This document shows positions 1-64,000 of a DNA stretch of 64,000 nucleotides, piece by piece. The notes under the pieces are model-generated. The model was not told the origin of the DNA. It saw only the letters and a list, made by a program, of their open reading frames with translations, and ran no database searches. The translations under genes and the position numbers were made by a program. The number at the start of each line of letters is the position of its first letter. Position 1 is the first letter of the stretch. Location of the stretch: NCBI RefSeq assembly GCF_029948125.1, contig NZ_JASAMB010000022.1, forward strand, positions 62,001 through 126,000, written 5' to 3'. This stretch comes from Catellatospora sp. KI3. GTDB lineage: Bacteria; Actinomycetota; Actinomycetes; Mycobacteriales; Micromonosporaceae.

Positions 1-16
1 GGCCGCGGTCAAGTAA
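1..16 (+). CDS. C-terminal end of an upstream gene, probably the sugar-binding protein of the ABC transporter
   Basis: Only the last four codons (reading AAVK) and a TAA at 14-16 would lie in the window, in the frame that begins at base 2. In sugar ABC operons the solute-binding lipoprotein usually precedes the two permeases. The strong hairpin just downstream is also typical of the junction after a binding-protein gene. The identity is inferred from position only, and the frame cannot be proven from 16 bases. Confidence 0.35.
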
Positions 17-28
17 CGCGACACCCGA

Positions 29-57
29 TGGGCCGCCGGCCTCGCGCCGGCGGCCCA
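29..57 (+). other. Intercistronic hairpin before the ABC permease genes
   Basis: A perfect 12-bp stem (TGGGCCGCCGGC at 29-40, complement at 46-57) with a 5-base loop lies between the presumed binding-protein stop and the ribosome-binding site of the first permease. There is no U-tract. Such structures often protect the 3' end of binding-protein mRNA or attenuate read-through, so that more binding protein than permease is made. That role is inferred. Confidence 0.6.
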
Positions 58-93
58 CTCGACTGACTGGTTCCTCAAGGAAGGTCACCTGCG

Positions 94-1041
94 ATGGCGG
101 TTATGACGAGCGAGCGGCCGAAGGTGCGCCCGCCGTACTCCGGTGGCGCGAGTCCCGCGTCACGGCGCGACAAGCTGCGCCGCAAGTTGGGCGACAACGC
201 GCTCGGCTACCTGTTCATGGCCGCGGGCATCGCGTGCTTCGCACTGTTCTCCTGGTACCCGCTGGTGCGCGGGGTCATCCTGAGCTTCCAGCAGGTCAAC
301 TTCGTGACCGACCCGATCTGGGTCGGGTTCGACAACTTCAAGGCGATCTTCGACGACCCGCTGTTCTACACGGCGTGGTGGAACACCCTCAAGTTCACCG
401 TCCTGGCGCTGATCCTGGGCTACCTGGTGCCGTTCGCCATCGCGGTGGTCCTCAACGAGATCCGGCACTTCAAGGGCTTCTTCCGCATCGCGGTGTACCT
501 GCCGGTGATGCTGCCGCCGATCGTCGTGGTGCTGCTGTGGAAGTTCTTCTACGACCCGGGCAACGGCCTGTTCAACACCGTGCTGAGCGCGCTGCACCTG
601 CCGACCTCCGACTGGACCCAGTCCCCGAAGATGTCGATGATCTCGCTGGTGCTGGTCTCCACCTGGGCCAACATGGGCGGCGCGACGATCATGTACCTGG
701 CCGCGCTGCAGAACATCCCCGGCGAGCTGTACGAGGCCGCCGAGCTGGAGGGCGCCAGCATCTGGCAGCGGCTGCGGCACATCACCATCCCGCAGATGCG
801 CTTCATCATGCTGGTCCTGCTGCTGCTGCAGATCGTGGCCACCATGCAGGTGTTCATCGAGCCGTACCAGCTCACCGGCACCACCAACCCGGACACCATC
901 ACCGTGATGGTGCTGATCTACCGGTACGCCTTCACCGTCAACAACGACTTCGGCCTGGCCGCCGCGATGAGCGTGCTGCTCTTCATCGTGCTGGGCGTCT
1001 TCTCCGCCGTCTACCTGCGCGTCACGCGCGACAAGGACTGA
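94..1041 (+). CDS. Sugar ABC transporter permease, MalF type
   Basis: This 315-residue protein is one of the two membrane subunits of a CUT1-type sugar importer. A basic cytoplasmic N-terminus (about residues 1-33) precedes roughly six hydrophobic segments. The EAA loop that docks on the shared ATPase is visible at residues 212-232 (YEAAELEGAS, then IPQM). The sequence AAGGAAGG just upstream is a good ribosome-binding site for the ATG at 94. An in-frame ATG nine bases later is possible. The stop is 11 bases before the next permease, so the two are co-transcribed. No ATPase gene is present, as is usual where a housekeeping MsiK serves several importers. The neighbouring GH13 and GH87 genes point to alpha-glucan oligosaccharides as substrate (inference). 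Confidence 0.93.
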   Translation: MAVMTSERPKVRPPYSGGASPASRRDKLRRKLGDNALGYLFMAAGIACFALFSWYPLVRGVILSFQQVNFVTDPIWVGFDNFKAIFDDPLFYTAWWNTLKFTVLALILGYLVPFAIAVVLNEIRHFKGFFRIAVYLPVMLPPIVVVLLWKFFYDPGNGLFNTVLSALHLPTSDWTQSPKMSMISLVLVSTWANMGGATIMYLAALQNIPGELYEAAELEGASIWQRLRHITIPQMRFIMLVLLLLQIVATMQVFIEPYQLTGTTNPDTITVMVLIYRYAFTVNNDFGLAAAMSVLLFIVLGVFSAVYLRVTRDKD

Positions 1042-1052
1042 GGGAGCCCGCG

Positions 1053-1940
1053 ATGACCTCCGACACCCGGACGCTGATCTCCGGCACCGACCTCAACCGG
1101 CGGCGCAACAAGGTGATCTACTACACGCTCCTGACCGTACTGATGATCACCTTCATCGTGGTGTTCTTCTTCCCCTTCTACTGGATGGTCACCGGCGCGG
1201 TGAAGCACCCGGCCGAGCTGGTGCGCCCGACGCCGACGTTCATCCCGGAGTCGTGGCACTGGGACACCTACAAGCTCGCCTGGGAACAGCTCAACATCGC
1301 GCACTTCTTCCTCAACACGCTGTACTACGCGATCGGCGGCTGGTTCGTGCAGCTGCTGGTCGACGTGACCGCGGCGTACGCGCTGTCCAAGCTGCGCCCG
1401 GTCGGCGGCAAGCTGATCCTCGGCGGCATGCTCGCCAGCCTGATGCTGCCCGCCGCGGCGCTGCTGGTCCCGGCGTACCTGACCGTCACCGACGTGCCGA
1501 TCTTCGGCTGGAACCTGCTGAACTCGCCGTGGGCGCTGTGGCTGCCCGGCGCGGCGAACGCGTTCAACATCTACGTGCTCAAGCGGTTCTTCGACCAGAT
1601 CCCCAACGACCTGCTCGACTCGGCGTCCATGGACGGCGCGGGCCGGGTGCGCGTGCTCTGGCACATCGTCCTGCCGCTGTCGCGGCCGGTGCTCGCCGTG
1701 GTCTCCATCTTCGCGGTGATCGGCATGTGGAAGGACTTCCTCTGGCCGCTGCTGGTGCTCCAGGACCCGGAGGTGCAGACGCTCAGCGTGGCGCTGAGCC
1801 GCCTGTCCGGCACCAACCAGGTGCCGCTCACCGAAATGCTCGCCGGCCTGGTCATCGCCAGTATTCCGATGATCGTCGTGTTCATGGTGTTCCAGCGCAG
1901 CATCCTCGGCGGCCTGCAGGCAGGCAGTCTGAAGGGTTGA
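1053..1940 (+). CDS. Sugar ABC transporter permease, MalG type
   Basis: The second membrane subunit of the CUT1 importer has 295 residues. It has a short basic N-terminus, six predicted membrane segments (the first at about residues 22-45) and an EAA-like loop at residues 187-210 (DLLDSASMDGAG, then LPLSRP). GGGAG precedes the ATG at 1053. The MalF partner ends 11 bases upstream. The 86-base gap to the GH13 gene shows no terminator, so all three genes may share a transcript. The family is clear; the substrate is inferred from context only. Confidence 0.93.
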   Translation: MTSDTRTLISGTDLNRRRNKVIYYTLLTVLMITFIVVFFFPFYWMVTGAVKHPAELVRPTPTFIPESWHWDTYKLAWEQLNIAHFFLNTLYYAIGGWFVQLLVDVTAAYALSKLRPVGGKLILGGMLASLMLPAAALLVPAYLTVTDVPIFGWNLLNSPWALWLPGAANAFNIYVLKRFFDQIPNDLLDSASMDGAGRVRVLWHIVLPLSRPVLAVVSIFAVIGMWKDFLWPLLVLQDPEVQTLSVALSRLSGTNQVPLTEMLAGLVIASIPMIVVFMVFQRSILGGLQAGSLKG

Positions 1941-2026
1941 TCCTTTGATCTTTCCAGCCCACGGGCGTGGTTCTCGCAAGGCCGCTTGACCCCGTTCGCA
2001 CTACCCGCACAAGAAAGCAGGCTCCC

Positions 2027-3652
2027 GTGTCTCAGCCAGACACTCGCGCATGGTGGCGTGACGCCGCCATCTACCAGGTCTATGTCCGCAGCTTCGCCGA
2101 CGGCAACGGCGACGGCGTGGGCGACCTGGCCGGAGTCCGGGCGCGCCTTCCGTACCTGAAGGACCTGGGGATCGACGCCATCTGGTTCAACCCCTGGTAT
2201 GTCTCGCCGCAGGCAGACGGCGGTTACGACGTCACCGACTACCGCGAGATCGATCCGCTGTTCGGCACGCTGGCCGAGGCCGAGCAGCTGATCGCCGAGG
2301 CGCACGCGCTGGGCATCCGGGTCATCGTCGACGTCGTGCCCAACCACTGCTCCGACCAGACCCCGTGGTTCCAGGCGGCGCTGGCCGCCGGGCCGGGCTC
2401 GCCCGAGCGCGAGCGGTTCTGGTTCCGGCCCGGCAAGGGCGAGCACGGCGAGCTGCCCCCCACCAACTGGACGTCGAACTTCGGCGGCGGCACCTGGACC
2501 CGGGTGACCGAGCCGGACGGCACGCCCGGCGAGTGGTACCTGCACCTGTTCGACGGCGCCCAGCCGGACTTCAACTGGGACCACCCGGACGTGCGGCAGG
2601 AGTTCGAGGACGTGCTGCGCTTCTGGTTCGACCGGGGTGCCGACGGCATCCGGATCGACTCAGCCGCGCTGCTGACCAAGGACGCGACCCTGCCCGAGGT
2701 GGGCACGGTCGACAAGCACCCGTTCGAGGACCGCGACGACGTGCACGACGTCTACCGGGCCTGGCGCCGCATCGCCGAGGAGTACGGCGGCCGCGCGCTG
2801 ATCGGCGAGGTGTGGATGCCCGACGTGCAGCGCTTCACGAACTACCTGCGCCCGGACGAGATGCACACGGCGTTCAACCTGAACTACCTGTGCGCCCCGT
2901 GGGACGCCGACAAGCTGCGCGAGGTCATCGACGAGACGCTGAGCTCGCACGCGCCCGTGCAGGCCCCGGCGACCTGGGTGCTGTCCAACCACGACGTGAC
3001 CCGGCACATCAGCCGGTACGGCCGCCAGGACACCTCGTTCAGCTTCAAGGGCCGCGACTTCGGCACCCCGTTCGACCTGGAGCTCGGCACCCGCCGCGCC
3101 CGCGCCGCGATCCTGCTGTCGCTGGCCCTGCCCGGCTCGTCCTACCTCTACCAGGGCGAGGAGCTGGGCCTGTGGGAGGTCGAGGACATCCCGGACGCGC
3201 TCAAGCAGGACCCGATGTGGCACCGTACCGCGGGCGTCGACCCGGGCCGCGACGGCTGCCGGGTGCCGCTGCCCTGGTCGGGTGACGCGGCCCCGTTCGG
3301 CTTCAGCCCCGACGACGCGCCGGCCAAGCCGTGGCTGCCGCAGCCCGCGGCGTGGAAGGCGTACACCGCGCAGGCGCAGACCGGTGACCCGGCCTCGATG
3401 CTGGAGCTGTACCGCAAGGCGCTGCACACCCGCCACGCCGAGCCCGCCCTCGGCGACGGCGAGATGGCCTGGCTGGACAGCGCCCCGCAGGTGCTGGCCT
3501 TCCGCCGCCCCGGCAACCCCGACGTCATCTGCGTGGCGAACCTCTCCACCGAGTCCGCCAAGCTCCCCGCCCACAGCGCGCTGCTGGTCGCCAGCGGCGA
3601 CCTGGACGGCGAGAACCTGCCGCCCGACACCACCGTCTGGCTGCGCCCCTGA
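2027..3652 (+). CDS. GH13 alpha-glucosidase (oligo-glucosidase type), cytoplasmic
   Basis: The protein would hydrolyse imported alpha-linked gluco-oligosaccharides. It has 541 residues and no signal peptide. The four GH13 signatures are intact: DVVPNH at 102-107, GIRIDSAA with nucleophile Asp211, LIGEVW with acid/base Glu261, and NHD at 321-323. The start GTG at 2027 is chosen because AAGAAAGCAGG lies just upstream and family homology begins at once (WWRDAAIYQVYVRSF). A longer in-frame extension to 1967 lacks support. The architecture resembles actinobacterial alpha-glucosidases found beside agl-type importers. The exact linkage preference (alpha-1,4, -1,6 or -1,3) cannot be read from the sequence, although the GH87 neighbour suggests alpha-1,3-containing glucans. 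Confidence 0.93.
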   Translation: MSQPDTRAWWRDAAIYQVYVRSFADGNGDGVGDLAGVRARLPYLKDLGIDAIWFNPWYVSPQADGGYDVTDYREIDPLFGTLAEAEQLIAEAHALGIRVIVDVVPNHCSDQTPWFQAALAAGPGSPERERFWFRPGKGEHGELPPTNWTSNFGGGTWTRVTEPDGTPGEWYLHLFDGAQPDFNWDHPDVRQEFEDVLRFWFDRGADGIRIDSAALLTKDATLPEVGTVDKHPFEDRDDVHDVYRAWRRIAEEYGGRALIGEVWMPDVQRFTNYLRPDEMHTAFNLNYLCAPWDADKLREVIDETLSSHAPVQAPATWVLSNHDVTRHISRYGRQDTSFSFKGRDFGTPFDLELGTRRARAAILLSLALPGSSYLYQGEELGLWEVEDIPDALKQDPMWHRTAGVDPGRDGCRVPLPWSGDAAPFGFSPDDAPAKPWLPQPAAWKAYTAQAQTGDPASMLELYRKALHTRHAEPALGDGEMAWLDSAPQVLAFRRPGNPDVICVANLSTESAKLPAHSALLVASGDLDGENLPPDTTVWLRP

Positions 3653-3656
3653 GACC

Positions 3657-3689
3657 CCGGTGGGGAGGGTGAGCGGCCCTCCCCACCGG
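3657..3689 (+). terminator. Strong hairpin terminator after the GH13 gene
   Basis: A perfect 13-bp GC-rich stem (CCGGTGGGGAGGG at 3657-3669, complement at 3677-3689) with a 7-base loop starts five bases after the GH13 stop. There is no U-run, as is common in actinomycetes. It likely separates the importer/GH13 transcript from the GH87 gene. Confidence 0.75.
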
Positions 3690-3697
3690 CCTTGAAG

Positions 3698-3747
3698 TAA
3701 GGAAGGGGCCCTTCTTATCGGAATCCGATGTGGAAGGGCCCCTTCCG
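3698..3747. repeat. Palindromic repeat, GGAAGGGGCCCTTC family, copy 1
   Basis: Inverted arms GGAAGGGGCCCTTC and GGAAGGGCCCCTTCC flank TTATCGG and CCGAT, which also pair around a central AAT. The same element occurs at 13580-13632 and, inverted, at 30275-30328. It lies between the GH13 terminator and the GH87 start. An ATG inside it (3728) is in frame with GH87 but is not a credible start. Confidence 0.85.
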
Positions 3748-3784
3748 AACGGTTGTGATGTCGAGCGCCGGGAGGGCGGAGAAG

Positions 3785-5578
3785 ATGCGGACGCGGACCG
3801 GAGCGCTGGCGGTGGCGATGCTGCTGCTCAGCGCCACAGCAGCGGGCTGCTCGGAGGACGAGCCGAAGGCCGCGCCGCCGCCTCCGGCCGCGCTGTCGCC
3901 GTTCTCGATCCCCGGTCGCGGCGCCGCCGTCCCCTTCACCGAGTACGAGGCCGAGGCCGCCGCATACCGGGGCAGGCTGGTCGGGCCGGACCGGACCGCC
4001 AAGACGCTGGCCGCCGAGGCGTCCGGGCGGCAGGCCGTCACCCTGTCCGCGACCGGCGACTACGTCGAGTTCACCCTGGCCGAGCCCGCCAACGCGCTCA
4101 CCCTGCGCTACAGCGTGCCGGACTCGGCCGACGGGGTCGGCGCCGACGCGACCCTCTCGGTGCACGTGGACGGCGCCGACACCCTCGACCTGCCGGTGAC
4201 CTCCCGCTACGGCTGGTTCTACGGCGGGTTCCCGTTCACCAACAACCCGGCCGACGGCTCCGGCCACCACTTCTACGACCACGCGCGCACGCTGTTCGAC
4301 AAGGAGATCCCGGCCGGGGCCAAGGTCCGGATCACCAAGGACGCGGCCGACACGGCTGCCTCGTACACGATCGATCTGGCCGACTTCGAGCAGGTGGCGC
4401 CCCCGGCGACCGCGCCCGACGGCGCCCTGGACGTGGTCGACTTCGGCGCGGACCCGACCGGCAAGGCCGACTCGGCCGCCGCCATCACCGCCGCCCTGGC
4501 CGAAGGCAAGGCCAAGAAGCGGCCGGTATGGCTGCCGCCCGGCACGTTCCAGGTCAACCAGCATCTGATCGTCGACCAGGTGACCGTGCTGGGCGCGGGC
4601 ATGTGGCACAGCGTGCTGCACGGCAGGGACGTCGGCCTGTACGGCAACTACGCCCCCAAGCCGAGCCGGGGCGTCACCCTCAGCGACTTCTCGATCATCG
4701 GCGAGACCGCCGAGCGCGACGACCACGCCCAGGTCAACGGTGTCGGCGGCGCCCTGGGCGGCGGTTCCAAGGTGCAGAACCTGTGGATCCAGCACACCAA
4801 GGTCGGCATGTGGCTGGACGGGCCGTTCGACGGCCTGACCATCAGCGGCAACCGGATCTACGACCAGACCGCCGACGGCATCAACCTGCACCGGGGCGTC
4901 AGCAACACCGTCATCGAGCACAACGTCATCCGCAACACCGGCGACGACGGCATCGCCACCTGGGCCGACGAGTTCCCTGACCACCACAACACGATCCGGT
5001 TCAACACCGTGCTGCTGCCGATGCTGGCCAACGGCATCGCGATCTACGGCGGCCACGACAACACGGTCAGCGACAACGTCGTGGCCGACACCCTGGTCGA
5101 GGGCGGCGGCCTGCACGTGGCGAACCGGTTCGGCGGCACCGTCTTCCTGTCCGGCACCACCACGCTGACGCGCAACACCACGCTGCGCGCCGGCGGCCGG
5201 TTCGAGGGCCTCCAGGCCCAGATCGCGGCGGTATGGCTGTACGCCAAGGACGGCCCCATCGACGCCGACATCCAGATCACCGACAACGAGCTGCTCGACA
5301 GCACGTACGGCGGTCTCATGTTCTTCGCCTCCACCATCCGGGGCGTGACCGTCGATAAGCTGCTGGTCGACAGCCCCGGCACCTTCGGGGTGGCCCTGCT
5401 GTCCATGGGCGAGGCGAAACTTTCGCAGGTCAAGGTGGTGACCCCGGGCCGGGCGGGCCTCTACACCTGCCCCGACGGAATCGCCTTCACCCTGACGGCC
5501 ACGGACAGCACGGGCCTTGCGGACACGTACTGCGGCCCACTGCCTGATCCGGTTTACCGGTTCGCCCGGCACGGCTGA
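3785..5578 (+). CDS. Surface lipoprotein with N-terminal carbohydrate-binding region and beta-helix, GH87-like alpha-1,3-glucanase/mycodextranase
   Basis: The 597-residue protein starts with a lipoprotein signal (MRTRTGALAVAMLLL, then TAAGC with lipid-acceptor Cys22) and a Pro-rich linker. A CBM6/35-like beta-sandwich region follows (about 50-205). The rest is a right-handed beta-helix, beginning VVDFGADPTGKADS at about 217. Asp364 and the pair Asp387-Asp388 (NTGDDG) are 23 residues apart. From memory, this is the spacing of the three catalytic aspartates of GH87 alpha-1,3-glucanases. The ATG at 3785 is preferred to 3728 and 3758 because it gives a canonical signal and has GGAGGG upstream. 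It would cut alpha-1,3- or mixed alpha-glucan outside the cell to feed the importer. A pectate-lyase-like function is less likely. Confidence 0.78.
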   Translation: MRTRTGALAVAMLLLSATAAGCSEDEPKAAPPPPAALSPFSIPGRGAAVPFTEYEAEAAAYRGRLVGPDRTAKTLAAEASGRQAVTLSATGDYVEFTLAEPANALTLRYSVPDSADGVGADATLSVHVDGADTLDLPVTSRYGWFYGGFPFTNNPADGSGHHFYDHARTLFDKEIPAGAKVRITKDAADTAASYTIDLADFEQVAPPATAPDGALDVVDFGADPTGKADSAAAITAALAEGKAKKRPVWLPPGTFQVNQHLIVDQVTVLGAGMWHSVLHGRDVGLYGNYAPKPSRGVTLSDFSIIGETAERDDHAQVNGVGGALGGGSKVQNLWIQHTKVGMWLDGPFDGLTISGNRIYDQTADGINLHRGVSNTVIEHNVIRNTGDDGIATWADEFPDHHNTIRFNTVLLPMLANGIAIYGGHDNTVSDNVVADTLVEGGGLHVANRFGGTVFLSGTTTLTRNTTLRAGGRFEGLQAQIAAVWLYAKDGPIDADIQITDNELLDSTYGGLMFFASTIRGVTVDKLLVDSPGTFGVALLSMGEAKLSQVKVVTPGRAGLYTCPDGIAFTLTATDSTGLADTYCGPLPDPVYRFARHG

Positions 5579-5583
5579 CACGC

Positions 5584-5608
5584 CACGCCGGTTACAGTAA
5601 CCGGCGTG
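5584..5608. promoter_or_regulatory. 25-bp palindromic operator overlapping the lacI-type start codon
   Basis: Perfect 12-bp arms (CACGCCGGTTAC and its complement) surround a central A at 5596. The GTG start at 5606 lies in the right arm. TACAGT at 5593-5598 fits an actinobacterial -10 box about eight bases before the GTG, and no Shine-Dalgarno sequence is visible, so a leaderless mRNA is plausible. Autorepression by the encoded LacI protein is the simplest reading (inference). Confidence 0.7.
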
Positions 5609-6598
5609 ACGCGCAGACTCGCCGAAGTGGCGAAGTACGTGGGGGTGAGCGAGGCGACGGTCAGCCGCGTGCTCAACGGCAAGCCCGGAATCTCCGAGGC
5701 GACCCGGACGGCCGTGCTGACCGCGCTCGACGTGCTCGGCTACGAGCGGCCGACCAAGCTGCGGGGCGAACGCGCCCGGCTGGTCGGCCTCGTGCTGCCC
5801 GAACTTTCCAACCCGATCTTCCCGGCGTTCGCCGAGATCGTCGCCGGGGCGCTGGCCCAGCGCGGCTTCACGCCGGTGCTGTGCACCCGCACCGAGGAGG
5901 GCGTGGCCGAGTCCGCGTACGTCGACATCATGCTGGAGCAGCAGGTGTCCGGCGTCATCTTCGCGGGCGGCCTGTACGCCCAGGCCGACGCCGAGCACGA
6001 CCACTACCACCGGCTGCGCCAGCGCGGCCTGCCCGTGGTGCTGGTCAACGCGGCGATAGACGGGCTCGGCTTCCCGATCGTGACGGCCGACGACGCGGTG
6101 GCGGTCGACCAGGCGTACAGCCACCTGTCCTCGCTCGGGCACACCCGCATCGGGCTGCTCCTGGGCCCGGCCGACCACGTGCCGTCGGCCCGCAAGCTGG
6201 CCGCGTTCAAGGCCCGCACCCGGCAGGAGGACCCGGCGGTCTCGCGCACCATCTACTCGATGGAGGCGGCGCAGGCCGCGGCGGTGCGCCTGTTCAAGGA
6301 CGGCGTGACCGGGCTGATCTGCGCCTCCGACGTGTTCGCCCTCGGGGCGATCCGGGCGGCGCGGCGGCTGGGGCTCAGCGTGCCGACGGACGTCTCCGTC
6401 GTCGGGTACGACGACTCGCTGTTCATGGCGTGCACCGACCCGCCGCTGACCACGGTCCGCCAGCCGATCGGCGCGATGGGGCAGGCGGCGGTCGCGATGC
6501 TGGTGGCGCAGGTCGACGGGGGAGAGGTCACCCCGGACGAGTACCTGTTCGACACCGAACTCGTCGTCCGCGGCTCCACCGCGGTCGTCGCCAGCTGA
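5606..6598 (+). CDS. LacI-family transcriptional regulator of the alpha-glucan locus
   Basis: This 330-residue protein has the LacI layout. The helix-turn-helix is at residues 3-25 (RLAEVAKYVGVSEATVSRVL), the hinge follows, and the periplasmic-binding-protein-like effector domain starts at about 58 (LVGLVLPELSNPIF). It ends with the expected PLTTVRQP segment and a standard C-terminus. It follows the GH87 gene by 27 bases on the same strand. Its GTG lies inside a 25-bp palindrome, so it probably represses itself and the upstream sugar genes and responds to a glucan oligosaccharide. No matching palindrome was seen before the GH13 or GH87 gene. The main operator may lie upstream of the window. 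Confidence 0.92.
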   Translation: MTRRLAEVAKYVGVSEATVSRVLNGKPGISEATRTAVLTALDVLGYERPTKLRGERARLVGLVLPELSNPIFPAFAEIVAGALAQRGFTPVLCTRTEEGVAESAYVDIMLEQQVSGVIFAGGLYAQADAEHDHYHRLRQRGLPVVLVNAAIDGLGFPIVTADDAVAVDQAYSHLSSLGHTRIGLLLGPADHVPSARKLAAFKARTRQEDPAVSRTIYSMEAAQAAAVRLFKDGVTGLICASDVFALGAIRAARRLGLSVPTDVSVVGYDDSLFMACTDPPLTTVRQPIGAMGQAAVAMLVAQVDGGEVTPDEYLFDTELVVRGSTAVVAS

Positions 6599-6624
6599 CC
6601 GGCACCCCATCCCCCCGCTTTAAA

Positions 6625-6687
6625 TTGACGCTGGCCTATCTAGAAGACGATTTCCCGAGATTCGTCCTCTGGATAGGCCAGCGTCAA
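6625..6687. repeat. Long hairpin between convergent genes
   Basis: A perfect 16-bp inverted repeat (TTGACGCTGGCCTATC at 6625-6640, complement at 6672-6687) encloses a second, nearly complementary pair (AGAAGACGA and TCGTCCTCT). The whole 63 bases can fold into one long hairpin. It sits between the LacI gene and the convergent GNAT gene, so it can terminate both. The A+T content is higher than in its surroundings, as in a small inserted element. No second copy is in the window. Confidence 0.75.
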
Positions 6688-6745
6688 TGCCAGGTGGGGT
6701 GGGGCGGCGGTCGTCGGGGCACCGATTCGTGCCGGCGGGACGGGG

Positions 6746-7183
6746 TCAGCCGCGGCGCATCGGGAGGTGCGGGATGCCGTCGTCGAGGAACTCGGGTCCG
6801 GTCGGGGCGAAGCCGTACTTGGTGTAGAAGGCGGCCAGGTGGGACTGGGCGTCCAGCACCACCGGCTCCTCGCCGATCGCGGCCAGCGCCGCCGTGAGCA
6901 GCTGCCCGGCCAGGCCGCCGCCGCGCGCCTCCGGCGCGGTCACCACCCGCCCGATCCGGTGCACCACCGCACCCTCGCCCGGATCGGCGAGCATGCGCAG
7001 GTATGCCACCGGCTGCCGGTCCACCTCGTACCAGAGGTGGCGGGTGCCCGGTTCCAGGTCGCGTCCGTCCAGCTCGGGGTAGGCGCACTTCTGCTCGACG
7101 ACGAACACGTCGACGCGCAGTTTCAGCAGCCGGTAGAGGGTGGCGGCGTCCAGGTCCTGGAACGACGCGGTTCTGAAGATCAT
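6746..7183 (-). CDS. GNAT-family N-acetyltransferase, ElaA type
   Basis: The 145-residue protein matches ElaA-type acetyltransferases, which transfer acetyl from acetyl-CoA to an unknown amine. Its N-terminus has the family pattern LYRLLKLRVDVFVVEQKCAYPELDG. The acetyl-CoA loop follows at RVVTAPEARGGGLAGQLL, and the C-terminus has FYTKYGFAPTGPEFLDDGIPH. The ATG at 7183 aligns with the usual ElaA start; an upstream GTG at 7201 would add six residues. It is monocistronic and convergent with the LacI gene. The substrate is unknown. Confidence 0.88.
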   Translation of the reverse strand: MIFRTASFQDLDAATLYRLLKLRVDVFVVEQKCAYPELDGRDLEPGTRHLWYEVDRQPVAYLRMLADPGEGAVVHRIGRVVTAPEARGGGLAGQLLTAALAAIGEEPVVLDAQSHLAAFYTKYGFAPTGPEFLDDGIPHLPMRRG

Positions 7184-7265
7184 GGGATCTGCCGAGATCA
7201 CCGCTGAATCCTAGTCCGTGAAACGGCTCACCCTCACTTTCGGCCCGCACCTGCCGTGAGTATGT

Positions 7266-7291
7266 TTTTGAACTGACCGGTCAGTTCAAAA
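7266..7291. promoter_or_regulatory. Perfect 26-bp palindromic operator of the ATPase/YhgE/TetR operon
   Basis: TTTTGAACTGACC is followed directly by its complement, with the centre TGACCGGTCA. It ends one base before the ribosome-binding site GGTGGAGG of the first gene. The core resembles known TetR/AcrR operators, and the third gene of the operon is a TetR regulator, so autoregulation is likely. The A+T-rich arms stand out from the surrounding GC-rich DNA. Confidence 0.85.
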
Positions 7292-7304
7292 GGTGGAGGC
7301 GACC

Positions 7305-8000
7305 GTGACGGCGACCGACGAGCCGGACGGGGACGACGGCGCCGTGCTGCGCGCCCGCGGGCTGGGGCTGCGTACCCGGCGCGGCTGGGTGTTCCGCGAG
7401 CTCGAGCTGGCCGTGCGACCGGGCGAGCTGATCGCGCTGACCGGCCCGGCGGGCGGCGGCCGGACCAGTGCGCTGCTCGCGCTGGGGGACCGGTTCCGGA
7501 CCGGCGCGGGCAGCCGCGAAGCCTCCGGGCGTACGGCGTTCGCCCTGGTCCCCGGGGTCAACGACCCCGACCCGGCCCTCACGGTCGCCGAGCACCTCAC
7601 CGAACGCCGCCGCCTGCTCGGCCTGCGCCCCGCCCACCGCCCCCGCCGGGCCACCCGCCCCTTGATCACTCGACTTGCCAGGCAACCGGGTGAAAGAGGG
7701 CCCAAGATACGCCCGATTGCCCGGCAACTTGAGTCGGACACGGGCGGGGACGGGGACGGGCGGCTGGTGCGGGAGTTGGCGCCGGTGGAGCGGCACCGGC
7801 TGATGCTGGCGCTGGCGCTGCTGGAGGAGCCGGACGTGCTGCTGGTCGACGACATCGACGTCGGGCTGACCCCGGCCGAGTCGGCCGAGCTGCTCGCCGA
7901 CTTCGCCGCCACCGGGCGCGCGGTGGTCGCCGTCGCCCGGACCCTGCCCCCGCTGCTGCCCAGCGTGGGTGCCGTGACACACGTCGAGGTGAAGCAGTGA
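7305..8000 (+). CDS. ABC-type ATP-binding protein with degenerate motifs, partner of YhgE/Pip protein
   Basis: The 231-residue protein has an ABC-ATPase fold with weakened motifs. Walker A reads GPAGGGRTS, with Arg replacing the catalytic Lys. The signature region reads LAPVERHRL where LSGGQRQRL is expected. Walker B reads LLVDDID. This looks like a family trait of the ATPases encoded beside YhgE/Pip proteins rather than decay. Residues about 122-144 are encoded by a 67-bp palindromic element inserted in frame before the signature region. The GTG at 7305 follows GGTGGAGG by five bases. The gene is first in an operon with yhgE and a TetR regulator. Whether it hydrolyses ATP is uncertain. Confidence 0.82.
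   Translation: MTATDEPDGDDGAVLRARGLGLRTRRGWVFRELELAVRPGELIALTGPAGGGRTSALLALGDRFRTGAGSREASGRTAFALVPGVNDPDPALTVAEHLTERRRLLGLRPAHRPRRATRPLITRLARQPGERGPKIRPIARQLESDTGGDGDGRLVRELAPVERHRLMLALALLEEPDVLLVDDIDVGLTPAESAELLADFAATGRAVVAVARTLPPLLPSVGAVTHVEVKQ
7668..7734. repeat. Palindromic element inside the ATPase coding sequence (GTTGCCGGGCAA family, copy 1)
   Basis: The arms at 7668-7692 and 7710-7734 pair at 20 of 25 positions. The right arm contains GATTGCCCGGCAACTTGA. The same element lies inside the polyprenyl synthase gene at 60343-60405. It adds no stop codon and keeps the frame, encoding an Arg- and Pro-containing loop (about residues 122-144). Flanking CCCGCCCC and GGGCGGGG also pair, so the mobile unit may be somewhat larger. 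Confidence 0.85.
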
Positions 8001-8022
8001 ACGTAAGCGGCGAGGAGAAGGC

Positions 8023-10170
8023 ATGAGCCTCGGACGGTTGGAGCTGCGCCGGTTCCGGCGGCACCGGATGACCCGGGCGGCGCTCGCGGTGCTGACCCTG
8101 GTGCCGCTGCTGTACGGGGCGCTGTACCTGTGGGCCTTCTGGGACCCGTACGGCAACATGCACCGCATTCCGGTCGCGCTGGTGCTGGAGGACCGGCCCG
8201 CCGCCGACCCCGGCGGCAAGGAGGTCCACGCCGGACGGGACCTGGCCGACGAGCTCGCCGAGCGGCAGGTGTTCGGCTGGCAGCGGGTCGACGCGGCGGC
8301 CGCCGAGCGGGGCATGCGCGACGGGTCGTACCAGCTGGTCCTGCGCATCCCGGCCGGGTTCTCCGCAGCGCTGGTGACCGGGCCCGATCCGGCGGCCGCG
8401 CCCAGCGCCGGGCAGCTGACCGTGGTCAGCGACGACGCGGTCAACTACATCTCCGGCATGCTGGCCCGCAGCGCGTTCAGCGAGATCAGGGCGGCGGCGG
8501 CCGAGTCGGCGGCCGCGAAGTACTTCGACGGCATGCTGGTCGGGTTCGCCGACGTGAAGACGGCGCTGGGTGACGCGGCAGACGGCGCCGGGCGGCTCGC
8601 GACCGGGGCCGGGCAGGCGCATGACGGTGCCGAGCAGGTCGCGGGCGGCGCGGACAGCGCCGCGGCGGGCGCGGGCACCCTGGCCGACGGGCTGGCGCAG
8701 GCCGAGTCCGGCTCGCGGGAGCTGGCGAACGGGCTGGCCGCACTGGAGGCCGGGTCGGCGCAGCTGGCGGACGGGGCGGCGCGGGCGGCGGCGGGCGGGC
8801 GGCAGCTCGCCGACAAGGTCGATGCGGTGACCGGGCAGGTCGAGCCGGTGCTGCGCGAGCACGCCGCGACCATCGAGCACGCCGCCGACGCCATCGCCGA
8901 CGCGGCGCGGACGCTGGCCGAGGGCGTCGACACGCTGCCGCGGCTGGCGCGGCGGGCGGTGCAGCGTACCCAGGCGGTGGTCGAGGCGCTGGACGCGCTG
9001 GCCGCGCGGCATCCCGAACTCGCCGACGACCCGGCGTTCGCCGCCGCCCGCGCGGCGGCGGCGAACGCCGCCGACGGCGCGGTCGAGCTGTCGCACCGCC
9101 TGGACGAGTCCGGTCTGCCGGAGGTACGGGCGAAGCTGCTGGCCGTCGCCGCGACCGCGCGCGAGGTGGCGCAGGCCGCCCCGCACCTCGCCGACGACGT
9201 GGCCGCCGCGCGGGCCAGTGTGGACGCGCTGGCCACCGGCCTGGCCGAGCTGTCGGGCGGGGCCGACCGGCTGCACGGCGGCATCGCCTCGGCCGCCGAC
9301 GGCGCGGCGAGCCTGCACGGCGGCGTCTACCGGCTCGCCACCGGCGCGCGCCAGCTCGACAGCGGCCTCGCACGGCTCTCGGGCGGCGCCGGCGACCTGG
9401 CCACGGGCCTGGCGAAGCTCGACTCCGGCGCGCACGAGCTGGCCGTCGGGCTGGGCGACGGCGCCGCGAAGATCCCCGGGTACGACGCCGACACCCGAGC
9501 CGAGCGCGCCGGGGTGCTGGCCGACCCGGTCACCCTGGACCGCGACGTGCGCCACGCCGCCGCCGTGTACGGGGTCGGGTTCGCGCCCTACTTCCTCTCA
9601 CTGGCGCTGTGGGTCGGCGCGATGCTGACGTACATGCTGCTGCGGCCGCTGAACCGGCGGCACCTGCTCACCGGGGCGCCCGCGTGGCGGGTGGCGCTGG
9701 CCGGCTGGAAACCGGCGGTACTGATCGGCACCGCCCAGGCCACGTTCCTGTACGCCGTCCTGCTCCTGGCCCTGGGCCTGTCCCCGGTGCACCCGCTGGG
9801 CATGTACGGCTACCTGCTGCTGACCGTGCTCGCCTTCACCGCCGTGCTGCAGCTGCTCGGGGCGGCCCTGGGCCCGTCCGGCCGGGTCGTGTCGCTGATC
9901 CTGCTGATGCTCCAGCTCACCGGCTCCGGCGGCACCTACCCGGTGGTGACCAGCCCCGGCTTCTTCCAGGCGCTGCACCCGTACCTGCCGATGACGTACG
10001 TGGTCGACGGGCTGCGGCAGCTGGTGCTCGGCGGGTCGAGCGGTACGGTGCTCACGGGGGCGGCGGTGCTGCTCGGCACGGCCGCGCTCGCGCTGGCGCT
10101 GACCGTGCTTACCGCGGCGCGCACCCGGCGGCTCACCCCGGACCGGCTGCACCCAGCGCTGACGATGTAG
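8023..10170 (+). CDS. YhgE/Pip-family membrane protein
   Basis: This 715-residue membrane protein has an N-terminal transmembrane helix (about 18-38), a long extracellular region and a C-terminal ABC-2-type membrane domain of about five helices (from about 520). The central part (about 190-490) is a long Ala/Gly-rich helical array with repeated motifs such as GAxxLAxGL, as in YhgE and the lactococcal phage-infection protein Pip. GAGGAGAAG precedes the ATG. It lies 22 bases after the ABC-like ATPase and is followed by the TetR gene. Family members are linked to envelope transport and type VII secretion, but this copy's substrate is unknown. Confidence 0.9.
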   Translation: MSLGRLELRRFRRHRMTRAALAVLTLVPLLYGALYLWAFWDPYGNMHRIPVALVLEDRPAADPGGKEVHAGRDLADELAERQVFGWQRVDAAAAERGMRDGSYQLVLRIPAGFSAALVTGPDPAAAPSAGQLTVVSDDAVNYISGMLARSAFSEIRAAAAESAAAKYFDGMLVGFADVKTALGDAADGAGRLATGAGQAHDGAEQVAGGADSAAAGAGTLADGLAQAESGSRELANGLAALEAGSAQLADGAARAAAGGRQLADKVDAVTGQVEPVLREHAATIEHAADAIADAARTLAEGVDTLPRLARRAVQRTQAVVEALDALAARHPELADDPAFAAARAAAANAADGAVELSHRLDESGLPEVRAKLLAVAATAREVAQAAPHLADDVAAARASVDALATGLAELSGGADRLHGGIASAADGAASLHGGVYRLATGARQLDSGLARLSGGAGDLATGLAKLDSGAHELAVGLGDGAAKIPGYDADTRAERAGVLADPVTLDRDVRHAAAVYGVGFAPYFLSLALWVGAMLTYMLLRPLNRRHLLTGAPAWRVALAGWKPAVLIGTAQATFLYAVLLLALGLSPVHPLGMYGYLLLTVLAFTAVLQLLGAALGPSGRVVSLILLMLQLTGSGGTYPVVTSPGFFQALHPYLPMTYVVDGLRQLVLGGSSGTVLTGAAVLLGTAALALALTVLTAARTRRLTPDRLHPALTM

Positions 10171-10213
10171 CTCGCACAGCCGGTGATCGCGCCGCGCGGA
10201 GAGGACGACGGAC

Positions 10214-10813
10214 GTGGACGGACGGACCGCGCGGCGCGACGCCACCAGGCAGAAGCTGTTCGAGGCGACCATGGAGCTCATCGCCGAGCAGGGCTTCAGC
10301 GACACGACCGTGGACCAGATCGCGGAGCGGGCCGGGGTCGCCAAGGGCACCGTCTACTACAACTTCGCCTCCAAGAGCACCCTGTTCGAGGAGCTGCTGC
10401 GCTACGGCGTCGGGCTGCTCAAGGCCGAGTTCGAGGCGGCGGTACGGGACCGGGCGCCCGCCGAGGCGGTGGCGGCCCTGATCCGGGCGCAGCTGGGGTT
10501 CATCCAGCGGTACCGGTCGTTCGCGCAGCTGCTGCTGTCGGAGATGTGGCGCACCCAGCGCGACTGGCAGCAGACGCTGCGGCTGCTGCGCGAGGACGCG
10601 ATCACCGTGATCGCCGGGGTGCTGCAGTCGGGGGTGGACGGCGGCGACTTCGCGGCCGACCTCGACGTACGGCTGTCGGCGTCGGCGCTGTTCGGGGTGT
10701 GCCTGGTCACGGCCCTGGACTGGCTCGTGTTCACACCCGAGCGCCCGATCGAGGAGGTCGAGGCGGCGGTGCTCGCGATCGTACGCGGCCGCGCCGCCGT
10801 CAACCCGTCCTGA
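10214..10813 (+). CDS. TetR/AcrR-family regulator of the YhgE operon
   Basis: The 199-residue protein begins with a typical TetR helix-turn-helix (residues 8-55, TVDQIAERAGVAKGTVYYNF). A helical ligand-binding domain follows. The GTG at 10214 has GGAGAGG just upstream. As third gene of the ATPase/YhgE/TetR operon it probably represses the operon through the perfect 26-bp palindrome at 7266-7291. The inducer is unknown. Confidence 0.92.
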   Translation: MDGRTARRDATRQKLFEATMELIAEQGFSDTTVDQIAERAGVAKGTVYYNFASKSTLFEELLRYGVGLLKAEFEAAVRDRAPAEAVAALIRAQLGFIQRYRSFAQLLLSEMWRTQRDWQQTLRLLREDAITVIAGVLQSGVDGGDFAADLDVRLSASALFGVCLVTALDWLVFTPERPIEEVEAAVLAIVRGRAAVNPS

Positions 10814-10837
10814 TCCCTACCGCGCGGCGTGCGTGCT

Positions 10838-10891
10838 GTTTCGGGGAGAGTGCTGGAATCCGCCCCGAGATTCGTGCAGCTTCCCCGAAAC
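10838..10891. repeat. Palindromic repeat, TTTCGGGGAAAGTGC family, copy A
   Basis: Arms GTTTCGGGGAGAGTGC and GCAGCTTCCCCGAAAC with an outer GAATC/GATTC pair form an imperfect hairpin. It lies between two convergent genes, 25 bases after the TetR stop and 12 bases before the end of the opposing gene, so it can serve as a two-way terminator. Three more copies are at 18375, 43043 and 49788. Confidence 0.85.
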
Positions 10892-10902
10892 CGCCGCCCG
10901 GG

Positions 10903-11451
10903 TCACGGCCAGCGGAGGAGTCGGAGGAGGTTGCGGAAGGTGTCCAGGTCGAGGGACTGGGCGCGGCCGGGGACGGCGACGAGGCTGTAGAGGACGTCGC
11001 CGACCCGCCAGCGGACCTCGTGCCAGTAGGTGCGGCCGTACGTGGTGGCGTGGCCGGGCACCTGGTAGACGTGGCCGAGCCGGGAGCCGAGCCGGACCCG
11101 GGCGATCGGGGTGTCGGTGGCGTCGGGGTCGACCGGTTCGGTCATCACGAAGGCGTGGAAGTCCAGGTCGGGGCCGCCGGGGCGCAGGTAGCGCAGGCCC
11201 TGTTCGTCGGCCGCGCGGGCGCTGCCCGGCTCGGGCCGCCAGCCCGCCTCGGCGGGCACCCGGGGCAGGTCGTGGGCCAGGTCGATGCGGTTGCCGGCGC
11301 GGGCCGAGCCCACGGCGGCCGGGGCCGAGGGCGGCGCGGCGACGGCGGTGCCGGTGAAGCCGGTGCCGAGCATGAGCGCGCCCGCGAACAGGGTGGCGGT
11401 GCTGTGCGCGAGCACCCGCAGGTGACGCCGTACGTGGTCGATGCGGTTCAT
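10903..11451 (-). CDS. Secreted protein of unknown function
   Basis: The 182-residue protein has a signal peptide: a basic start MNRIDHVRRHLR, a hydrophobic core, and cleavage near TAVAA at about residue 38. The mature part is short, contains no cysteine and has no motif I recognise. Its centre, rich in Arg, Trp and Tyr (GHATTYGRTYWHEVRWRVGD), may be a small beta-domain. GGAAGGGGG precedes the ATG. It is convergent with the TetR gene and monocistronic. No function is proposed. Confidence 0.75.
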   Translation of the reverse strand: MNRIDHVRRHLRVLAHSTATLFAGALMLGTGFTGTAVAAPPSAPAAVGSARAGNRIDLAHDLPRVPAEAGWRPEPGSARAADEQGLRYLRPGGPDLDFHAFVMTEPVDPDATDTPIARVRLGSRLGHVYQVPGHATTYGRTYWHEVRWRVGDVLYSLVAVPGRAQSLDLDTFRNLLRLLRWP

Positions 11452-11525
11452 CGGCGCCCCCTTCCCGGATCTGGGCGTGGCGCGATTGTGTCACAGCCAA
11501 CCAGGCAACGGCCTGTGCGTCAGCC

Positions 11526-12026
11526 TCAATCTTGCTGGGAGGGACGCGGGTCGGGCTGGGAGAGGCGGGTGGTCGCCGCGCGCTGCCGGGCCGCCGACTC
11601 GCTGAGGAAGTCGATGATGACGGCCAGTTCGGCGTCGCTGTAGCGGGCCAGCAGTTCGTCGAGGGAGCGCACCCAGTCGTCGAACAGCGGCCCGAGATCG
11701 CCCGCGCGGTCCAGGGCGACCTCGACCAGCACGCTGCGGCGGTCCTGCGGGTGGGGTGCGCGGCGGGCGAAGCCCTTGCGCTCCAGCCGGTCGATCAGGC
11801 CGGTCACCGAGGCCGGGGCCAGGCCGGAGGCGGTGCCGAGTTCGCGCGGGGTCATCGGACCGTGCCGGTCGAGCAGGTCCAGGGCCTTCTCCTCGGTGGC
11901 GCTGAGGCCGTGCCGGGCGGCCAGCGCGGTGTGGAACATCACGGCGGCGGCGCTGATCTCGCGCCCGGCGAGGTGCAGGCGCTCGACGAGCTCCGCGCGG
12001 GCGGCGGACGCATCGGGTACGGGCAC
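11526..12026 (-). CDS. MarR-family regulator
   Basis: The 166-residue protein has a MarR winged helix: LSATEEKALDLLDRHGPMTPRELG, recognition helix APASVTGLIDRLERKG, and wing RRAPHPQDRRSVLVEV. Flanking dimerisation helices are present. The GTG start at 12026 is 40 bases from a perfect 30-bp palindrome placed between it and the divergent FAD-monooxygenase gene. It therefore probably controls both genes in response to an aromatic or antibiotic-like ligand (inference). Confidence 0.92.
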   Translation of the reverse strand: MPVPDASAARAELVERLHLAGREISAAAVMFHTALAARHGLSATEEKALDLLDRHGPMTPRELGTASGLAPASVTGLIDRLERKGFARRAPHPQDRRSVLVEVALDRAGDLGPLFDDWVRSLDELLARYSDAELAVIIDFLSESAARQRAATTRLSQPDPRPSQQD

Positions 12027-12066
12027 GCGATGAGGTTAGCAACTTGCGGGAATCCTTCGGCGCTCC

Positions 12067-12096
12067 GTATATTTCGTTCGGCCGAACGAAATATAC
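12067..12096. promoter_or_regulatory. Perfect 30-bp palindromic operator between MarR and FAD-monooxygenase genes
   Basis: GTATATTTCGTTCGG is followed directly by its exact complement. It ends just before the ribosome-binding site GGAGGAG of the monooxygenase. MarR proteins usually bind palindromes with AT-rich ends like this. TATATT may double as part of a -10 box. The location between divergent genes supports control of both. Confidence 0.85.
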
Positions 12097-12111
12097 ATGG
12101 AGGAGCGGTCC

Positions 12112-13311
12112 ATGCGAGTCATGATCATGGGAGCCGGAGTCGCCGGTACCGTCGCGGGCATCGCGCTCAAGCAGGCGGGCTACGAACCGGTCGTCTACGA
12201 GGCGTACGACGCCAGCGCGGGCCTCGTCCACGGCGTCTACCTCACCGTCGCCGTCAACGGGCTGGACGCCCTGCGCGCCGTCGACGCCCACCACCCGGTG
12301 CTGGCTGCGGGCTTCCCGACCAGCTCGATCGACTTCTTCAGCGGCACCGGCCGCCGCCTGGGGGCCGTGCCGCTGGGGCCGGTCCTGTCCGACGGCACCA
12401 CCACCAACACCATCCGCCGTGCCGACCTCTACGGCGGCCTCTACGACGAGGCGGTGCGCCGGGGCGTGCCGATCGAGCACCGCAAGCGCATGACCTCGGC
12501 CCGCGAACTGCCCGGCGGGGGCGTACGGGTCGAGTTCGCCGACGGCAGCCACGCCGAGGGCGACCTGCTGGTGGGCGCCGACGGCATCCACTCGGCCACC
12601 CGCGCCGCCATCGACCCGGCCGCCCCCGGCCCCCGCTACAACGGCCTCGGCAACGTCGGCGGATTCGCCCGGGTCGACGACGTCGCCGCACTCGGTGCCC
12701 GGTACGCCATGATCTGGGGAAAGCGCTGCTTCTTCGGGTACACGGTCAGCCCGAGCGGTGAGGTGTGGTGGTTCGCCAACCCGCCCAGCCGCACCGAGCG
12801 CCCCCGCGCCGAGCTGGCCGCCCTGACCGACGCCCAGGTCCGCGCCGAGCTGGCCGAGCTGCTGGCCCCCGACCACGGCCCCGCCGCCGCGATCGTCGCG
12901 GGCACCCCGCACGAACTGCGCCTGTCCAACCAGTACGACCTGCCCACCGTGCCGCGCTGGCACAGCCGCTCGATGGTGGTCGTCGGCGACGCCGCGCACG
13001 CGGTGAACCCGGCCTCCGGCCAGGGCGCGTCCCTGGCCGCCGAGGACGCCGTCACCCTCGCCCACTGCCTGCGCGAAGTTCCGGGCATCCCGGCCGCGCT
13101 CGCCGAGTACGAGCGCCGCCGCCGGGCGCGGGTCGAGCGGGTGGTCGCCTGGGGCGCCCGGTCGAGCTCGGCCAAGCAGGCCGGACCGGTCGCGCGGGCG
13201 ATCCGGGACCTGATGCTGCCCCTGGTGTTCCGCCGCAGCGGCACCCCGCAGGCGATGGCGCGCATGTCGTGGCTGTTCGACCACCGCACCGCGCCGGTGC
13301 CGGCCCGGTGA
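12112..13311 (+). CDS. FAD-dependent aromatic-type monooxygenase
   Basis: The 399-residue flavoprotein is of the PHBH/TetX-like group A monooxygenases. The Rossmann motif GAGVAGTVAGIALKQAG is at residues 6-22, the family DG motif at GADGIHSATR, and the GD motif with the flavin-binding loop at GDAAHAVNPASGQGASLAAEDA. ATG 12112 is chosen because the upstream in-frame ATG at 12097 overlaps the ribosome-binding site. It is divergent from a MarR gene that probably controls it. It may hydroxylate an aromatic metabolite or inactivate an antibiotic; the substrate cannot be read from sequence. Confidence 0.9.
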   Translation: MRVMIMGAGVAGTVAGIALKQAGYEPVVYEAYDASAGLVHGVYLTVAVNGLDALRAVDAHHPVLAAGFPTSSIDFFSGTGRRLGAVPLGPVLSDGTTTNTIRRADLYGGLYDEAVRRGVPIEHRKRMTSARELPGGGVRVEFADGSHAEGDLLVGADGIHSATRAAIDPAAPGPRYNGLGNVGGFARVDDVAALGARYAMIWGKRCFFGYTVSPSGEVWWFANPPSRTERPRAELAALTDAQVRAELAELLAPDHGPAAAIVAGTPHELRLSNQYDLPTVPRWHSRSMVVVGDAAHAVNPASGQGASLAAEDAVTLAHCLREVPGIPAALAEYERRRRARVERVVAWGARSSSAKQAGPVARAIRDLMLPLVFRRSGTPQAMARMSWLFDHRTAPVPAR

Positions 13312-13336
13312 CGCGCGGCTGGCATACTCGCCGGTC

Positions 13337-13582
13337 ATGAAGCTGACGCGCGGCTGGTCGATCTTCCTGGTCCTGGTAGGGGTGTGGACCTGGGTGATCT
13401 GGCCCCGGTTCGCCCTGGCGATCTGGAACGACCCCCGGGCCTGGGCGGGCGGCGTCGTCGGCGAGGGCTCACCCAGCGGGTTCCTGTGGGTGCACGCGCT
13501 GCTGATCGGCGCGTCCCTGGCGATCGGCACCACCGTGGGCGTCCTCGGCATCCGCGCCTGGCGCGCCACCCGCCGGGTGTAA
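13337..13582 (+). CDS. Small membrane protein, SCO4848 family
   Basis: The 81-residue protein has two membrane helices (about 8-28 and 50-74). It keeps the pattern I recall for the SCO4848 family: MKLxR at the start, VWTWVIW in the first helix, FLWVHALL before the second and GTTVGVLGIR within it. The function is unknown. The gene follows the monooxygenase by 25 bases on the same strand. Its TAA stop is formed by the first bases of a palindromic repeat at 13580. Confidence 0.82.
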   Translation: MKLTRGWSIFLVLVGVWTWVIWPRFALAIWNDPRAWAGGVVGEGSPSGFLWVHALLIGASLAIGTTVGVLGIRAWRATRRV

Positions 13583-13632
13583 GGAAGGGACCCTTCTTAT
13601 CGCTTTGCGAGGTAGAAGGGCCCCTTCTTAAC
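13580..13632. repeat. Palindromic repeat, GGAAGGGGCCCTTC family, copy 2
   Basis: The left arm AAGGAAGGGACCCTTCTTAT and the right arm AGAAGGGCCCCTTCTT flank a short hairpin CGCTTTGCG. It fills the gap between two convergent genes and supplies the stop codon of the SCO4848-like gene. It is likely a two-way terminator. Confidence 0.85.
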
Positions 13633-13656
13633 TGCGGGCCGCAGGAGCGGTGCAGG

Positions 13657-14025
13657 TCAGACGGGGGAGTGGCAGACCGCCTCGATGTTGTTGCCGTCGC
13701 GGTCGCGGACGAAGGCGCCGTAGTAGTCGGCGTGGTACTCCGGCCGGATCCGGGGCTCGTGCAGCACCTCCGCGCCCGCGCCGAGGGCCGCCGCGAAGAA
13801 CGCGTCGACCGCGGCCCGGTCGGGGGCGGTGAACGCGATGTGCACCTCGCGCGGCGTGCCGCCGCTGGTCACCGGCCCGAGCCAGAAGACCGGCCGGGTG
13901 GTGCCGAAGCCGACCGCGTCCCCGAACTGCAGCACCCGGCGCCCGCCCAGCGGGGCCAGCACGGTGTCGTAGAACTGCGCGGCGGCGGCCGGGTCGGCGG
14001 CCTGGATCGACAGGTGATCGAGCAT
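13657..14025 (-). CDS. VOC-superfamily (glyoxalase-like) protein
   Basis: This 122-residue single-domain protein has the paired beta-alpha-beta-beta-beta modules of the vicinal oxygen chelate fold. Module 1 starts MLDHLSIQAADPAAAAQFYDTVL. Module 2 includes VHIAFTAPDRAAVDAFFAAAL and ends YYGAFVRDRDGNNIEAVCH. His4 and the terminal Glu are candidate metal ligands. The ATG at 14025 is preferred over a GTG nine bases upstream. It may be a lyase, a dioxygenase-like enzyme or a resistance-type binding protein. Confidence 0.88.
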   Translation of the reverse strand: MLDHLSIQAADPAAAAQFYDTVLAPLGGRRVLQFGDAVGFGTTRPVFWLGPVTSGGTPREVHIAFTAPDRAAVDAFFAAALGAGAEVLHEPRIRPEYHADYYGAFVRDRDGNNIEAVCHSPV

Positions 14026-14079
14026 GGCCGCCACAGTAGTGGCCGGGACGGGACCGCGCGTCCCGTCCCGGCCGCGCTG

Positions 14080-15138
14080 TCAGTGGGCGCGTCGCCGGGC
14101 GATCACCGCGTCGGCCAGCGTGTGCAGCGACCGCTCGGTGGTCTCCCAGCTCATGCAGGCGTCGGTCACGCTCTGGCCGTACGTCAGCGGCTGCCCGGAG
14201 TCCAGTTCCTGGCGGCCCGCGACGATGAAGCTCTCCAGCATGATGCCGCCGATGCCGGTCTGCCCGGCCGCGACCTGCGCCGCGATCTCGTCCGAGACGA
14301 CCGCCTGCCGCTCGTGGCTCTTGCCGCTGTTGCCGTGGCTGGCGTCGATGACCAGCTTGTGCTTCAGCCCGGCCTTCTCGATCATGCCCAGCGTCGTGGC
14401 GACCGAGTCGGGGCCGTAGTTCGGGCCGCCGCGGCCGCCGCGCAGGATCACGTGGCAGTCCTCGTTGCCGGTGGTGGTGACCACCGCGGCCCGGCCGTCC
14501 GGGTCGGCGCCGAAGAAGACGTGGCTGTTGCGGCCGACCTGGCAGGCGTCGATGGCACCCTGGATGTCGCCGTCGGTGGTGTTCTTGAACCCGATCGGCA
14601 TCGACAGGCCGGAGGCGAGCTGCCGGTGCACCTGGCTCTCGGTGGTACGCGCGCCGATGGCACCCCAGGTCACCGCGTCGGCGATGTACTGCGGGCTGGT
14701 CGGGTCGAGGAACTCGCAGCCCACCGGCACGCCCAGGTCGAGGATGTCCAGCAGCAGCGTGCGGGCGGTGCGCAGGCCGCGCTGCACGTCGTACGTCCCG
14801 TCGAGGCCGGGGTCGTTGATGAGGCCCTTCCAGCCGATCGTGGTGCGCGGCTTCTCGAAGTAGACCCGCATCACCAGGCACAGCTCGCTGCTCAGCCGCT
14901 GCGCGGCGTCGGCCAGGCGGCGGGCGTAGTCGAGGGCGGCCTCGGTGTCGTGCACCGAGCACGGCCCGACCACCACCAGCAGGCGGTCGTCGCGGCCGGT
15001 CAGCACCTCGCGCACCTCGTGGCGGGTGCGCTCGACCAGCGCGGCCCGGCCGTCGCCCAGCGGCAGGGCGGACAGCAGTTCACGCGGCGGCTGCAGCGGC
15101 TCGAACGAGACCACGTGCACGTCGTTGGTCTGGGTCAT
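14080..15138 (-). CDS. aroG: 3-deoxy-7-phosphoheptulonate (DAHP) synthase, class I
   Basis: The 352-residue enzyme joins phosphoenolpyruvate and erythrose 4-phosphate in the first step of the shikimate pathway. It is of the E. coli AroFGH type: VVVGPCSVHDTEAALDYARR, VYFEKPRTTIGWKGLINDP, FKNTTDGDIQGAIDA and DASHGNSGKSHERQ carry the PEP, metal and phosphate ligands (Cys, His, Glu and Asp all present). ATG 15138 follows GGGAGA; the extension to 15204 is not supported. Upstream lies a leader peptide with Tyr, Trp and Phe codons and a terminator hairpin, so transcription attenuation by aromatic amino acids is likely. Confidence 0.95.
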   Translation of the reverse strand: MTQTNDVHVVSFEPLQPPRELLSALPLGDGRAALVERTRHEVREVLTGRDDRLLVVVGPCSVHDTEAALDYARRLADAAQRLSSELCLVMRVYFEKPRTTIGWKGLINDPGLDGTYDVQRGLRTARTLLLDILDLGVPVGCEFLDPTSPQYIADAVTWGAIGARTTESQVHRQLASGLSMPIGFKNTTDGDIQGAIDACQVGRNSHVFFGADPDGRAAVVTTTGNEDCHVILRGGRGGPNYGPDSVATTLGMIEKAGLKHKLVIDASHGNSGKSHERQAVVSDEIAAQVAAGQTGIGGIMLESFIVAGRQELDSGQPLTYGQSVTDACMSWETTERSLHTLADAVIARRRAH

Positions 15139-15212
15139 TGGAGTCGTCTCCCGATCGGCTGGGGACGGGCCCCGCACTCTGGTCATCCAGGCCAGCCCGT
15201 CCATGACATGGC

Positions 15213-15303
15213 AAAGGGCGAAGACGAGCCGTCTTCGCCCTGCTGGCTCTGGGTGTGGTCGCGGTCAGCGCAATGAACCGCCGGCTCCACCCAGAGCCAG
15301 CGT
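15213..15303 (-). promoter_or_regulatory. Attenuator (pause hairpin plus terminator) of the DAHP synthase gene
   Basis: On the minus strand, arm 1 at 15301-15288 (GCTGGCTCTGGGTG) pairs perfectly with arm 2 at 15255-15242. A second perfect hairpin at 15241-15215 (GGGCGAAGACG stem, loop GCT) is followed by TTT, a terminator. GAGCC in arm 2 can instead pair with GGCTC at 15230-15226, a weak antiterminator. Aromatic codons of the leader peptide end three bases before arm 1, so a stalled ribosome would mask arm 1. The layout matches classical amino-acid attenuators; operation is inferred. Confidence 0.65.
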
Positions 15304-15327
15304 AAAGCGCCAATACGAACGAACCAC
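15265..15327 (-). CDS. Putative aromatic leader peptide of DAHP synthase
   Basis: This 20-codon frame from GTG 15327 reads MVRSYWRFTLALGGAGGSLR. It has Tyr, Trp and Phe codons together at positions 5, 6 and 8, which are the three end products of the pathway. Its stop lies in the loop of the pause hairpin, as expected of an attenuator. The ribosome-binding site is weak (GGGTAG 11 bases upstream). It is too short to judge by coding statistics. A competing frame through the region reads RWLWVEP but has no close start. Confidence 0.5.
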   Translation of the reverse strand: MVRSYWRFTLALGGAGGSLR

Positions 15328-15524
15328 GGCGACGAGTCTACCCGATCGAGGACGCTTGGGAAGGCCCGGACATCGATGGGGCTGCGTGGGGACCGACACT
15401 TTCCGCACTCTGGGATGGGACGAACGGGCACAGGGGCGCTGTTGTGGGGATCGACTCATGGCCGGGCCCCGGGGTGTACGCATACGCTGGGCCGTCCGGA
15501 GTCCGTACGGCCAGAGGAGGGCAT

Positions 15525-16172
15525 GTGTCGACCGCGCCCCTGCCTGCCACCCGCACGCTGTCCGACAACGTCTACCGGTGGCTGCGCGACCAGATCGTGC
15601 TCGGCAAGCTCGGCCCGAACGAGCCGCTGGTCGAGGCTGCGATCGCGGAGAAGCTGCAGGTCAGCCGTACCCCCATCCGGGAGAGCATGCAGCGCCTGGC
15701 CGCCGACGGCCTGATCGTGTCGCACCGCCGCCGCTGGATCGTGCGCCAGCACGACCGCGACGAGATCGTCGCGATCTACGAGGTGCGGATGGCGCTGGAG
15801 TCGTTCGCGGCCCGGTTCGCCTGCCAGCGCGCCACCGACGCGGAGCTGGCCGCCGTCGAGCGCCTGTGCGGCAGCTGGACCGGCGGCACCGGCGGCGGCT
15901 TCGACTTCGTGGTCTTCAACGACCGGTTCCACAGCCTGATCGTGGACGCCGCGCACAACCCCCGGCTGGCCCGCACCATCGAGCAGAACCACCTGTACTT
16001 CTTCAACAGCCAGGTCGCCGAGCACTACGCGGCCGCCGACGTGCAGTCCTCCCAGGACGAGCACGTCGCGCTGGTGGCGAGCCTGCTGGCGCGCGACGCC
16101 GACCGGGCCGCGGAGATCTCGCGGCGCCACGCCGAGGACGCCCTGACGCTGATCCTGGAGCGCATGTTCTAG
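15525..16172 (+). CDS. GntR-family (FCD subgroup) transcriptional regulator
   Basis: The 215-residue protein has a GntR winged helix (about residues 10-75, LVEAAIAEKLQVSRTPIRESMQRLAADGLI) followed by an all-helical FCD effector domain. The His/Asp/Asn pattern of that domain (FNDRFHSLIVDAAHN, then DEHVALVASLLARD) suggests a metal-bound carboxylate ligand. The GTG at 15525 has AGAGGAGG four bases upstream; longer in-frame versions lack this. No metabolic gene is adjacent on the same strand, so its targets are unknown. Confidence 0.9.
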   Translation: MSTAPLPATRTLSDNVYRWLRDQIVLGKLGPNEPLVEAAIAEKLQVSRTPIRESMQRLAADGLIVSHRRRWIVRQHDRDEIVAIYEVRMALESFAARFACQRATDAELAAVERLCGSWTGGTGGGFDFVVFNDRFHSLIVDAAHNPRLARTIEQNHLYFFNSQVAEHYAAADVQSSQDEHVALVASLLARDADRAAEISRRHAEDALTLILERMF

Positions 16173-16181
16173 CCGCCGCCC

Positions 16182-16255
16182 GTCAGTGCGGCCAGGCGCG
16201 CAGCGCAGCGTCGGCGCCGTCAGCCCGGCCAGGCGCGCAGCGCGGCGTCGGCGCC
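16182..16255. repeat. 37-bp tandem duplication spanning the 3' end of a TetR gene
   Basis: Bases 16182-16218 and 16219-16255 match at 34 of 37 positions. The right copy encodes the C-terminal codons and stop of the TetR gene on the minus strand. The left copy lies beyond the stop and has begun to diverge. 37 is not a multiple of three, so only a duplication outside the frame could be tolerated. It is probably a recent replication-slippage event. Confidence 0.85.
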
Positions 16256-16786
16256 GTCGACGAGCCGGTCGAACGAGTGGTCCACCGACTGGGGCAGCCC
16301 GAACCCGCCCGCCAGCTCCAGGCTCACGAACCCGTGCAGCGTGCTGCGCAGCATCCTGGTCGCGTCGACGGCCGCCTCGCCCGCGACGCCGTAGCCCCGC
16401 AGCACCGCGAAGATCGCGCCGACCGCACGCTCACCGGCGCTGACGTGCGCCGGGTCGGCCGGGTCGGGCACCCGCTGCGCGAACGGGTAGCGGCCGGGCA
16501 GTTCGCGGGCGTACGCGCGGTAGGCCGCCGCCACGGCCCGCAGCGCGTCGGCGCCCGCCCGGCCCGCCGCCGCGCGCTCCAGCACCCCCGCGAACTGCTC
16601 GGTCACCGCCGCCGAGACCAGCTGCTGCAGCGCCTCCAGGCTGCGTACGTGCTTGTACAGCGACGGCGTGGCCACCCCCGTGCGCGCCGCGACCGCGGCC
16701 AGGGTCAGCGCGGCGGCGCCCTGCTCGTCCACCACCGCCAGCGCCGCCTCGACGACCGCGCCCGTGGACAGCCCGGCCCTAGGCAC
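16220..16786 (-). CDS. TetR-family regulator with WHG-type C-terminal domain
   Basis: The 188-residue protein has a TetR helix-turn-helix at about residues 8-55 (LTLAAVAARTGVATPSLYKHVRSLEAL). The helical C-terminal domain contains RSTLHGFVSLELAGGFGLPQSVDHSFDRLVDG, typical of the subgroup often controlling hydrolases. Its GTG start overlaps the stop of the upstream hydrolase by eight bases, so translation is coupled. It likely represses the pair through tandem AT-rich operators at 17598-17636. Confidence 0.9.
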   Translation of the reverse strand: MPRAGLSTGAVVEAALAVVDEQGAAALTLAAVAARTGVATPSLYKHVRSLEALQQLVSAAVTEQFAGVLERAAAGRAGADALRAVAAAYRAYARELPGRYPFAQRVPDPADPAHVSAGERAVGAIFAVLRGYGVAGEAAVDATRMLRSTLHGFVSLELAGGFGLPQSVDHSFDRLVDGADAALRAWPG

Positions 16787-17609
16787 GCACCACCTCGGCG
16801 AGGAAGCCGGTGATCGCGGCGGCGGTCTGCTCGGGCAGCTCGGCGTGCGGGTAGTGCCCGGCGCCGTCGAGCAGGCGCACCCGCACCGCGCTCGCGTACG
16901 GCCCGAGCGCCTGCTCCTGCGCGCGCGCCTCGGCGGCCGGGTCGGGGAAGTCGGGGTCGGCGGTGCCCATCACGATCAGGGTAGGGCAGGTGACGCCCGG
17001 GATCGCCGCGTTGCCCTCGCGCGCGTCGGCCAGCAGCCCGCGCAGCGCCGCCAACCGGCCCGGCTCGCCCATGTTCGCCTGAAGTCTGCGCAGGTAGGCC
17101 GGGAAGTCCTCGGGTTTGGCCGCCTTGTACAGCCCCGCGTAGAAGCCGCGCGTCCACAGCAGGGCGCTGCGGGTGACCGCCGCGACCGCCAGCTTCAGGA
17201 CGGGATTCAGCTCGACCTCGTTGAGGAAGCCCGCGATCAGCACGATCGCGGTGACGCGGTCCGGTGCGGACGCGGCGGCGCGGATCGCCGAGGCGGTGGT
17301 GGCGGAGTGTCCGACCACGACGGCGGGGCCGCCCAGGTGCGCGATCAGGGCCAGAGCGTCCTCGGCGCACGCGTCGCTGCCGTAGCGGCCCCAGCCGGTG
17401 CTGGATTCGCCGTGCCCGCGCACGTCGAGCTGGGCGACGCGGTAGCCCGCCGCGGCCAGGCGCGCGGTGGTGAAGCGGTAGGCCGAGCGCAGGTCGCCCA
17501 TGCCGGGCAGGCACACGACCAGCGGTCCGTCGGCGGGGCCGGTGAGGTCGTAGGACAGGCGGCCGCCGGGGATGTCGAGGAACAGGGTCTCGCTTTGGCT
17601 AATGTTCAT
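16779..17609 (-). CDS. Alpha/beta-hydrolase
   Basis: The 276-residue alpha/beta-hydrolase has the oxyanion region CLPGMGDLRSAYR, the nucleophile elbow GHSATT (Ser is the nucleophile), an acid at GTADPDFPDP and the catalytic His at GAGHYPH. A helical lid lies in the middle. It resembles esterases and lactone or epoxide hydrolases; the substrate is unknown. ATG 17609 lies within an AT-rich tandem repeat that probably forms the operator of the coupled TetR regulator. The longer frame to 18446 on this strand is a shadow of the opposite MBL gene. Confidence 0.9.
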   Translation of the reverse strand: MNISQSETLFLDIPGGRLSYDLTGPADGPLVVCLPGMGDLRSAYRFTTARLAAAGYRVAQLDVRGHGESSTGWGRYGSDACAEDALALIAHLGGPAVVVGHSATTASAIRAAASAPDRVTAIVLIAGFLNEVELNPVLKLAVAAVTRSALLWTRGFYAGLYKAAKPEDFPAYLRRLQANMGEPGRLAALRGLLADAREGNAAIPGVTCPTLIVMGTADPDFPDPAAEARAQEQALGPYASAVRVRLLDGAGHYPHAELPEQTAAAITGFLAEVVRA

Positions 17610-17636
17610 AGCTAAAAAGCTAATGGCAATAGCTAA
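17598..17636 (-). promoter_or_regulatory. Tandem 18-bp operator repeats overlapping the hydrolase start
   Basis: GCTAATGTTCATAGCTAA (17598-17615) and GCTAATGGCAATAGCTAA (17619-17636) are direct repeats with a 21-base period, two helical turns, and each is itself nearly palindromic. The hydrolase ATG lies inside the first unit. The A+T content is sharply higher than in the neighbours. Binding of two TetR dimers on one helix face would block expression of the hydrolase/TetR pair (inference). Confidence 0.75.
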
Positions 17637-17672
17637 GGCTGTCAAGGGCGGGCGGTGACTAGGGTGGAAGCC

Positions 17673-18326
17673 GTGGCATACACCGGAGACGTGACCCGGC
17701 GCGGCGGCGCCGACGTGCGGGAACTGGGCGAGCTGACCATCGGCAAGGTCTCGGTCGGACCGCACGACAACAACGCGTACCTGCTGCGCTGCCGTAAGAC
17801 CGGGGAGCAGCTGCTCATCGACGCGGCCAACGACGCGGACACCCTGATCGAACTCGCCGGACCGGCGGGCCTGGCCACCGTGGTGACCACCCACCGGCAC
17901 GGCGACCACTGGCAGGCACTGGCCGAAGTGGTCGCCGCGACCGGGGCGACCGCGATCGCACACCCGGCCGACGCGGGCGAGCTGCCGGTCGAGGCCGAGA
18001 CCGTCGAGGAAGGCTGGCCGGTACGGGTCGGCGACGTCGAGCTGGAGGTCATCCACCTGGTCGGGCACACGCCCGGCTCGATCGCGCTGCTCTACCGCGA
18101 CCCGCAGGGGCACCCGCACCTGTTCACCGGCGACTCGTTGTTCCCCGGCGGCGTGGGCAACACCTGGGGCGACCCGGCGGCGTTCGCCTCGCTGATCGCC
18201 GACGTGCAGACGAAGATCTTCGACCGGCTGCCCGACGACACCTGGTTCTACCCCGGCCACGGCAAGGACAGCACCCTCGGCAGGGAGCGCCCGTCGCTCC
18301 CGGAGTGGCGCGCCAGGGGCTGGTGA
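17673..18326 (+). CDS. Metallo-beta-lactamase-fold hydrolase, glyoxalase II-like
   Basis: The 217-residue MBL-fold enzyme has the metal motif THRHGDHW (His74 to His79), then GHTPGS, GDSLF with the bridging Asp, and a final YPGHG. A thiol-ester hydrolase such as glyoxalase II is the nearest general class, but many such proteins are uncharacterised. GTG 17673 is chosen because GGTGGAAG precedes it and family homology starts with MAYTGDVT; a GTG at 17655 is an alternative. It is divergent from the hydrolase operon and monocistronic. Confidence 0.88.
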   Translation: MAYTGDVTRRGGADVRELGELTIGKVSVGPHDNNAYLLRCRKTGEQLLIDAANDADTLIELAGPAGLATVVTTHRHGDHWQALAEVVAATGATAIAHPADAGELPVEAETVEEGWPVRVGDVELEVIHLVGHTPGSIALLYRDPQGHPHLFTGDSLFPGGVGNTWGDPAAFASLIADVQTKIFDRLPDDTWFYPGHGKDSTLGRERPSLPEWRARGW

Positions 18327-18374
18327 CGCGCACCCTGGCACCCGCGCGCCACGTGCGACGCGCCGCGTGCGTTG

Positions 18375-18438
18375 GTGCAGTTTCGGGGAAAGTGCTCGAA
18401 TCTTGGGCCGCTTTCGTGCAGTTTCCCCGAAACTGCAC
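18375..18438. repeat. Palindromic repeat, TTTCGGGGAAAGTGC family, copy B
   Basis: GTGCAGTTTCGGGGAAAGTG and its near complement CAGTTTCCCCGAAACTGCAC enclose a short spacer. It lies between convergent genes, 49 bases after the MBL stop and 60 bases before the end of the opposing gene. It is likely a two-way terminator. Confidence 0.88.
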
Positions 18439-18497
18439 GCGATCATGGGCGCGCGCGGACGCGCGGGCGGGGCGGGCGGGCGCGGGCGGGGCGGGGG

Positions 18498-18998
18498 TCA
18501 GGCGCCGGTGACCAGGATGGGGTGGAAGGTGTCCGGGGTGGCGGCGCAGGCCAGGTCGAAGCTTTCGCCGATCTCGCCGGAGACGGGCTGCGCCATCAGG
18601 AACAGCGAGCTCTTGGCGACGTAGCGCACCGGCTCGGCGTCGGGTGCGGTGCGGACCAGGGCCTCGCCCGCCGCGCAGCCGTTCAGCACGACGATCACGC
18701 CGTACAGGCGGGTGGCCTGGGGTGTGGTGCCGTCGCCGCAGGTGCGGACGGTGTTCGACTCGCCGCTCTTGGGCACCACGGTGAGGTGCCAGCAGGAGGT
18801 CTCGGCCGGGTCGGTCCAGAGCAGCATCCGGCCGCCGCGCACCGGGGTCTCGACGATGACGGCGGCGTCGTCCGGCACCGCCTGCGGCTGCTGGGCCGAG
18901 TCGGATCCGGGCACGCTGATACAGCTGGTGAAGGCGGCGGCGGCACCGGCGGCGGTCAGGGCGAGCAGGGCCGCCAGCAGGCGTTGCCGTCGATCCAC
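18498..18998 (-). CDS. Putative secreted lipoprotein of unknown function
   Basis: The 166-residue protein has an N-terminal signal (MDRRQRLLAALLALTAAG) and a possible lipobox ending in Cys26 (AFTSC). The mature part contains four further cysteines (SCWHL, RTCGDG, NGCAAG, LACAA) that could form two disulphides. No family is recognised. It ends next to palindromic repeat B. Confidence 0.7.
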   Translation of the reverse strand: MDRRQRLLAALLALTAAGAAAAFTSCISVPGSDSAQQPQAVPDDAAVIVETPVRGGRMLLWTDPAETSCWHLTVVPKSGESNTVRTCGDGTTPQATRLYGVIVVLNGCAAGEALVRTAPDAEPVRYVAKSSLFLMAQPVSGEIGESFDLACAATPDTFHPILVTGA

Positions 18999-19057
18999 CC
19001 GTACCCCCTGATGGTGTGTCGCCGCTCACGGTCTCGGCGGGTGGGTAGACCGTACCG

Positions 19058-19088
19058 GGTCGGCGGCCGATGCAGAAGGCCGCCGACC
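19058..19088 (-). terminator. Hairpin terminator after the GH3 gene
   Basis: A perfect 11-bp stem (GGTCGGCGGCC at 19058-19068, complement at 19078-19088) with a 9-base loop begins 13 bases after the GH3 stop on the minus strand. It has no U-tract. Confidence 0.7.
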
Positions 19089-19101
19089 AGGCCAGCGCAC
19101 C

Positions 19102-20937
19102 TCAGTACGTAAGCCCGAAGCCCTGCGGGAACAGCGGCGTCTTGCCGTCCCCGGCGTTGATCGGCTGCTGGGACAGCGACGTCATCCAGGTCATCGGGGT
19201 CTTGCCGGTGGGTGCGACCGCGCCGAACAGCACGTCGGCCACGCCCGCGCCCTCGGTGCCGGGCAGCCAGGCGGCGAGCAGCGCGTTCCAGTTCGGCAGC
19301 TGGGCGGCGACGTCCAGCGGCCGGCCGGAGACCAGCACCACGATCACCGGTACGCCCGCCTTGCGCAGCGTGTCGAGGGTGCGCAGGTCGTCGCGGTCCA
19401 GGCCCATGCTGGTGGTCCGGTCGCCCTGGCCCTCGGCGTACGGGGTCTCGCCGACGACCGCGATGGCGGCCCGGTAGCTGCCGTCGATCCCGGTGCCGCG
19501 CTGGTTGTAGGTGACGGTCGTGCCCGACCCGACGGCGGCGCGGATGCCCTGCAGGATCGTGGTGCCGGGCGTGATCGCCCCGGAGCCGCCCTGCCAGGAG
19601 ACGGTCCAGCCGCCCGACTGGTAGCCGATGTTGTCGGCGCTCCTGCCGGCCACGAAGATCTTCCCGCCGTCGCGGGCCAGCGGCAGCACCCCGCCCGCGT
19701 TCTTGAGCAGCACCTGCGACCGGCTCACCGCCTGCCGGGCCAGGGCCCGGTGCGTCGTGCCGCCCACCGTCGGCGTGTACGACCGGTCGGTCAGCGGCCG
19801 CTCGAACAGCCCCAGCTCGAACTTCTTGGTCAGGATGCGCCGGTTGGCGTCGTCGACCCGGGCCAGGGTGATGCGGCCGTTCTGCACCTCGGCCTTGAGC
19901 GTGGTGAGGAAGGTCTTCCAGGCGGTCGGCACCATCACCATGTCGATGCCCGCGTTGATCGAGGCGGTCACCTCGGCCGCGGTGAAGCCGGACTGCCCGT
20001 CGATCTGGTCGATGCCGTTCCAGTCTGAGACGACGAACCCGGAGAAGCCCAGCTCGCCCTTGAGCACGTCGGTGATCAGGTACCGGTTGCCGTGCAGCTT
20101 CACGCCGTTCCAGCTGCTGTACGAGATCATCACCGAGCCGACCCCGCGCGACACCGCCGCCTGGAACGGCGGCAGGTGGACCGACCGCAGCTGCGCCTCG
20201 GTGAGCTGCGTGTCGCCCTGGTCGTCCCCGACGGTCGTGCCGCCGTCGCCGATGTAATGCTTCGCGGTGGCCAGCACCGAGGCGGGGCCGCCCAGCGCCG
20301 TACCCTGCAGGCCGGTGATGATCGTGGTCATCGCGGCGGGGATGTCGGGCGTCTCGCCGAACGACTCGTAGGTGCGCCCCCAGCGGTCGTCGCGGGCCAC
20401 GCACAGGCAGGGGGCGAAGTCCCAGTCGACGCCGGTTCCGGACACCTCCTCGGCGACCGCCCGGCCGATCTGCTGCACCAGCGCCGGATCGCCGGTCGCG
20501 CCCAGGCCGATGTTGTGCGGGAAGATCGTCGCCCCGACGACGTTGTTGTGGCCGTGCACCGCGTCCACGCCGTAGACCATCGGGATGGCCAGCGGGGTGG
20601 CCAGGGCGGCGCGCTGGAGGTTGTCGTACATGTCGGCCCAGCTCGCGGCGGTGTTGGGCGAGGGGGCCGAGCCGCCGCCGGACAGGATCGAGCCGAGCCG
20701 GTAGGCGGTGACGTCGGCGGGCGTCGCCGAGGCGCGCTCGGCCTGGGTCATCTGGCCCAGCTTCTCGTCCAGGCTCATCCGCGACAGCAGGTCGGCGACG
20801 CGGGTCGGCACCGGCAGCGAAGGATCCTGGTACGGCAGCACGGCCGCCGACGCCGGAGCAGTCGGACCGATCAGGACGGTGAGCAGCAGCAGGGGCACGG
20901 CCGCGCGGCTCAGCCGGCGGCGCAGGGTGTGGTTCAC
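19102..20937 (-). CDS. Secreted GH3 beta-glucosidase / exo-beta-glucanase
   Basis: The 611-residue enzyme has a signal peptide (cleavage near APASA at about 31). The GH3 N-terminal barrel shows LDEKLGQMTQAERA, GATIFPHNIGLGA and KHYIGDGGT, with nucleophile Asp305 in VVSDWNG. The second domain has GETPYAEGQGD, where Glu502 corresponds to the acid/base of the barley ExoI type. The length and the absence of a PA14 insert fit exo-acting glucan beta-glucosidases. It would release glucose from beta-1,3/1,4-glucan outside the cell. It is monocistronic; no sugar regulator is adjacent. Confidence 0.93.
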   Translation of the reverse strand: MNHTLRRRLSRAAVPLLLLTVLIGPTAPASAAVLPYQDPSLPVPTRVADLLSRMSLDEKLGQMTQAERASATPADVTAYRLGSILSGGGSAPSPNTAASWADMYDNLQRAALATPLAIPMVYGVDAVHGHNNVVGATIFPHNIGLGATGDPALVQQIGRAVAEEVSGTGVDWDFAPCLCVARDDRWGRTYESFGETPDIPAAMTTIITGLQGTALGGPASVLATAKHYIGDGGTTVGDDQGDTQLTEAQLRSVHLPPFQAAVSRGVGSVMISYSSWNGVKLHGNRYLITDVLKGELGFSGFVVSDWNGIDQIDGQSGFTAAEVTASINAGIDMVMVPTAWKTFLTTLKAEVQNGRITLARVDDANRRILTKKFELGLFERPLTDRSYTPTVGGTTHRALARQAVSRSQVLLKNAGGVLPLARDGGKIFVAGRSADNIGYQSGGWTVSWQGGSGAITPGTTILQGIRAAVGSGTTVTYNQRGTGIDGSYRAAIAVVGETPYAEGQGDRTTSMGLDRDDLRTLDTLRKAGVPVIVVLVSGRPLDVAAQLPNWNALLAAWLPGTEGAGVADVLFGAVAPTGKTPMTWMTSLSQQPINAGDGKTPLFPQGFGLTY

Positions 20938-21155
20938 GCGTTCTCCCAGGGACGGTAGGAGTTCGACAGATCCCTATATCGTCCGCCGGGGCGGGGGGCC
21001 GGGGCACGGGCCGATCGCCGGATGCGGCTGTCGCGGGCCGGTCGCGGCATCCGCTGAGCTGCTGTGTCGCCGCACACCAAGCCGTGGCGGGGACTTCCCG
21101 GCGGGTGCGGCTTCGGTTAGCTTGGTCAATCCGTACCCCAGGATGAGGTCTTCTC

Positions 21156-21362
21156 ATGGTCACCACCGAGCCCGCCACCGCCGACCGGCTGCTGCTGGTC
21201 CAGGTCGTGGCCGCCGGAGAGTGGCTGGTGGAGCTGGCCGAGACCGTCATGATCCGCCCCGGGCAGCGGCACTGGTTCGACGACGGCACCCTGTACGTCC
21301 TCTCGCCGAGCGGCGCGCTGCGTACGGTGCGGGGTGTCGGGTTTCATCGCTGTGTCCGATAA
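21156..21362 (+). CDS. Small hypothetical protein
   Basis: The 68-residue reading frame has ATG 21156 and a modest upstream AGGATGAGG. The protein is mostly hydrophobic with no clear membrane helix, signal or motif (VVAAGEWLVELAETVMIRPG). It precedes the phosphotransferase gene by 40 bases on the same strand. The ORF could be real, but there is no family support. Confidence 0.45.
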   Translation: MVTTEPATADRLLLVQVVAAGEWLVELAETVMIRPGQRHWFDDGTLYVLSPSGALRTVRGVGFHRCVR

Positions 21363-21402
21363 CCGTTCGCCTTCGGCTCACCCGCGCCCCTAGCCTGGGC
21401 CG

Positions 21403-22365
21403 ATGCGTGCTGAGGAGTGGGCGCTGGCCCAGGACTGGATCGCCGCGACACTGGTCGACCGGGGCACCCCGGCGACCGGCCCCGCGGTGGTCGACCGGGT
21501 GCGGCCGTGGTCGACGACGGCCCGGGTGCCGGTCGCGGGCGGGCAGGTGTGGTTCAAGTACAACAACGCCGGTTCGCGCTACGAGGCGGCGCTGATGCGG
21601 CTGCTGGCCTCGATCGCCCCGCACGACATGCTGGTGCCGCTGGCCGTCGACGTCGAGCGCGGCTGGATGCTGCTGCCCGACGGCGGCCCGACGCTGCGCG
21701 AGATCACCGCCGACACGTTCGACCGGGACCGCTGGGAGGAGCTGCTGCGCCGGTACGCGGCCCTGCAGCGCGCCACCGCTCCGCACGCCGCGGACATGCT
21801 CGCCGCCGGGGTCCCCGACTTCCGCCCGCACACCGTCGCCGCCCAGTACGAGAAGCTGCTCACCGACCCGTACGTGCTGGCCAACCTCGACGGCGACCGG
21901 ATCGGGGCGCTGCGCGACTGGCTGCCCCGGATCGAGCGGCTGTGCGCGCGGCTGGCCGCCGACGGCATCGCCCCGGGCGTGCAGCACGACGACATGCACC
22001 CGAGCAACGTCTTCGCCGACGCCGGCGGCGGCCTGCGCTTCTTCGACTTCGGCGACGCCAGCGTGGCGCATCCGTTCGGGTCGATGCTGGTCGCGCTGCG
22101 GGTGGTGCACCGCGACGCCAAGGTGGAGCACAGGGATCCGCTGCTGTACGAGCTGCGCGACCTCTACCTCTCCGCCTGGACCGCCGACGGCCGCGACCTG
22201 CCCGAACTGCGCGAGCTGTGCCAGGACGCGATCGTGGTCGCCAAGATCGGCAAAGCGCTGTCCTACCAGCGGTCGCTCTGCGACGCCACCGAGGAGGCGC
22301 TGGCCGAGCACGGCGAGAGCATCTACGGGTGGCTGGAGGAGCTGCTCGGCCCGGACGTGATCTGA
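21403..22365 (+). CDS. Aminoglycoside-phosphotransferase-like (APH) kinase
   Basis: The 320-residue protein has the eukaryotic-like kinase fold of the APH family. The catalytic loop is VQHDDMHPSNVF (Brenner motif, catalytic Asp) and the metal motif is FFDFGDASVAHP. The N-lobe nucleotide-binding Lys is in VWFKYNN. It probably phosphorylates a small molecule; an antibiotic or a metabolite is equally possible. The Phe/Gly-rich DFGD segment is typical of the actinobacterial subgroup without a known substrate. It is monocistronic. Confidence 0.88.
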   Translation: MRAEEWALAQDWIAATLVDRGTPATGPAVVDRVRPWSTTARVPVAGGQVWFKYNNAGSRYEAALMRLLASIAPHDMLVPLAVDVERGWMLLPDGGPTLREITADTFDRDRWEELLRRYAALQRATAPHAADMLAAGVPDFRPHTVAAQYEKLLTDPYVLANLDGDRIGALRDWLPRIERLCARLAADGIAPGVQHDDMHPSNVFADAGGGLRFFDFGDASVAHPFGSMLVALRVVHRDAKVEHRDPLLYELRDLYLSAWTADGRDLPELRELCQDAIVVAKIGKALSYQRSLCDATEEALAEHGESIYGWLEELLGPDVI

Positions 22366-22444
22366 GCCCTCACGTGACCGGGGTGGTGCTCACCCACTAG
22401 GTTCGAGGCGCCATGAGCAACGCGGGTCGATGGGATGGTGCGCC

Positions 22445-22717
22445 GTGTCGGATGGGTCGGCCGTGCTGTGGACGCTGCTCGCGCTGGCGGTGCTGGCGGT
22501 GCTCGCCTTCCTCGGCATCGTGGTGAAGTTCGTGGCCAACGCGGCCGTCAAGTACTCGCGGCGCAAGCCCGTGCAGGCGGCGGCGTTCTTCGCCGTGCCC
22601 GGCGGGCTGGCGACCTTCACCGCGACCTTCTTCCACGTCGCGCTGGTGCCCGCGATGGTGATCGGCCTCGTCGCGGGCCTGGCCGTGTTCCTGCTGGTCG
22701 CCGTCGAACTCGGCTGA
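22445..22717 (+). CDS. Small two-helix membrane protein
   Basis: The 90-residue protein starts at GTG 22445 (MSDGSAVLW; an ATG at 22430 is an alternative). It has a first hydrophobic helix (about 6-30), a basic loop KYSRRKPVQ and a second helical region (about 45-88). No recognised motif. It may be co-transcribed with the following small gene, 86 bases downstream. Confidence 0.6.
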   Translation: MSDGSAVLWTLLALAVLAVLAFLGIVVKFVANAAVKYSRRKPVQAAAFFAVPGGLATFTATFFHVALVPAMVIGLVAGLAVFLLVAVELG

Positions 22718-22803
22718 CCGCCGCGGCCGGTCCCGGTCGCGGCCGGACTGATGTTTTTGGACACAGTGGCCGGTCGGCGCGGGCGGTGGGGCACAATGGC
22801 GCC

Positions 22804-23097
22804 ATGGTTCGCTGGGAATACGCACGCTTCGAGTACCGCTCGGCCGGGTCGCTCGGCGGCGACCGCTTCATGGACTGGGACGCCGCCTTCCACCACGCGC
22901 GCGGCGTGGAGCGGTGGGGCACCGACGAGCGCTTCGACGACCTGCGCCACCTCAACCGCCTGGGCCGCGACGGCTGGCAGGTGTACGACCGCGGCGCCGT
23001 CTACCTCGCCTCCGACCCGCACCGGATGCACTCGGTGACCTACTCCCTGCGCCGCGCCATCAAGGTCGGTCCGCCGCCGGGCGCGACGCAGGGCTGA
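22804..23097 (+). CDS. Small protein resembling DUF4177-type domains
   Basis: The 97-residue protein begins VRWEYARFEYRS and contains LNRLGRDGWQVYDRGAVYL. The opening WEY strand followed by LNxLGxxGW recalls DUF4177, a small alpha/beta domain of unknown role. The similarity is by eye only. ATG 22804 lies in a short gap with no strong ribosome-binding site. It is convergent with the methyltransferase gene, seven bases apart. Confidence 0.6.
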   Translation: MVRWEYARFEYRSAGSLGGDRFMDWDAAFHHARGVERWGTDERFDDLRHLNRLGRDGWQVYDRGAVYLASDPHRMHSVTYSLRRAIKVGPPPGATQG

Positions 23098-23104
23098 GCC
23101 GGGC

Positions 23105-23878
23105 TCAGGCGGTGCGCCGCCCCAGGTAGAGCAGCGTCTCCACGGACAGCGTCAGCTTCTCCGGCAGCCGCTGCAGCAGCGCGGCGAACAGCGCCTCGCG
23201 GGTGGCCTCGGGCAGCATCCGGTAGGTCGGCTGGGTGGACAGGTAGGACACGTAGTCGTCGGCCGACAGCGTGCGCTCCCACAGGTAGATCCGCTCGGCC
23301 AGGTCGCCGAACTCGGGCAACGCGGCCAGGTCCGGACCCGGCCAGTACTGGGACAGGTCCGTGCCGTCGGCGGGCTCCTCGTCCAGCATCGCGTGCGGCG
23401 CGTACGGCTCGTGCACCTCGCGTACCAGGGCGCGCAGCTCGTCGTCGGCGATGCGGTCGAAGTTCCAGAACAGCGCCAGCACGCCGCCGGGGGCCAGCGC
23501 GGCGGCCGCGCGCGCCCAGCGCTGCGACGAGTCCGTCCACTGCCACGCCTGCGCGCAGTAGAGCAGGTCGAACGGGGCGTCCGGGGTGTAGCCCTCGAAC
23601 AGCGCCGCCACGATGCGCACCGCGGACCGCTCGCCCAGCCGCTGCTCCAGCAGCGCCGCCATGGCCGGATCCGGCTCCACCGCCGTGATGTCCAGCCCCC
23701 GTACGGCGAAAGCGGTGGTGGCCTTGCCCGTGCCCGCGCCGACCTCCAGCGCGCGGGTGCCCGGGCCCGTGTAGGCGAGCACGTCGTCGACCAGGGCCGC
23801 CGGGTAACCCGGCCGGATCCGGTCGAACTCCTCGGCGACTTCCCCGAACACCAGACCCTGTGGGCGCGCAGCACTCAT
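23105..23878 (-). CDS. Class I SAM-dependent methyltransferase
   Basis: The 257-residue protein has motif I ALEVGAGTGKATTAFA (SAM-binding glycine loop), acidic ITAVEPDP after beta-2, and FDLLYCAQAWQWTD, typical of UbiE/Trm9-like small-molecule methyltransferases. The C-terminal half has Trp/Tyr-rich segments probably forming the substrate cap. ATG 23878 is the family start (MSAARPQGLVFGEVAEEFDRIRPGYP). The substrate is unknown. Confidence 0.9.
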   Translation of the reverse strand: MSAARPQGLVFGEVAEEFDRIRPGYPAALVDDVLAYTGPGTRALEVGAGTGKATTAFAVRGLDITAVEPDPAMAALLEQRLGERSAVRIVAALFEGYTPDAPFDLLYCAQAWQWTDSSQRWARAAAALAPGGVLALFWNFDRIADDELRALVREVHEPYAPHAMLDEEPADGTDLSQYWPGPDLAALPEFGDLAERIYLWERTLSADDYVSYLSTQPTYRMLPEATREALFAALLQRLPEKLTLSVETLLYLGRRTA

Positions 23879-23934
23879 GCGGCAGAGATTAGCGGCATCC
23901 GAATCCGTGCGGTATTCGGGGAAACCCGTACGGA

Positions 23935-24351
23935 TCAGTCGTCGCCGGCGTCGAGGCGGCGCTGCAGCATGACCTCCAGCGGCATCGACTCGCCGTCCTT
24001 GCCGCCCGCCCCGATGACCAGCGGCGGATCCGAGGGGAGCACCTCGGCGCCGAGCAGCCGCGCCCGCAGCGAGGACGGGACGCCGAGCACGTAGTAGTTG
24101 CCGTCGACGTCCACGGCCAGGCCCCGGCCGCGGTGCACGTACCAGCCGCGCAGGCCGGTGCGGTAGCGGCCGCCGCCGTCGTACGCGAAGGCGGTCAGGG
24201 CGGTGGGGCGCAGGCCGCGCTCGCGCGCCTGCGCGACGAACCGCTCGACCATCGCGCGCGCCCTGGCCGCCTCGGCCGCGCGGCGGCGCTCGTCGGCCGC
24301 CGCGTGCTGCGCCACGGCATGGTCCCGCTGCTGCCGCCACTGCTCGTCCAC
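23935..24351 (-). CDS. Conserved hypothetical protein with N-terminal coiled coil
   Basis: The 138-residue protein begins with a strongly charged helix (about 1-45, rich in Arg, Ala and Glu) suited to a coiled coil. A small beta-rich domain follows (AFAYDGGGRYRTGLRGWYVHRGRGLAVDVDGNYYVLG). It ends with an acidic tail. The GTG start at 24351 is 22 bases after the stop of the DinB-like gene on the same strand, so the two may be one unit. No function is known to me. Confidence 0.65.
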   Translation of the reverse strand: MDEQWRQQRDHAVAQHAAADERRRAAEAARARAMVERFVAQARERGLRPTALTAFAYDGGGRYRTGLRGWYVHRGRGLAVDVDGNYYVLGVPSSLRARLLGAEVLPSDPPLVIGAGGKDGESMPLEVMLQRRLDAGDD

Positions 24352-24373
24352 GGCACGACAGTAGCGCGGATGA

Positions 24374-24958
24374 TCAGAGGGTCGACACCGGCGGGTGCTG
24401 CGGGCGCCACGGCTTCATCCACGGCGTCTCCGGCCAGCCTTCGGCCGCCGCCATCAGCGGGAACGCGGTCGCGCCGTCGATGCTCTCGCGCACGATGTCG
24501 GCGTGCCCGGCGTGCCGGGCCGTCTCCTCGATCACGTGCAGCAGCACCCAGCGCACCGACCACGCGGCCACGTCCGCAGGGAACCAGGGCACCCCCTGCG
24601 GCACCGGCACCGGGTCGCCCAGGTCGGTGACCAGGGCGACCGCGGCGGCGGTCGCGGCGCCCACGGCGTCGTACCGCTCGATCACCTCCGCCAGCGACTC
24701 ACCGGGTTCGAGCCGGAAGCTCGCCGCGTAGTCCACCGGCTGGCCGGCCCGCTGGAGCATGGTGTCGGTCCACTGCGTCTCCATCACGGCGCAGTGCTTG
24801 ATGAGCCCGCCGACGCTGAGCGAACCCGCGGTCGGGGTGAGCCGGGCCTGGTCGTCGTCGAGCCCGTACGCGGAGAGCTTCAGCGCCTGCCGCTGCTGGT
24901 CCAGGTAGGCCAGCAGGCCTGCGCGCTCGTCGGCGACGGGTGGCACCAGTCCAGGCAT
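24374..24958 (-). CDS. DinB-superfamily protein (DUF664 type)
   Basis: The 194-residue four-helix-bundle protein resembles mycothiol-dependent DinB-like enzymes. Helix 1 contains LLAYLDQQRQALKLSAYGLDDDQARL, SVGGLIKHCAVMETQW supplies the first metal His, and WVLLHVIEETARHAGHADIVRE gives the HxxxH-like pair. A metal-dependent thiol transferase or hydrolase is likely; the partner is unknown. Confidence 0.88.
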   Translation of the reverse strand: MPGLVPPVADERAGLLAYLDQQRQALKLSAYGLDDDQARLTPTAGSLSVGGLIKHCAVMETQWTDTMLQRAGQPVDYAASFRLEPGESLAEVIERYDAVGAATAAAVALVTDLGDPVPVPQGVPWFPADVAAWSVRWVLLHVIEETARHAGHADIVRESIDGATAFPLMAAAEGWPETPWMKPWRPQHPPVSTL

Positions 24959-25105
24959 GGCGTGATATCTCCCTTTTGTAGTTGATTCAGCCTAGTCCGG
25001 CGCGACCCGTGCCGACCGCCTACCCCCAGGCCTGGACGACGGCGGGGCGGTCGTGGGCCGCAGCCCCACGGCGCTCAGCGAAGCGGTCGAGCGGACCGAT
25101 AAGAG

Positions 25106-25588
25106 CTAGGCGGACTGGGGCTCGGCGTCGGCGTTCGTCCGCCGGGCGCTGCGCTGGTCGGCCCAGCGCATCGCCTCGTCGGCGACCAGCGCCTCCACGT
25201 TCTCGACCAGGGCGGCGTCGGGGCGCTGGCCGTCGTACGGCGCGTTGCCCGCGCTCCACAGCACCGTTTCGCGCTGCAGCGCGATCAGGGTGCCGCTGCT
25301 GCGGATCCAGTTCTCACCGGGGCGCAGCAGCTGGCGCAGGCCGGCCAGGATCGCCACCAGGGCGCCGAGCACGGCGGTGACGGCGGTCGGGGCGCCCAGC
25401 GCGGCCGCGGCGGGGATGCCCGCGGCGAGCACGACGGTGGTGGCCTCCAGCGCGTGGTTGCCGCGGCGCTGCTTCTTGACCTGGTGCTCGTACCAGGACA
25501 CGCGCTCGATGACGCTCAGCGGCAGACTGCTGCCGCTCGGGCTGGTCAGCTGCTGCCACCAGTGCTTGTGCGCCGTGCCGTCCGCCAT
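25106..25588 (-). CDS. Two-helix membrane protein, DUF4231/SLATT-like
   Basis: The 160-residue protein has a cytoplasmic N-terminus with the pattern VIERVSWYEHQVKKQRRGNHALE. Two adjacent membrane helices follow (about 50-90), then a helical tail with RPGENWIRSSGTLIALQRETVLW. This layout matches DUF4231, which belongs to the SLATT group of two-helix proteins found in some conflict systems. Here it is a stand-alone gene with no nucleotide cyclase or SLOG partner nearby. ATG 25588 follows AGGAGGG. Confidence 0.78.
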   Translation of the reverse strand: MADGTAHKHWWQQLTSPSGSSLPLSVIERVSWYEHQVKKQRRGNHALEATTVVLAAGIPAAAALGAPTAVTAVLGALVAILAGLRQLLRPGENWIRSSGTLIALQRETVLWSAGNAPYDGQRPDAALVENVEALVADEAMRWADQRSARRTNADAEPQSA

Positions 25589-25665
25589 CGCCGGTCCCTC
25601 CTGCCCAGGAATTTCCGATGATGGTGGCACGGCGGGCGGTGGCGCACCAGTCCACAGCGGACAGG

Positions 25666-25830
25666 TCAGCTGTCGTTGTTGCTACGGCGGCCTAGCGCGT
25701 AGGCGCCGAAGCCGAATGCGATGAGGACGACCAGGCAGAGGCAGCAGGCCGGGCCGCCCGAGACGTTGAGATACGGTCCGTCGGCTACCACCGATGCGGC
25801 CTGGGCCGCCGTTCCCCCGAGCAGTGTCAT
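25666..25830 (-). CDS. Small membrane protein with a cysteine cluster
   Basis: The 54-residue version from ATG 25830 starts MTLLGGTAAQAAS and has one C-terminal helix, GGPACCLCLVVLIAFGFGAY, followed by LGRR. The start is uncertain; in-frame TTG codons up to 25938 would add a longer N-terminus with a first helix. The Cys-Cys-Leu-Cys motif at the membrane edge is unusual and resembles the Cys-Cys helix of the micro-ORF at 27781. Function unknown. Confidence 0.5.
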   Translation of the reverse strand: MTLLGGTAAQAASVVADGPYLNVSGGPACCLCLVVLIAFGFGAYALGRRSNNDS

Positions 25831-26121
25831 GGCGCCCAAGGTAAGCGGGGTGGTCAATCGCGGGGTCGATTGGCCTGCGGTCGCGTGATCGCCAATTGCG
25901 GTCGAGAGGTGGGCCTGGCGTCGGTGCTTTGACCTCAACCAGCGACCTTGACCCTGGGATTGTCGAAGATCGCTGGCTGCGGGCTGGATGTGGGATGTGT
26001 CGGTGCGAGGTGTGCGAGGTGTGCGGGGTTGTGGTCTGAAGTGGCGAGCTTCGACTCGGGGTCGGCGGGATGATCTCCGCTGCGGGTCGGAAAGGGGACC
26101 CGTCGGTCCGGCGCCGGTGCG

Positions 26122-26526
26122 TCAGCTGTCCGAGGACGGCTCCAGGTCGAGGCTGATGGAGTTGATGCAGTAGCGGGCGTTCTTGGGGGTGAAGCCCTCG
26201 CCGTCGAAGCGGTGGCCCAGGTGCGAGTCGCAGTTGGCGCAGCGCACCTCGACCCGCACCATGCCGTGCGAGCGGTCCTCGATGTAGCGGATCGTGCCCG
26301 GCAGCGCCTCGTCGAACGACGGCCAGCCGCAGTGGCTGTCGAACTTGGTGACGCTCTCGAAGAGCTTCGCGCCGCAGGCGCGGCAGCTGTACGTGCCCGG
26401 GGTCTTCGTATCGACGTACTTGCCCGTCCACGGTGCTTCGGTCCCCGCTTGGCGCAGCACCCGGAACTCCTCGGGATTGAGGCGCACGCGCCACTCTTCC
26501 TCGGTCAGGTGGCTGATGTTCTCCAT
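26122..26526 (-). CDS. msrB: Peptide methionine-(R)-S-oxide reductase
   Basis: The 134-residue MsrB repairs Met-(R)-sulfoxide in proteins. Zinc ligands are at CRAC and CANC. The catalytic selenocysteine-position residue is Cys in RYCINSISLDL. HCGWPSF and GHRFDGEGF are intact. It starts near TEEEWRVRLNPEEFRVLRQAGTE, as usual. The divergent gene at 26556 is only 29 bases away, so both promoters must overlap. Confidence 0.96.
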   Translation of the reverse strand: MENISHLTEEEWRVRLNPEEFRVLRQAGTEAPWTGKYVDTKTPGTYSCRACGAKLFESVTKFDSHCGWPSFDEALPGTIRYIEDRSHGMVRVEVRCANCDSHLGHRFDGEGFTPKNARYCINSISLDLEPSSDS

Positions 26527-26555
26527 ACCCGCACAGTACGCGGTAGGTTCGTGCC

Positions 26556-27599
26556 ATGCCCAAGGCGGAAGCGCTCGAGTACCAGGTCGGTAATCGATCG
26601 GTAAGACTCAGCAGCCCGGACAAGATCTACTTCCCGGAGCGCGGGTACACCAAGCGCGACGTGTTCGAGTACTACCTCGCCGTCGCCGAGCCGATGCTGC
26701 GGGCCATGCGCGACCGCCCGACGGCGCTGCAGCGCTTCCCCGAGGGCATCGAAGGCGAGATGTTCTACCAGAAGCGGGTGCCCACCCGTGGCGTGCCCGA
26801 CTGGATCACCACCGCCGAGATCAAGTTCCCGTCCGGGCGCAAGGCCGACGAACTGTGCCCGAAAGAGCCCGGTGCGCTGCTGTGGGCGGCCCAGATGGGC
26901 ACCATCGTGTTCCACCCGTGGCCGGTGCGGGCGCCGGAGACGGAGCTGCCCGACGAGCTGCGCATCGACCTCGACCCGCAGCCGGGGACCGACTTCACCG
27001 ACGCGGTGCACGTGGCGGGGCTGGCGCGGGAGGTGCTCGCCGACGCCGGGCTGACCGGATACCCGAAGACCTCCGGTGGGCGGGGGGTGCACATCTACGT
27101 GCGGATCCAGCCGCGGTGGTCGTTCATCGACGCGCGGCACGCCGCGATCGCGTTCGCGCGGGAGCTGGAGCGGCGCGACCCCGACCGGATCACCACGGCG
27201 TGGTGGAAGGAGGAGCGGGGCGAGAAGGTGTTCATCGACTTCAACCAGATGGCCCGGGACCGGACCATCGCGGCGCCGTACTCGCTGCGCGCCAACCCCC
27301 GGGCGACGGTCAGCACGCCGGTGACCTGGGAGGAGTTGGCGTCGGTCGAGCCGGACGACTTCGACCTGCGTACGGTGCCGGCGCGGTTGGAGAAGGCGGG
27401 GGATCCGTACGCGGGGATGGACGAGGTCGCGCACGACCTGTCGACGCTGCTGGAGTGGTGGGCGCGCGACGAGCGGGACCACGGCGTCGGCGAGATGCCG
27501 TACCCGCCCGACTACCCGAAGATGCCCGGCGAACCCATGCGCGTCCAGCCCAGCCGCGCACGCGACACCAGTAGCGAGAACAGCTCTGCTGCTGACTAA
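26556..27599 (+). CDS. Stand-alone LigD-type polymerase domain (primase-polymerase)
   Basis: This 347-residue archaeo-eukaryotic primase-type polymerase corresponds to the LigD polymerase domain and to the separate PolD1-type proteins of mycobacteria, which are also about 346 residues. Metal ligands are the DLD at 138-140 (RIDLDPQPG) and a third Asp in VFIDFNQMARD. The phosphate-binding His and Ser/Gly loop are in TSGGRGVHIYV. It can fill gaps with ribonucleotides in end joining or base excision repair. A LigC-type ligase lies about 4.3 kb away on the other strand; no Ku gene is visible. Confidence 0.92.
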   Translation: MPKAEALEYQVGNRSVRLSSPDKIYFPERGYTKRDVFEYYLAVAEPMLRAMRDRPTALQRFPEGIEGEMFYQKRVPTRGVPDWITTAEIKFPSGRKADELCPKEPGALLWAAQMGTIVFHPWPVRAPETELPDELRIDLDPQPGTDFTDAVHVAGLAREVLADAGLTGYPKTSGGRGVHIYVRIQPRWSFIDARHAAIAFARELERRDPDRITTAWWKEERGEKVFIDFNQMARDRTIAAPYSLRANPRATVSTPVTWEELASVEPDDFDLRTVPARLEKAGDPYAGMDEVAHDLSTLLEWWARDERDHGVGEMPYPPDYPKMPGEPMRVQPSRARDTSSENSSAAD

Positions 27600-27780
27600 C
27601 GTGGGTGGTAGGCGAGCAGTGCGGGCCGAGGCTTCGAACCTCGCTGTCGTACGGCTCCGACCGCGGCCGATTACCTGCGGACCAGGACCGAAGTCCGGCG
27701 GTTGACGCCGAAGCAGCCGACCCGCTGTGGCGATCGACCGCTAGCCTGGGCCATCCACCCTCAGGACTTCGGAGGCTCCC

Positions 27781-27888
27781 ATGTTCAGCGGCGCGCTCAA
27801 GGGCTGGCACCTGCTTCTCGCAGCTCCCTGCTGCGTGGTCGTGGTCGGTGTCGTCGTCGCTGTGGTGCTGCTGGCCCGCCGGAGGTAG
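27781..27888 (+). CDS. 35-residue membrane microprotein with TatA-like start
   Basis: The frame reads MFSGALKGWHLLL, then a helix with APCCVVVVGVVVAVVLL and a basic end ARRR. CGGAGG lies eight bases before the ATG, an excellent ribosome-binding site. The opening (MFxGxxGWHLL) matches the first residues of actinobacterial TatA. However, the hinge Phe-Gly and the amphipathic helix of TatA are absent and replaced by Pro-Cys-Cys. It may be a TatA-derived single-helix protein. Function unknown. Confidence 0.6.
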   Translation: MFSGALKGWHLLLAAPCCVVVVGVVVAVVLLARRR

Positions 27889-28136
27889 CGCGCCCCCTGC
27901 TCGGTGCGCCTCCGCGATTTGGAATCGCCGCGCCTCCTGCTGTCCGGCCATGTCCTCGCCATGGCGGGCCATACCCCCTCCGGCATGCGGCCACGTTACG
28001 ACCGGGCCGCAGTCGCGCCACTCCGACGATCGGGGCGTGCTGGCCACCAGCGGTCGCGGACACCGGGCCGACTTCCTGACGTGCATTCACGCTGGTCGCG
28101 GATACGGTCGCCTCTTCCATCCAGAAACGAGGATCA

Positions 28137-28544
28137 GTGAAGACACGACTTCTGGCGCTGACCGCCATGCTCGCCCTGGCCACCACCGGATGCACCTCGA
28201 CGCCCAGCGTCGGGCAGCCCGGCCCGGCCGCCTCGACGACGGTCGACTACAAGGCCGAGCTGTCCGCGTTCATCGCGAAGCGCGGTGCCGACCAGGGCAA
28301 AGCCGCGGGGGCGATGATGATGACGAGCGCCATCAAGTCGGTGACCGTGACCGGCACGGAATGGGTGATCGTGGCCGAGTTCGAGTCACTGCTGATCGCC
28401 GCCGACGTGCAGAAGCAGGTCGCGTACATGGTCGGGGTGTACGACCCGACGGTCACGAAGGTGACCATCAAGACGCCGGGCGGACAGGAACTGTTCGCGG
28501 GCGCACCACCGAAGCAGCCGATCACCGCCAGCCCCGACGCGTGA
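28137..28544 (+). CDS. Small lipoprotein of unknown function
   Basis: The 135-residue protein has a clear lipoprotein signal (MKTRLLALTAMLALATTGC, Cys19). The mature domain of about 110 residues alternates strands and helices (VDYKAELSAFIAKRG, VTGTEWVIVAEFESLLIAADVQKQVAYM) and has no cysteine. The GTG start follows GAGGA. The next gene begins five bases after its stop, so the two are probably co-expressed. Confidence 0.75.
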   Translation: MKTRLLALTAMLALATTGCTSTPSVGQPGPAASTTVDYKAELSAFIAKRGADQGKAAGAMMMTSAIKSVTVTGTEWVIVAEFESLLIAADVQKQVAYMVGVYDPTVTKVTIKTPGGQELFAGAPPKQPITASPDA

Positions 28545-28548
28545 CCGT

Positions 28549-28872
28549 GTGACGACGATGACGCTGAAGGCGGGCCGAATCAGCTCGTCCTGGCATACGC
28601 TCCACGTGACGATGGTGGTGATGACCCGCGGCTGGTGGGCGCTGGTCTACGCGGCGCACGTGGTGATCTGGTCGTTGAACCGGCCCACGGTGACGGTCGA
28701 GGTGCCGGCGGGCGGGCGCATCGAGTACCGCGACGGCTATCCGAACGTGCTGGCCGAGGATGAGTACCTGGTCCCGCGCACCCGGGAGGAGAAGGTGCGG
28801 ACCTTCCTGCCGTGGCTCGTGCCCATCGGCCTGGTGGTGTTGCTGTTCGTGGTCGCGCTGAACCGACCCTGA
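28549..28872 (+). CDS. Small membrane protein
   Basis: The 107-residue protein has a membrane helix near residues 22-45 (MTRGWWALVYAAHVVIWSL), a charged middle (VEVPAGGRIEYRDGYPNVLAEDEYLVPRTREEKV) and a second helix at the C-terminus (LVPIGLVVLLFVVALNRP). A GTG at 28549 is the annotated start; an ATG at 28618 may be the true one. It follows the lipoprotein by four bases and ends just before a strong terminator. Function unknown. Confidence 0.6.
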   Translation: MTTMTLKAGRISSSWHTLHVTMVVMTRGWWALVYAAHVVIWSLNRPTVTVEVPAGGRIEYRDGYPNVLAEDEYLVPRTREEKVRTFLPWLVPIGLVVLLFVVALNRP

Positions 28873-28878
28873 GCGCGA

Positions 28879-28914
28879 GCCAGGGCCCGCCTGTCCGCGG
28901 TGGCGGGCCCTGGC
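28879..28914. terminator. Strong hairpin terminator after the small membrane-protein gene
   Basis: A perfect 13-bp stem (GCCAGGGCCCGCC at 28879-28891, complement at 28902-28914) with a 10-base loop starts six bases after the stop. It ends the plus-strand unit and lies upstream of the convergent toxin gene. Confidence 0.75.
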
Positions 28915-29018
28915 CAACCATGACCTGGCTACGCGCTGCTCTAGACGAGCGGGTCGCTGACGTGCTCGCCGTCAGCCGGGCACGTGACAGCGGGTGCAGG
29001 AACGGCCCGGCGACCTGC

Positions 29019-29462
29019 TCAGGCGGGCCAGAACTTGGGCGGGCTGACGGTTGGATCGGTCACCTGCAGGCGTCCACTGCTGGTCGGGTCGATGCCCTTG
29101 AGGTAGACCAGCCGTTGCGACGGTGCCTCCGCCAGCTCGGCCAACGCCACGGGCAGTCCGGCGCACACTGCGCCGATGGCGACTCCGAGCCCGGTCAGTC
29201 CTGGGTGCCGCTGGGAGTATTCGATGCGATGGATGCCTGACGCGGCGATCGCGGCCACCTCGTTCGCCCGCTGCATCTGCCTGGCGTCTGTGGTGAGGAC
29301 CGCCTGGTAGCCCTCCTGGGCGGCGCGTTTGTAAAGCTCCACGTCGGAGGTGCCCGACCAGGCGGCTTCCTCGCTCACATGGCGCAGGTCGTGGGTGAAG
29401 AGGAACGAGCGCAGTGCGTTCGTCAGCGGCATCGCGACGTTCTCGTCGAGCAGGATCTTCAA
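29019..29462 (-). CDS. DUF5615 PIN-like toxin component
   Basis: The 147-residue protein has the DUF5615 PIN-like pattern: MKILLDENVAMPLTNALRSFLFTHDLRHV with the first acidic residue (Asp6), SDVELYKRAAQEGYQAVLTTDARQM with a second (Asp), and a Gly-rich C-terminal part. Such proteins are predicted ribonucleases and are usually encoded after a DUF433 antitoxin. The ATG overlaps the DUF433 stop by four bases (29459-29462), so translation is coupled. Both proteins are longer than the minimal family versions, with an extra C-terminal tail here. Confidence 0.82.
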   Translation of the reverse strand: MKILLDENVAMPLTNALRSFLFTHDLRHVSEEAAWSGTSDVELYKRAAQEGYQAVLTTDARQMQRANEVAAIAASGIHRIEYSQRHPGLTGLGVAIGAVCAGLPVALAELAEAPSQRLVYLKGIDPTSSGRLQVTDPTVSPPKFWPA

Positions 29463-30094
29463 GCTGCGGCCTGCCGCTGGTAGCTGTCGGCGTAGTCCGC
29501 GAAGTCGACGGCGTCCTCGGCGGCCGCCGCGCTGACGCCCGGGTAGATGGAGGCGATCTGCTGCGGCTGGACCCCGTCTCGGATGAGGCTGGCGACCTGC
29601 ATCGCCGGCACCCGGGTTCCCGTGATGACCGGCTCGCCGCCGCGTACGGCCGGGTTGACGCTCAGATGGCTGCGGGGCTGGAACAGCGCGGGCACATGGC
29701 GTCCGTCGTAGTAGTAGGGCCCCAGCACCTGGACCATCTGGTGGATGACGATGTTGCCCCGGCTGTGGACCAGGTCGACGGCTTCGTCGTTCGTCGCCAG
29801 GTAGATCGTGTCACTGTCGGCGACCAGGGTGTACCGCGAGAGGTGGTCGCGCTCGTCCAGGTCGACCCGCAGCGTCGTCAGCGCGCGGCGGATCTTCTGG
29901 AGCGACGAGGCGCGGCGCAGGGTGATGCACATGCGCAGGGCGATGATGTCGCGGAACGAGTACAGGATCGGCCGGGTCGCGGACAGCTCCGGCAGCAGGA
30001 TCGCGCCCTCGCCGTCGGTCCCTTTGCGCCAGTGCCCGAGTTGGGCGAGAGTCGCGCCTGACAGAGCGGCTGCCAACTTGGGTTCGTAGGACAT
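29459..30094 (-). CDS. DUF433 antitoxin with MerR-like N-terminal domain
   Basis: This 211-residue antitoxin-like regulator has an N-terminal MerR-type winged helix (about 10-85, LSGATLAQLGHWRKG, then YSFRDIIALRMCITLRRASSLQKIRRAL). The C-terminal DUF433 domain is at about 140-205 (VNPAVRGGEPVITGTRVPAMQVASLIRDGVQPQQIASIYPG). DUF433 genes pair with DUF5615 PIN-like toxins, as here. It probably binds its own promoter. The long N-terminal domain distinguishes it from the short (about 80-residue) antitoxins. Confidence 0.82.
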   Translation of the reverse strand: MSYEPKLAAALSGATLAQLGHWRKGTDGEGAILLPELSATRPILYSFRDIIALRMCITLRRASSLQKIRRALTTLRVDLDERDHLSRYTLVADSDTIYLATNDEAVDLVHSRGNIVIHQMVQVLGPYYYDGRHVPALFQPRSHLSVNPAVRGGEPVITGTRVPAMQVASLIRDGVQPQQIASIYPGVSAAAAEDAVDFADYADSYQRQAAA

Positions 30095-30274
30095 TCACAC
30101 CCCCTCGCGTCACCCCTGCCATGGACGGCAGTCGCTTCGACCATCGTGCCATCGAGTGGCTGTGGCCAGCGAATTCAACGGGGCGACATTCGCCCGCCGA
30201 CGCTGCCGCCGGTCGAATCATATGACTTAGTCGATGTTGTGTCCAATCGGTCGGCACGCCCTGGCTGAGGCTGA

Positions 30275-30328
30275 GTTAAGAAGGGCCCCTTCTACATCGC
30301 AATGCGATAAGAAGGGGCCCTTCCTTAC
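30275..30328. repeat. Palindromic repeat, GGAAGGGGCCCTTC family, copy 3 (inverted)
   Basis: AAGAAGGGCCCCTTCT and AGAAGGGGCCCTTCCTT flank CATCGC/GCGAT, the inverse orientation of copies 1 and 2. It starts 180 bases upstream of the antitoxin start and ends 10 bases before the end of the peptidase gene, and so may terminate the latter. Confidence 0.85.
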
Positions 30329-30337
30329 CTCAAAGGG

Positions 30338-31882
30338 CTACTGGGCGGGGCAGACGGTGCCGTTGGCGGGGACGTCGAGGTCGATCAGGTACTTGTTGAC
30401 GGCGCTGCTGATGCAGCGGGTCTCCGGGTACGCCGTGTGCCCTTCGCCGTCCCAGGTGAGGACGGTGCCGGTGCCCAGCATGTCGGCGAGCTTCTGCGTC
30501 TGCTCGTACGGCGTGGCCGGGTCGCCCTTGGTGCCCACGACCAGGATCGGCGGCGCCCCCTTGGCCTCGCCGGTCGGGAACGGGTCCCGCGGCCCGGGCC
30601 ATACCGAGCAGGTCAGCATGCCCACGGCCAGCGGCGCCCCGAACATCGGGTACTTCTGGCGCCACTCCTCCTGGTACTTGCGGATCTGCTCGACCGGCAC
30701 CGGCTTGGCCTCGTCGGCGCAGTTGACGGCCGCGTTGGCGTCGAACAGGTTGGTGTAGACGCCGTTGTCGTCGCGGTCGGCGTACGAGTCGGCCAGTGCC
30801 ATGATCGCCCCGGCCTTGCCCTGCTGCAGGTCGCCCAGCGCCTCACCGAGGTCGGGCCAGCGGGCCTTGGTGTAGAGCGCCGACACCACGCCCCAGAAGA
30901 TCCAGCCGGGGGTGGCGTACCGGCCGTCGCTGTTGCCGACGGGCTTGGTGCGCGCCTCCTCCATCAGCTTCATGGTGACCTCGCGGGCGTTGCCGTCGAT
31001 CGGGCAGCGGCTGTGGTTGTCGTCGCACCAGGCGGTGAAGTTGTCGAAGGCCCGCTCGAAGCCCATCGCCTGGCTCTGCGCCGACGCGGTGGAGTCCAGG
31101 GTCGGGTCGACCGCGCCGTCGAGCACCATGGCCCGGATCCGGTCGGGGAACAGCTGCGCGTAGACGGCGCCGAGCAGGGTGCCGTACGAGTAGCCGAGGT
31201 AGTTGATTTTGTCCTCGCCCAGGTCCTGGCGGATCTTGTCCATGTCCCGGGCGGCCTGCTCGGTGGAGAACTTGTTGAGGCGGTCGCCGTACTTGGCCTT
31301 GCAGCCGTCGACCATCCGCTTCGTGAGGTCCACGTTCTCGTCGAACTCGGGCTGGGTCTTCGGGTCGGGGTCGGCGCCGAACGTGGCGTCGAGGTCGGCG
31401 TCGGAGTAGCAGTCGACCGGGCTGGACCGGCCGACGCCGCGCGGGTCGAAGCCGACGATGTCGAAGCGCCTGGTGACCTCGGCGGGCAGGCCCCGGGTCA
31501 GGTACGAGGCCAGGTCGATGCCGGAGGCGCCCGGTCCACCGGGGTTGACCATGAGCGAGCCGATGCGGTCGCGCTGGTCGGTGGCGCGGGCGCGCATCAC
31601 CGCGATGTCGAAGGTGTTCCCGTCGTCGGGCTTGCTCCAGTCCTGCGGCACCTCGACCGTGCGGCATTCGAAGGTGTACCCGGAGGGTGCCTTGCCGAGC
31701 AGCTCGGCGGGCACCTCCGGGCACAGCCGCCAGCCGGGTTCCGGGCTCTGCGCCGCGGCCGGGCGCCGCCCGAAGTCGGGCAGCGGCAGCACGCACCCGG
31801 TCAGGGTGGCCGCGCTCGCCACCAACGCGACGGACAGCCGTACCACGCGGTGATCGATCCTGAGACGCACGAGCGTGTTCAC
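30338..31882 (-). CDS. Secreted tripeptidyl-aminopeptidase-like alpha/beta-hydrolase
   Basis: The 514-residue lipoprotein (signal with LTGC, Cys30) belongs to the TAP-like S33 peptidases that trim N-terminal tripeptides outside the cell. The oxyanion loop is MVNPGGPGASGIDL, the nucleophile elbow GYSYGTLLGAVYA (Ser), and the C-terminal TAP domain contains ILVVGTKGDPATPYEQTQKLAD with the acid and GEGHTAY with the catalytic His. Eight cysteines outside the signal suggest disulphides. GTG 31882 is the start. The LigC gene is upstream on the same strand, 24 bases away. Confidence 0.92.
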   Translation of the reverse strand: MNTLVRLRIDHRVVRLSVALVASAATLTGCVLPLPDFGRRPAAAQSPEPGWRLCPEVPAELLGKAPSGYTFECRTVEVPQDWSKPDDGNTFDIAVMRARATDQRDRIGSLMVNPGGPGASGIDLASYLTRGLPAEVTRRFDIVGFDPRGVGRSSPVDCYSDADLDATFGADPDPKTQPEFDENVDLTKRMVDGCKAKYGDRLNKFSTEQAARDMDKIRQDLGEDKINYLGYSYGTLLGAVYAQLFPDRIRAMVLDGAVDPTLDSTASAQSQAMGFERAFDNFTAWCDDNHSRCPIDGNAREVTMKLMEEARTKPVGNSDGRYATPGWIFWGVVSALYTKARWPDLGEALGDLQQGKAGAIMALADSYADRDDNGVYTNLFDANAAVNCADEAKPVPVEQIRKYQEEWRQKYPMFGAPLAVGMLTCSVWPGPRDPFPTGEAKGAPPILVVGTKGDPATPYEQTQKLADMLGTGTVLTWDGEGHTAYPETRCISSAVNKYLIDLDVPANGTVCPAQ

Positions 31883-31906
31883 TCCCCCCAGTGGATTCGC
31901 CCGAGC

Positions 31907-32971
31907 CTACGGGGTAGCCAGTACCTCGTCGACGTTGAGGCTGATCGGACGGTCGAGCTGGTCGTACCGGCAGGACTGCGGGGTGCGGTCGGGCCGCCAC
32001 CGCTGGAACTGCGCGGTATGCCGGAACCGGTCGCCCTCCATCGCGTCGTAGCCGACCTCGACGACGAGTTCGGGGCGCAGCGGTTCGAACGACAGGTCCT
32101 TGGTGCCGCTCCAGCGGCTGGGGGCGCCCGGCACGCGCTGGCCCTCGCCCGCCACGGCCCACGGGTGCTCGGCCGGGTCGCGGTACGGCTCCAGCTCGTC
32201 CAGCAGCTCCTTGCGCCTGGCGGCGGTGAACGACGAGCTGACCCCGACGTGGTGCAGGGTGCCCTCGTCGTCGTACAGGCCGAGCAGCAGCGAGCCGACG
32301 ATCGGGCCGGAGGTGTGGTAGCGGAAGCCGGCGACGACGACATCGGCGGTACGCGCATGCTTGATCTTGAACATCAGCCGCTTACCCGGCACGTACGCCA
32401 TGTCGGCGGGCTTGGCGATCAGCCCGTCGAGCCCGGCGCCCTCGAACGCGGTGAACCACTCGCGCGCGGTGCCCGCGTCGGTGGTCACCGGCGTCAGGTG
32501 CACCGGCGGCGTCACGCCCTTCAGCGCGTCGGCCAGCAGCGCCCGGCGCACCGAGTACGGCTCGTCCATCAGTAGCCGGTCGTCCAGCGCCAGCAGGTCG
32601 AACGCGATCACGTCGGCGGGTGTCTCGACCGACAGCTTCTTCACCCGGGAGGCGGCTGGGTGGATGCGCTGCCCCAGCAGGTCGAAGTTCAGCCGGGGGA
32701 GCTGCCCTTCCTCCCGCCGGATCACCACGATCTCGCAGTCGATCACCGACCGCACCGGAAACTGCTTCTTGACCAGCTCCACGACCTCGGGAAAGTACCG
32801 CGTCAACGACTTCCCGCCCCGGCTGGCGAGCTCGACCTCGTCACCGTCCCGGAAGATGATGCAGCGATAACCGTCCCACTTGGGCTCGAACGTCATACCC
32901 GGTTCGTCAGGCAGCTTCGACACCGGCTTGGCCAGCATCGGCTCCAGCGGGGGGAGTACGGGCAATTCCAT
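31907..32971 (-). CDS. ligC: ATP-dependent DNA ligase, LigC type
   Basis: The 354-residue protein is a minimal ATP-dependent ligase like mycobacterial LigC (about 358 residues). The nucleotidyl-transfer Lys31 is in FEPKWDGYR. IDCEIVV, DLLALDDRLLM, DGLIAKPADMAYVPGKR and FKIKHARTADVVVAG carry the remaining nucleotidyltransferase motifs. The C-terminal OB-fold ends SWPLNVDEVL-like (here ISLNVDEVLATP). It likely acts with the stand-alone polymerase at 26556 in excision repair or back-up end joining. ATG 32971 is chosen; the 26-codon extension is unlike the family. Confidence 0.93.
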   Translation of the reverse strand: MELPVLPPLEPMLAKPVSKLPDEPGMTFEPKWDGYRCIIFRDGDEVELASRGGKSLTRYFPEVVELVKKQFPVRSVIDCEIVVIRREEGQLPRLNFDLLGQRIHPAASRVKKLSVETPADVIAFDLLALDDRLLMDEPYSVRRALLADALKGVTPPVHLTPVTTDAGTAREWFTAFEGAGLDGLIAKPADMAYVPGKRLMFKIKHARTADVVVAGFRYHTSGPIVGSLLLGLYDDEGTLHHVGVSSSFTAARRKELLDELEPYRDPAEHPWAVAGEGQRVPGAPSRWSGTKDLSFEPLRPELVVEVGYDAMEGDRFRHTAQFQRWRPDRTPQSCRYDQLDRPISLNVDEVLATP

Positions 32972-33060
32972 ACCCCCAGTCAACCAGCAAACCCCCCACC
33001 CCGTGCGCAACCACCCGTTTTCCCAGCTCCCTCGCAGCTCCCTGCCCACCCCCTCTCAGG

Positions 33061-33118
33061 TTGATCATGAACTTATGGCACGGCTCGACGGTGTGTCGGA
33101 GGCACAGCTTCCTGATCA
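33061..33118. repeat. Directly repeated 58-bp element (TGATCATGAAC...CTGATCAC), copy 1
   Basis: This copy starts TTGATCATGAACTTATGG and ends CTTCCTGATCACT. It is not a hairpin overall, but both ends carry TGATCA. Its last bases include the stop codon of the histidine-kinase gene (33116-33118 on the minus strand). Close copies are at 37520-37577 and, diverged and inverted, at 42014-42072. All three lie at gene 3' ends. Confidence 0.85.
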
Positions 33119-34792
33119 CTCCGGCGAATCGAGGGCCGGGAGGCGGATGGTGAAGGTGGTGCCCTGGGCGAGTTCGCTGATGAGGGTGATGTCGCCCTGG
33201 TGGTCGAGGACGATCTGGCGGGTGATGGCCAGGCCGAGGCCGCTGCCGCCGCTGGTACGGCTGCGGGCCCGGTCCGCGCGCCAGAACCGGTCGAAGACGT
33301 GCGCCCGGTCGGCGGCCGCGATACCGCTGCCCCGGTCGGTCACCGCGAGCACCGCGCTCGGCCCGGACCGGGCGGCCGACAGCGTGACCGTCGAACCCGC
33401 GGGGGAGTGCCGGACCGCGTTGGTGACGAGGTTGCCCAGGGCCTGGCGCAGCCGGTACGCGTCGGCCCGGACGAAGACGCCCGGCTCGGCCGTCACCTTC
33501 AGCTCGACCGCGGCCGTCGACGCCGACGGCTGGTGCGCCGTCCGGCAGCTCTCCAGCAGCTCGCTCAGGCTGACCGTGGACCAGTGGTAGCGCAGCCGCC
33601 CGGCCTCGGCCAGCGCGAGGGTCTGCAGGTCGTCGACGATCCGCTGCTGCAGCAGCACCTCCTCGTGCAGCGAGTGGAACAGGGCCGCGTCCGGCGTGAC
33701 CAGCCCGTCCTCCAGCGCCTCCAGGTACGCGCGCAGGTTGGACAGCGGCGTACGCAGCTCGTGCGCCACGTCGGCGATCATGCGCCGCTGCTGCTCCTCG
33801 CTGCGCTGCAGCGAGTCGGCCATGTTGTTGAAGTCCTGCGCCAGCCGTGCCAGCTCGCCGCCGCCCGCGACGGCGACCCGCTGGTCCAGGGCACCCTGGC
33901 CGAACCGGCGCGCGGCCAGCGTCAGCTCGCGGATCGGGCGCAGCACGTGCCGGCTCAGCAGCAGCGTGCACAGGATGATGGGCACCGCGACCGCGCTGAC
34001 CGCCAGCGCCACCGGTGTCGCGGAGATCGTCGTCTCCTCGACCGCGACCGCCAGCTGCAGCGGCTCCGGCCCGGTGCCGCTGATCCGCGTCAGGTACGCC
34101 TCCTGCAGGCAGGTCTGCTCGGCGAGCACGGCCGCCGACTCCGTGCGGGTGCCCTTGGCGGGGTCCGTCGGGTACGTAGCCAGCTCGCACTGCTGGATCT
34201 CGATGCGGTCGTCGTCGAGCACCCGCGGCATGCTGACCAGGCCCTGCCGGCAGTCCTGGACGACGGTGGGCGCAGCGTCGAAGTAGGAGAAGGTCGGCAC
34301 GCCGCCCTGCAGGGAGACGGCGACGGGGTCCACGCTGTTGCGGGTCAGGCAGGCGGCGAAGCGGATCTCCTGCCGGTACAGCTCCATGGCCTGCAGCACG
34401 GCGGAACGACCCTTGACCCACTCCGCGCGGTTCAGCTCGAACTGCGGCCGGGGGTCGACCGAGGCGGTCATCTCCGTCACGGGATCGTTCGGTTGGCCCA
34501 GCAGCAGCGCCGTGTCGACGATGACCACGCGGGTCTCCTGCGTCTCCAGGCGGATGCGCTTGCCGTTCTGCTGCGCCAGCTGCCGGGCCAGGTCCGCGAC
34601 CCGCTCCCAGGTGCCGTGGTCGCGGCCGTACTTCGTGATGCGGTCGGCCAGCTCGCGCAGGGTCTGCTGCTGCGACTGGGTGGAGGAGGCCACCTGGTTC
34701 TCGGCGAAGCGCAGGGTGAGGTACGTGCTGACGCCCATGGCCACCAGCGCGACCAGCGCCACGAGGACGAAGACCCGCAGCTTGAAGGTCAC
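33116..34792 (-). CDS. Membrane sensor histidine kinase (EnvZ/PhoR type)
   Basis: The 558-residue kinase has two membrane helices (about 5-27 and 257-280) enclosing a 230-residue extracellular sensor with four cysteines (149, 181, 202, 228). HAMP follows (about 281-333), then the H-box with His344 (DVAHELRTPLSN), N-box NLVTNAVRHSP, G1 DRGSGI and G2 GGSGLGLAITRQ. The GTG start overlaps the stop of the response regulator by four bases. The stop lies in a dispersed repeat. The four-Cys sensor may be disulphide-bonded and redox- or envelope-sensitive (inference). Confidence 0.94.
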   Translation of the reverse strand: MTFKLRVFVLVALVALVAMGVSTYLTLRFAENQVASSTQSQQQTLRELADRITKYGRDHGTWERVADLARQLAQQNGKRIRLETQETRVVIVDTALLLGQPNDPVTEMTASVDPRPQFELNRAEWVKGRSAVLQAMELYRQEIRFAACLTRNSVDPVAVSLQGGVPTFSYFDAAPTVVQDCRQGLVSMPRVLDDDRIEIQQCELATYPTDPAKGTRTESAAVLAEQTCLQEAYLTRISGTGPEPLQLAVAVEETTISATPVALAVSAVAVPIILCTLLLSRHVLRPIRELTLAARRFGQGALDQRVAVAGGGELARLAQDFNNMADSLQRSEEQQRRMIADVAHELRTPLSNLRAYLEALEDGLVTPDAALFHSLHEEVLLQQRIVDDLQTLALAEAGRLRYHWSTVSLSELLESCRTAHQPSASTAAVELKVTAEPGVFVRADAYRLRQALGNLVTNAVRHSPAGSTVTLSAARSGPSAVLAVTDRGSGIAAADRAHVFDRFWRADRARSRTSGGSGLGLAITRQIVLDHQGDITLISELAQGTTFTIRLPALDSPE

Positions 34793-35481
34793 GCGGGCGC
34801 CTGCGGCATCCGGTACCCCCGGCCGTAGACCGTCTGCACGTAGCGCGGTTCGGCCGGGTCCAGCTCCAGCTTGCGGCGCAGGTTCATCACGTGCACGTCG
34901 ACGGTGCGCTCCAGCACGTCCTGGTCGAAGCCGAAGGCCCGGTCGATGATCTGCGCCCGGGTGAAGGCCCGGCCCGGCTCGGCGGCCAGCACCTCCAGGA
35001 TGCCGAACTCCTTGGCCGTCAGCGCGACCGGCCGGCCGTCCACCCGTACCTCGAACCGGGCCGCGTCCACGACCAGGTCGCCGACGACCAGCGGCGCCTT
35101 GGCCTCGCCCGCCAGCACCCCGGTGCGGCGCAGCAGCGCGCGGATGCGCGCGACGAGCTGGCGCGGGCTGTACGGCTTGGTGATGTAGTCGTCGGCACCG
35201 ACGTCGAGCCCGAGCAGGATGTCGTTCTCGGTGCTGCGGGCGGTGAGCAGGATGATCGGCACGTCGGACTCGGCGCGCAGGATGTGGCACACGTCCAGCC
35301 CGTCGACCAGCGGCATCATCACGTCCAGCACCACCAGGTCGGGGCGGCGGGCGCGGCACTGGTCCAGCGCGGCGCGGCCGTCGGCCACCGACAGCACGCT
35401 GTGGCCCTCGTGCTCCAGATACATGCGGATGACGTTGGCCTGCTTCGGGTCGTCCTCGGCCACCAGGATCCGAGCCGTCAC
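34789..35481 (-). CDS. OmpR-family response regulator
   Basis: The 230-residue regulator has a receiver domain with acidic pocket (AEDD), phospho-acceptor Asp53 (VLDVMMP), and the conserved Thr and Lys (LLTAR, ITKPYSP). The winged-helix DNA-binding domain ends VHVMNLRRKLE...YVQTVYGRGYRM. The GTG at 35481 is the start. It is paired with the sensor kinase by a GTGA overlap. The divergent asnB gene starts 169 bases away and could be a target. Confidence 0.95.
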   Translation of the reverse strand: MTARILVAEDDPKQANVIRMYLEHEGHSVLSVADGRAALDQCRARRPDLVVLDVMMPLVDGLDVCHILRAESDVPIILLTARSTENDILLGLDVGADDYITKPYSPRQLVARIRALLRRTGVLAGEAKAPLVVGDLVVDAARFEVRVDGRPVALTAKEFGILEVLAAEPGRAFTRAQIIDRAFGFDQDVLERTVDVHVMNLRRKLELDPAEPRYVQTVYGRGYRMPQAPA

Positions 35482-35650
35482 GCCCCACCTCCCCCTCGGT
35501 CTGCGGGCATTGTGCCCACCCGCCTGTGAAGGACCTGTTAAGCCCGCGCCCAGCCGGAGCACATCGTTCGCGCATCACATCTTGATACGGCCTTAACAAG
35601 TCCCCCCATACCTTCCGGTCGATTGCCTGCGACGGGAGGAGGGCACCACA

Positions 35651-37522
35651 ATGTGTGGCTTCGTAGTCTTCATCAGCGCCTCTGGGCTCGGCGACGCGTG
35701 CGACGCGGTGTCGGCGGGGCTGGACCTGATCCGGCACCGGGGACCCGACGACATGGTCGTCACGGCTCCGCAGCCCGGAGTGACCATGGGTTTCCAGCGG
35801 CTGGCCATCATCGACGTGGACGGCAGCCGCCAGCCGCTGACCCACGAGCAGCGCTGGGACCTGTGCTTCAACGGCGAGATCTACAACTACCGCGAGCTGC
35901 GCGAGGAGCTGGTCCACGAGTGCGGCGCGGTGTTCGCCACCGCCGGCGACGCCGAGGTGCTGGCCGCGGCGTTCCACCACTGGGGCGCGGCCGCCGTCGA
36001 GCGGCTGCGGGGCATGTTCGCGTACGTGCTGTGGGACCGCCAGGAGCGCCGGCTCCACGCCGGACGGGACCCGTTCGGCATCAAGCCGCTGCACTACGCC
36101 CATACCCCCGACGGGTTGTGGCTGGCCAGCGAGCGCAAGTCGCTGGCGGGCGGCGGCGGGACGCTCGACGCCGACGCGCTGGCCCACTACCTGTCGCTGC
36201 AGTACGTGCCGGAGCCGTACACGATGAGCGCCGAGGTGCGCCGGGTGCCCGCCGGGTGCTCGCTCACCTACGAGCCGGGCGGCCAGGTCCAGGTGCACCG
36301 CCACTTCCAGCCGACCTTCGCCGCGGCCACGGGGGCCGACGAGAAGGCGCTGGCGGCGCAGCTGCGCGGGGCACTGCGCGACAGCGTACGGGCGCACCTG
36401 GTCGCCGACGTGCCCGTCGGGGCGTTCCTGTCCGGCGGCGTCGACTCCAGCGCGGTCGTCGCGCTGGCCGCCGAGGTCAAGCCGGACCTGCAGGTCTTCT
36501 CCGCCGGGTTCGACATCGACGGCTACTCCGAACTGGACCTGGCCCAGGAGACCGCCATAGGGCTGGGTCTGCGGTTCACCCCGACCGTCGTCACCGCCGC
36601 CGACGTGCTGCGCGAGCTGCCCCGCATCGTGTGGCACCTGGACGACCCGCTGGCCGACCCGTCGCTGATCCCGCTGTACTTCCTGGCCCGTACCGCCTCC
36701 GAGCACGTGCGGGTGGTGCTGTCCGGCGAGGGCTCCGACGAGCTGTTCGGCGGGTACGAGATCTACCGCGAGCCGTTCGCCACCGCGCCGGTGCAGCGGC
36801 TGCCCCGCTCGGTCCAGGGCGCGCTGCGCCGCGTCTCCGCGGCGATGCCTGAGGGCGTACGCGGCAAGAGCTACCTGGCCCGCGCGACGACGCCGCTGGA
36901 GCGGCGCTACTACGGCAACGCCCGGATGTTCGACGCCGAGCAGAAGGCGCTGCTGCTGCGCGGCCGGGCGGCGGCGCCGCGCACCGACGTGACCGACGGG
37001 GTGTACGCCCGCACGGCCGCCCTGGACCCGGTCAGCCGGATGCAGCTCATCGACCTGCACACCTGGCTGCCCGGCGACATCCTCACCAAGGCCGACCGCA
37101 TGTCGATGGCCCACTCGCTGGAACTGCGCGTCCCGTTCCTGGACCGCCGCGTGTACGCGGTCGCCGCCCGCATCCCGGCGCACCTGCGCGTCTCACCCGA
37201 CACCCCGCAGACCAAGAAGCTGCTCCGGTCCGCGGTGTCCGACCTGCTCCCCGCCCCGGTGGCGCAGCGCCGCAAGGTCGGCTTCGCCACCCCCGCCCGG
37301 GTATGGCTGCGCGGCGACATCGGCGACTGGGCCCACGACCTCCTGTCCACCTCCGCCGCGAGCGAGCACCTGGACCTGGAGTACGCCCGCACCCTCCTCA
37401 TCGCCCACCAGCGCTCGGAGGCCGACAACTCCCGCAAGGTCTGGACCGTCCTGATGTTCTGCCTCTGGCACGCCACCTTCATCGAACAGTCCACCCCCAC
37501 CCCGGTTGCTCTGCTGCGGTGA
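35651..37522 (+). CDS. asnB: Asparagine synthetase (glutamine-hydrolysing)
   Basis: The 623-residue enzyme makes Asn from Asp, Gln and ATP. The N-terminal Ntn amidotransferase domain (nucleophile Cys2, then RHRGPDD and FNGEIYNY) occupies residues 2-220. The synthetase domain has the PP-loop SGGVDSS at 261-267 and ELFGGYEIYR. Length and order match AsnB and not the shorter lasso-peptide or beta-lactam relatives. Its stop codon TGA is supplied by the first bases of a dispersed repeat. It is divergent from the two-component system. Confidence 0.95.
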   Translation: MCGFVVFISASGLGDACDAVSAGLDLIRHRGPDDMVVTAPQPGVTMGFQRLAIIDVDGSRQPLTHEQRWDLCFNGEIYNYRELREELVHECGAVFATAGDAEVLAAAFHHWGAAAVERLRGMFAYVLWDRQERRLHAGRDPFGIKPLHYAHTPDGLWLASERKSLAGGGGTLDADALAHYLSLQYVPEPYTMSAEVRRVPAGCSLTYEPGGQVQVHRHFQPTFAAATGADEKALAAQLRGALRDSVRAHLVADVPVGAFLSGGVDSSAVVALAAEVKPDLQVFSAGFDIDGYSELDLAQETAIGLGLRFTPTVVTAADVLRELPRIVWHLDDPLADPSLIPLYFLARTASEHVRVVLSGEGSDELFGGYEIYREPFATAPVQRLPRSVQGALRRVSAAMPEGVRGKSYLARATTPLERRYYGNARMFDAEQKALLLRGRAAAPRTDVTDGVYARTAALDPVSRMQLIDLHTWLPGDILTKADRMSMAHSLELRVPFLDRRVYAVAARIPAHLRVSPDTPQTKKLLRSAVSDLLPAPVAQRRKVGFATPARVWLRGDIGDWAHDLLSTSAASEHLDLEYARTLLIAHQRSEADNSRKVWTVLMFCLWHATFIEQSTPTPVALLR

Positions 37523-37577
37523 TCATGAACCTATGGCACGGCTCGACGGCGTGTCGCCGGCACAGCTTCCTGATCAC
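37520..37577. repeat. Directly repeated 58-bp element, copy 2
   Basis: It matches copy 1 (33061-33118) at all but a few positions: TGATCATGAACCTATGGCA at the start and CACAGCTTCCTGATCACC at the end. The first three bases form the asnB stop codon. Confidence 0.87.
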
Positions 37578-37624
37578 CAAGGTGGGCCACGGGTAGCGGG
37601 CGCCTGTTCGGCGGTCGACAGCCG

Positions 37625-37691
37625 GATGATCGGCGTCCTCGGACACAATCGCGCTGACAGGCCGAGGGTTAGACCGAGGACGCCGATCATC
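37625..37691. repeat. Perfect 18-bp inverted repeat
   Basis: GATGATCGGCGTCCTCGG at 37625-37642 is exactly complementary to 37674-37691. The 31-base loop contains another short pair (CCGAGG-type bases). No second copy in the window. Confidence 0.85.
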
Positions 37692-37814
37692 GACCGAAAT
37701 GACCCCGGAGATCACGACCTCAGGTCACAACACTGCACAGCTAGACAGCCGAGACCCCGCTTTTCGTCCGCATTCGCCGATCGCCGACGAGAAGGGCGGC
37801 TCAGATCGGCATGA

Positions 37815-37859
37815 AGATCCGTCGACCTTGTTATGGCGGGTAACAAGGTCGACGGATCT
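37815..37859. repeat. Perfect 19-bp inverted repeat, likely terminator
   Basis: AGATCCGTCGACCTTGTTA at 37815-37833 is exactly complementary to 37841-37859, with a 7-base loop. It starts 16 bases beyond the stop of the minus-strand DUF4352 gene, so it can act as that gene's terminator. Confidence 0.85.
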
Positions 37860-37874
37860 GTCGAAGCGAGGGCG

Positions 37875-38558
37875 TCAGGTGGTCCAGTAGCCCTGCGGAT
37901 CACCGAAGTCGTCGGACAGTTCGACCTTGAGATGCGCGACCTTCTCCGGGTCGACGTCGAAGATGACGTAACCGTTCTTTCGCTGACCCTGCTGGACGGT
38001 CGTCATGAAATCGAGCTGCGGCTCGATGCCGACGACGAGCACCTCGGTCTGATAGACCGTTCCGTCGGTGGCCACCAGGCGGAAGTTGGTCGGACCGAGA
38101 TCGGTGGTCCCCTTGGTGGCGAGAATATCGACCATGACCGCAACGAACTGACCGCGGTTCGGCTGAGTGAACTGGTTGTCTGACTTCGCCTTCTTGACCG
38201 ACTTGATGGTTACTCGCGTCTCAGTACTGCGGGACTTCATGTTCACCGCCTGACCTACCTTGACGGTGACCGGACCGTCCGGCTCGGCGGGAGGCGGGGC
38301 GGAGGATGCAGATGGGGATGGCGCCGGGACGCTCGGATCGCTTTTCGCATCGGCGGCCGGGGCTGCCGCACCGGGTGCGTCGGGCGTGTCGTCGCCACTG
38401 GTCAGCACGATGACCGTGCCCATTCCGCAGCAGGCGAGAATGAGCACTCCGACGACTATCGCGATAATTCCGCCGGTGCCGAGGCCTTTCTTGGGCGGGG
38501 CCGCCTGATACACGGGGCCGTTCGGATATGTCGGCGGGCCGTAGTTCTCATTTGTCAC
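37875..38558 (-). CDS. Membrane-anchored DUF4352 protein
   Basis: The 227-residue protein has a short Pro/Gly/Tyr-rich cytoplasmic start, one membrane helix (about 30-53, IIAIVVGVLILACCGMGTVIVL) and a Pro/Ala/Ser linker. An extracellular DUF4352 immunoglobulin-like domain follows (about 98-227, VTVKVGQAVNMKSRSTETRVTIKSVKKA, then GQFVAVMVDILATKGT). The GTG start at 38558 is inferred. Such proteins sit at the cell surface; their role is unknown. Confidence 0.82.
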   Translation of the reverse strand: MTNENYGPPTYPNGPVYQAAPPKKGLGTGGIIAIVVGVLILACCGMGTVIVLTSGDDTPDAPGAAAPAADAKSDPSVPAPSPSASSAPPPAEPDGPVTVKVGQAVNMKSRSTETRVTIKSVKKAKSDNQFTQPNRGQFVAVMVDILATKGTTDLGPTNFRLVATDGTVYQTEVLVVGIEPQLDFMTTVQQGQRKNGYVIFDVDPEKVAHLKVELSDDFGDPQGYWTT

Positions 38559-39221
38559 CTGCCAAATGCTAGGCAGATCGTGGCCTGGGGAAACGGGGTC
38601 AACGGCCACGTTTGGTGTCGGACAGGTCACGCTGAGGCGTCGAAGCGCCCCCTGCGGGCACGCCGTTTCGTCGGACATCTGCCGCGTTGGGTGATCCACG
38701 ACGACGCCCGGAGCCGATCGGCGGCACGAGGGCGGGCATGGGCGGAGTCGATCGGGCAATGCCGGTTCGCGATCGGTCCTCCCCCGTTGTCCGCAGCGGC
38801 ATTTCCGCGAATGTCACCTATGATGTGCCGGCGTGTTCAATGCGGCCCTGTCGGCTGCCAGTCCGCGAAATGTGCGATCAACTTTCCGCCATGCAGGCGT
38901 TGCTCGCATGGGTGCGACCGACCGCATTGTCTGCAGCATCCCGTCGTATCCCGGCGGTGCGCCGACAGCAGGCCTGCTCCGTAGGCTGCTTGAGCCTTCG
39001 CATAGCGGCTGAACTCTCTTTCGCCGATCGGATCTCCCGTATCCGGCCTCTCTTGACGTCGAAGGTCGCCGTAGTGCTTACTTAACCTAGTAGCTGACCA
39101 TTGTGGACATGTGCTGGATTGCGACAGAGCCGAAGGCGTCCTGACGTTAGCCCCGGGAACGGGACAGGCACGTCGGCCACTGGGTAGGCCACGTTGTGGA
39201 CCGGCGAACTGTGGGGTGGGT
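38559..39221. other. Gene-free interval upstream of two divergent genes
   Basis: No reading frame in these 663 bases has a family match or a good start. Toward the right the DNA becomes less GC-rich. TTGACG at 39053-39058 followed by TA-rich TTACTTAACCTAG at 39078-39090 may be the promoter of the XRE gene. The left part should contain the DUF4352 promoter. I see no repeat or RNA structure I can name. Confidence 0.55.
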
Positions 39222-40541
39222 GTGCAGCCGTATCGCGAGTCATTGGGGGCGCTGATCGCGAGTCGGCGACGGGAACTCGGTCAGAGCCAGGATCGACTGG
39301 CCGACCAGCTGTGTGCCGTCGTCGGCAGACCGACCTTCACCAAGAACGAGATCTCCCGCTACGAACGGGAGGAGCGCCTGCCGACCGGCGACATCCTGCG
39401 CGCGCTGGCGGAAGTGCTCGGCTTGTCCATCAGCCGCCTCGAAGCGGCGGCCGCGCTGACCCGGAGGCTCCGGCGGGCGGGCGCCACCGCGAAGCGACTC
39501 GACCGAGGGACTCCATCGGGCAATCTCGACGGTACCGTGGAGGCAGGCGGGCTGCGTCCCGAGGAGGTTGAGACGGAACGGCGAGAGCTGTTGCGAAGCG
39601 GGGTTGCGGCGAGCCTGGTAGTTGCAGGCTGGCCGGTCTCCGCTGGCCCGCATCTTGACCTGCCCCGCCGGATCACGCTCGAGCATGCCGCTGAGCTACG
39701 CGACACCACGAGCCTCTATCGAACCTGGGTGAGCCGCCATGGTGGCGGCGGCCTCGGCCGCCACGTCTCCGTGCTGCTTGAGCGCGCCGCCGTGATGCAC
39801 AGTGCCGCATCCGGCGAGTCTGTACGTCAGGCACTGCTGGAACGCATCGCGGACATCGCGGGCCTGGGTGCGTACGTCGCGAGAGATGTCGAGGACCACG
39901 ACAACGCCCAGCAGCTCTACGGCCTCGCGTTGCAGGCCGCCCGAGCGGCAGGCGATCCCCGGCTGGGCGGCCACCTGATCGCGCGGATGGCGGGCCACAA
40001 CATCGAGATGCGCCGCCCCGACGACACCCTCGACCTGCTCGACGGGGCCCGCCGCGCGGCCAGGTCCGTCCTAGGCCCAGCGGAGCGCGCCAATCAGCTC
40101 TGTATCGAGGCATGGGCAAACGCCCAGCGCGGCGACGCCCAGGCGGTGGCCCGATCGGTCGGCCAAGCGGAGGAGGAGTTCAGCCGCGCGGGAGGCGGTG
40201 CGGCACACGACTGGGGCAGCCAGCACGTGACCGAGGCGGAGCTGTACAGCCTGACCGGCGCCGCCCACGCCGACCTGGCCAGGTCGAACCCGCGCTACGG
40301 CGAGGAGGCGGTGCGGCGTCTCCGCCGGGCGATCAGTCTCCGCGACCCGGCGCAGGCCCGCAACCGGACTCTCGACCTGGTCAGCCTGGCCGAGGTCTTG
40401 GCGGTGTCGGGCGACCGCCGCGAGGCGACCGTGTACGCGGGCCAGGCCGTCGCCAACGTCGAAGCCATCACCTCAGCCCGCCTCAACCGCCGCATCGTCG
40501 ATCTCAGCCGCCTGCTGGGCCGAGCGCCGCAGCCGTCCTGA
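39222..40541 (+). CDS. XRE-family regulator with TPR-like C-terminal domain
   Basis: The 439-residue protein has an N-terminal XRE helix-turn-helix (about 1-70, SQDRLADQLCAVVGRPTFTKNEISRYEREERLP). A long alpha-helical region resembles tetratricopeptide repeats (from about 140; ARAAGDPRLGGHLIARMAGHNIEMRRPDDTLDLLDGARR). This layout is common in actinomycete regulators of development and secondary metabolism, where the repeats sense peptides or partner proteins. GTG 39222 is preferred; GTG 39216 and upstream codons are alternatives. Confidence 0.85.
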   Translation: MQPYRESLGALIASRRRELGQSQDRLADQLCAVVGRPTFTKNEISRYEREERLPTGDILRALAEVLGLSISRLEAAAALTRRLRRAGATAKRLDRGTPSGNLDGTVEAGGLRPEEVETERRELLRSGVAASLVVAGWPVSAGPHLDLPRRITLEHAAELRDTTSLYRTWVSRHGGGGLGRHVSVLLERAAVMHSAASGESVRQALLERIADIAGLGAYVARDVEDHDNAQQLYGLALQAARAAGDPRLGGHLIARMAGHNIEMRRPDDTLDLLDGARRAARSVLGPAERANQLCIEAWANAQRGDAQAVARSVGQAEEEFSRAGGGAAHDWGSQHVTEAELYSLTGAAHADLARSNPRYGEEAVRRLRRAISLRDPAQARNRTLDLVSLAEVLAVSGDRREATVYAGQAVANVEAITSARLNRRIVDLSRLLGRAPQPS

Positions 40542-40583
40542 ACTCGCGCGACGCCTCGATCATGAGCGGGCACGATGGGCGCC

Positions 40584-41120
40584 ATGAGATCACGCCCGAC
40601 GCTGTACGTCATGATCGGCCAGCCTGGTGCGGGTAAGACGACCAGGGCTCGCGAGCTGGAACGCGACCACGGCGCACTGCGGTTCACCCCCGACGACTGG
40701 ATGATCCCGCTGTTCGGTGAGCCTGAGGCCGACGGCCGCCGTGACATCCTGGAGGGCCGCTTCGTCTGGCTGGCCATGCGGGCCCTGCGCCTGGGCACGA
40801 ACGTCATCCTGGATTTCGGCGTATGGACGAAAGCCGAGCGCTCCGCCCTCCGCCACCTCGCCGCTCAGGCCGGCGCGGACTGCGTCCTGGTCTACCTCCC
40901 GATCGACCCGCCCGAGCAACTCGCCCGCGTCCAGTCCCGCCAGGCCACCGACCCCGGCTCGACCTTCCCCATCACCCCCGCCGACCTGACCGAGTACCGC
41001 CGCCTGTTCCAGGCTCCGGACGGCGCGGAACTGGCTGGTGAGCATGTCGAGCCACCTCCGACGGGCTGCGCCGACTGGGCCGCGTGGGCGGCAGGACGCT
41101 GGCCGACCTCGCTCGGGTGA
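40584..41120 (+). CDS. P-loop kinase-like ATPase (zeta-toxin/chloramphenicol-phosphotransferase type)
   Basis: The 178-residue protein has Walker A GQPGAGKTT at residues 11-19, then RFTPDDWMIPLFGEP (substrate Asp pair) and VILDFGVWTKAER. It has a lid region with paired Arg and is of the size of small-molecule kinases. Similar proteins phosphorylate antibiotics, nucleosides or RNA ends. ATG 40584 gives the family start (MRSRPTLYVMIG); an ATG nine bases upstream is possible. It follows the XRE gene by 42 bases. Confidence 0.82.
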   Translation: MRSRPTLYVMIGQPGAGKTTRARELERDHGALRFTPDDWMIPLFGEPEADGRRDILEGRFVWLAMRALRLGTNVILDFGVWTKAERSALRHLAAQAGADCVLVYLPIDPPEQLARVQSRQATDPGSTFPITPADLTEYRRLFQAPDGAELAGEHVEPPPTGCADWAAWAAGRWPTSLG

Positions 41121-41321
41121 CGGGGCGGACCTCCGGCGCCACGCTTAGGTACAGGCAGGAGACATGATCCGCGCCCGATATCCGAGGGCTGGTCGGCGCC
41201 ATGGTGTGCCGTGGCAGCCGACCGAAAAGGGCTGATCGGCCAACGCCGACGCCGACGATTCGTGCATCTATGTCTCATCGTCGGACAGTGATCAGGCGTG
41301 TACGGCGGGTACGGTTCGCTG

Positions 41322-41831
41322 ATGTCCGATGCAGAGTTCCGGGTTGGTCCCGGCGTGCCCATGCCTAGCGACCCTCATTTCATGCCGCCGACACCGATGC
41401 AGCCGAGGAAGCGCAGAACGGGTCTCCTCATCGGCCTTGGGGCGTTTGCCGCCGTCGCGGTGATAGTGGGTGCGGGACTGCTGGTGTGGGTGATGCTCGA
41501 CAAGACTCCGGTAGGTGAGGCCGCAGCCGCGGTCACTCAGTCGCCGCTTGAGAAGGCTGCTAGACAGTGCGCCAACGGCAACCGCTTCGTGACCATTGGT
41601 GACGGCGGCAAGACGCTCATGTTCAACACTCAGGGTGAGGAGCGCGACGGCGTCAGCATCACGACGCTTGAATGCTTCCTGCGGGAGCTGGAAGTCAGCG
41701 ACGCCATCATCGCGGAGATCGATACGACCCGCGCCCTTGACGGTCGCCAGACCGGAGACTGGGGCGACTATCACGGCTCATGGACATACCATCCTGACAA
41801 CGGCCTCCAGATGATCGTCACGATGAAGTAG
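41322..41831 (+). CDS. Membrane-anchored protein of unknown function
   Basis: The 169-residue protein has a Pro/Met-rich cytoplasmic segment and a single membrane helix (about 34-60, TGLLIGLGAFAAVAVIVGAGLLVWVM). An extracellular domain has two cysteines (ARQCANG and LECFLRELE) probably forming a disulphide. ATG 41322 is preferred to the in-frame GTG at 41298. No family recognised; context gives no function. Confidence 0.7.
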   Translation: MSDAEFRVGPGVPMPSDPHFMPPTPMQPRKRRTGLLIGLGAFAAVAVIVGAGLLVWVMLDKTPVGEAAAAVTQSPLEKAARQCANGNRFVTIGDGGKTLMFNTQGEERDGVSITTLECFLRELEVSDAIIAEIDTTRALDGRQTGDWGDYHGSWTYHPDNGLQMIVTMK

Positions 41832-42013
41832 CTTGCCACGCGAGCCGTATGCATAGCGGGCCACGAGAGCAGCTTGCTTAACCGACCAAGGCTGCATACC
41901 GATGCGACGTCCGCCGTGCGAGAGCTACCCGGATCCGGACCGTTTGCTGGCACCCGTCGTCCGCGTTGTGTCCCCTGGCTGCGGGTTCCTACCCGCCGGT
42001 TCACCTCGGCCAG

Positions 42014-42072
42014 GTGATCACGGTGCCGGGGTGGGGACACGCCGCCGAGCATGTCCATAAGTTCATGATCAA
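42014..42072. repeat. Directly repeated element, copy 3 (inverted and diverged)
   Basis: On the minus strand it starts TTGATCATGAACTTATGG, identical for 18 bases to copy 1, and ends TGATCACC. The middle is diverged (GACATGCTCGGCGGCGTGTC). It lies 25 bases past the stop of the HhH-glycosylase gene. Confidence 0.75.
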
Positions 42073-42096
42073 CCGGGGCGGGCGGGGGCCCCGGGG

Positions 42097-42996
42097 TCAG
42101 AAGGTGTGGAAGGTGCGGATCGGCATGCGGGGGCCGTATTTGGGGGCGCCGAGGCCGGATGCCTCGATCAGGTGGCAGACGCGGCCGCGGTGGCCCGCGA
42201 AAGGGGACAGGAGGTCCAGCATGCGGGCGTCGGTGCCGCGGGGTTCGCCGGCCAGGGCGTAGCAGACGAAATTGGGCAGGTGGAAGTCGCCGACGCTGAC
42301 CGCGTCGGGGTCGCCGTGTACGACCGCCGCCGCCTCGGCCGCCGTCCACGGGCCGATGCCCCGGATCGCGAGCAGCCGTGCGGTCAGCGACGCGCTGTCG
42401 GGGCACGCCTCCAGGCGGGCGGCCTGGGCGGCGACGCGGCACAGCGTGTCGGCGCGCTTCTGCTCCAGCCCCAGCGGGTGGAACTCCCAGTACGGCGCCG
42501 CCGCGATGTCCGCCGGGTCAGGCGGCAGGTACAGCCGCTCCACCGGGCCGGGGGCGGGGCCGCTGAACCGGCGGACGATCGCCGCGTACGCGCGGTAGGC
42601 CTCGGTGCCGGTGACCTTCTGCTCGCAGACGGCGCGCAGCAGCCGGGAGAAGGCCAGGCCGGTGGCGGGCAGGCGCAGCCCGGCGAAGTCGCGGGACAGC
42701 CGGGCGACCAGCGGATGGGCCTGGGCGAGGGTGCCGAAGCCGGTGAGGTCGTCGTGCAGCCCGGCGATGGCGTCGGCGCGGTCGAGCAGCCAGGCGGCGC
42801 CCGGCCCGTACCCGGTGGTGATCAGCTTGCCGCCCGCCTTGCGCAGGCCGAGCGTGCCGGGGCCCTGCGGGGTGCGCGCAGCCAGCCAGTAGACGCCGTC
42901 GACCCAGCGGCTGCACGGGTCGTGTCGGCCGAGGCTGAGCTGCGCGAGCGTACCGGCGATGTCGTATCGCTCGGGCAGCTCCCACTCCTGCGTCAC
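42097..42996 (-). CDS. HhH-GPD DNA glycosylase (3-methyladenine glycosylase II type)
   Basis: The 299-residue protein has the helix-hairpin-helix LLAIRGIGPWTAAEAAA and a catalytic Asp in DAVSVGDFHLPN, as in AlkA-type glycosylases that remove alkylated bases. The N-terminal half forms the AlkA-like beta-domain (YDIAGTLAQLSLGRHDP, TTGYGPGAAWLLDRADAI). It is an independent gene beside the SbcCD operon, on the same strand. GTG 42996 is the likely start; the extension to 43077 runs into a repeat. Confidence 0.88.
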   Translation of the reverse strand: MTQEWELPERYDIAGTLAQLSLGRHDPCSRWVDGVYWLAARTPQGPGTLGLRKAGGKLITTGYGPGAAWLLDRADAIAGLHDDLTGFGTLAQAHPLVARLSRDFAGLRLPATGLAFSRLLRAVCEQKVTGTEAYRAYAAIVRRFSGPAPGPVERLYLPPDPADIAAAPYWEFHPLGLEQKRADTLCRVAAQAARLEACPDSASLTARLLAIRGIGPWTAAEAAAVVHGDPDAVSVGDFHLPNFVCYALAGEPRGTDARMLDLLSPFAGHRGRVCHLIEASGLGAPKYGPRMPIRTFHTF

Positions 42997-43042
42997 GCCC
43001 TCGAATCTGCCACCCGCGCCCGCCTTACCGCAGGTCGGGGTC

Positions 43043-43104
43043 TGCAGTTTCGGGGAAAGTGCAGGAATCCGGCGCATGATTCGTGCACTTTCCCCGAAAC
43101 TGCA
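43043..43104. repeat. Palindromic repeat, TTTCGGGGAAAGTGC family, copy C
   Basis: The arms TGCAGTTTCGGGGAAAGTGC and GCACTTTCCCCGAAACTGCA with outer GAATC/GATTC pair with one mismatch over 27 bases, the best copy in the window. It begins two bases after the NurA-like gene's stop and probably terminates the four-gene repair operon. Confidence 0.9.
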
Positions 43105-43105
43105 C

Positions 43106-44080
43106 CTACCCCGCCGCCGCAGGCCCGGCGGGCCCGGCGGCGGTGCGCTGGGCGGCGATGACCAGGGAGCGGTGCAGGAGCTTGCCGTCGCCGAGCAGGT
43201 GGCGCAGCTTGCGCTCCAGGCCCGCGATCGGTACGAGGTTCTGCGGCGCCCGCGGGTCCTTGTACGGCAGCGACGCGAACCGCGGAATCGTCGCCGTCGA
43301 CAGCTCCGCCAGCTCGACAGCCTCGTAGTCGGGCACCTCCGCCGAGCACTCGACCCGCACGATGCCCGCCCACGGCGACCCGCCCGCGTGCGGCAGGCGC
43401 AGGTACCAGGTGAGGCGCTCGTACACGCCGGTGATCCGGAAGACGGGCGTACGCTGCCCGGCGCGCAGCGCCGCGACCACGCTGATCAGCCGGTCGGGCA
43501 GGTACTGCTTCTGCTGCGTCTTGATGTAGCCCAGCGTGCGCGGCAGCGCGTCGCGGCTGCGCAGCGGCCCGTCCACGATCAGCAGGTCGCCGTCGGTGCG
43601 CAGCTGCCGCGACACCGCGATCTCCAGCTCGGTCAGCGCCCCCTGCACCCGGTTGGACAGGTCGGCCTCGTCGGCGCCGACGACGGTCTGGGCCGTGTAG
43701 CGGGCGGCCTGGCCGCAGTCGACATCGGCGGCGGCCTCGGCGGCGGTGAACAGGCTCCGCTCGACCTTCACGCCGGTGACGCTGGCCCCGGCGCGCTCGC
43801 AGCGCACCACCCCCGCCGCGTACGAGCAGGCCAGGCCGGGGCGGGTGACCCCGTCGGCGTCCTCGATCCAGAGGCGGGCGTCGGTGCGGCGCACGCCGTC
43901 GACGAGCAGGACGCTCTCGGGGGCGGCCAGGCCGGGCGGCGTGTCCAGGGGACGCCACGCGCCCACCGGGAGCTCGATCTCGGCGTCGAGCTTGGCGGAG
44001 CTGGTCTCGGCCGGGCCGCGTTCGGCAGCGTCGAGGCTGGTGCCGAACCCGGGATCCCAGGCGTCCACATGGAACTTCAT
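43106..44080 (-). CDS. NurA-like 5'-3' nuclease of the HerA/SbcCD operon
   Basis: The 324-residue protein shows the two hallmark segments of NurA nucleases. One is VLLVDGVRR with Asp61, the first metal ligand. The other is DLLIVDGPL with Asp170, after a helix carrying acidic residues (TELEIAV). A C-terminal helix-rich region follows, with YLRLPHAGGSPWAGIVRVE similar to NurA beta-strands. It is last in the operon HerA, SbcD, SbcC, NurA, 24 bases after SbcC. It would resect DNA ends with HerA. The similarity is by motif and context; detailed identity was not computed. Confidence 0.8.
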   Translation of the reverse strand: MKFHVDAWDPGFGTSLDAAERGPAETSSAKLDAEIELPVGAWRPLDTPPGLAAPESVLLVDGVRRTDARLWIEDADGVTRPGLACSYAAGVVRCERAGASVTGVKVERSLFTAAEAAADVDCGQAARYTAQTVVGADEADLSNRVQGALTELEIAVSRQLRTDGDLLIVDGPLRSRDALPRTLGYIKTQQKQYLPDRLISVVAALRAGQRTPVFRITGVYERLTWYLRLPHAGGSPWAGIVRVECSAEVPDYEAVELAELSTATIPRFASLPYKDPRAPQNLVPIAGLERKLRHLLGDGKLLHRSLVIAAQRTAAGPAGPAAAG

Positions 44081-44104
44081 GACAGTCTGTGTACCAGAAT
44101 CCGG

Positions 44105-46582
44105 CTAACCCAGCCTTTCCACTCGGGCTGTTCGCGCATCCTTCGTGATCTCGAAACGTACCGGAATGCGTTCTGCCAGGGCCTGCACGTGCGTCACCAC
44201 CCCTACCATCCGGTCGCCGCTGGCGGCCAGATTCTCCAGAGTCGCGGCCACGGTGTCCAGGGTGGACGCGTCGAGGGTGCCGAAGCCCTCGTCGAGCATG
44301 ATGGACTCCAGGCTCGCCGTCGGCGACAGGCCGCCGAGCTGGTCGGCCAGCGCCAGCGCCAGTGCCAGCGACGCCTGGAACGTCTCCCCGCCCGACAGCG
44401 TCCGCACCGGACGCCGCAGGCCCGCGTCGTGGTGGTCCACCACGTAGAACTCGCGGTCGTCGTGGATCAGGTCGTACTGGCCGCCGGAGAGTTCGCGCAG
44501 GATCGCCGACGCACCGTCGACCAGCGCGTCCAGCGCCTCCTGCAGCAGCCACGCCTCGAAGTTGTTGGCGCGCAGGTGCTGGGCCAGCGCCGTGGCGACC
44601 TGCCGGTCGGCCTCGACCGCGGCCCGCTGCGCCCGCAGCGCCTCGGCCTGGGCCCGGCGCTCCAGCAGCACGTCGTGGCCGCTCACGGCCCGCTCGACCG
44701 CCACGGCCGCGTCGCGCTGGTGCGCGCCGGGGCGGGGGACGGGCAGCTCGGCGGCGGTGAACAGCTCGTCGAGCGCCGCCTGCGCGGTGGCGGCCCGGTC
44801 GCGGGCGGCGGCCAGCCGGGCCCGCTCGCCGTCGCGTTCGGCCTGGGCGGCGCTCGCCTGCTCGCGGGCCCAGCCGGCCAGGGCGGCCCAGGCCGCGGCC
44901 AGGTCGTCGCGGTCGGCCGGGGGCGGGGTCAGGGCGGCGACCGTGTCGCGTACGCGGTCGAAGTGCTTCCACGCCGCGGCCAGCCGCTCGGTCGCCTGCT
45001 GCGCCCGGCCCGCCGCCGCGCGCTGGGCCTCGCGGGCCTCGCGCAGGCGGCCGCGCGCCTCGGCCAGCTCGCCGCGCAGCGCCTCGACCGACGCCAGGTC
45101 GGCGCGCAGCGTCGGGACCGGCGCGGCACCTTCGAGCAGCCGGGCGACCTCGGCCGAACGACGGGCGAGTTCTTCCCGGCGGACCGTGGCCTGGTCCAGG
45201 CGCTTGGCCGCCTCCAGCACCCGGCGGTCCAGCTCGGCGCGGCCGGTGCGGGCAGTGGTCAGGGCCTGCTCGGCCTCGGCGACGACCTTCTTGGCCGCGT
45301 TCATCGCGGGCTGGTCGGGCATCGCCGGGACGGTGGCCACGGGCTGCGTGCAGACCGGGCACTCGTGCCCGGCGACCAGGTCGCGGCGCAGCCAGGCGGC
45401 CCGGTCGGCGGTCTGCGCGACCAGCATCGCCTGCTGCGCGCGGTCCAGGCCCTGCTGGGCGGAGTGCTCGCGCTCGGTCGCGGTCCGCTGGGCGGCCAGC
45501 GCCGACTCGTGCACCTCGCGGGCCTGCAGCGCGGTCGCGTCCAGTTCGGCGAGCTTCGTCGACAGCTGCCCCGACTGGACGTGCGCCTCCAGCAGGCTGC
45601 GCAGCACGGTCGGGTCGGGCGCGTCGTCGAGCTGCGTACGCAGCTTGTCCTCGGCCTCCTCGGCGGTGCCCGCGGCCACGGCCGCGTCGGCGGCGGCGGT
45701 CGCGGCGGACCTCGCCGCCCCGGCCAGCGTCGCGGCCTCGGCGGGGGCGACGACCGAGGTGAGCACCGTCAACCGGCGCTCGGCCGCCGTCGTCGCCTCG
45801 GCGACCAGCTCGACCTCGCGCTGCGCCTGGGCCAGGGCGGGCAGGGCCGCCTCGACGTCGGCGCTGAGCTTGCGCGCGGCGTCCACCCGCTGCTCGGCGG
45901 CGGCCAGGGCCTCGTCGGAGGCGGCGGCGGTCAGCTCGGCCAGCACCGGCTCGGTCGCGGCCAGCTTGCCGTTGGCCTCGGCGACCAGCGCGGCGGCCTT
46001 CTCCCTGACCTTCTCGTACACGTCCAGGCCCAGCAGGCGGACCAGGATCTCCTGCCGCTCGGCCGGGCGGGCGTGCAGGAACGCCGCGAAGTCGCCCTGC
46101 GGCAGCACCACGCACTTGGTGAACTGGTCGTAGGGCAGGCCGACCACGTCGGCGACGGCGTGGTCCAGCTCGGCCGGGGTCCCGGCCAGCGCCTCGCCCA
46201 GCTCGTCGAGCAGGTCCTCGCCGTCCAGGCTGGACGCGTCGAAGCCGGGGGACAGGGCCTGCAGTCCGGCGGCGCGGGTGGCGACGCGGCCCTTGCCGTC
46301 GCGGCGGACCACCCGGGTCGCCGCGTACCGGGTGCCGCCCGCTTCGAAGATCAGCCGGACCGCCGCCTCGGACGCCGACGGGGCCAGCGCGTGCGCGACG
46401 CTCTTGCCGCCGCCCCAGCGCGGGGCGGTGCCGTACAGCGCGAAGCAGATCGCGTCCAGCAGCGTCGACTTGCCCGAACCGGTCGGGCCGACCAGGGCGA
46501 AGAAGTCGCAGTCGGTCAGGTCGACCGTGGTCGGCTCCCGGAACACCGTGAAGCCGCGCAGGTCCAACCGTAGAGGGCGCAT
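44105..46582 (-). CDS. sbcC: SbcC (Rad50-type) ATPase subunit of the SbcCD nuclease
   Basis: The 825-residue SMC-like protein has Walker A in ALVGPTGSGKSTLLDAICFA at about residues 31-50. Long Ala/Arg/Glu coiled coils surround a zinc hook CPVC near residue 406. The C-terminal half has signature TLSGGETFQASLALALA and Walker B IMLDEGFGTLD. It bridges and opens DNA ends for SbcD. The ATG shares its A with the SbcD stop (TAATG). The coiled coils are shorter than in E. coli SbcC (over 1000 residues). Confidence 0.95.
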   Translation of the reverse strand: MRPLRLDLRGFTVFREPTTVDLTDCDFFALVGPTGSGKSTLLDAICFALYGTAPRWGGGKSVAHALAPSASEAAVRLIFEAGGTRYAATRVVRRDGKGRVATRAAGLQALSPGFDASSLDGEDLLDELGEALAGTPAELDHAVADVVGLPYDQFTKCVVLPQGDFAAFLHARPAERQEILVRLLGLDVYEKVREKAAALVAEANGKLAATEPVLAELTAAASDEALAAAEQRVDAARKLSADVEAALPALAQAQREVELVAEATTAAERRLTVLTSVVAPAEAATLAGAARSAATAAADAAVAAGTAEEAEDKLRTQLDDAPDPTVLRSLLEAHVQSGQLSTKLAELDATALQAREVHESALAAQRTATEREHSAQQGLDRAQQAMLVAQTADRAAWLRRDLVAGHECPVCTQPVATVPAMPDQPAMNAAKKVVAEAEQALTTARTGRAELDRRVLEAAKRLDQATVRREELARRSAEVARLLEGAAPVPTLRADLASVEALRGELAEARGRLREAREAQRAAAGRAQQATERLAAAWKHFDRVRDTVAALTPPPADRDDLAAAWAALAGWAREQASAAQAERDGERARLAAARDRAATAQAALDELFTAAELPVPRPGAHQRDAAVAVERAVSGHDVLLERRAQAEALRAQRAAVEADRQVATALAQHLRANNFEAWLLQEALDALVDGASAILRELSGGQYDLIHDDREFYVVDHHDAGLRRPVRTLSGGETFQASLALALALADQLGGLSPTASLESIMLDEGFGTLDASTLDTVAATLENLAASGDRMVGVVTHVQALAERIPVRFEITKDARTARVERLG

Positions 46583-47742
46583 TACCCGCTCACCTCCGTG
46601 TACAGCCGCTCGAACAGCGCGCGGGTGGCCTCGTCGGCGTGGCCGCGGTGCTTCAGGTAGTCGGCGAACAGCTCCGGGGCGCTGCGGCCGGTGTGCCGGG
46701 GGCGGGCGTTGCGGGTGGCCGCGTCCGGCAGCATCGAGGGGTCGACGCGGATCTCCAGGGCGCGCGGGAACAGCTCCTGCACCTGCTCGCGCAGGCCCGC
46801 GCGGGGCGGCTCGGCGACGTACACCCGCAGCCAGGGCTCGTCGTCGAGCTGCTCGGCCATGACGGCCAGGTCGGCGAGCGTGCCGCGCAGCGTACGCAGC
46901 GGGACCGCGTCGGTCAGCGGCACCGTGCGCGCCTTGGCCGCCGTATGCGCGGTGACCTCGACGATCGTCACGCTCGGCCGGTTCTCCTCCTCGCCGAAGT
47001 CGACCGCGATCGGCGAGCCGCTGTAGCGCACCGGGCACGGGCCGGGCAGCAGCTGCGCCCGGTGCAGATGCCCCAGCGCCACGTAGTGGGCGTTGGACGG
47101 GAACACCGTCGCGGGCACCGAGTAGCCGAGGATGCAGTGGGCGTCGCGCTCGCCGCCGCCCATGGTCCCGCCGGTGACGGTCAGGTGCGCGGTGACCAGG
47201 TTGACCGTGTCCGGCTCGGTGAACGCCTCCTGCGCCAGCCGCGTCAGCAGCCGCGCCAGGTGGTCGGCGTACGTCGCCTGCGCCTGCGCCTCGGTCAGCG
47301 AGAACATCTCCAGCGCGCGGATCGCGTACCGCTGGGACAGGAACGGCAGGGCCACGCAGCGCCACTTCTCGCCGCCGGGCGTGATGCCGGAGACGATGTG
47401 ATCGGCGGGGTGCTCGCTGATCCGGCCGCGCAGGATGATCCCGGCCGCGTCGGCCCAGGAGCGCAGCGCGTCCAGGGCGGCGCCGTTGTCGTGGTTGCCC
47501 GCGATCGCGACCACCTCGGCGCCGGTGGCGCGCAGCGCGCTGAGCGCCCGGGTCACCACCTTCGTCGCCTCCGGCGAGGGCGCGGCCACGTCGAACAAGT
47601 CACCGGCCACGATGATCAGGTCAGGGCTCTCGGCCTTCGCGACCTGGACCACCGCGGCCAGGGAGGCGATCTGCTCCTTCACGCGCGAGCGCCCCTTGAG
47701 CACCTTGCCGACGTGCCAGTCGGAGGTGTGCAGGATCTTCAC
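46582..47742 (-). CDS. sbcD: SbcD (Mre11-type) nuclease subunit
   Basis: The 386-residue metallophosphoesterase has the five motifs HTSDWHVGK, VAGDLFD, AIAGNHDN, VTAHLTVTGG and ALGHLHR that bind two manganese ions. The C-terminal capping domain follows. With SbcC it processes hairpins and protein-blocked ends. The GTG start is 11 bases after the HerA-like gene and follows GAGAGGG. The stop overlaps the SbcC start. Confidence 0.95.
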   Translation of the reverse strand: MKILHTSDWHVGKVLKGRSRVKEQIASLAAVVQVAKAESPDLIIVAGDLFDVAAPSPEATKVVTRALSALRATGAEVVAIAGNHDNGAALDALRSWADAAGIILRGRISEHPADHIVSGITPGGEKWRCVALPFLSQRYAIRALEMFSLTEAQAQATYADHLARLLTRLAQEAFTEPDTVNLVTAHLTVTGGTMGGGERDAHCILGYSVPATVFPSNAHYVALGHLHRAQLLPGPCPVRYSGSPIAVDFGEEENRPSVTIVEVTAHTAAKARTVPLTDAVPLRTLRGTLADLAVMAEQLDDEPWLRVYVAEPPRAGLREQVQELFPRALEIRVDPSMLPDAATRNARPRHTGRSAPELFADYLKHRGHADEATRALFERLYTEVSG

Positions 47743-47753
47743 TGGCGGCCCTC

Positions 47754-49505
<1,752 letters not shown>

Positions 49506-49633
49506 CCGCACGACCCTAGCGGTCACCGGCGACAATGCCAGCCTCACAACCCCGCGTCAGTGACCGACGACGCCGAAACTGTCGCCCCTCCGACGCAACC
49601 GGTGGCGACCGGGCGGGCCTGGACACCTTGCGC

Positions 49634-49700
49634 CATGATCGCTACTCGCGGTCAGAAAGTGCGCTTTCAACACGGGTTCTGACCTGCAGTAGCGATCATG
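49634..49700. repeat. Imperfect 24-bp inverted repeat CATGATCGCTACT
   Basis: CATGATCGCTACTCGCGGTC and its partner (ending GTAGCGATCATG) pair at 21 of 24 positions around a 19-base loop (49634-49657 and 49677-49700). The spacing, length and GC drop are like the other inserted palindromes. A single copy in the window. Confidence 0.8.
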
Positions 49701-49787
49701 GCGAGCTCTGTCCGCCGTCTCCGCTCCCGCCCGCCACCCGCTCCGGCCCGCCACCCGTGCCCGGCGCCGCAGCGTCGACCACGCTGC

Positions 49788-49841
49788 GTCTCGGGGAGAG
49801 TGCACGAATCGCGACGTCCATTCCTGCACTTTCCCCGAAAC
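49788..49841. repeat. Palindromic repeat, TTTCGGGGAAAGTGC family, copy D
   Basis: The arms TCTCGGGGAGAGTGCACGAA and the near complement in TTCCTGCACTTTCCCCGA flank a 10-base loop. It lies 27 bases past the stop of the minus-strand sigma-operon gene and can terminate that transcript. Confidence 0.85.
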
Positions 49842-49867
49842 CCTCGCGGAGGCGCCCGACTGGTTCG

Positions 49868-50911
49868 TCAGCGCGGCGGTGGCGGTGGGGGCGGGGGTGA
49901 CAGCGGGGTGTCCGCCTGGACCAGCAGCTGCCAGTCGCCGGTGACGTGCTCGGGGATCACCGTGATCGTGACGCCTCCGGGCTTGCCTGCGTCGTAGACC
50001 GGGCCGCCCAGGTAGCAGGTGAACACGCGCAGCTCGGCGTCGTAGCCCCACCACTGCGCGGACTGGAGGTCGACTCCGTCCAGCTGGATGCGCAGCGACC
50101 CGGGGGTCACCGACTGGGCGATGAACGAGTAGCCGTCCCTGGCGTGCACGGTGACGGTCCGCGGGCGCAGCGGGTCCTGCGGGTCGCTGCGCAGCCACAG
50201 CAGGGGGTCCCAGACCTTGTCCGTGACCGGTCTGCCTTCGGGGGTCAGGCCCTCCCATCCGGCGAGCAGCTGCCTGGCGTCGGCGGCCGCGCCCAGGACG
50301 GCGGGCCGGTCGGGCAGCGGATAGGCGTCGTAGGGCACCGGCACCCCGACCGCCATGGCGATCGTCGCCCCCGGCGGGAACGCCGTGTTCTTCTGGGTCT
50401 CGCGGTCGGCCGCGATCACGCGGAGTTTGACGCTCATCTCCTGCCCCTGCTGCTCCGGTTCGATCTGCCAGCTCAGGACCAGGTCGTCGCCGCCGCAGGA
50501 GCCGCTCTGCCGGACCATCCCGTCGACTCCCAGCTCACCGCGCAGCTCCAGGCCGGCCGCGCCGGTGCAGTCGGTGAAGACCTTGAACGGGCTCAGGCCG
50601 GGCGGAGTGAAGGTGAGCGTGAGGCTGTTGATCCCCGGCTGCGAGCGGGTGGTGGCGATGATCCGGGTGCCCTCGAGGTACTGCGGGAACCCGGCGCCGG
50701 GGCCCGCGGGCTGGGACACCCCGCCGTCGCGCAGGGCCGGGACGAGGCCGTACCCGATGGCGCCGAGGGCGACCACGGCGGCGAGGACGCCGCCGATCCG
50801 CCGGTTGCGCCGGACGGCGATCCGGTGGCGCAGGTCGGCTAGGCGCAGGTGCTGGGCCAGGTCGGCGGGCGGGGCGGAACGTTCGTCCATCAGTTCCCTC
50901 AGATCGATCAT
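49868..50911 (-). CDS. Membrane protein coupled to a SigE-family sigma factor (possible anti-sigma)
   Basis: The 347-residue protein has a cytoplasmic N-terminus (about 1-38, RELMDERSAPPADLAQHLRLADLRHRI), one membrane helix (39-58, IGGVLAAVVALGAIGYGLVP) and a large extracellular part with six strands, two pairs of cysteines and a Pro-rich end. Its ATG overlaps the sigma-factor stop by four bases. Proteins in this position often restrain the sigma factor, but there is no zinc-binding HxxxCxxC motif. Whether it is an anti-sigma or a target lipoprotein-like sensor is not certain. Confidence 0.7.
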   Translation of the reverse strand: MIDLRELMDERSAPPADLAQHLRLADLRHRIAVRRNRRIGGVLAAVVALGAIGYGLVPALRDGGVSQPAGPGAGFPQYLEGTRIIATTRSQPGINSLTLTFTPPGLSPFKVFTDCTGAAGLELRGELGVDGMVRQSGSCGGDDLVLSWQIEPEQQGQEMSVKLRVIAADRETQKNTAFPPGATIAMAVGVPVPYDAYPLPDRPAVLGAAADARQLLAGWEGLTPEGRPVTDKVWDPLLWLRSDPQDPLRPRTVTVHARDGYSFIAQSVTPGSLRIQLDGVDLQSAQWWGYDAELRVFTCYLGGPVYDAGKPGGVTITVIPEHVTGDWQLLVQADTPLSPPPPPPPPR

Positions 50912-51402
50912 CGCGTCGCTCCCTCCAACATCAGCGAGTCGTCCAGGCGCAGCTTGGACAGGGCCTTGGCGTGCTGGCTCTTGACGGTGCCGACGGACAC
51001 GCCCATGGTCTCGGCGATCTGCGCCTCGCTCAGGTCGTCGAAGTAGCGCAGCACCAGCACCGCGCGCTGGCGGCGGGGCAGTCGGCTCAGGGCCCGCCAG
51101 ATCTCGTCGCGGGCGGCGACCGCGTCACCTGGGTCCGCGGTGGCGGCCTCCGCCGGCCGCTCGGTCGGCTGCTCGCCGTGCCAGCGGCGGCGCCACCAGG
51201 TCGAGTACGTGTTGATCAGGATGCGCCGCACGTACGGTTCGGGGTCGGCGTCGACCCGGCGCCACGCGCTCCACGCCTTGGCCAGGCTGGTCTGCAGCAG
51301 GTCCTCGGCGAGTCCCCAGTCGTGGGTGAGCAGGTAGGCGGTGCGGAGCAGGCGTGGCGAGCGGGTCGTCACGAAGTCCGCGAAGGTGTCGCTGCGCGTC
51401 AC
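50908..51402 (-). CDS. SigE-family ECF RNA polymerase sigma factor
   Basis: The 164-residue ECF sigma factor has region 2 (DFVTTRSPRLLRTAYLLTHDWGLAEDLLQTSLAKAWSAWRR) for -10 recognition and region 4 (LSRLPRRQRAVLVLRYFDDLSEAQIAETMGVSVGTVKSQ). The pattern is that of the actinobacterial SigE (SigM-like) family. GTG 51402 follows GGGAGG. The coupled gene downstream is a membrane protein. No target promoters can be assigned. Confidence 0.93.
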   Translation of the reverse strand: MTRSDTFADFVTTRSPRLLRTAYLLTHDWGLAEDLLQTSLAKAWSAWRRVDADPEPYVRRILINTYSTWWRRRWHGEQPTERPAEAATADPGDAVAARDEIWRALSRLPRRQRAVLVLRYFDDLSEAQIAETMGVSVGTVKSQHAKALSKLRLDDSLMLEGATR

Positions 51403-51483
51403 CGGTCCTCCCAATGGATAGGTCGCCGGTAATACCAGTCGATCCGGTCCCAGGGTTGCCCGGCGTACGGAAGGCGCGCACGG

Positions 51484-51529
51484 CACCGCCCGGGGCCGGC
51501 GGATGCTGGGACGCCGGCCCCGGGCGGTG
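51484..51529 (-). terminator. Very strong hairpin terminator after the ThuA-like gene
   Basis: A perfect 18-bp stem (CACCGCCCGGGGCCGGCG at 51484-51501, complement at 51512-51529) with a 10-base loop lies 12 bases beyond the stop of the minus-strand gene. Without a U-tract it still should halt transcription before the sigma operon. Confidence 0.8.
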
Positions 51530-51541
51530 GACTTCCCGCGC

Positions 51542-52714
51542 TCAGCTGCCCTGGTCGAACTTCTCCCAGGTGCCGATCGCGGTGCGGTTGGCGATGAGCG
51601 CGGCCGCTCCCGCGTTCTCCGCCACCACGTACTTGCCGTTGGCCTGGGCGCGCAGGCTGATCGTGCCGTCGCTGTTGACGATGCGGGCGAACGTCTCCCA
51701 CGGGCCGACGGCGGTCCGGTTGGCGATCAGGGGGTTGGCCCCGGCGTTGTCGGCGCAGACGTACTTGCCGTTGGCCCGGGACTTCAGCGCGATGTTGCCG
51801 CCGCCCAGGTCGACGATGTCGTACCGCTCGGACAGGGTGGCCGCGGTGGTGGCGCCGGCTATCAGGTTGCCGGTGCCGCCGCCGGGGGCGGTCACGAACT
51901 TGCTGTTGGCGCGCGCCTTGAGGGTCGCGCCGGTGACCGGCGGCTGCGAGGTGGGCGTGCAGTCGGCCGCGACCGAGCCGGCCGCGATCTGCAGGCCGCC
52001 GAGCAGCATCTTCGTGAAGTTGGTGTCGGTGTAGCTGGCCTCGGTGTGGCCGAGGCCGGTGTACCAGGAGCGCCCGCCGCCGTAGTTCTGGCACCAGGTG
52101 ATCGGGTGGTCGCCCATGGTGCCGCCGGTGTACGACGCCTCGTTCAGGTTCATCAGCACCCGCACGTTGGGGCGGGGGTTGGTGCGGTAGTTGTACCACT
52201 CGTCCGAGCGGCTCCAGGTCGACGGCAGGTGCGCCGTCGAGGCGTTGACCGGGGTCTCCACCCGCACCTGGGCGGTCTGGATCGCCGGGTGGGAGGAGAA
52301 GTACGCGCCGACCAGGCCGCCGTACCAGGGCCAGTCGTACTCGGTGTCGGCGGCGGCGTGCACGCCGACGTAGCCGCCGCCGGCGGCGATGTAGTTCTGG
52401 AACGCGGTCTGCTGGGTGGCGTCGAGGACGTCGCCGGTGGTCATCAGCCACACCACCGCCTGGTACTGGGCCAGGTTGGCGGCGTTGAACTGGGTCGCGT
52501 CCTCGGTGGCGGTGACGGTGAAGCCGTTGGCCGAGCCGAGGGCCTGGATGGCGGCGATGCCGTTGGGGATGGACGAGTGCCGGAAACCGGCGGTCTTCGA
52601 GAACACCAGGACCTTCGTCAGCGGCGCCGCCGCTGCCGGGGTCGCCGGGCCGACCAGCACCGTCGCCACCAGGGCGACGAGGGCGGCGGCCAGGGACAGG
52701 AGGCGTTTGCGCAT
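51542..52714 (-). CDS. Secreted ThuA-domain protein with fascin-like beta-trefoil modules
   Basis: The 390-residue protein has a signal peptide (MRKRLLSLAAALVALVATVL, cleavage near AAAA at about 29). A ThuA-type class I amidotransferase-like domain follows (31-245, VLVFSKTAGFRHSSIPNGI, GGGYVGVHAA, GRSWYTGLGHTEASY). The C-terminal region of about 125 residues has fascin-like repeats (KARANSKFV, KSRANGKYVCADN, RAQANGKYVVAEN). ThuA domains occur in proteins of sugar catabolism, often secreted in actinomycetes; the enzyme activity is uncertain. The same modules occur in the partial GH-like protein at 61067, whose promoter block is nearly identical. Confidence 0.85.
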   Translation of the reverse strand: MRKRLLSLAAALVALVATVLVGPATPAAAAPLTKVLVFSKTAGFRHSSIPNGIAAIQALGSANGFTVTATEDATQFNAANLAQYQAVVWLMTTGDVLDATQQTAFQNYIAAGGGYVGVHAAADTEYDWPWYGGLVGAYFSSHPAIQTAQVRVETPVNASTAHLPSTWSRSDEWYNYRTNPRPNVRVLMNLNEASYTGGTMGDHPITWCQNYGGGRSWYTGLGHTEASYTDTNFTKMLLGGLQIAAGSVAADCTPTSQPPVTGATLKARANSKFVTAPGGGTGNLIAGATTAATLSERYDIVDLGGGNIALKSRANGKYVCADNAGANPLIANRTAVGPWETFARIVNSDGTISLRAQANGKYVVAENAGAAALIANRTAIGTWEKFDQGS

Positions 52715-52913
52715 GTGCCCGCTCCTTCGCGCGGAGGTGCCGCGGTCGGCCGGGCGCCGGCCGCGACGGGAGGGGGACACGCCGGTCTGGCGGCCTGGGG
52801 CAGGGCCGGGCAAGGGGGTACGCGGCGACGCAGACACGGAGCATCCTTCATGCCGTTCGCGGGGGTCGCCCGCGAACCGGAGCCGGGTCGCCGATCCGAG
52901 GCTCCAGGTGGAC

Positions 52914-52961
52914 ATTGACATCCGTGAAACATCCTATACGGATCTTGGTCGTGAACGGAAG
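52914..52961 (-). promoter_or_regulatory. Conserved promoter block upstream of the ThuA-like gene
   Basis: On the minus strand it reads CTTCCGTTCACGACC, then AGATCCGTATAGGAT and GTTTCACGGATGTC. The block before the gene at 61067 agrees at nearly every position. TATAGGAT contains the actinobacterial -10 TAGGAT. It lies about 200 bases upstream of the ThuA-like start, so the mRNA would have a long leader. Confidence 0.7.
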
Positions 52962-52999
52962 AGCGGCAGCGCCGCCCCGGCCAAGCCGATCGCGAAGTT

Positions 53000-53135
53000 A
53001 TGCCCTACTTTAACCGTTTCTTCTGTCGCCCGGAGGTGCAGTATCGCCAGGCGGAGGCCAACTTTTGCTAGATCCGAAAAAACTATTGCTCTCTATCTAG
53101 AAACTTTTAGTTGAACCGATCTAACATGGCCGCTA
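53000..53135 (+). promoter_or_regulatory. AT-rich presumed promoter region of the ebo-type operon
   Basis: This stretch is clearly less GC-rich than its neighbours (for example TTTTAGTTGAACCGATCTAA). It lies directly upstream of the inositol-phosphate-synthase gene, whose ribosome-binding site is AGGAGG at 53148-53153. I cannot place -10 and -35 boxes with confidence. Binding of a nucleoid protein or a regulator is plausible. Confidence 0.4.
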
Positions 53136-53157
53136 CTTAGGCGTAACAGGAGGCCCT

Positions 53158-54297
53158 GTGCGTACCGGACTTTGGCTCATCGGAGCACGTGGTGCCGTGG
53201 CGGTGACCGGCATCGTGGGCGCGCTCGCGGTCCGGGCCGGCCTCGCGGAACCGACCGGCTGCGTGACCGAACTGCCCCCGCTGCGCGACGCTGCGCTGCC
53301 CACCCTCGCCGACCTCGTCATCGGCGGCCACGACGTCGTCGAGCTCGGCCTCGACAAGAAGGCGCAGGCGTTGGTCACCGCCGGCGTCCTGCCCGCCGCC
53401 ATCGTGGCCGCCGTCGCCGACGACCTGGCCGCCGTGGAGGCCGAGCTGCGCTGCGCCCCGCACGGCGCCACCCAGCACGAGACCGCGGTCCGCATCGCCG
53501 CCGACCTGGACGAATTCCGGCGGCGCCACGCCCTGGCGCACGTGGTGGTGGTCAACGTCGCCTCCACCGAGGCGGCGGCGGTGCCGCACCCCGCGCACGC
53601 CGACCCCGAGGCGCTGGCTGCCGCGCTGCACACCGAGCAGGTGCTCCCGCCCAGCTCGCTCTACGCGTACGCGGCCTTCACCGCCGGGTGCTCGTACGTG
53701 GACTTCACCCCGTCGACCGGGGCGCGGCTGCCCGCGCTGCACGAGCTGGCGCTGCGGGCCGGGGTCGCCTACGCCGGGCACGACGGCAAGACCGGCGAGA
53801 CGCTGCTCAAGTCGGTGCTGGCGCCCATGTTCGCCATGCGCAACCTGCATGTGCGCTCCTGGTCGGGGACCAACCTGCTCGGCGGCGGCGACGGGGCCAA
53901 CCTGGCCCGGCCCGACGCCAACGCGGCCAAGGTCGCCAGCAAGCAGCGGGTGCTCAAGGAGACGCTGGGCTACGAGCCGGAGGGCCACACCCGCATCGAC
54001 TACGTGCCCGACATCGGCGACCTGAAGACCGCCTGGGACCTGATCACGTTCAGCGGGTTCCTGGGCAGCCGGATGCGGCTGGAGTTCACCTGGCACGGCT
54101 GCGACTCGGCGCTGGCCGCGCCGCTGGTGCTGGACCTGGCCCGGCTGACCGCCGCCGCGCACGCGCACGGGGTGTCCGGTCCGCTGCCGCAGCTCGCGTT
54201 CTTCTTCAAGGACCCGCTCGGCGACGTCCCGCACGGGCTGGCCGACCAGTGGCGTGACCTGTGCGCATGGGTGGGGGGCTGGGATGCGGCTGCGTGA
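53158..54297 (+). CDS. Inositol-3-phosphate synthase-type enzyme, first gene of an ebo-type cluster
   Basis: The 379-residue enzyme belongs to the myo-inositol-1-phosphate synthase family, which cyclises glucose 6-phosphate with bound NAD. It has Rossmann GARGAVAVTGIVG at 9-21, YVDFTPSTGA, HDGKTGETLLKSVLAPMF with the catalytic Lys pair, NLLGGGDGANL, and HGCDSALAAPLVLDL. It starts an operon of seven overlapping genes and overlaps the prenyltransferase gene by 14 bases. In cyanobacterial ebo clusters this position is taken by a dehydroquinate-synthase-like EboD, so here a different sugar-cyclase may play the same part (inference). Confidence 0.88.
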   Translation: MRTGLWLIGARGAVAVTGIVGALAVRAGLAEPTGCVTELPPLRDAALPTLADLVIGGHDVVELGLDKKAQALVTAGVLPAAIVAAVADDLAAVEAELRCAPHGATQHETAVRIAADLDEFRRRHALAHVVVVNVASTEAAAVPHPAHADPEALAAALHTEQVLPPSSLYAYAAFTAGCSYVDFTPSTGARLPALHELALRAGVAYAGHDGKTGETLLKSVLAPMFAMRNLHVRSWSGTNLLGGGDGANLARPDANAAKVASKQRVLKETLGYEPEGHTRIDYVPDIGDLKTAWDLITFSGFLGSRMRLEFTWHGCDSALAAPLVLDLARLTAAAHAHGVSGPLPQLAFFFKDPLGDVPHGLADQWRDLCAWVGGWDAAA

Positions 54298-55123
54298 CCT
54301 GGCCGAGCTGGTCCGCGCGCCCGCCGCGCTGTCGGTGCCCGGCGACGCCGTCGCCGGGGCCGCCGCCGCGGGCAGCCTCGACGGGCGCACCGCCGGGGTC
54401 GCCGCCGCCTCGGTCTGCCTGTACTGGGCCGGGATGGCCGCCAACGACTGGGCCGACCGGGACCTCGACGCGGTCGAGCGCCCCGAGCGGCCGATCCCGT
54501 CCGGCCGCGTCGCGCCGAACACCGCGCTGGCGATCGCGGGCGGCCTGACCGCCGCCGGGCTGGCGCTGGCCGCCGCGTCGGGCGGGCGCCGCACGCTGGG
54601 CACGGCCACCGCGCTGGCGGCGGCGGTCTGGGCGTACGACGTGCAGGCCAAGAACACCGCCGCCGGCCCCGCCGCGATGGCGGTGTGCCGGGGTCTGGAC
54701 GTGCTGCTGGGCGCCAGCACCGGCCGGATGCGCCGCGCGGTGCGCCCGGCGTTGACCGTCGCCGCCCACACGTACGCGGTGACCGCGCTGTCGCGGCGCG
54801 AGGTCACCGGAGCCGACCGGTCGCTGCCCGCGCTGACGCTGGCCGGGACCGCCGCCGTCGCGTACGCGGCGTCCGGTCGGCGCGGCTGGGCCCCGGTCGG
54901 CCTGGCCGCCTGGTACGCGCTCAGGTTCGGGCGGGCGCAGCGCGACGTGCTGCGCGATCCTGCCGCCGGACGCGTGCGCGCCGCGGTCGGCGCGGGGATA
55001 ACCTCGCTGCCCGCACTGCAGGGCGCGCTGATCGCCGCGTCGGGGCGGCCGCTGGCCGGGGCACTGGTCGCGGCCGGTGCCCCGGCCGGGGCGAAGCTGG
55101 CCAGGGCGGTGTCCCCGACATGA
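54284..55123 (+). CDS. eboC: UbiA-type prenyltransferase, EboC-like (SCO3242 family)
   Basis: This 279-residue integral membrane protein has about seven hydrophobic segments. Its first Asp-rich motif NDWADRDLD at about 62-70 is followed by RPERPIPSG, as in UbiA enzymes. The second Asp motif is degenerate (YDVQAKN). It belongs to the SCO3242-like group encoded in ebo-type clusters. It would attach a polyprenyl group, perhaps from the operon's own polyprenyl synthase, to a polar head. Its start overlaps the upstream gene and its stop overlaps the next (ATGA). Confidence 0.87.
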   Translation: MRLRDLAELVRAPAALSVPGDAVAGAAAAGSLDGRTAGVAAASVCLYWAGMAANDWADRDLDAVERPERPIPSGRVAPNTALAIAGGLTAAGLALAAASGGRRTLGTATALAAAVWAYDVQAKNTAAGPAAMAVCRGLDVLLGASTGRMRRAVRPALTVAAHTYAVTALSRREVTGADRSLPALTLAGTAAVAYAASGRRGWAPVGLAAWYALRFGRAQRDVLRDPAAGRVRAAVGAGITSLPALQGALIAASGRPLAGALVAAGAPAGAKLARAVSPT

Positions 55124-56424
55124 GCATCCGCTGGGGGTACGGCACCAACGGCTTCGCCAACCACCGCCTCGACGACGCGCTGGCGATCATCGCCGAGCTC
55201 GGCTACCAGGGCGTGGCGCTGACCCTGGACCACGGCCACCTCGACCCGTACGCCCCCGACCTGCGCGCCCAGGTCGACCGGACCGCGCACCGGCTCGCCG
55301 AGCTGGGCCTGACCGTGGTGATCGAGACCGGCGCCCGCTACCTGCTCGACCCCCGGCGCAAGCACAGCCCGACGTTCCTGCACGACGACCCGGCCCCGCG
55401 GCTCGACTTCCTGAAACGGGCCGCCGACATCGCCGCCGACCTCGGCGCCCAGGCGATGTCGTGCTGGTCCGGCGTACGCCCCGCGCACGTGCCCGAGGCC
55501 GCGGCCTGGGACCGGCTGGCCGACGGCGTGGCCCAGGTGCTGGAGCACGCGCGGCAGCGGCAGGTCGTGGTCGGCTTCGAGCCGGAGCCCGGCATGCTCG
55601 TCGACACCCTGGCCACCTGGCGCGAGCTGCGCGACCGGGTCGGCGACGGGCTCGGGCTCACCCTCGACATCGGCCACTGCCGGGCCAACGAGCCCGCCGA
55701 CGTGCCCGAGTGCGTCCGGCAGGCCGGGCCGCACCTGGTCAACGTGCAGATCGACGACATGGTCCGGGGCGTGCACGAGCACCTGGAGTTCGGCGAAGGT
55801 GAGATCGACTTCCCGCCGGTGCTGCGGGCGCTGGCCGACACCGGCTACGACGGCCTGGTCGCGGTCGAGCTGGCCCGGCACTCGCACGCCGCGCCCGAGG
55901 TGGCCGCCCGGTCGCTCACCTTCCTGCGCGCGGCGCAGTGGCTCGGCGACGCCCTCGCGCGGGTGCGCCGCGACCCGGCGGCGCTGGCCGTGCTGCTGCC
56001 CGCCGCCCGGCGCCACGTCGGCGCCGACGGTGCCGAGGGCGCCCGGATCCGGCTGCTGCAGGCCACCCTGCTCTCGCCAGAGCAGGCCACCGACCTGTAC
56101 CGCTACGGCGACAACGACGAGAAGCGGGCCGTGCTGCGCGCCTGGCCCTCGGCCGAGCTGCTGCGCGACGCGCTGCGCAGCAACGACACCCGGCTGGTCG
56201 CCGCCGCCCTCGGCCAGGGCGCGGAGCTGCTCAGCGACGCCGAGTGGCGCCAGGCCGTGCTCAAGAGCGTGTTCATGGGCCTGCCGCTGGCGCAGGTGCA
56301 CGACCTCGACCGCCGCGCCGACGCCGAACTCGGCCGGATGCTCGACGGCCTGCGGCGCGAGCGTGAAGCCGCCGGCCGGACCATGCCCGCCGACGCCGTA
56401 CGCCTGCTGGAAAGGCTGCTGTGA
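55120..56424 (+). CDS. eboA: Fusion of TIM-barrel sugar-phosphate isomerase and EboA domain
   Basis: The 434-residue protein has an N-terminal xylose-isomerase-like TIM barrel (about 1-265, RWGYGTNGFANHRLDDALAI, GFEPEPGML with a metal Glu, DIGHC with Asp and His, and EFGEGEIDF). An all-helical EboA domain follows (about 268-434, LRAAQWLGDALARVRRDPAAL, ATLLSPEQATDLYRYGDNDEKRAVLRAWP). In cyanobacteria EboA is a separate protein. The fusion implies that the two act together. The start overlaps the eboC stop (ATGA) and its stop overlaps the eboB start (TGATG). Confidence 0.87.
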   Translation: MSIRWGYGTNGFANHRLDDALAIIAELGYQGVALTLDHGHLDPYAPDLRAQVDRTAHRLAELGLTVVIETGARYLLDPRRKHSPTFLHDDPAPRLDFLKRAADIAADLGAQAMSCWSGVRPAHVPEAAAWDRLADGVAQVLEHARQRQVVVGFEPEPGMLVDTLATWRELRDRVGDGLGLTLDIGHCRANEPADVPECVRQAGPHLVNVQIDDMVRGVHEHLEFGEGEIDFPPVLRALADTGYDGLVAVELARHSHAAPEVAARSLTFLRAAQWLGDALARVRRDPAALAVLLPAARRHVGADGAEGARIRLLQATLLSPEQATDLYRYGDNDEKRAVLRAWPSAELLRDALRSNDTRLVAAALGQGAELLSDAEWRQAVLKSVFMGLPLAQVHDLDRRADAELGRMLDGLRREREAAGRTMPADAVRLLERLL

Positions 56425-57272
56425 TGCGCATCTTCGACCCGCACATCCACATGACCTCACGCACCACCGACGACTACGCGGCGATGGCCGCCGCGGGCGT
56501 GCTCGCCCTGGTCGAGCCCGCGTTCTGGCTCGGCCAGCCGCGTACCAACCCGGGCTCGTTCACCGACTACTTCGACGCGCTGCTGGGCTGGGAGCCGTTC
56601 CGGGCCAGCCAGTTCGGCATCCGGCACCACTGCACCATCGCGCTGAACCCGAAGGAGGCCAACGACCCGCGCTGCCGCGAGGTGCTGCCGCTGCTGCCGC
56701 GCTACCTGGCCAAGGACCGGGTCGTCGCGGTCGGCGAGATCGGGTACGACTCGATGACCCCCGACGAGGACGAGGTCTTCGCGGCGCAGCTCGAAATGGC
56801 CGTCGACGCCGACCTGCCGGCCCTCGTGCACACCCCGCACCGGGACAAGCTCGTCGGCACCCGGCGCAGCATCGACGTGGTCAAGGAATCCGGCATCGAA
56901 CCCGGCCGGGTCGTGCTGGACCACCTCAACGAGCTGACCGTCGCCGAGGTCGCCGCCTCCGGCTGCTGGATGGGCTTCTCGATCTACCCCGACACCAAGA
57001 TGTCGCCGGACCGGATGGTCGCCATCCTGCGCGAGCACGGGCTGGAGCGGATGCTGGTCAACTCCGCGGCCGACTGGGGCAAGTCGGATCCGCTGCTCAC
57101 CTTGCGCACCGGGGAGGCGATGCTGGCGGCCGGGTTCACCTCCGACGACGTGGACCGGGTGCTGTGGCGCAACCCGGTCGAGTTCTACGGGCAGTCCAAG
57201 CGGCTGGACCTCGACGGGATCAGCGACGGGGCGACGTACGCGGGCAACTCGATCCTGCGCGGGGGGTCGTGA
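56424..57272 (+). CDS. eboB: TatD-like metal-dependent hydrolase, EboB
   Basis: The 282-residue TatD/amidohydrolase-fold protein has metal ligands HIH at residues 7-9 (FDPHIHMTSR), GEIGYDS (Glu), VHTPH and DHLNE (His) and a final Asp in NSAADWG. It is the EboB position in ebo clusters. The ATG at 56424 is the start; the GTG just before it is unlikely. The substrate is unknown, probably a phosphate or ester of the pathway product. The stop overlaps the next ATG. Confidence 0.88.
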   Translation: MRIFDPHIHMTSRTTDDYAAMAAAGVLALVEPAFWLGQPRTNPGSFTDYFDALLGWEPFRASQFGIRHHCTIALNPKEANDPRCREVLPLLPRYLAKDRVVAVGEIGYDSMTPDEDEVFAAQLEMAVDADLPALVHTPHRDKLVGTRRSIDVVKESGIEPGRVVLDHLNELTVAEVAASGCWMGFSIYPDTKMSPDRMVAILREHGLERMLVNSAADWGKSDPLLTLRTGEAMLAAGFTSDDVDRVLWRNPVEFYGQSKRLDLDGISDGATYAGNSILRGGS

Positions 57273-58390
57273 TGCGGCTGCGCAGAGCCGACGGCTCGAC
57301 CGTGCACCTGGCGTACTGCACGAACGTGCACCCGGCCGACGACCTGCCCGGGGTGCTGGCGCAGCTGGACCGCTTCGCGGTCCCGGTACGCGAACACCTC
57401 GGCGCAGACCTGCTGGGGCTGGGCCTGTGGCTGGCCGCGCCGGTCGCGTCCGCGCTGGCCGCCGACCCGGCGCTGCGCCGCAAGGTGCGCGCCGAACTGT
57501 CCGCCCGGGGGCTGGAGACGGTGACCCTCAACGGCTTCCCCTACCAGGCCTTCCACGCACCCGTCGTCAAGCACGACGTCTACCGTCCGGACTGGACCGA
57601 TCCGCGCCGCCTGCGCTACACCCAGGACCTCGCGATCGTGCTGGCCGACCTGCTGCCCGACGACGCGGCGCGCGGCTCGATCTCGACCCTGCCGCTGGCC
57701 TGGCGCGAACCGTGGGACCGGCCCCGCTGGCAGGCCGCGCGGGCCCAGCTGCGCGCGCTGGGGCAGGCCCTGGCCGACAGCGACCGGGAGATCCGGGTGG
57801 CGCTGGAGCCGGAACCGGGCTGCGTGGTGGAGAACATCGACCAGGCCGTGGCGGCGCTGTCGGGGGTCGGCAGCGACCGCCTGGGCATCTGCGTCGACCT
57901 GGCCCACCTCGCCTGCGCCTGGGAGGACCCGCGCGACGCGGTGGCCAAGCTCGAAGCCGCCGGGGTGCCGGTGGTGAAGGTGCAGGTGTCGGCGGCCCTG
58001 GAGGTCGAGGACCCGCAGAATGCGGCCGAGGTGCTGGCGACGTACGCCGAACCCCGGTTCCTGCACCAGACGCGCAGCGCGGGCGGGGCCGTCTTCGACG
58101 ACCTGCCGCAGGCGCTGGCCTCCTCGGCGAACGGGCCGTGGCGGGTGCACTTCCACGCCCCGCTGCACGCCGCCCCGCCCGCCCCGCTGGCCGCGAGCAC
58201 GCCCGTGCTCGTCGAGGGCCTGGCCGCGCTGCTGGCGGGCAGCTCGTGCGACCACTTCGAGGTGGAGACGTACACCTGGGAGGTGCTGCCGAAGGCGGCC
58301 CGCCCGACCGACGACGCCGGGCTGGCCGCGGGCATCGCCGCCGAGCTCGCGTACGCCCGTGCCCAGATGTCGACGTGTGGGGTGAGCTGA
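57272..58390 (+). CDS. eboE: EboE-type metabolite traffic protein (TIM barrel)
   Basis: The 372-residue xylose-isomerase-like TIM barrel is of the EboE group. It begins VHLAYCTNVHPADDLPGVLAQL. Metal-site candidates are in ALEPEPGCVVEN (Glu) and CVDLAHLAC (Asp/His), with HFHAPLHAAP and FEVETYTWEVLP near the end. In cyanobacteria Ebo proteins are needed to bring a scytonemin precursor to the periplasm. Here the cargo is unknown. It is translationally coupled to eboB. Confidence 0.88.
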   Translation: MRLRRADGSTVHLAYCTNVHPADDLPGVLAQLDRFAVPVREHLGADLLGLGLWLAAPVASALAADPALRRKVRAELSARGLETVTLNGFPYQAFHAPVVKHDVYRPDWTDPRRLRYTQDLAIVLADLLPDDAARGSISTLPLAWREPWDRPRWQAARAQLRALGQALADSDREIRVALEPEPGCVVENIDQAVAALSGVGSDRLGICVDLAHLACAWEDPRDAVAKLEAAGVPVVKVQVSAALEVEDPQNAAEVLATYAEPRFLHQTRSAGGAVFDDLPQALASSANGPWRVHFHAPLHAAPPAPLAASTPVLVEGLAALLAGSSCDHFEVETYTWEVLPKAARPTDDAGLAAGIAAELAYARAQMSTCGVS

Positions 58391-58391
58391 G

Positions 58392-59765
58392 ATGGACCGT
58401 CCCGTGGTGGTGCTCGACGTGGTCGGGCTGAGCCCGCGCCTGCTGGCGCACATGCCCCGGCTGCGCGCGGCGTTCGCGACGGGCGCCACCGCCCGCCTCG
58501 ACCCGGTGCTGCCCGCCGTCACGTGCAGCGTGCAGGCCAGCTTCCTCACCGGGCTGACCCCGACCGACCACGGCATCGTCGGCAACGGCTGGTACTTCCG
58601 CGACCTCGGCGACGTGCTGCTGTGGCGCCAGCACCACGCGCTGGTCCAGGGCGAGCGGGTGTGGGACGCGATCCGGCGCGCGCGCCCCGGCTACACCGTG
58701 GCCAACATCTGCTGGTGGTACGCCATGGGCGCCGACGTCGACTGGACGATCACGCCGCGGCCGATCTACCGCGCCGACGGCCGCAAGGACCCCGACTGCT
58801 ACACGGTCCCGGCGGAGCTGCACGACGAGCTGCCGGTGTTCCCGCTGTTCACGTACTGGGGGCCGGGGGCGGGGATCGCGTCGTCGGCGTGGATCGCGGC
58901 CGCGGCCGTACACGTGATGCAGACCCGCGACCCGGACCTGACCCTGGTCTACCTGCCGCACCTCGACTACGACCTGCAGCGCTTCGGCCCGTCCGGCCCG
59001 GAGGCGGCCAAGGCCGCCGCCGAGCTGGACGAGGTGCTCGGCCCGCTGCTGGACGCGGCCGCCGCCCGGGGCGCCGCCATCGTGGCCCTGTCCGAGTACG
59101 CCATCACCGACGTCTCGAAGCCGGTGCACGTCAACCGCGCCCTGCGCGAGGCCGGGCTGCTGCGCGTGCACACCCAGGACGGCATGGAGTACCTCGACCC
59201 CTGGACCTCGCGCGCCTTCGCCGTCGCCGACCACCAGCTCGCCCACGTGTACGTCCGCGACCCCGCCGACACCGCCGAGGTCGCCAAGCTCTGCGCCGGG
59301 CTGCCCGGCGTCGCGCAGGTGCTCGACGAGGCGGGCAAGGCCGAGCACGGCCTGGCCCACGAGCGCAGCGGCGAACTCGTCCTGCTCGCCGAGCCGGACG
59401 CCTGGTTCACGTACTACTACTGGCTCGACGACGCCCGCGCGCCCGACTTCGCCACCCACGTCGAGATCCACCGCAAACCGGGCTACGACCCCGCCGAGCT
59501 GTTCTTCGACCCGGCCGGGCCGGGCGCGGCCAAAGCCCGCGCCGCCAAGGCACTGGTACGCAAGAAGCTGGGCCTGCGCTACCGCTTGAACGTGGTCGGC
59601 CTGGACGCCGGAGCCGACGCGGTCCGGGGCTCGCACGGGCTGCTGCCGCCCTCCGACCAGGATGCCCCGGTGCTGCTGTGCACCGAGGCCGCCGGGCTCG
59701 GGCAGCGCATCGCCGCGACCGAGGTCAAGGCGCTGCTGCTGCGGCTGGCGGGGGTGGCAGAGTAA
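58392..59765 (+). CDS. eboF: EboF-like nucleotide pyrophosphatase/alkaline-phosphatase-fold protein
   Basis: The 457-residue protein is of the alkaline phosphatase superfamily. Asp9 in VVLDVVGLSP and the nucleophile Thr44 in LPAVTCSVQASFLTG are in place. DHGIVGNGW, LPHLDYDLQRFGP (Asp, His) and SEYAITDVSKPVHVN complete the two-metal site. It would split a phosphoanhydride or phosphodiester, for instance of a nucleotide-activated or prenyl intermediate. The start is one base after the eboE stop and the TAA overlaps the next ATG. Confidence 0.88.
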   Translation: MDRPVVVLDVVGLSPRLLAHMPRLRAAFATGATARLDPVLPAVTCSVQASFLTGLTPTDHGIVGNGWYFRDLGDVLLWRQHHALVQGERVWDAIRRARPGYTVANICWWYAMGADVDWTITPRPIYRADGRKDPDCYTVPAELHDELPVFPLFTYWGPGAGIASSAWIAAAAVHVMQTRDPDLTLVYLPHLDYDLQRFGPSGPEAAKAAAELDEVLGPLLDAAAARGAAIVALSEYAITDVSKPVHVNRALREAGLLRVHTQDGMEYLDPWTSRAFAVADHQLAHVYVRDPADTAEVAKLCAGLPGVAQVLDEAGKAEHGLAHERSGELVLLAEPDAWFTYYYWLDDARAPDFATHVEIHRKPGYDPAELFFDPAGPGAAKARAAKALVRKKLGLRYRLNVVGLDAGADAVRGSHGLLPPSDQDAPVLLCTEAAGLGQRIAATEVKALLLRLAGVAE

Positions 59766-60934
59766 TGACGCTGGCCCCGGCCGTGCCGACGCTGCCCGCG
59801 CGGGTGGACGCGGTGCTGGCCCGGTTCCTCACCGCCCGCGCGGTGTTCGGCCGCGACGAGGACCTGCGCGACCTGCTCGCCGTCATCCGCCGCTTCGTCC
59901 TGCACGGCGGCAAGCGGCTGCGCCCGGCCCTGTGCTACTGGGCCTGGCACGGCACCGGCGGCACGGACGGGCAGGACGAGGAGGCCGTCGTCGCCGGGGC
60001 GGCGCTGGAGCTGTTCCACTGCTTCGCCCTGATCCACGACGACATCATCGACGCCAGCGGGTTCCGGCGCGGCCGCCCGTCGCTGCACGAGGAGTTCGGG
60101 CAGCGGCACGCCGGTCAGGGCTGGGGCGGCGACGCGGCGGCGTTCGGCCGCGGCGCCGCGATGCTCTGCGGCGACCTGTGCGCGATGTGGGCCGAGGAGC
60201 TGCTCGCGGCCTGCGGCGCCGCGCCCGACCGCCTGCGCGCCGCGCAGTCCCTGTTCACCCTGATGCGCGCCGAAGCCATGGCCGGCGAGTACCTGGACCT
60301 CCTGGGCACCGCCACCGGCCACCGCCCGTCCCCGCCTCCGCTTCAAGTTGCCGGGCAATCGGGGGAGACAGTGCCCCCTATCGCCCCGATCGCCCGGCAA
60401 CTTGAGCGAGGTCGGGGCGAGGGGCCGGATTCGCGGCGGGTGCTGCGGGTGGTGCGGTTGAAGACGGCGCGGTACTCGATCGTGCGGCCGCTGCAGATCG
60501 GGGTGGTGCTGGCGGGGGCGCAGGAGCGGGCCCTGGCCGCGTGCGCGGCGTTCGGGGAGCCGCTGGGGCGGGCGTTCCAGCTGCGCGACGACGTGCTGGG
60601 GGTGTTCGGCGATCCGGTCGAGACCGGCAAGTCGGTGCTGGACGACCTGCGGCAGGCCAAGCCGACGATGCTGCTGGCCGAGACCTGGGCGCGGGCGGCG
60701 GGGTCGGACCGGGAGGTGCTGCGTACGCATGTGGGGGAGCCGGAGCTGGACGAGGCGGGGGCGGCCCGGGTGCGGGAGGTGATGACCGGATGCGGGGCGC
60801 TGGCGGCGGTGGAGCGGCGGATCGGCTCGGCGCACCGGCGGGCCCGGTACGCGCTGGCGGCGTGGGAGTTGACGGAGCAGGCGCGGCGGGAGCTGTCGGG
60901 GCTGGCCGACGCGGCCGTGCGGCGATCTCGTTGA
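59765..60934 (+). CDS. Polyprenyl diphosphate synthase with in-frame palindromic insert
   Basis: The 389-residue trans-isoprenyl synthase has a first Asp-rich motif DDIID at 92-96 and the second DDVLG at 275-279, with LHGGKRLRPAL before them. Between EYLDLLGTATG (175-185) and VVRLKTARYS (229-238) lies an extra stretch of about 40 residues. Its core (193-214) is encoded by a palindromic element. Homologues usually have a short loop there. The enzyme would supply the prenyl chain for EboC. It is the last gene of the operon; its ATG shares a base with the eboF stop. Confidence 0.88.
   Translation: MTLAPAVPTLPARVDAVLARFLTARAVFGRDEDLRDLLAVIRRFVLHGGKRLRPALCYWAWHGTGGTDGQDEEAVVAGAALELFHCFALIHDDIIDASGFRRGRPSLHEEFGQRHAGQGWGGDAAAFGRGAAMLCGDLCAMWAEELLAACGAAPDRLRAAQSLFTLMRAEAMAGEYLDLLGTATGHRPSPPPLQVAGQSGETVPPIAPIARQLERGRGEGPDSRRVLRVVRLKTARYSIVRPLQIGVVLAGAQERALAACAAFGEPLGRAFQLRDDVLGVFGDPVETGKSVLDDLRQAKPTMLLAETWARAAGSDREVLRTHVGEPELDEAGAARVREVMTGCGALAAVERRIGSAHRRARYALAAWELTEQARRELSGLADAAVRRSR
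60343..60405. repeat. Palindromic element inside the polyprenyl synthase gene (GTTGCCGGGCAA family, copy 2)
   Basis: TCAAGTTGCCGGGCAATCGG (from 60343) and its complement (to 60405) form a 22-bp inverted repeat with one mismatch around 19 bases. The same element is at 7668-7734, inside the ABC-like ATPase gene. It adds 21 codons without a stop and keeps the frame. Confidence 0.9.
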
Positions 60935-60964
60935 TAAACCGAAATTTCATGGTGTATCGAGTTA

Positions 60965-61009
60965 CTTCCGATCACGACTGTAGATCCTATAGGATATTTC
61001 ATAGATGTG
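60965..61009 (+). promoter_or_regulatory. Conserved promoter block upstream of the partial GH-like gene
   Basis: The 45 bases read CTTCCGATCACGACTG, then AGATCCTATAGGAT and ATTTCATAGATGTG, and match the block at 52914-52961 closely. ATCCTATAGGAT is a perfect 12-bp palindrome, and TAGGAT fits a -10 box. It ends 57 bases before the start codon. Confidence 0.72.
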
Positions 61010-61066
61010 ATTCCGGAAACACAGCTGACACCCTCACCCGATCCCGTCCCCCGGGAGGTCCAGCTC

Positions 61067-64000
61067 ATGCGCCAACGCACCGTCCCGCGCCTGCTCGCGG
61101 CAGCCGTGCTGGCCGCGGGCCTGCTCACCGCGGCCCCGGCCGGCCCGGCCGCCGCCTCGCCCACCGACGCCGCCTTCAACTCCGGCACCGGCGCGCTGAA
61201 CGTCGACTACGCCGGCTACCTGTCCAAGCACGACCTCGTCTACAACAAGCCCAACACCAACCCGCTGCACGGCCTCACCGTCGGCAACGGCCGCACCGGT
61301 GCCATGGCCTGGTCGGCCAACGGCCTGACCATGCAGGTGTCCGGCGTCGACCTGTCCCAGCAGTCGGCTTTCGCGGCGGGCAACCTGAACTTCAACACCA
61401 GCCCGTCGCTCGACTCCGGCTACACCACCTACCAGCAGCGCCTGTCGCTCTATGACGGCACGCTGACCACGAAGTACGACGGCAACCGCACCGTCACCGT
61501 CATGGGGTCGCCCAACTCCGAGGTGATGGGCGTCCACGTCGACGATTCGCGCGGCGGCGTGGCCGGCGCGACTCTGGAGCTGAGCCTGTGGGACCCCAAC
61601 GGGGTCTCCAACAGCGCCGACGTGCCGAACCTGACCACCTGGCGCACCGTGCAGACCGGCTCGGACGCCTCCGCCGCCTGGTTCAGCCGGGGCCAGGCCG
61701 ACCCGAACAACTTCGGCTACACCTTCGCCGCCACGGTCGAGGGGGCGGCGTACTCGGCGTCGGTGGTCAACGGCACCCGGGTCCGGTTGAGCATCACCCC
61801 GACCAGCAGCTACACCATCTGGTTCACGGCGGCCAGCCGGCTCAACTCGCCGAACCTGGACTCGGTCGCCCAGGCCAAGAACCAGCTCGCCTCGGTCAAG
61901 TCGACCGGCTACGCCACCACGCTGAACAACTACCGGAACTGGTGGCACAGCTTCTGGCAGAAGTCGTTCGTGCAGTACTCGAACTCCGCCGGCGACGCAG
62001 ACTACCTGGAGAACGTGTACTACCTGGCCACCTACATGATCGCGGCGGGCGGGCACGGCAACTACCCGTACCACTTCATCAACGGCGTGTTCCGGGCCAC
62101 CGGCGACCAGACCAAGTGGAGCAACGGCTACTGGTACTGGAACCAGCGCGACGTCTACAACTCGTTCTTCGCCAGCAACCACGCCGACCTGATGGCGGGC
62201 TTCAACAAGCTCTACAGCCGCAACTTCAACGCGCTGAAGGCGTACACGCAGACGCGCTACGGCACCGACTCGCTGTGGGTGCCGGAGACGATGGGCTGGG
62301 ACGGCAACGCCCGCGGCACCATCGGCAGCGACTTCGTCAACGACATCTACTCCACCGGCACCGAAGCCGCCTACAACATGTACCTGCAGTACAAGTACAC
62401 GAACGACACGACCTACCTGCGTGACGTCGCGTACCCGTACATGCGGGAGGCGCTGCGGTTCTACCAGAACCGGTTCCAGCTGATCAACGGCAGGTATCAG
62501 ATGCCGACCTCGAACGCGCACGAGACGTACTGGGACGTGCGCAACGCGATCACGGACCTGGCCGCGGTGCGGCTGCTGGCGCCGCTGACCATCCAGGTCA
62601 GCACGCAGCTCGGGCTCGACTCGGGGCTGCGCGCGGGCTGGCAGAACCTGGTCGACAACCTGTGGCCGTACCAGGTGTCCAACAACGCCTGGCTGCCGCA
62701 CGACCCGCCGACGGCGCAGACGCGCAACGGCGAGAACGTGTCGGCCGAGCTGATCTGGCCCTATGACCGCACGGGCATCGGCGCCGCCGACTACGGCACG
62801 GCCGTGAACACGTGGAACGTGCGGCCCAACCCGTACAGCAACGTGTGGGCCAACGACCACGCGCAGGCGGCCCGCCTGGGCCTGGGCGACCAGGCGTTCA
62901 GCGGCATGCGCCTGATGCTGCAGCGCTACCAGAACTACCCCAACGGCATGACCAACAACACCAACGGGGTCTTCGAATACCTCGGCATCCACCTGGTGGC
63001 GATGAACGAGTCGCTGCTGCAGAGCTACAACGGCCGGATCCGGGTGTTCCCGGCGGTGCCGACCGACTCCTCGATGGTCACCAGGTTCACGCTGCTGGCC
63101 CAGGACGGCTTCCTGGTCAGCTCGGAGCGCGAGGCCGGTGAGATCAAGTACGTCGGCCTGAAGAGCCAGTTCGGCAAGGACGCCCGCGTGGTCAACCCCT
63201 GGGGCACCCAGCAGGTCCGGGTGCGCCGCACCTCCGACAACGCGATCATCACCACCTCCACCGCGGCCGAAGTCACCTTCAGCACCGCCGCCAACACGGT
63301 CTACGTGCTGGAACGCACCGCCAAGCCGCTGACGAACTACAGCGCGGCCACGCTGACGGGCACCGCCAACAACGACGTGAAGTCGCTGCGCAACACCGCC
63401 TCGACGCTGGGCCTGCCCGGCGGTGCGGTCGGCGGCCTGGTCAACGACACCGAGCTGAGCTACGACGCGAACTGGTTCCAGACCACGAACCGGGGCTACG
63501 GCGACTACAACGACGACACCCACCACACGACCACGGTCAACGCGGCGGCGTCGTACACGTTCACCGGCACCGGGGTCGAGTACCTGTCCGAGCGCTTCAG
63601 CGACATGGGCAACGTCGACGTGTACCTGGACAACGTCCTCCAGGCCAACGTCAACCTGAACGTCGGCGGCGCCCGGCAGGCGCAGCAGGTGGTCTGGTCC
63701 AAGACGGGCCTGGCGAGCGGCCAGCACACCATCCGCATCGTCAACAAGACCACCTCGGTGGCGATCGTCGACGCGCTGCGGATCACCACCGGCGGCACCC
63801 CGCCCGGCACCACCTACGTCGGCCTGAAAGCCCAGGCCAACGCGCAGTGGGTGTCCGCGCCCAACGCCACCACCGCGCTCATCGCCAACAAGACCGCGGT
63901 CGGGACCACCGAGCAGTTCGAGGTGGTCGACCGGGGCGGCGGCTCGGTGTGGCTGCGCTCGCGCGCCAACGGCCAGTACGTCTGCGCCGAGAACGCCGGA
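61067..64000 (+). CDS. Secreted multidomain glycoside hydrolase-like protein, 3' end beyond the window
   Basis: At least 978 residues are visible. A signal peptide (cleavage near PAAA at about 29) precedes a beta-sandwich region (about 45-270, LHGLTVGNGRTGAMAWS, QVSGVDLSQQ). An alpha/alpha-barrel region follows (about 290-690, YYLATYMIAAGGHGNYPYHFINGVF, ETYWDVRNAITDLAAVRLL). The order is like GH95/GH65-type enzymes and DUF5703 proteins. Next come a golvesin/CBM-like domain (about 793-907) and a fascin-like module from about 916. GGGAGGT lies eight bases before the ATG. The exact glycan target is unknown. The promoter block is shared with the ThuA-like gene. Confidence 0.82.
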   Translation, partial: MRQRTVPRLLAAAVLAAGLLTAAPAGPAAASPTDAAFNSGTGALNVDYAGYLSKHDLVYNKPNTNPLHGLTVGNGRTGAMAWSANGLTMQVSGVDLSQQSAFAAGNLNFNTSPSLDSGYTTYQQRLSLYDGTLTTKYDGNRTVTVMGSPNSEVMGVHVDDSRGGVAGATLELSLWDPNGVSNSADVPNLTTWRTVQTGSDASAAWFSRGQADPNNFGYTFAATVEGAAYSASVVNGTRVRLSITPTSSYTIWFTAASRLNSPNLDSVAQAKNQLASVKSTGYATTLNNYRNWWHSFWQKSFVQYSNSAGDADYLENVYYLATYMIAAGGHGNYPYHFINGVFRATGDQTKWSNGYWYWNQRDVYNSFFASNHADLMAGFNKLYSRNFNALKAYTQTRYGTDSLWVPETMGWDGNARGTIGSDFVNDIYSTGTEAAYNMYLQYKYTNDTTYLRDVAYPYMREALRFYQNRFQLINGRYQMPTSNAHETYWDVRNAITDLAAVRLLAPLTIQVSTQLGLDSGLRAGWQNLVDNLWPYQVSNNAWLPHDPPTAQTRNGENVSAELIWPYDRTGIGAADYGTAVNTWNVRPNPYSNVWANDHAQAARLGLGDQAFSGMRLMLQRYQNYPNGMTNNTNGVFEYLGIHLVAMNESLLQSYNGRIRVFPAVPTDSSMVTRFTLLAQDGFLVSSEREAGEIKYVGLKSQFGKDARVVNPWGTQQVRVRRTSDNAIITTSTAAEVTFSTAANTVYVLERTAKPLTNYSAATLTGTANNDVKSLRNTASTLGLPGGAVGGLVNDTELSYDANWFQTTNRGYGDYNDDTHHTTTVNAAASYTFTGTGVEYLSERFSDMGNVDVYLDNVLQANVNLNVGGARQAQQVVWSKTGLASGQHTIRIVNKTTSVAIVDALRITTGGTPPGTTYVGLKAQANAQWVSAPNATTALIANKTAVGTTEQFEVVDRGGGSVWLRSRANGQYVCAENAG

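Follow-up and report, generated by a model that had tools for sequence, protein, structure and literature searches.

The ebo operon eboABCDEF occurs in eustigmatophyte plastids, Bacteroidetes, Cyanobacteria and other lineages, and an isoprenoid-cyclitol product was derived from its cyclase EboD in 2016 (PMC5133447). The same study reports Planctomycetes without eboD. In Nostoc, scytonemin production depends on five ebo genes (PMC6282210). What could such a cluster make when a different cyclase occupies the place of EboD? The question is raised by a locus of the soil actinobacterium Catellatospora sp. KI3, in which seven contiguous plus-strand open reading frames (positions 53158-60934 of the 64,000-nucleotide stretch analyzed here, termed the window) had been described as an ebo-type cluster.

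All seven reading frames and their family matches were confirmed (Table 1). Adjacent genes overlap, the sole exception being EboE and EboF with 1 base between them, and the order Ino1-EboC-TIM-EboA-EboB-EboE-EboF is found again in relatives, which argues against a chance arrangement. EboE scores 401 bits with its equivalog model NF035939 (cut-off 250), and the fusion protein scores 118 bits with the EboA-domain model NF035938 (cut-off 50) and 47 bits with the full EboA-family model NF035937 (cut-off 320). Homologues of EboB and EboF of the canonical operon are both present: profiles built from Ino1-type cluster genes recover EboB and EboF of EboD-type clusters with 357-457 and 600-714 bits, respectively, and EboB residues H7, H9, E105, H136, H167 and D217 are kept in at least 95% of 134 rows. 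The fusion protein matches PF01261, and in a Foldseek search with its AlphaFold model (mean pLDDT is 90.6) the TIM barrel matches UlaE and ketose 3-epimerases in fold. The fusion is not a novel feature, because an isomerase-EboA hybrid in Actinobacteria was already mentioned in 2016 (PMC5133447). Comparison with the eboABCDEF operon (PMC5133447) reveals a shared EboA domain, EboB, EboC-like UbiA protein, EboE and EboF in one operon, whereas the window has Ino1 for EboD, an extra TIM barrel fused to EboA and an added polyprenyl synthase. The Nostoc scytonemin-associated cluster (PMC6282210) likewise has eboA, B, C, E and F in common with the window, but its cyclase is EboD.

Table 1. Coordinates and family assignments of the cluster genes and their immediate neighbors in the window
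Gene	Position	Strand	Features
Ino1	53158..54297	+	379 aa, GTG start; myo-inositol-1-phosphate-synthase-like sugar-phosphate cyclase, occupying EboD's place
EboC	54284..55123	+	UbiA-superfamily prenyltransferase, SCO3242 family
TIM-EboA fusion	55120..56424	+	ketose-3-epimerase-like TIM barrel (N-terminal) and EboA helical domain (C-terminal)
EboB	56424..57272 (alternative GTG start 56421)	+	TatD-like metal-dependent hydrolase, PF01026 48.5 bits
EboE	57272..58390 (alternative GTG start 57269)	+	xylose-isomerase-like TIM barrel
EboF	58392..59765	+	type I phosphodiesterase / nucleotide pyrophosphatase, PF01663 218 bits
Polyprenyl diphosphate synthase	59765..60934	+	PF00348 155 bits, best stretch 226-332; in-frame hairpin insertion
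ThuA-domain protein	51542..52921	-	PF06283 265 bits; divergent from Ino1; recurrent cluster neighbor
First of downstream gene row	61007..64000	+	weak GH65N/DUF5703 matches; extends past window end

The cluster Ino1 has the domains (PF07994, 161 bits; PF01658, 110 bits) and the active-site residues of myo-inositol-1-phosphate synthases. Its nearest solved relative is the Archaeoglobus fulgidus enzyme (PDB ID 1u1i, E 1.8e-67). All 127 aligned rows, 123 of them distinct, keep the active-site equivalents D225, N255, L257, K274, K278, K306, D332 and K367, and five of these eight positions are named for AfMIPS in PMC5614600. We find that the synthase is distinct from the housekeeping Ino1. It reaches 33 bits with TIGR03450, the model of the housekeeping mycothiol INO1 (equivalog cut-off 638), whereas a separate mycothiol-type copy on contig C56 reaches 658 bits; the genome holds four PF01658 genes, including this copy and one inside a second Ino1-ebo cluster. 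In a tree built from 60 selected rows, a single clade (support 100/99) unites 47 ebo-type Ino1 proteins of Actinobacteria, and the mycothiol-type Ino1 lies far from it. A housekeeping identity is ruled out on these grounds. Since Ino1 is kept beside ebo genes and is neither the sole nor the housekeeping Ino1, the findings that the preliminary description named as fatal to the pathway idea do not apply to the first gene.

The replacement of EboD is not peculiar to this strain. Cluster-type Ino1, defined by a score of at least 300 bits (a line set after the gap between the lowest member at 326 and the next match at 226 bits had been seen), is present in 60 of 246 Actinomycetia genomes, all 60 of which also have EboE over cut-off. 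EboC is over cut-off in 60 of the 246, together with Ino1 in 59; in the remaining Ino1 genome it lies in pieces at two contig ends (L178/L179). A search for EboD in which at most 7 candidates of each genome were scored detected no orthologue among the 246 (best match 160 bits, compared with 316-710 bits for EboD in 16 plasmid records). The best match in Catellatospora sp. KI3 itself has E 2.5e-28, within the range of the other 245 genomes, and an EboD encoded elsewhere in its genome is ruled out at the sensitivity used. Among the loci searched with them, EboD queries matched L159-L162 only. The absence of EboD, with Ino1 conserved in its slot, was therefore correctly described, but it is not unusual in this group. 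In plasmid records the two cyclases did not occur together: 48 records with EboE contain Ino1 (29), EboD (15) or neither (4), and none contains both.

Two further sets of clusters were compared, in which clusters from related genomes are not independent, and counts were also made by family. The first comprises 82 clusters drawn with EboE/EboC (four draws, one only partly taken), without duplicates and excluding the window; ten more stretches were left out because EboB or EboF is missing (EboE alone, the reduced L093, or cut contigs). The second comprises 42 clusters from a genome-contig search with an Ino1 query, which favors close relatives and in which Ino1 is present by construction; three overlap the first set and two are alike, giving 120 distinct clusters. 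Ino1 is found in 74 of the 82, once as a fragment (L137, in a genome, G518, with an intact Ino1 on another contig), and five of the eight without it are cut at contig ends. Ino1 is thus the rule for ebo clusters in the sampled Actinobacteria and seems, in most cases alongside the TIM enzyme, to take over from the cyclase EboD. Related clusters occur in Gemmatirosa and in three haloarchaea, the latter without EboA/EboE matches; all non-actinobacterial clusters came from plasmid records. Several EboE matches (L086, L098-L102, L168-L170, L180-L182) have no other ebo gene detectable with window and Streptomyces queries in the stretches fetched, and proteins of the L086, L168 and L169 type may be distant EboE relatives.

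EboC scores 361 bits with NF045897 (SCO3242_trans, cut-off 260) and, unlike the protein of the eboABCDEF operon, lies under the cut-off of the EboC equivalog NF035940 (129 bits, cut-off 250). The solved structure closest to its profile is archaeal DGGGP synthase (PDB ID 6m31, E 4.6e-18), but EboC reaches only 52.8 of 296 bits with the DGGGP synthase model PRK12882. The cluster's own polyprenyl synthase, to which the preliminary description drew attention, is indeed present and common in Micromonosporaceae (37 of the 42 Ino1-drawn clusters), yet most clusters outside that family lack it, which rules it out as a general part. It occurs in 15 of the 82 EboE/EboC-drawn clusters and in 10 of the 15 clusters of that set that belong to family f1, and is mainly a Micromonosporaceae addition. 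At two loci of f8 (L068, L155), too, a polyprenyl synthase gene adjoins Ino1. The insertion in the window gene holds a palindromic repeat (hairpin arms at ~60344-60404) and, among aligned relatives, is found only in Catellatospora sp. KI3 and C. tritici.

We consider it rather likely that the cluster encodes the ebo pathway in a form particular to this lineage, with a dedicated Ino1 replacing EboD, EboC prenylating the cyclitol and the other Ebo proteins processing the product. Every chemical step in this scheme is inferred, as are the prenyl acceptor, the length of the chain and what the product does in the cell. The non-housekeeping Ino1, usually with the ketose-epimerase-like TIM enzyme, would do the job of EboD and convert a phosphorylated sugar to a cyclitol. 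EboC would attach an isoprenyl chain to the ring, in the simplest case as an ether on inositol 1-phosphate; in Micromonosporaceae the polyprenyl synthase encoded in the cluster would provide this chain. Phosphate removal or remodeling of the ring would fall to EboF, EboB and EboE, and the product may work at or across the membrane, perhaps alongside secreted enzymes. The conserved gene set would thus probably build a sugar-derived ring bearing a lipid tail. A second, unrelated cyclase in the EboD slot supports the isoprenoid-cyclitol idea published for the eboABCDEF operon (PMC5133447), which is common to both systems. EboD-type cyclases release phosphate (PMC5133447) while Ino1 retains it, and the two cluster types would therefore yield different products unless extra steps intervene. 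Against a prenylated cyclitol, an EboC homologue from marine flavobacteria is described as farnesylating in vitro the aromatic 8-hydroxyquinoline-2-carboxylic acid, which is not a cyclitol (PMC9235831). Moreover, some uncut clusters lack Ino1 (L069, L082, L126), TIM (L082, L106, L110, L126, L138) or EboC (L175), a clade Ino1 at L177 has no ebo gene within its 20 kb and adjoins a giant ThuA-GSDH protein, and most clusters outside Micromonosporaceae have no polyprenyl synthase.

The neighborhood bears on the role of the product. The ThuA protein upstream of Ino1 has a signal-peptide-like N terminus according to a crude heuristic, and beyond the window (L194) follow genes for a sugar-dehydrogenase-like protein (GSDH), ThuA and 3-keto-disaccharide hydrolase, a second GSDH and two importer genes. 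ThuA genes adjoin 50 of the 120 distinct clusters. Genes for GSDH, ThuA, 3-keto-disaccharide hydrolase or ScyE-like proteins stand beside 50 of the 82 clusters, in 7 of 14 families, compared with 1 of 40 control stretches (fixed positions in 20 cluster-bearing genomes), with the neighbor queries taken from the loci themselves, so that the association was found and counted in the same data. The association with these sugar-enzyme and ThuA genes is a new observation, and near two of three haloarchaeal clusters the annotation likewise shows a gene for ThuA or for a sugar dehydrogenase that depends on PQQ. The cluster product could be a membrane-bound cofactor or acceptor for these secreted enzymes, but we regard this as quite improbable: 32 of the 82 clusters, the second cluster of Catellatospora sp. 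KI3 among them, have no such neighbors, two of 17 GSDH genes in the genome lie on the cluster contig, downstream of the cluster, and related genomes are not independent. We know of no biochemical precedent for it. A more elaborate version, still more speculative, would have a prenylated inositol-derived cofactor, possibly with a quinone-like ring aromatized by a dehydrogenase and TIM-barrel dehydratases, serve 3-keto-glycoside hydrolases and propeller-type sugar dehydrogenases that are secreted and work outside the membrane; EboD-type clusters would make a heptulose-derived counterpart, and ScyE in scytonemin synthesis would be one client.

Alternatively, as proposed for the Nostoc ebo proteins (PMC6282210), the cluster might be an export module, with the prenylated molecule a lipid carrier for cargo from a neighboring pathway. 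Ino1-ebo clusters do sit in or near varied pathways: a type II polyketide cluster (L190), a condensation-domain gene ~4.6 kb away (L165), and ScyD/ScyE-family genes beside two Streptomyces plasmid clusters (L164, L167), a gene family also associated with the Nostoc cluster. Genes for the same two proteins as in the window, the prenyltransferase of the SCO3242 family and the inositol phosphate synthase, are numbered consecutively in S. coelicolor (SCO3242-SCO3243), where they are listed among calcium-dependent-antibiotic (CDA) cluster genes in passages that do not mention ebo (PMC3610822). We nevertheless find export unlikely, as family-profile searches detected no recognizable transporter among the seven genes and no natural-product pathway was recognized among the annotated neighbors of the window cluster or the second copy. 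The frequent neighbors are instead sugar importers and enzymes that look secreted, of the sugar-dehydrogenase-like and 3-keto-glycoside types, which may hint at a role other than natural-product secretion. It is very improbable that the cluster serves only to supply or recycle the cell's free inositol, with EboC acting on something unrelated. The intact active site of Ino1 and the phosphodiesterase/pyrophosphatase family of EboF would suit this, but the genome has its separate mycothiol-type Ino1, and all 60 genomes with the cluster-type Ino1 also carry EboE, at least 59 of them EboC as well.

The ebo genes are widespread in bacteria and algal plastids; a different, well-studied cyclase in the EboD slot makes the "cyclitol" proposal testable, and points to glucose 6-phosphate as the likely starting substrate. 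Ino1-type clusters occur in genera with laboratory strains, and the Gemmatirosa and haloarchaeal clusters, together with the recurrent GSDH, ThuA and 3-keto-disaccharide-hydrolase neighbors, offer a new place to seek their function.

The seven genes had been read as an ebo-type cluster for making and exporting a prenylated cyclitol-like compound, with an inositol-phosphate-synthase-like protein (Ino1) replacing EboD, the dehydroquinate-synthase-like cyclase of usual ebo operons. We scored one draw of 246 Actinomycetia genomes and located cluster-type Ino1 (≥300 bits) in 60, EboC over its cut-off in 60 and EboE over its cut-off in 64. EboE is present in 60 of 60 Ino1 genomes and EboC in 59; in the remaining one (G415) EboC lies in pieces at two contig ends. 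In genome G518 the ebo cluster holds an Ino1 fragment only, and an intact Ino1 is found on a different contig. EboE occurs over cut-off without cluster-type Ino1 in four genomes: G376 has an ebo cluster lacking both Ino1 and the ketose-3-epimerase-like TIM barrel (TIM) that is fused to EboA in the window, and in G385, G409 and G504 EboE has no other ebo match within 20 kb. Among 82 EboE- or EboC-drawn clusters with EboB and EboF, 74 contain Ino1 (one as a fragment) and 75 TIM; contig ends cut 5 of the 8 clusters that lack Ino1. Ino1-drawn stretches include EboB, EboF and the remaining core genes in 42 of 45 cases, the other 3 stopping at or soon past EboC. The observation is right and general among the Actinobacteria sampled. 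A wider phylum draw returned an EboE match in 14 of 296 genomes (13 over cut-off). One stretch, L093, has a reduced cluster of EboC, TIM, EboE and polyprenyl synthase, with no Ino1, EboA, EboB or EboF match in the 20 kb fetched.

An EboD query reached at best 160 bits (35% identity) in the 246 Actinomycetia genomes, and 316–710 bits in 16 plasmid records from Proteobacteria, Deinococcus, one cyanobacterium and one Bacteroidota member. EboE was not matched in the cyanobacterial record. The 48 plasmid records that do contain EboE divide into 29 with an Ino1 match, 15 with EboD, 4 with neither and none with both.

The 8.2-Mb genome contains the window on contig C15 (62001–126000). Because the gene junctions overlap save for one 1-base gap, the seven genes likely form a single transcript. 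The window proteins score above the NCBIfam cut-offs for EboE, the EboA domain and SCO3242-type EboC, and below those of the EboC equivalog and full EboA-family models. Ino1 is 95% identical to that of the close relative Catellatospora tritici. The polyprenyl synthase gene contains a palindromic repeat, also present in C. tritici (L005), that resembles a REP-type element within coding sequence; its arm has 68 matches in the genome (≤2 mismatches), many as pairs 40 bases apart, and the reversed control has 0.

Coordinates of the cluster and of related features (L, fetched stretches of about 20 kb; G000, own genome; C, contig)
Feature	Position	Strand
Ino1, EboC, TIM-EboA fusion, EboB, EboE, EboF, polyprenyl diphosphate synthase (seven genes)	window 53158-60934	+
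Palindromic repeat, arm CAAGTTGCCGGGCAATCGGGG, in frame within polyprenyl synthase	window 60344-60404	
Second complete Ino1-ebo cluster of own genome (L075)	G000:C1:25000-44900	
Cluster-type Ino1 adjoining a 2204 aa ThuA-GSDH-PKD protein	L177:9363-10499	
eboE located in a type II polyketide cluster that also has glutamine synthetase and purB genes	L166:11983-13161	

The pathway idea had been made to depend on the window Ino1 being neither the sole nor the housekeeping copy. The genome encodes four PF01658 genes: the window copy, C1:38954 in the second Ino1-ebo cluster, a C56 copy over the mycothiol INO1 cut-off (658 versus 638 bits) and a divergent relative on C23 (158 bits). In a tree of 60 hand-picked proteins, the 47 actinobacterial ebo-type rows form a single clade (100/99), in which the two Catellatospora copies fall in separate subclades; a YcaO-linked type stands apart (95/99), the mycothiol type is distant, and haloarchaeal and Gemmatirosa rows adjoin the actinobacterial clade with weakly supported branching order. 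By these sequence comparisons the window Ino1 is not the housekeeping enzyme. At least two EboE genes over cut-off occur in 11 of 11 genus genomes searched, own included. The second cluster has no polyprenyl synthase match and is bordered by genes for an aldo/keto reductase and a MiaB-like radical SAM protein. Another Ino1 clade belongs to a different gene cluster (L171, L172, L173, L185 and L192, from Actinobacteria, Roseomonas and Hymenobacter), with a TIM isomerase beside Ino1 in 5 of 5; L171, L185 and L192, scanned or annotated, combine Ino1 with HD or hypothetical, methyltransferase, Gfo/Idh/MocA, MBL-fold and YcaO genes. The L177 Ino1, with one TGA flagged inside the match, has no ebo matches within 20 kb.

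The window Ino1 can be aligned to Archaeoglobus fulgidus Ino1 (1u1i). Equivalents of D225, N255, L257, K274, K278, K306, D332 and K367 show no variation in the 127 Ino1 rows compared (123 distinct; Gemmatirosa and L177 included; fragments <330 aa, other Ino1 types and haloarchaea excluded). D225, L257 and K278 were picked as what we take to be active-site positions. Passages of PMC5614600 name Lys274, Lys306, Lys367, Asn255 and Asp332 in AfMIPS. Modeled with a mean pLDDT of 90.6 (low at residues 214–226), the TIM barrel has the predicted fold of ketose 3-epimerases, and EboA forms an all-helical C-terminal domain. The barrel's E154, D183, H186, Q210 and E250, presumably of the kind that bind metal, are kept in ≥95% of 123 rows. 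The 27 aligned EboC members, EboD-type and archaeal ones included, all share N54, D55, D58 and D62 in the first motif; D119 of the second is nearly, not fully, invariant. The nearest solved structure to the EboC profile is DGGGP synthase, in agreement with a remark in PMC6282210. In the simplest view, Ino1 would form inositol 1-phosphate, onto which EboC would ether-link a prenyl chain.

Outside Actinobacteria, one strand of a Gemmatirosa plasmid encodes TIM, Ino1, EboC, EboF, EboB and an EboG-like stretch, and the opposite strand encodes EboE. Halobaculum, Natronococcus and Halocatena plasmids contain EboB, two TIM proteins (150–175 bits with the TIM profile versus 33–49 with EboE), EboC, Ino1 and EboF, with no EboA match in these clusters. 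Therefore, Ino1, TIM and EboBCF are the part common to these Ino1-type clusters. A fourth haloarchaeal record with a like Ino1, Halomarina, has glycosyltransferases instead. The TIM profile has no match in EboD-type loci L159–L162 and L187–L189; the EboD-type Ketogulonicigenium locus does encode a sugar isomerase, but separately and downstream. Close to their ebo genes, loci L187, L188 and L189 all encode a 'ferritin-like protein' and a large hypothetical protein.

The surroundings offer an alternative lead to simple export. Sugar-dehydrogenase-like (GSDH), ThuA, 3-keto-disaccharide hydrolase or ScyE-like neighbors occur at 50 of 82 EboE/EboC-drawn, 31 of 42 Ino1-drawn and 79 of 120 distinct clusters, in 7 of 14 families; controls gave 1 of 40 fixed-position stretches (20 cluster-bearing genomes) and 0 of 13 other loci. 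ThuA adjoins 37 of 82, 14 of 42 and 50 of 120, respectively (38 of 54 ORFs ≤500 bases from the cluster); our genome has 11 ThuA and 17 GSDH genes. Some neighbors are giant proteins joining GSDH, ThuA, CBM6, PKD and 3-keto-disaccharide hydrolase domains. Many proteins encoded upstream appear to be secreted, judged by a crude test for signal peptides. A complete three-gene sugar ABC importer resembling the one in L012 (ROK, importer and Gfo/Idh/MocA genes, then Ino1 adjoining) accompanies 25 of 42 Ino1-drawn versus 9 of 82 other clusters. In our genome, ThuA lies upstream of the window cluster; the genes downstream encode a protein with weak GH65N matches, GSDH, ThuA plus 3-keto hydrolase, a further GSDH, and the binding protein and permease of an importer. 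The 20 kb around the second own cluster contain no GSDH, ThuA, 3-keto-hydrolase, ScyE, Gfo or TIM neighbor. Other settings are a type II polyketide cluster (L190, complete Ino1-ebo), ScyD/ScyE neighbors (L164, L167) and, in passages of PMC3610822, the Streptomyces coelicolor CDA genes. The L166 polyketide cluster, similar in setting to L190, has no other ebo genes beside eboE.

Passages of PMC5133447 propose an isoprenoid-cyclitol from EboD and EboC, and mention actinobacterial isomerase-EboA hybrids and two Planctomycetes without eboD; parts of PMC6282210 assign ebo to scytonemin monomer export. The word 'inositol' is absent from the main text of the former and from the latter. In PMC9235831 an EboC homologue is shown to farnesylate 8-HQA. 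Among the titles, abstract openings and passages of the papers listed, with subscription journals and preprints mostly outside coverage, we found no published description of Ino1 in place of EboD. Because one cyclase is swapped for an unrelated one, the pathway idea, with its putative product, acceptor and role, is strengthened.
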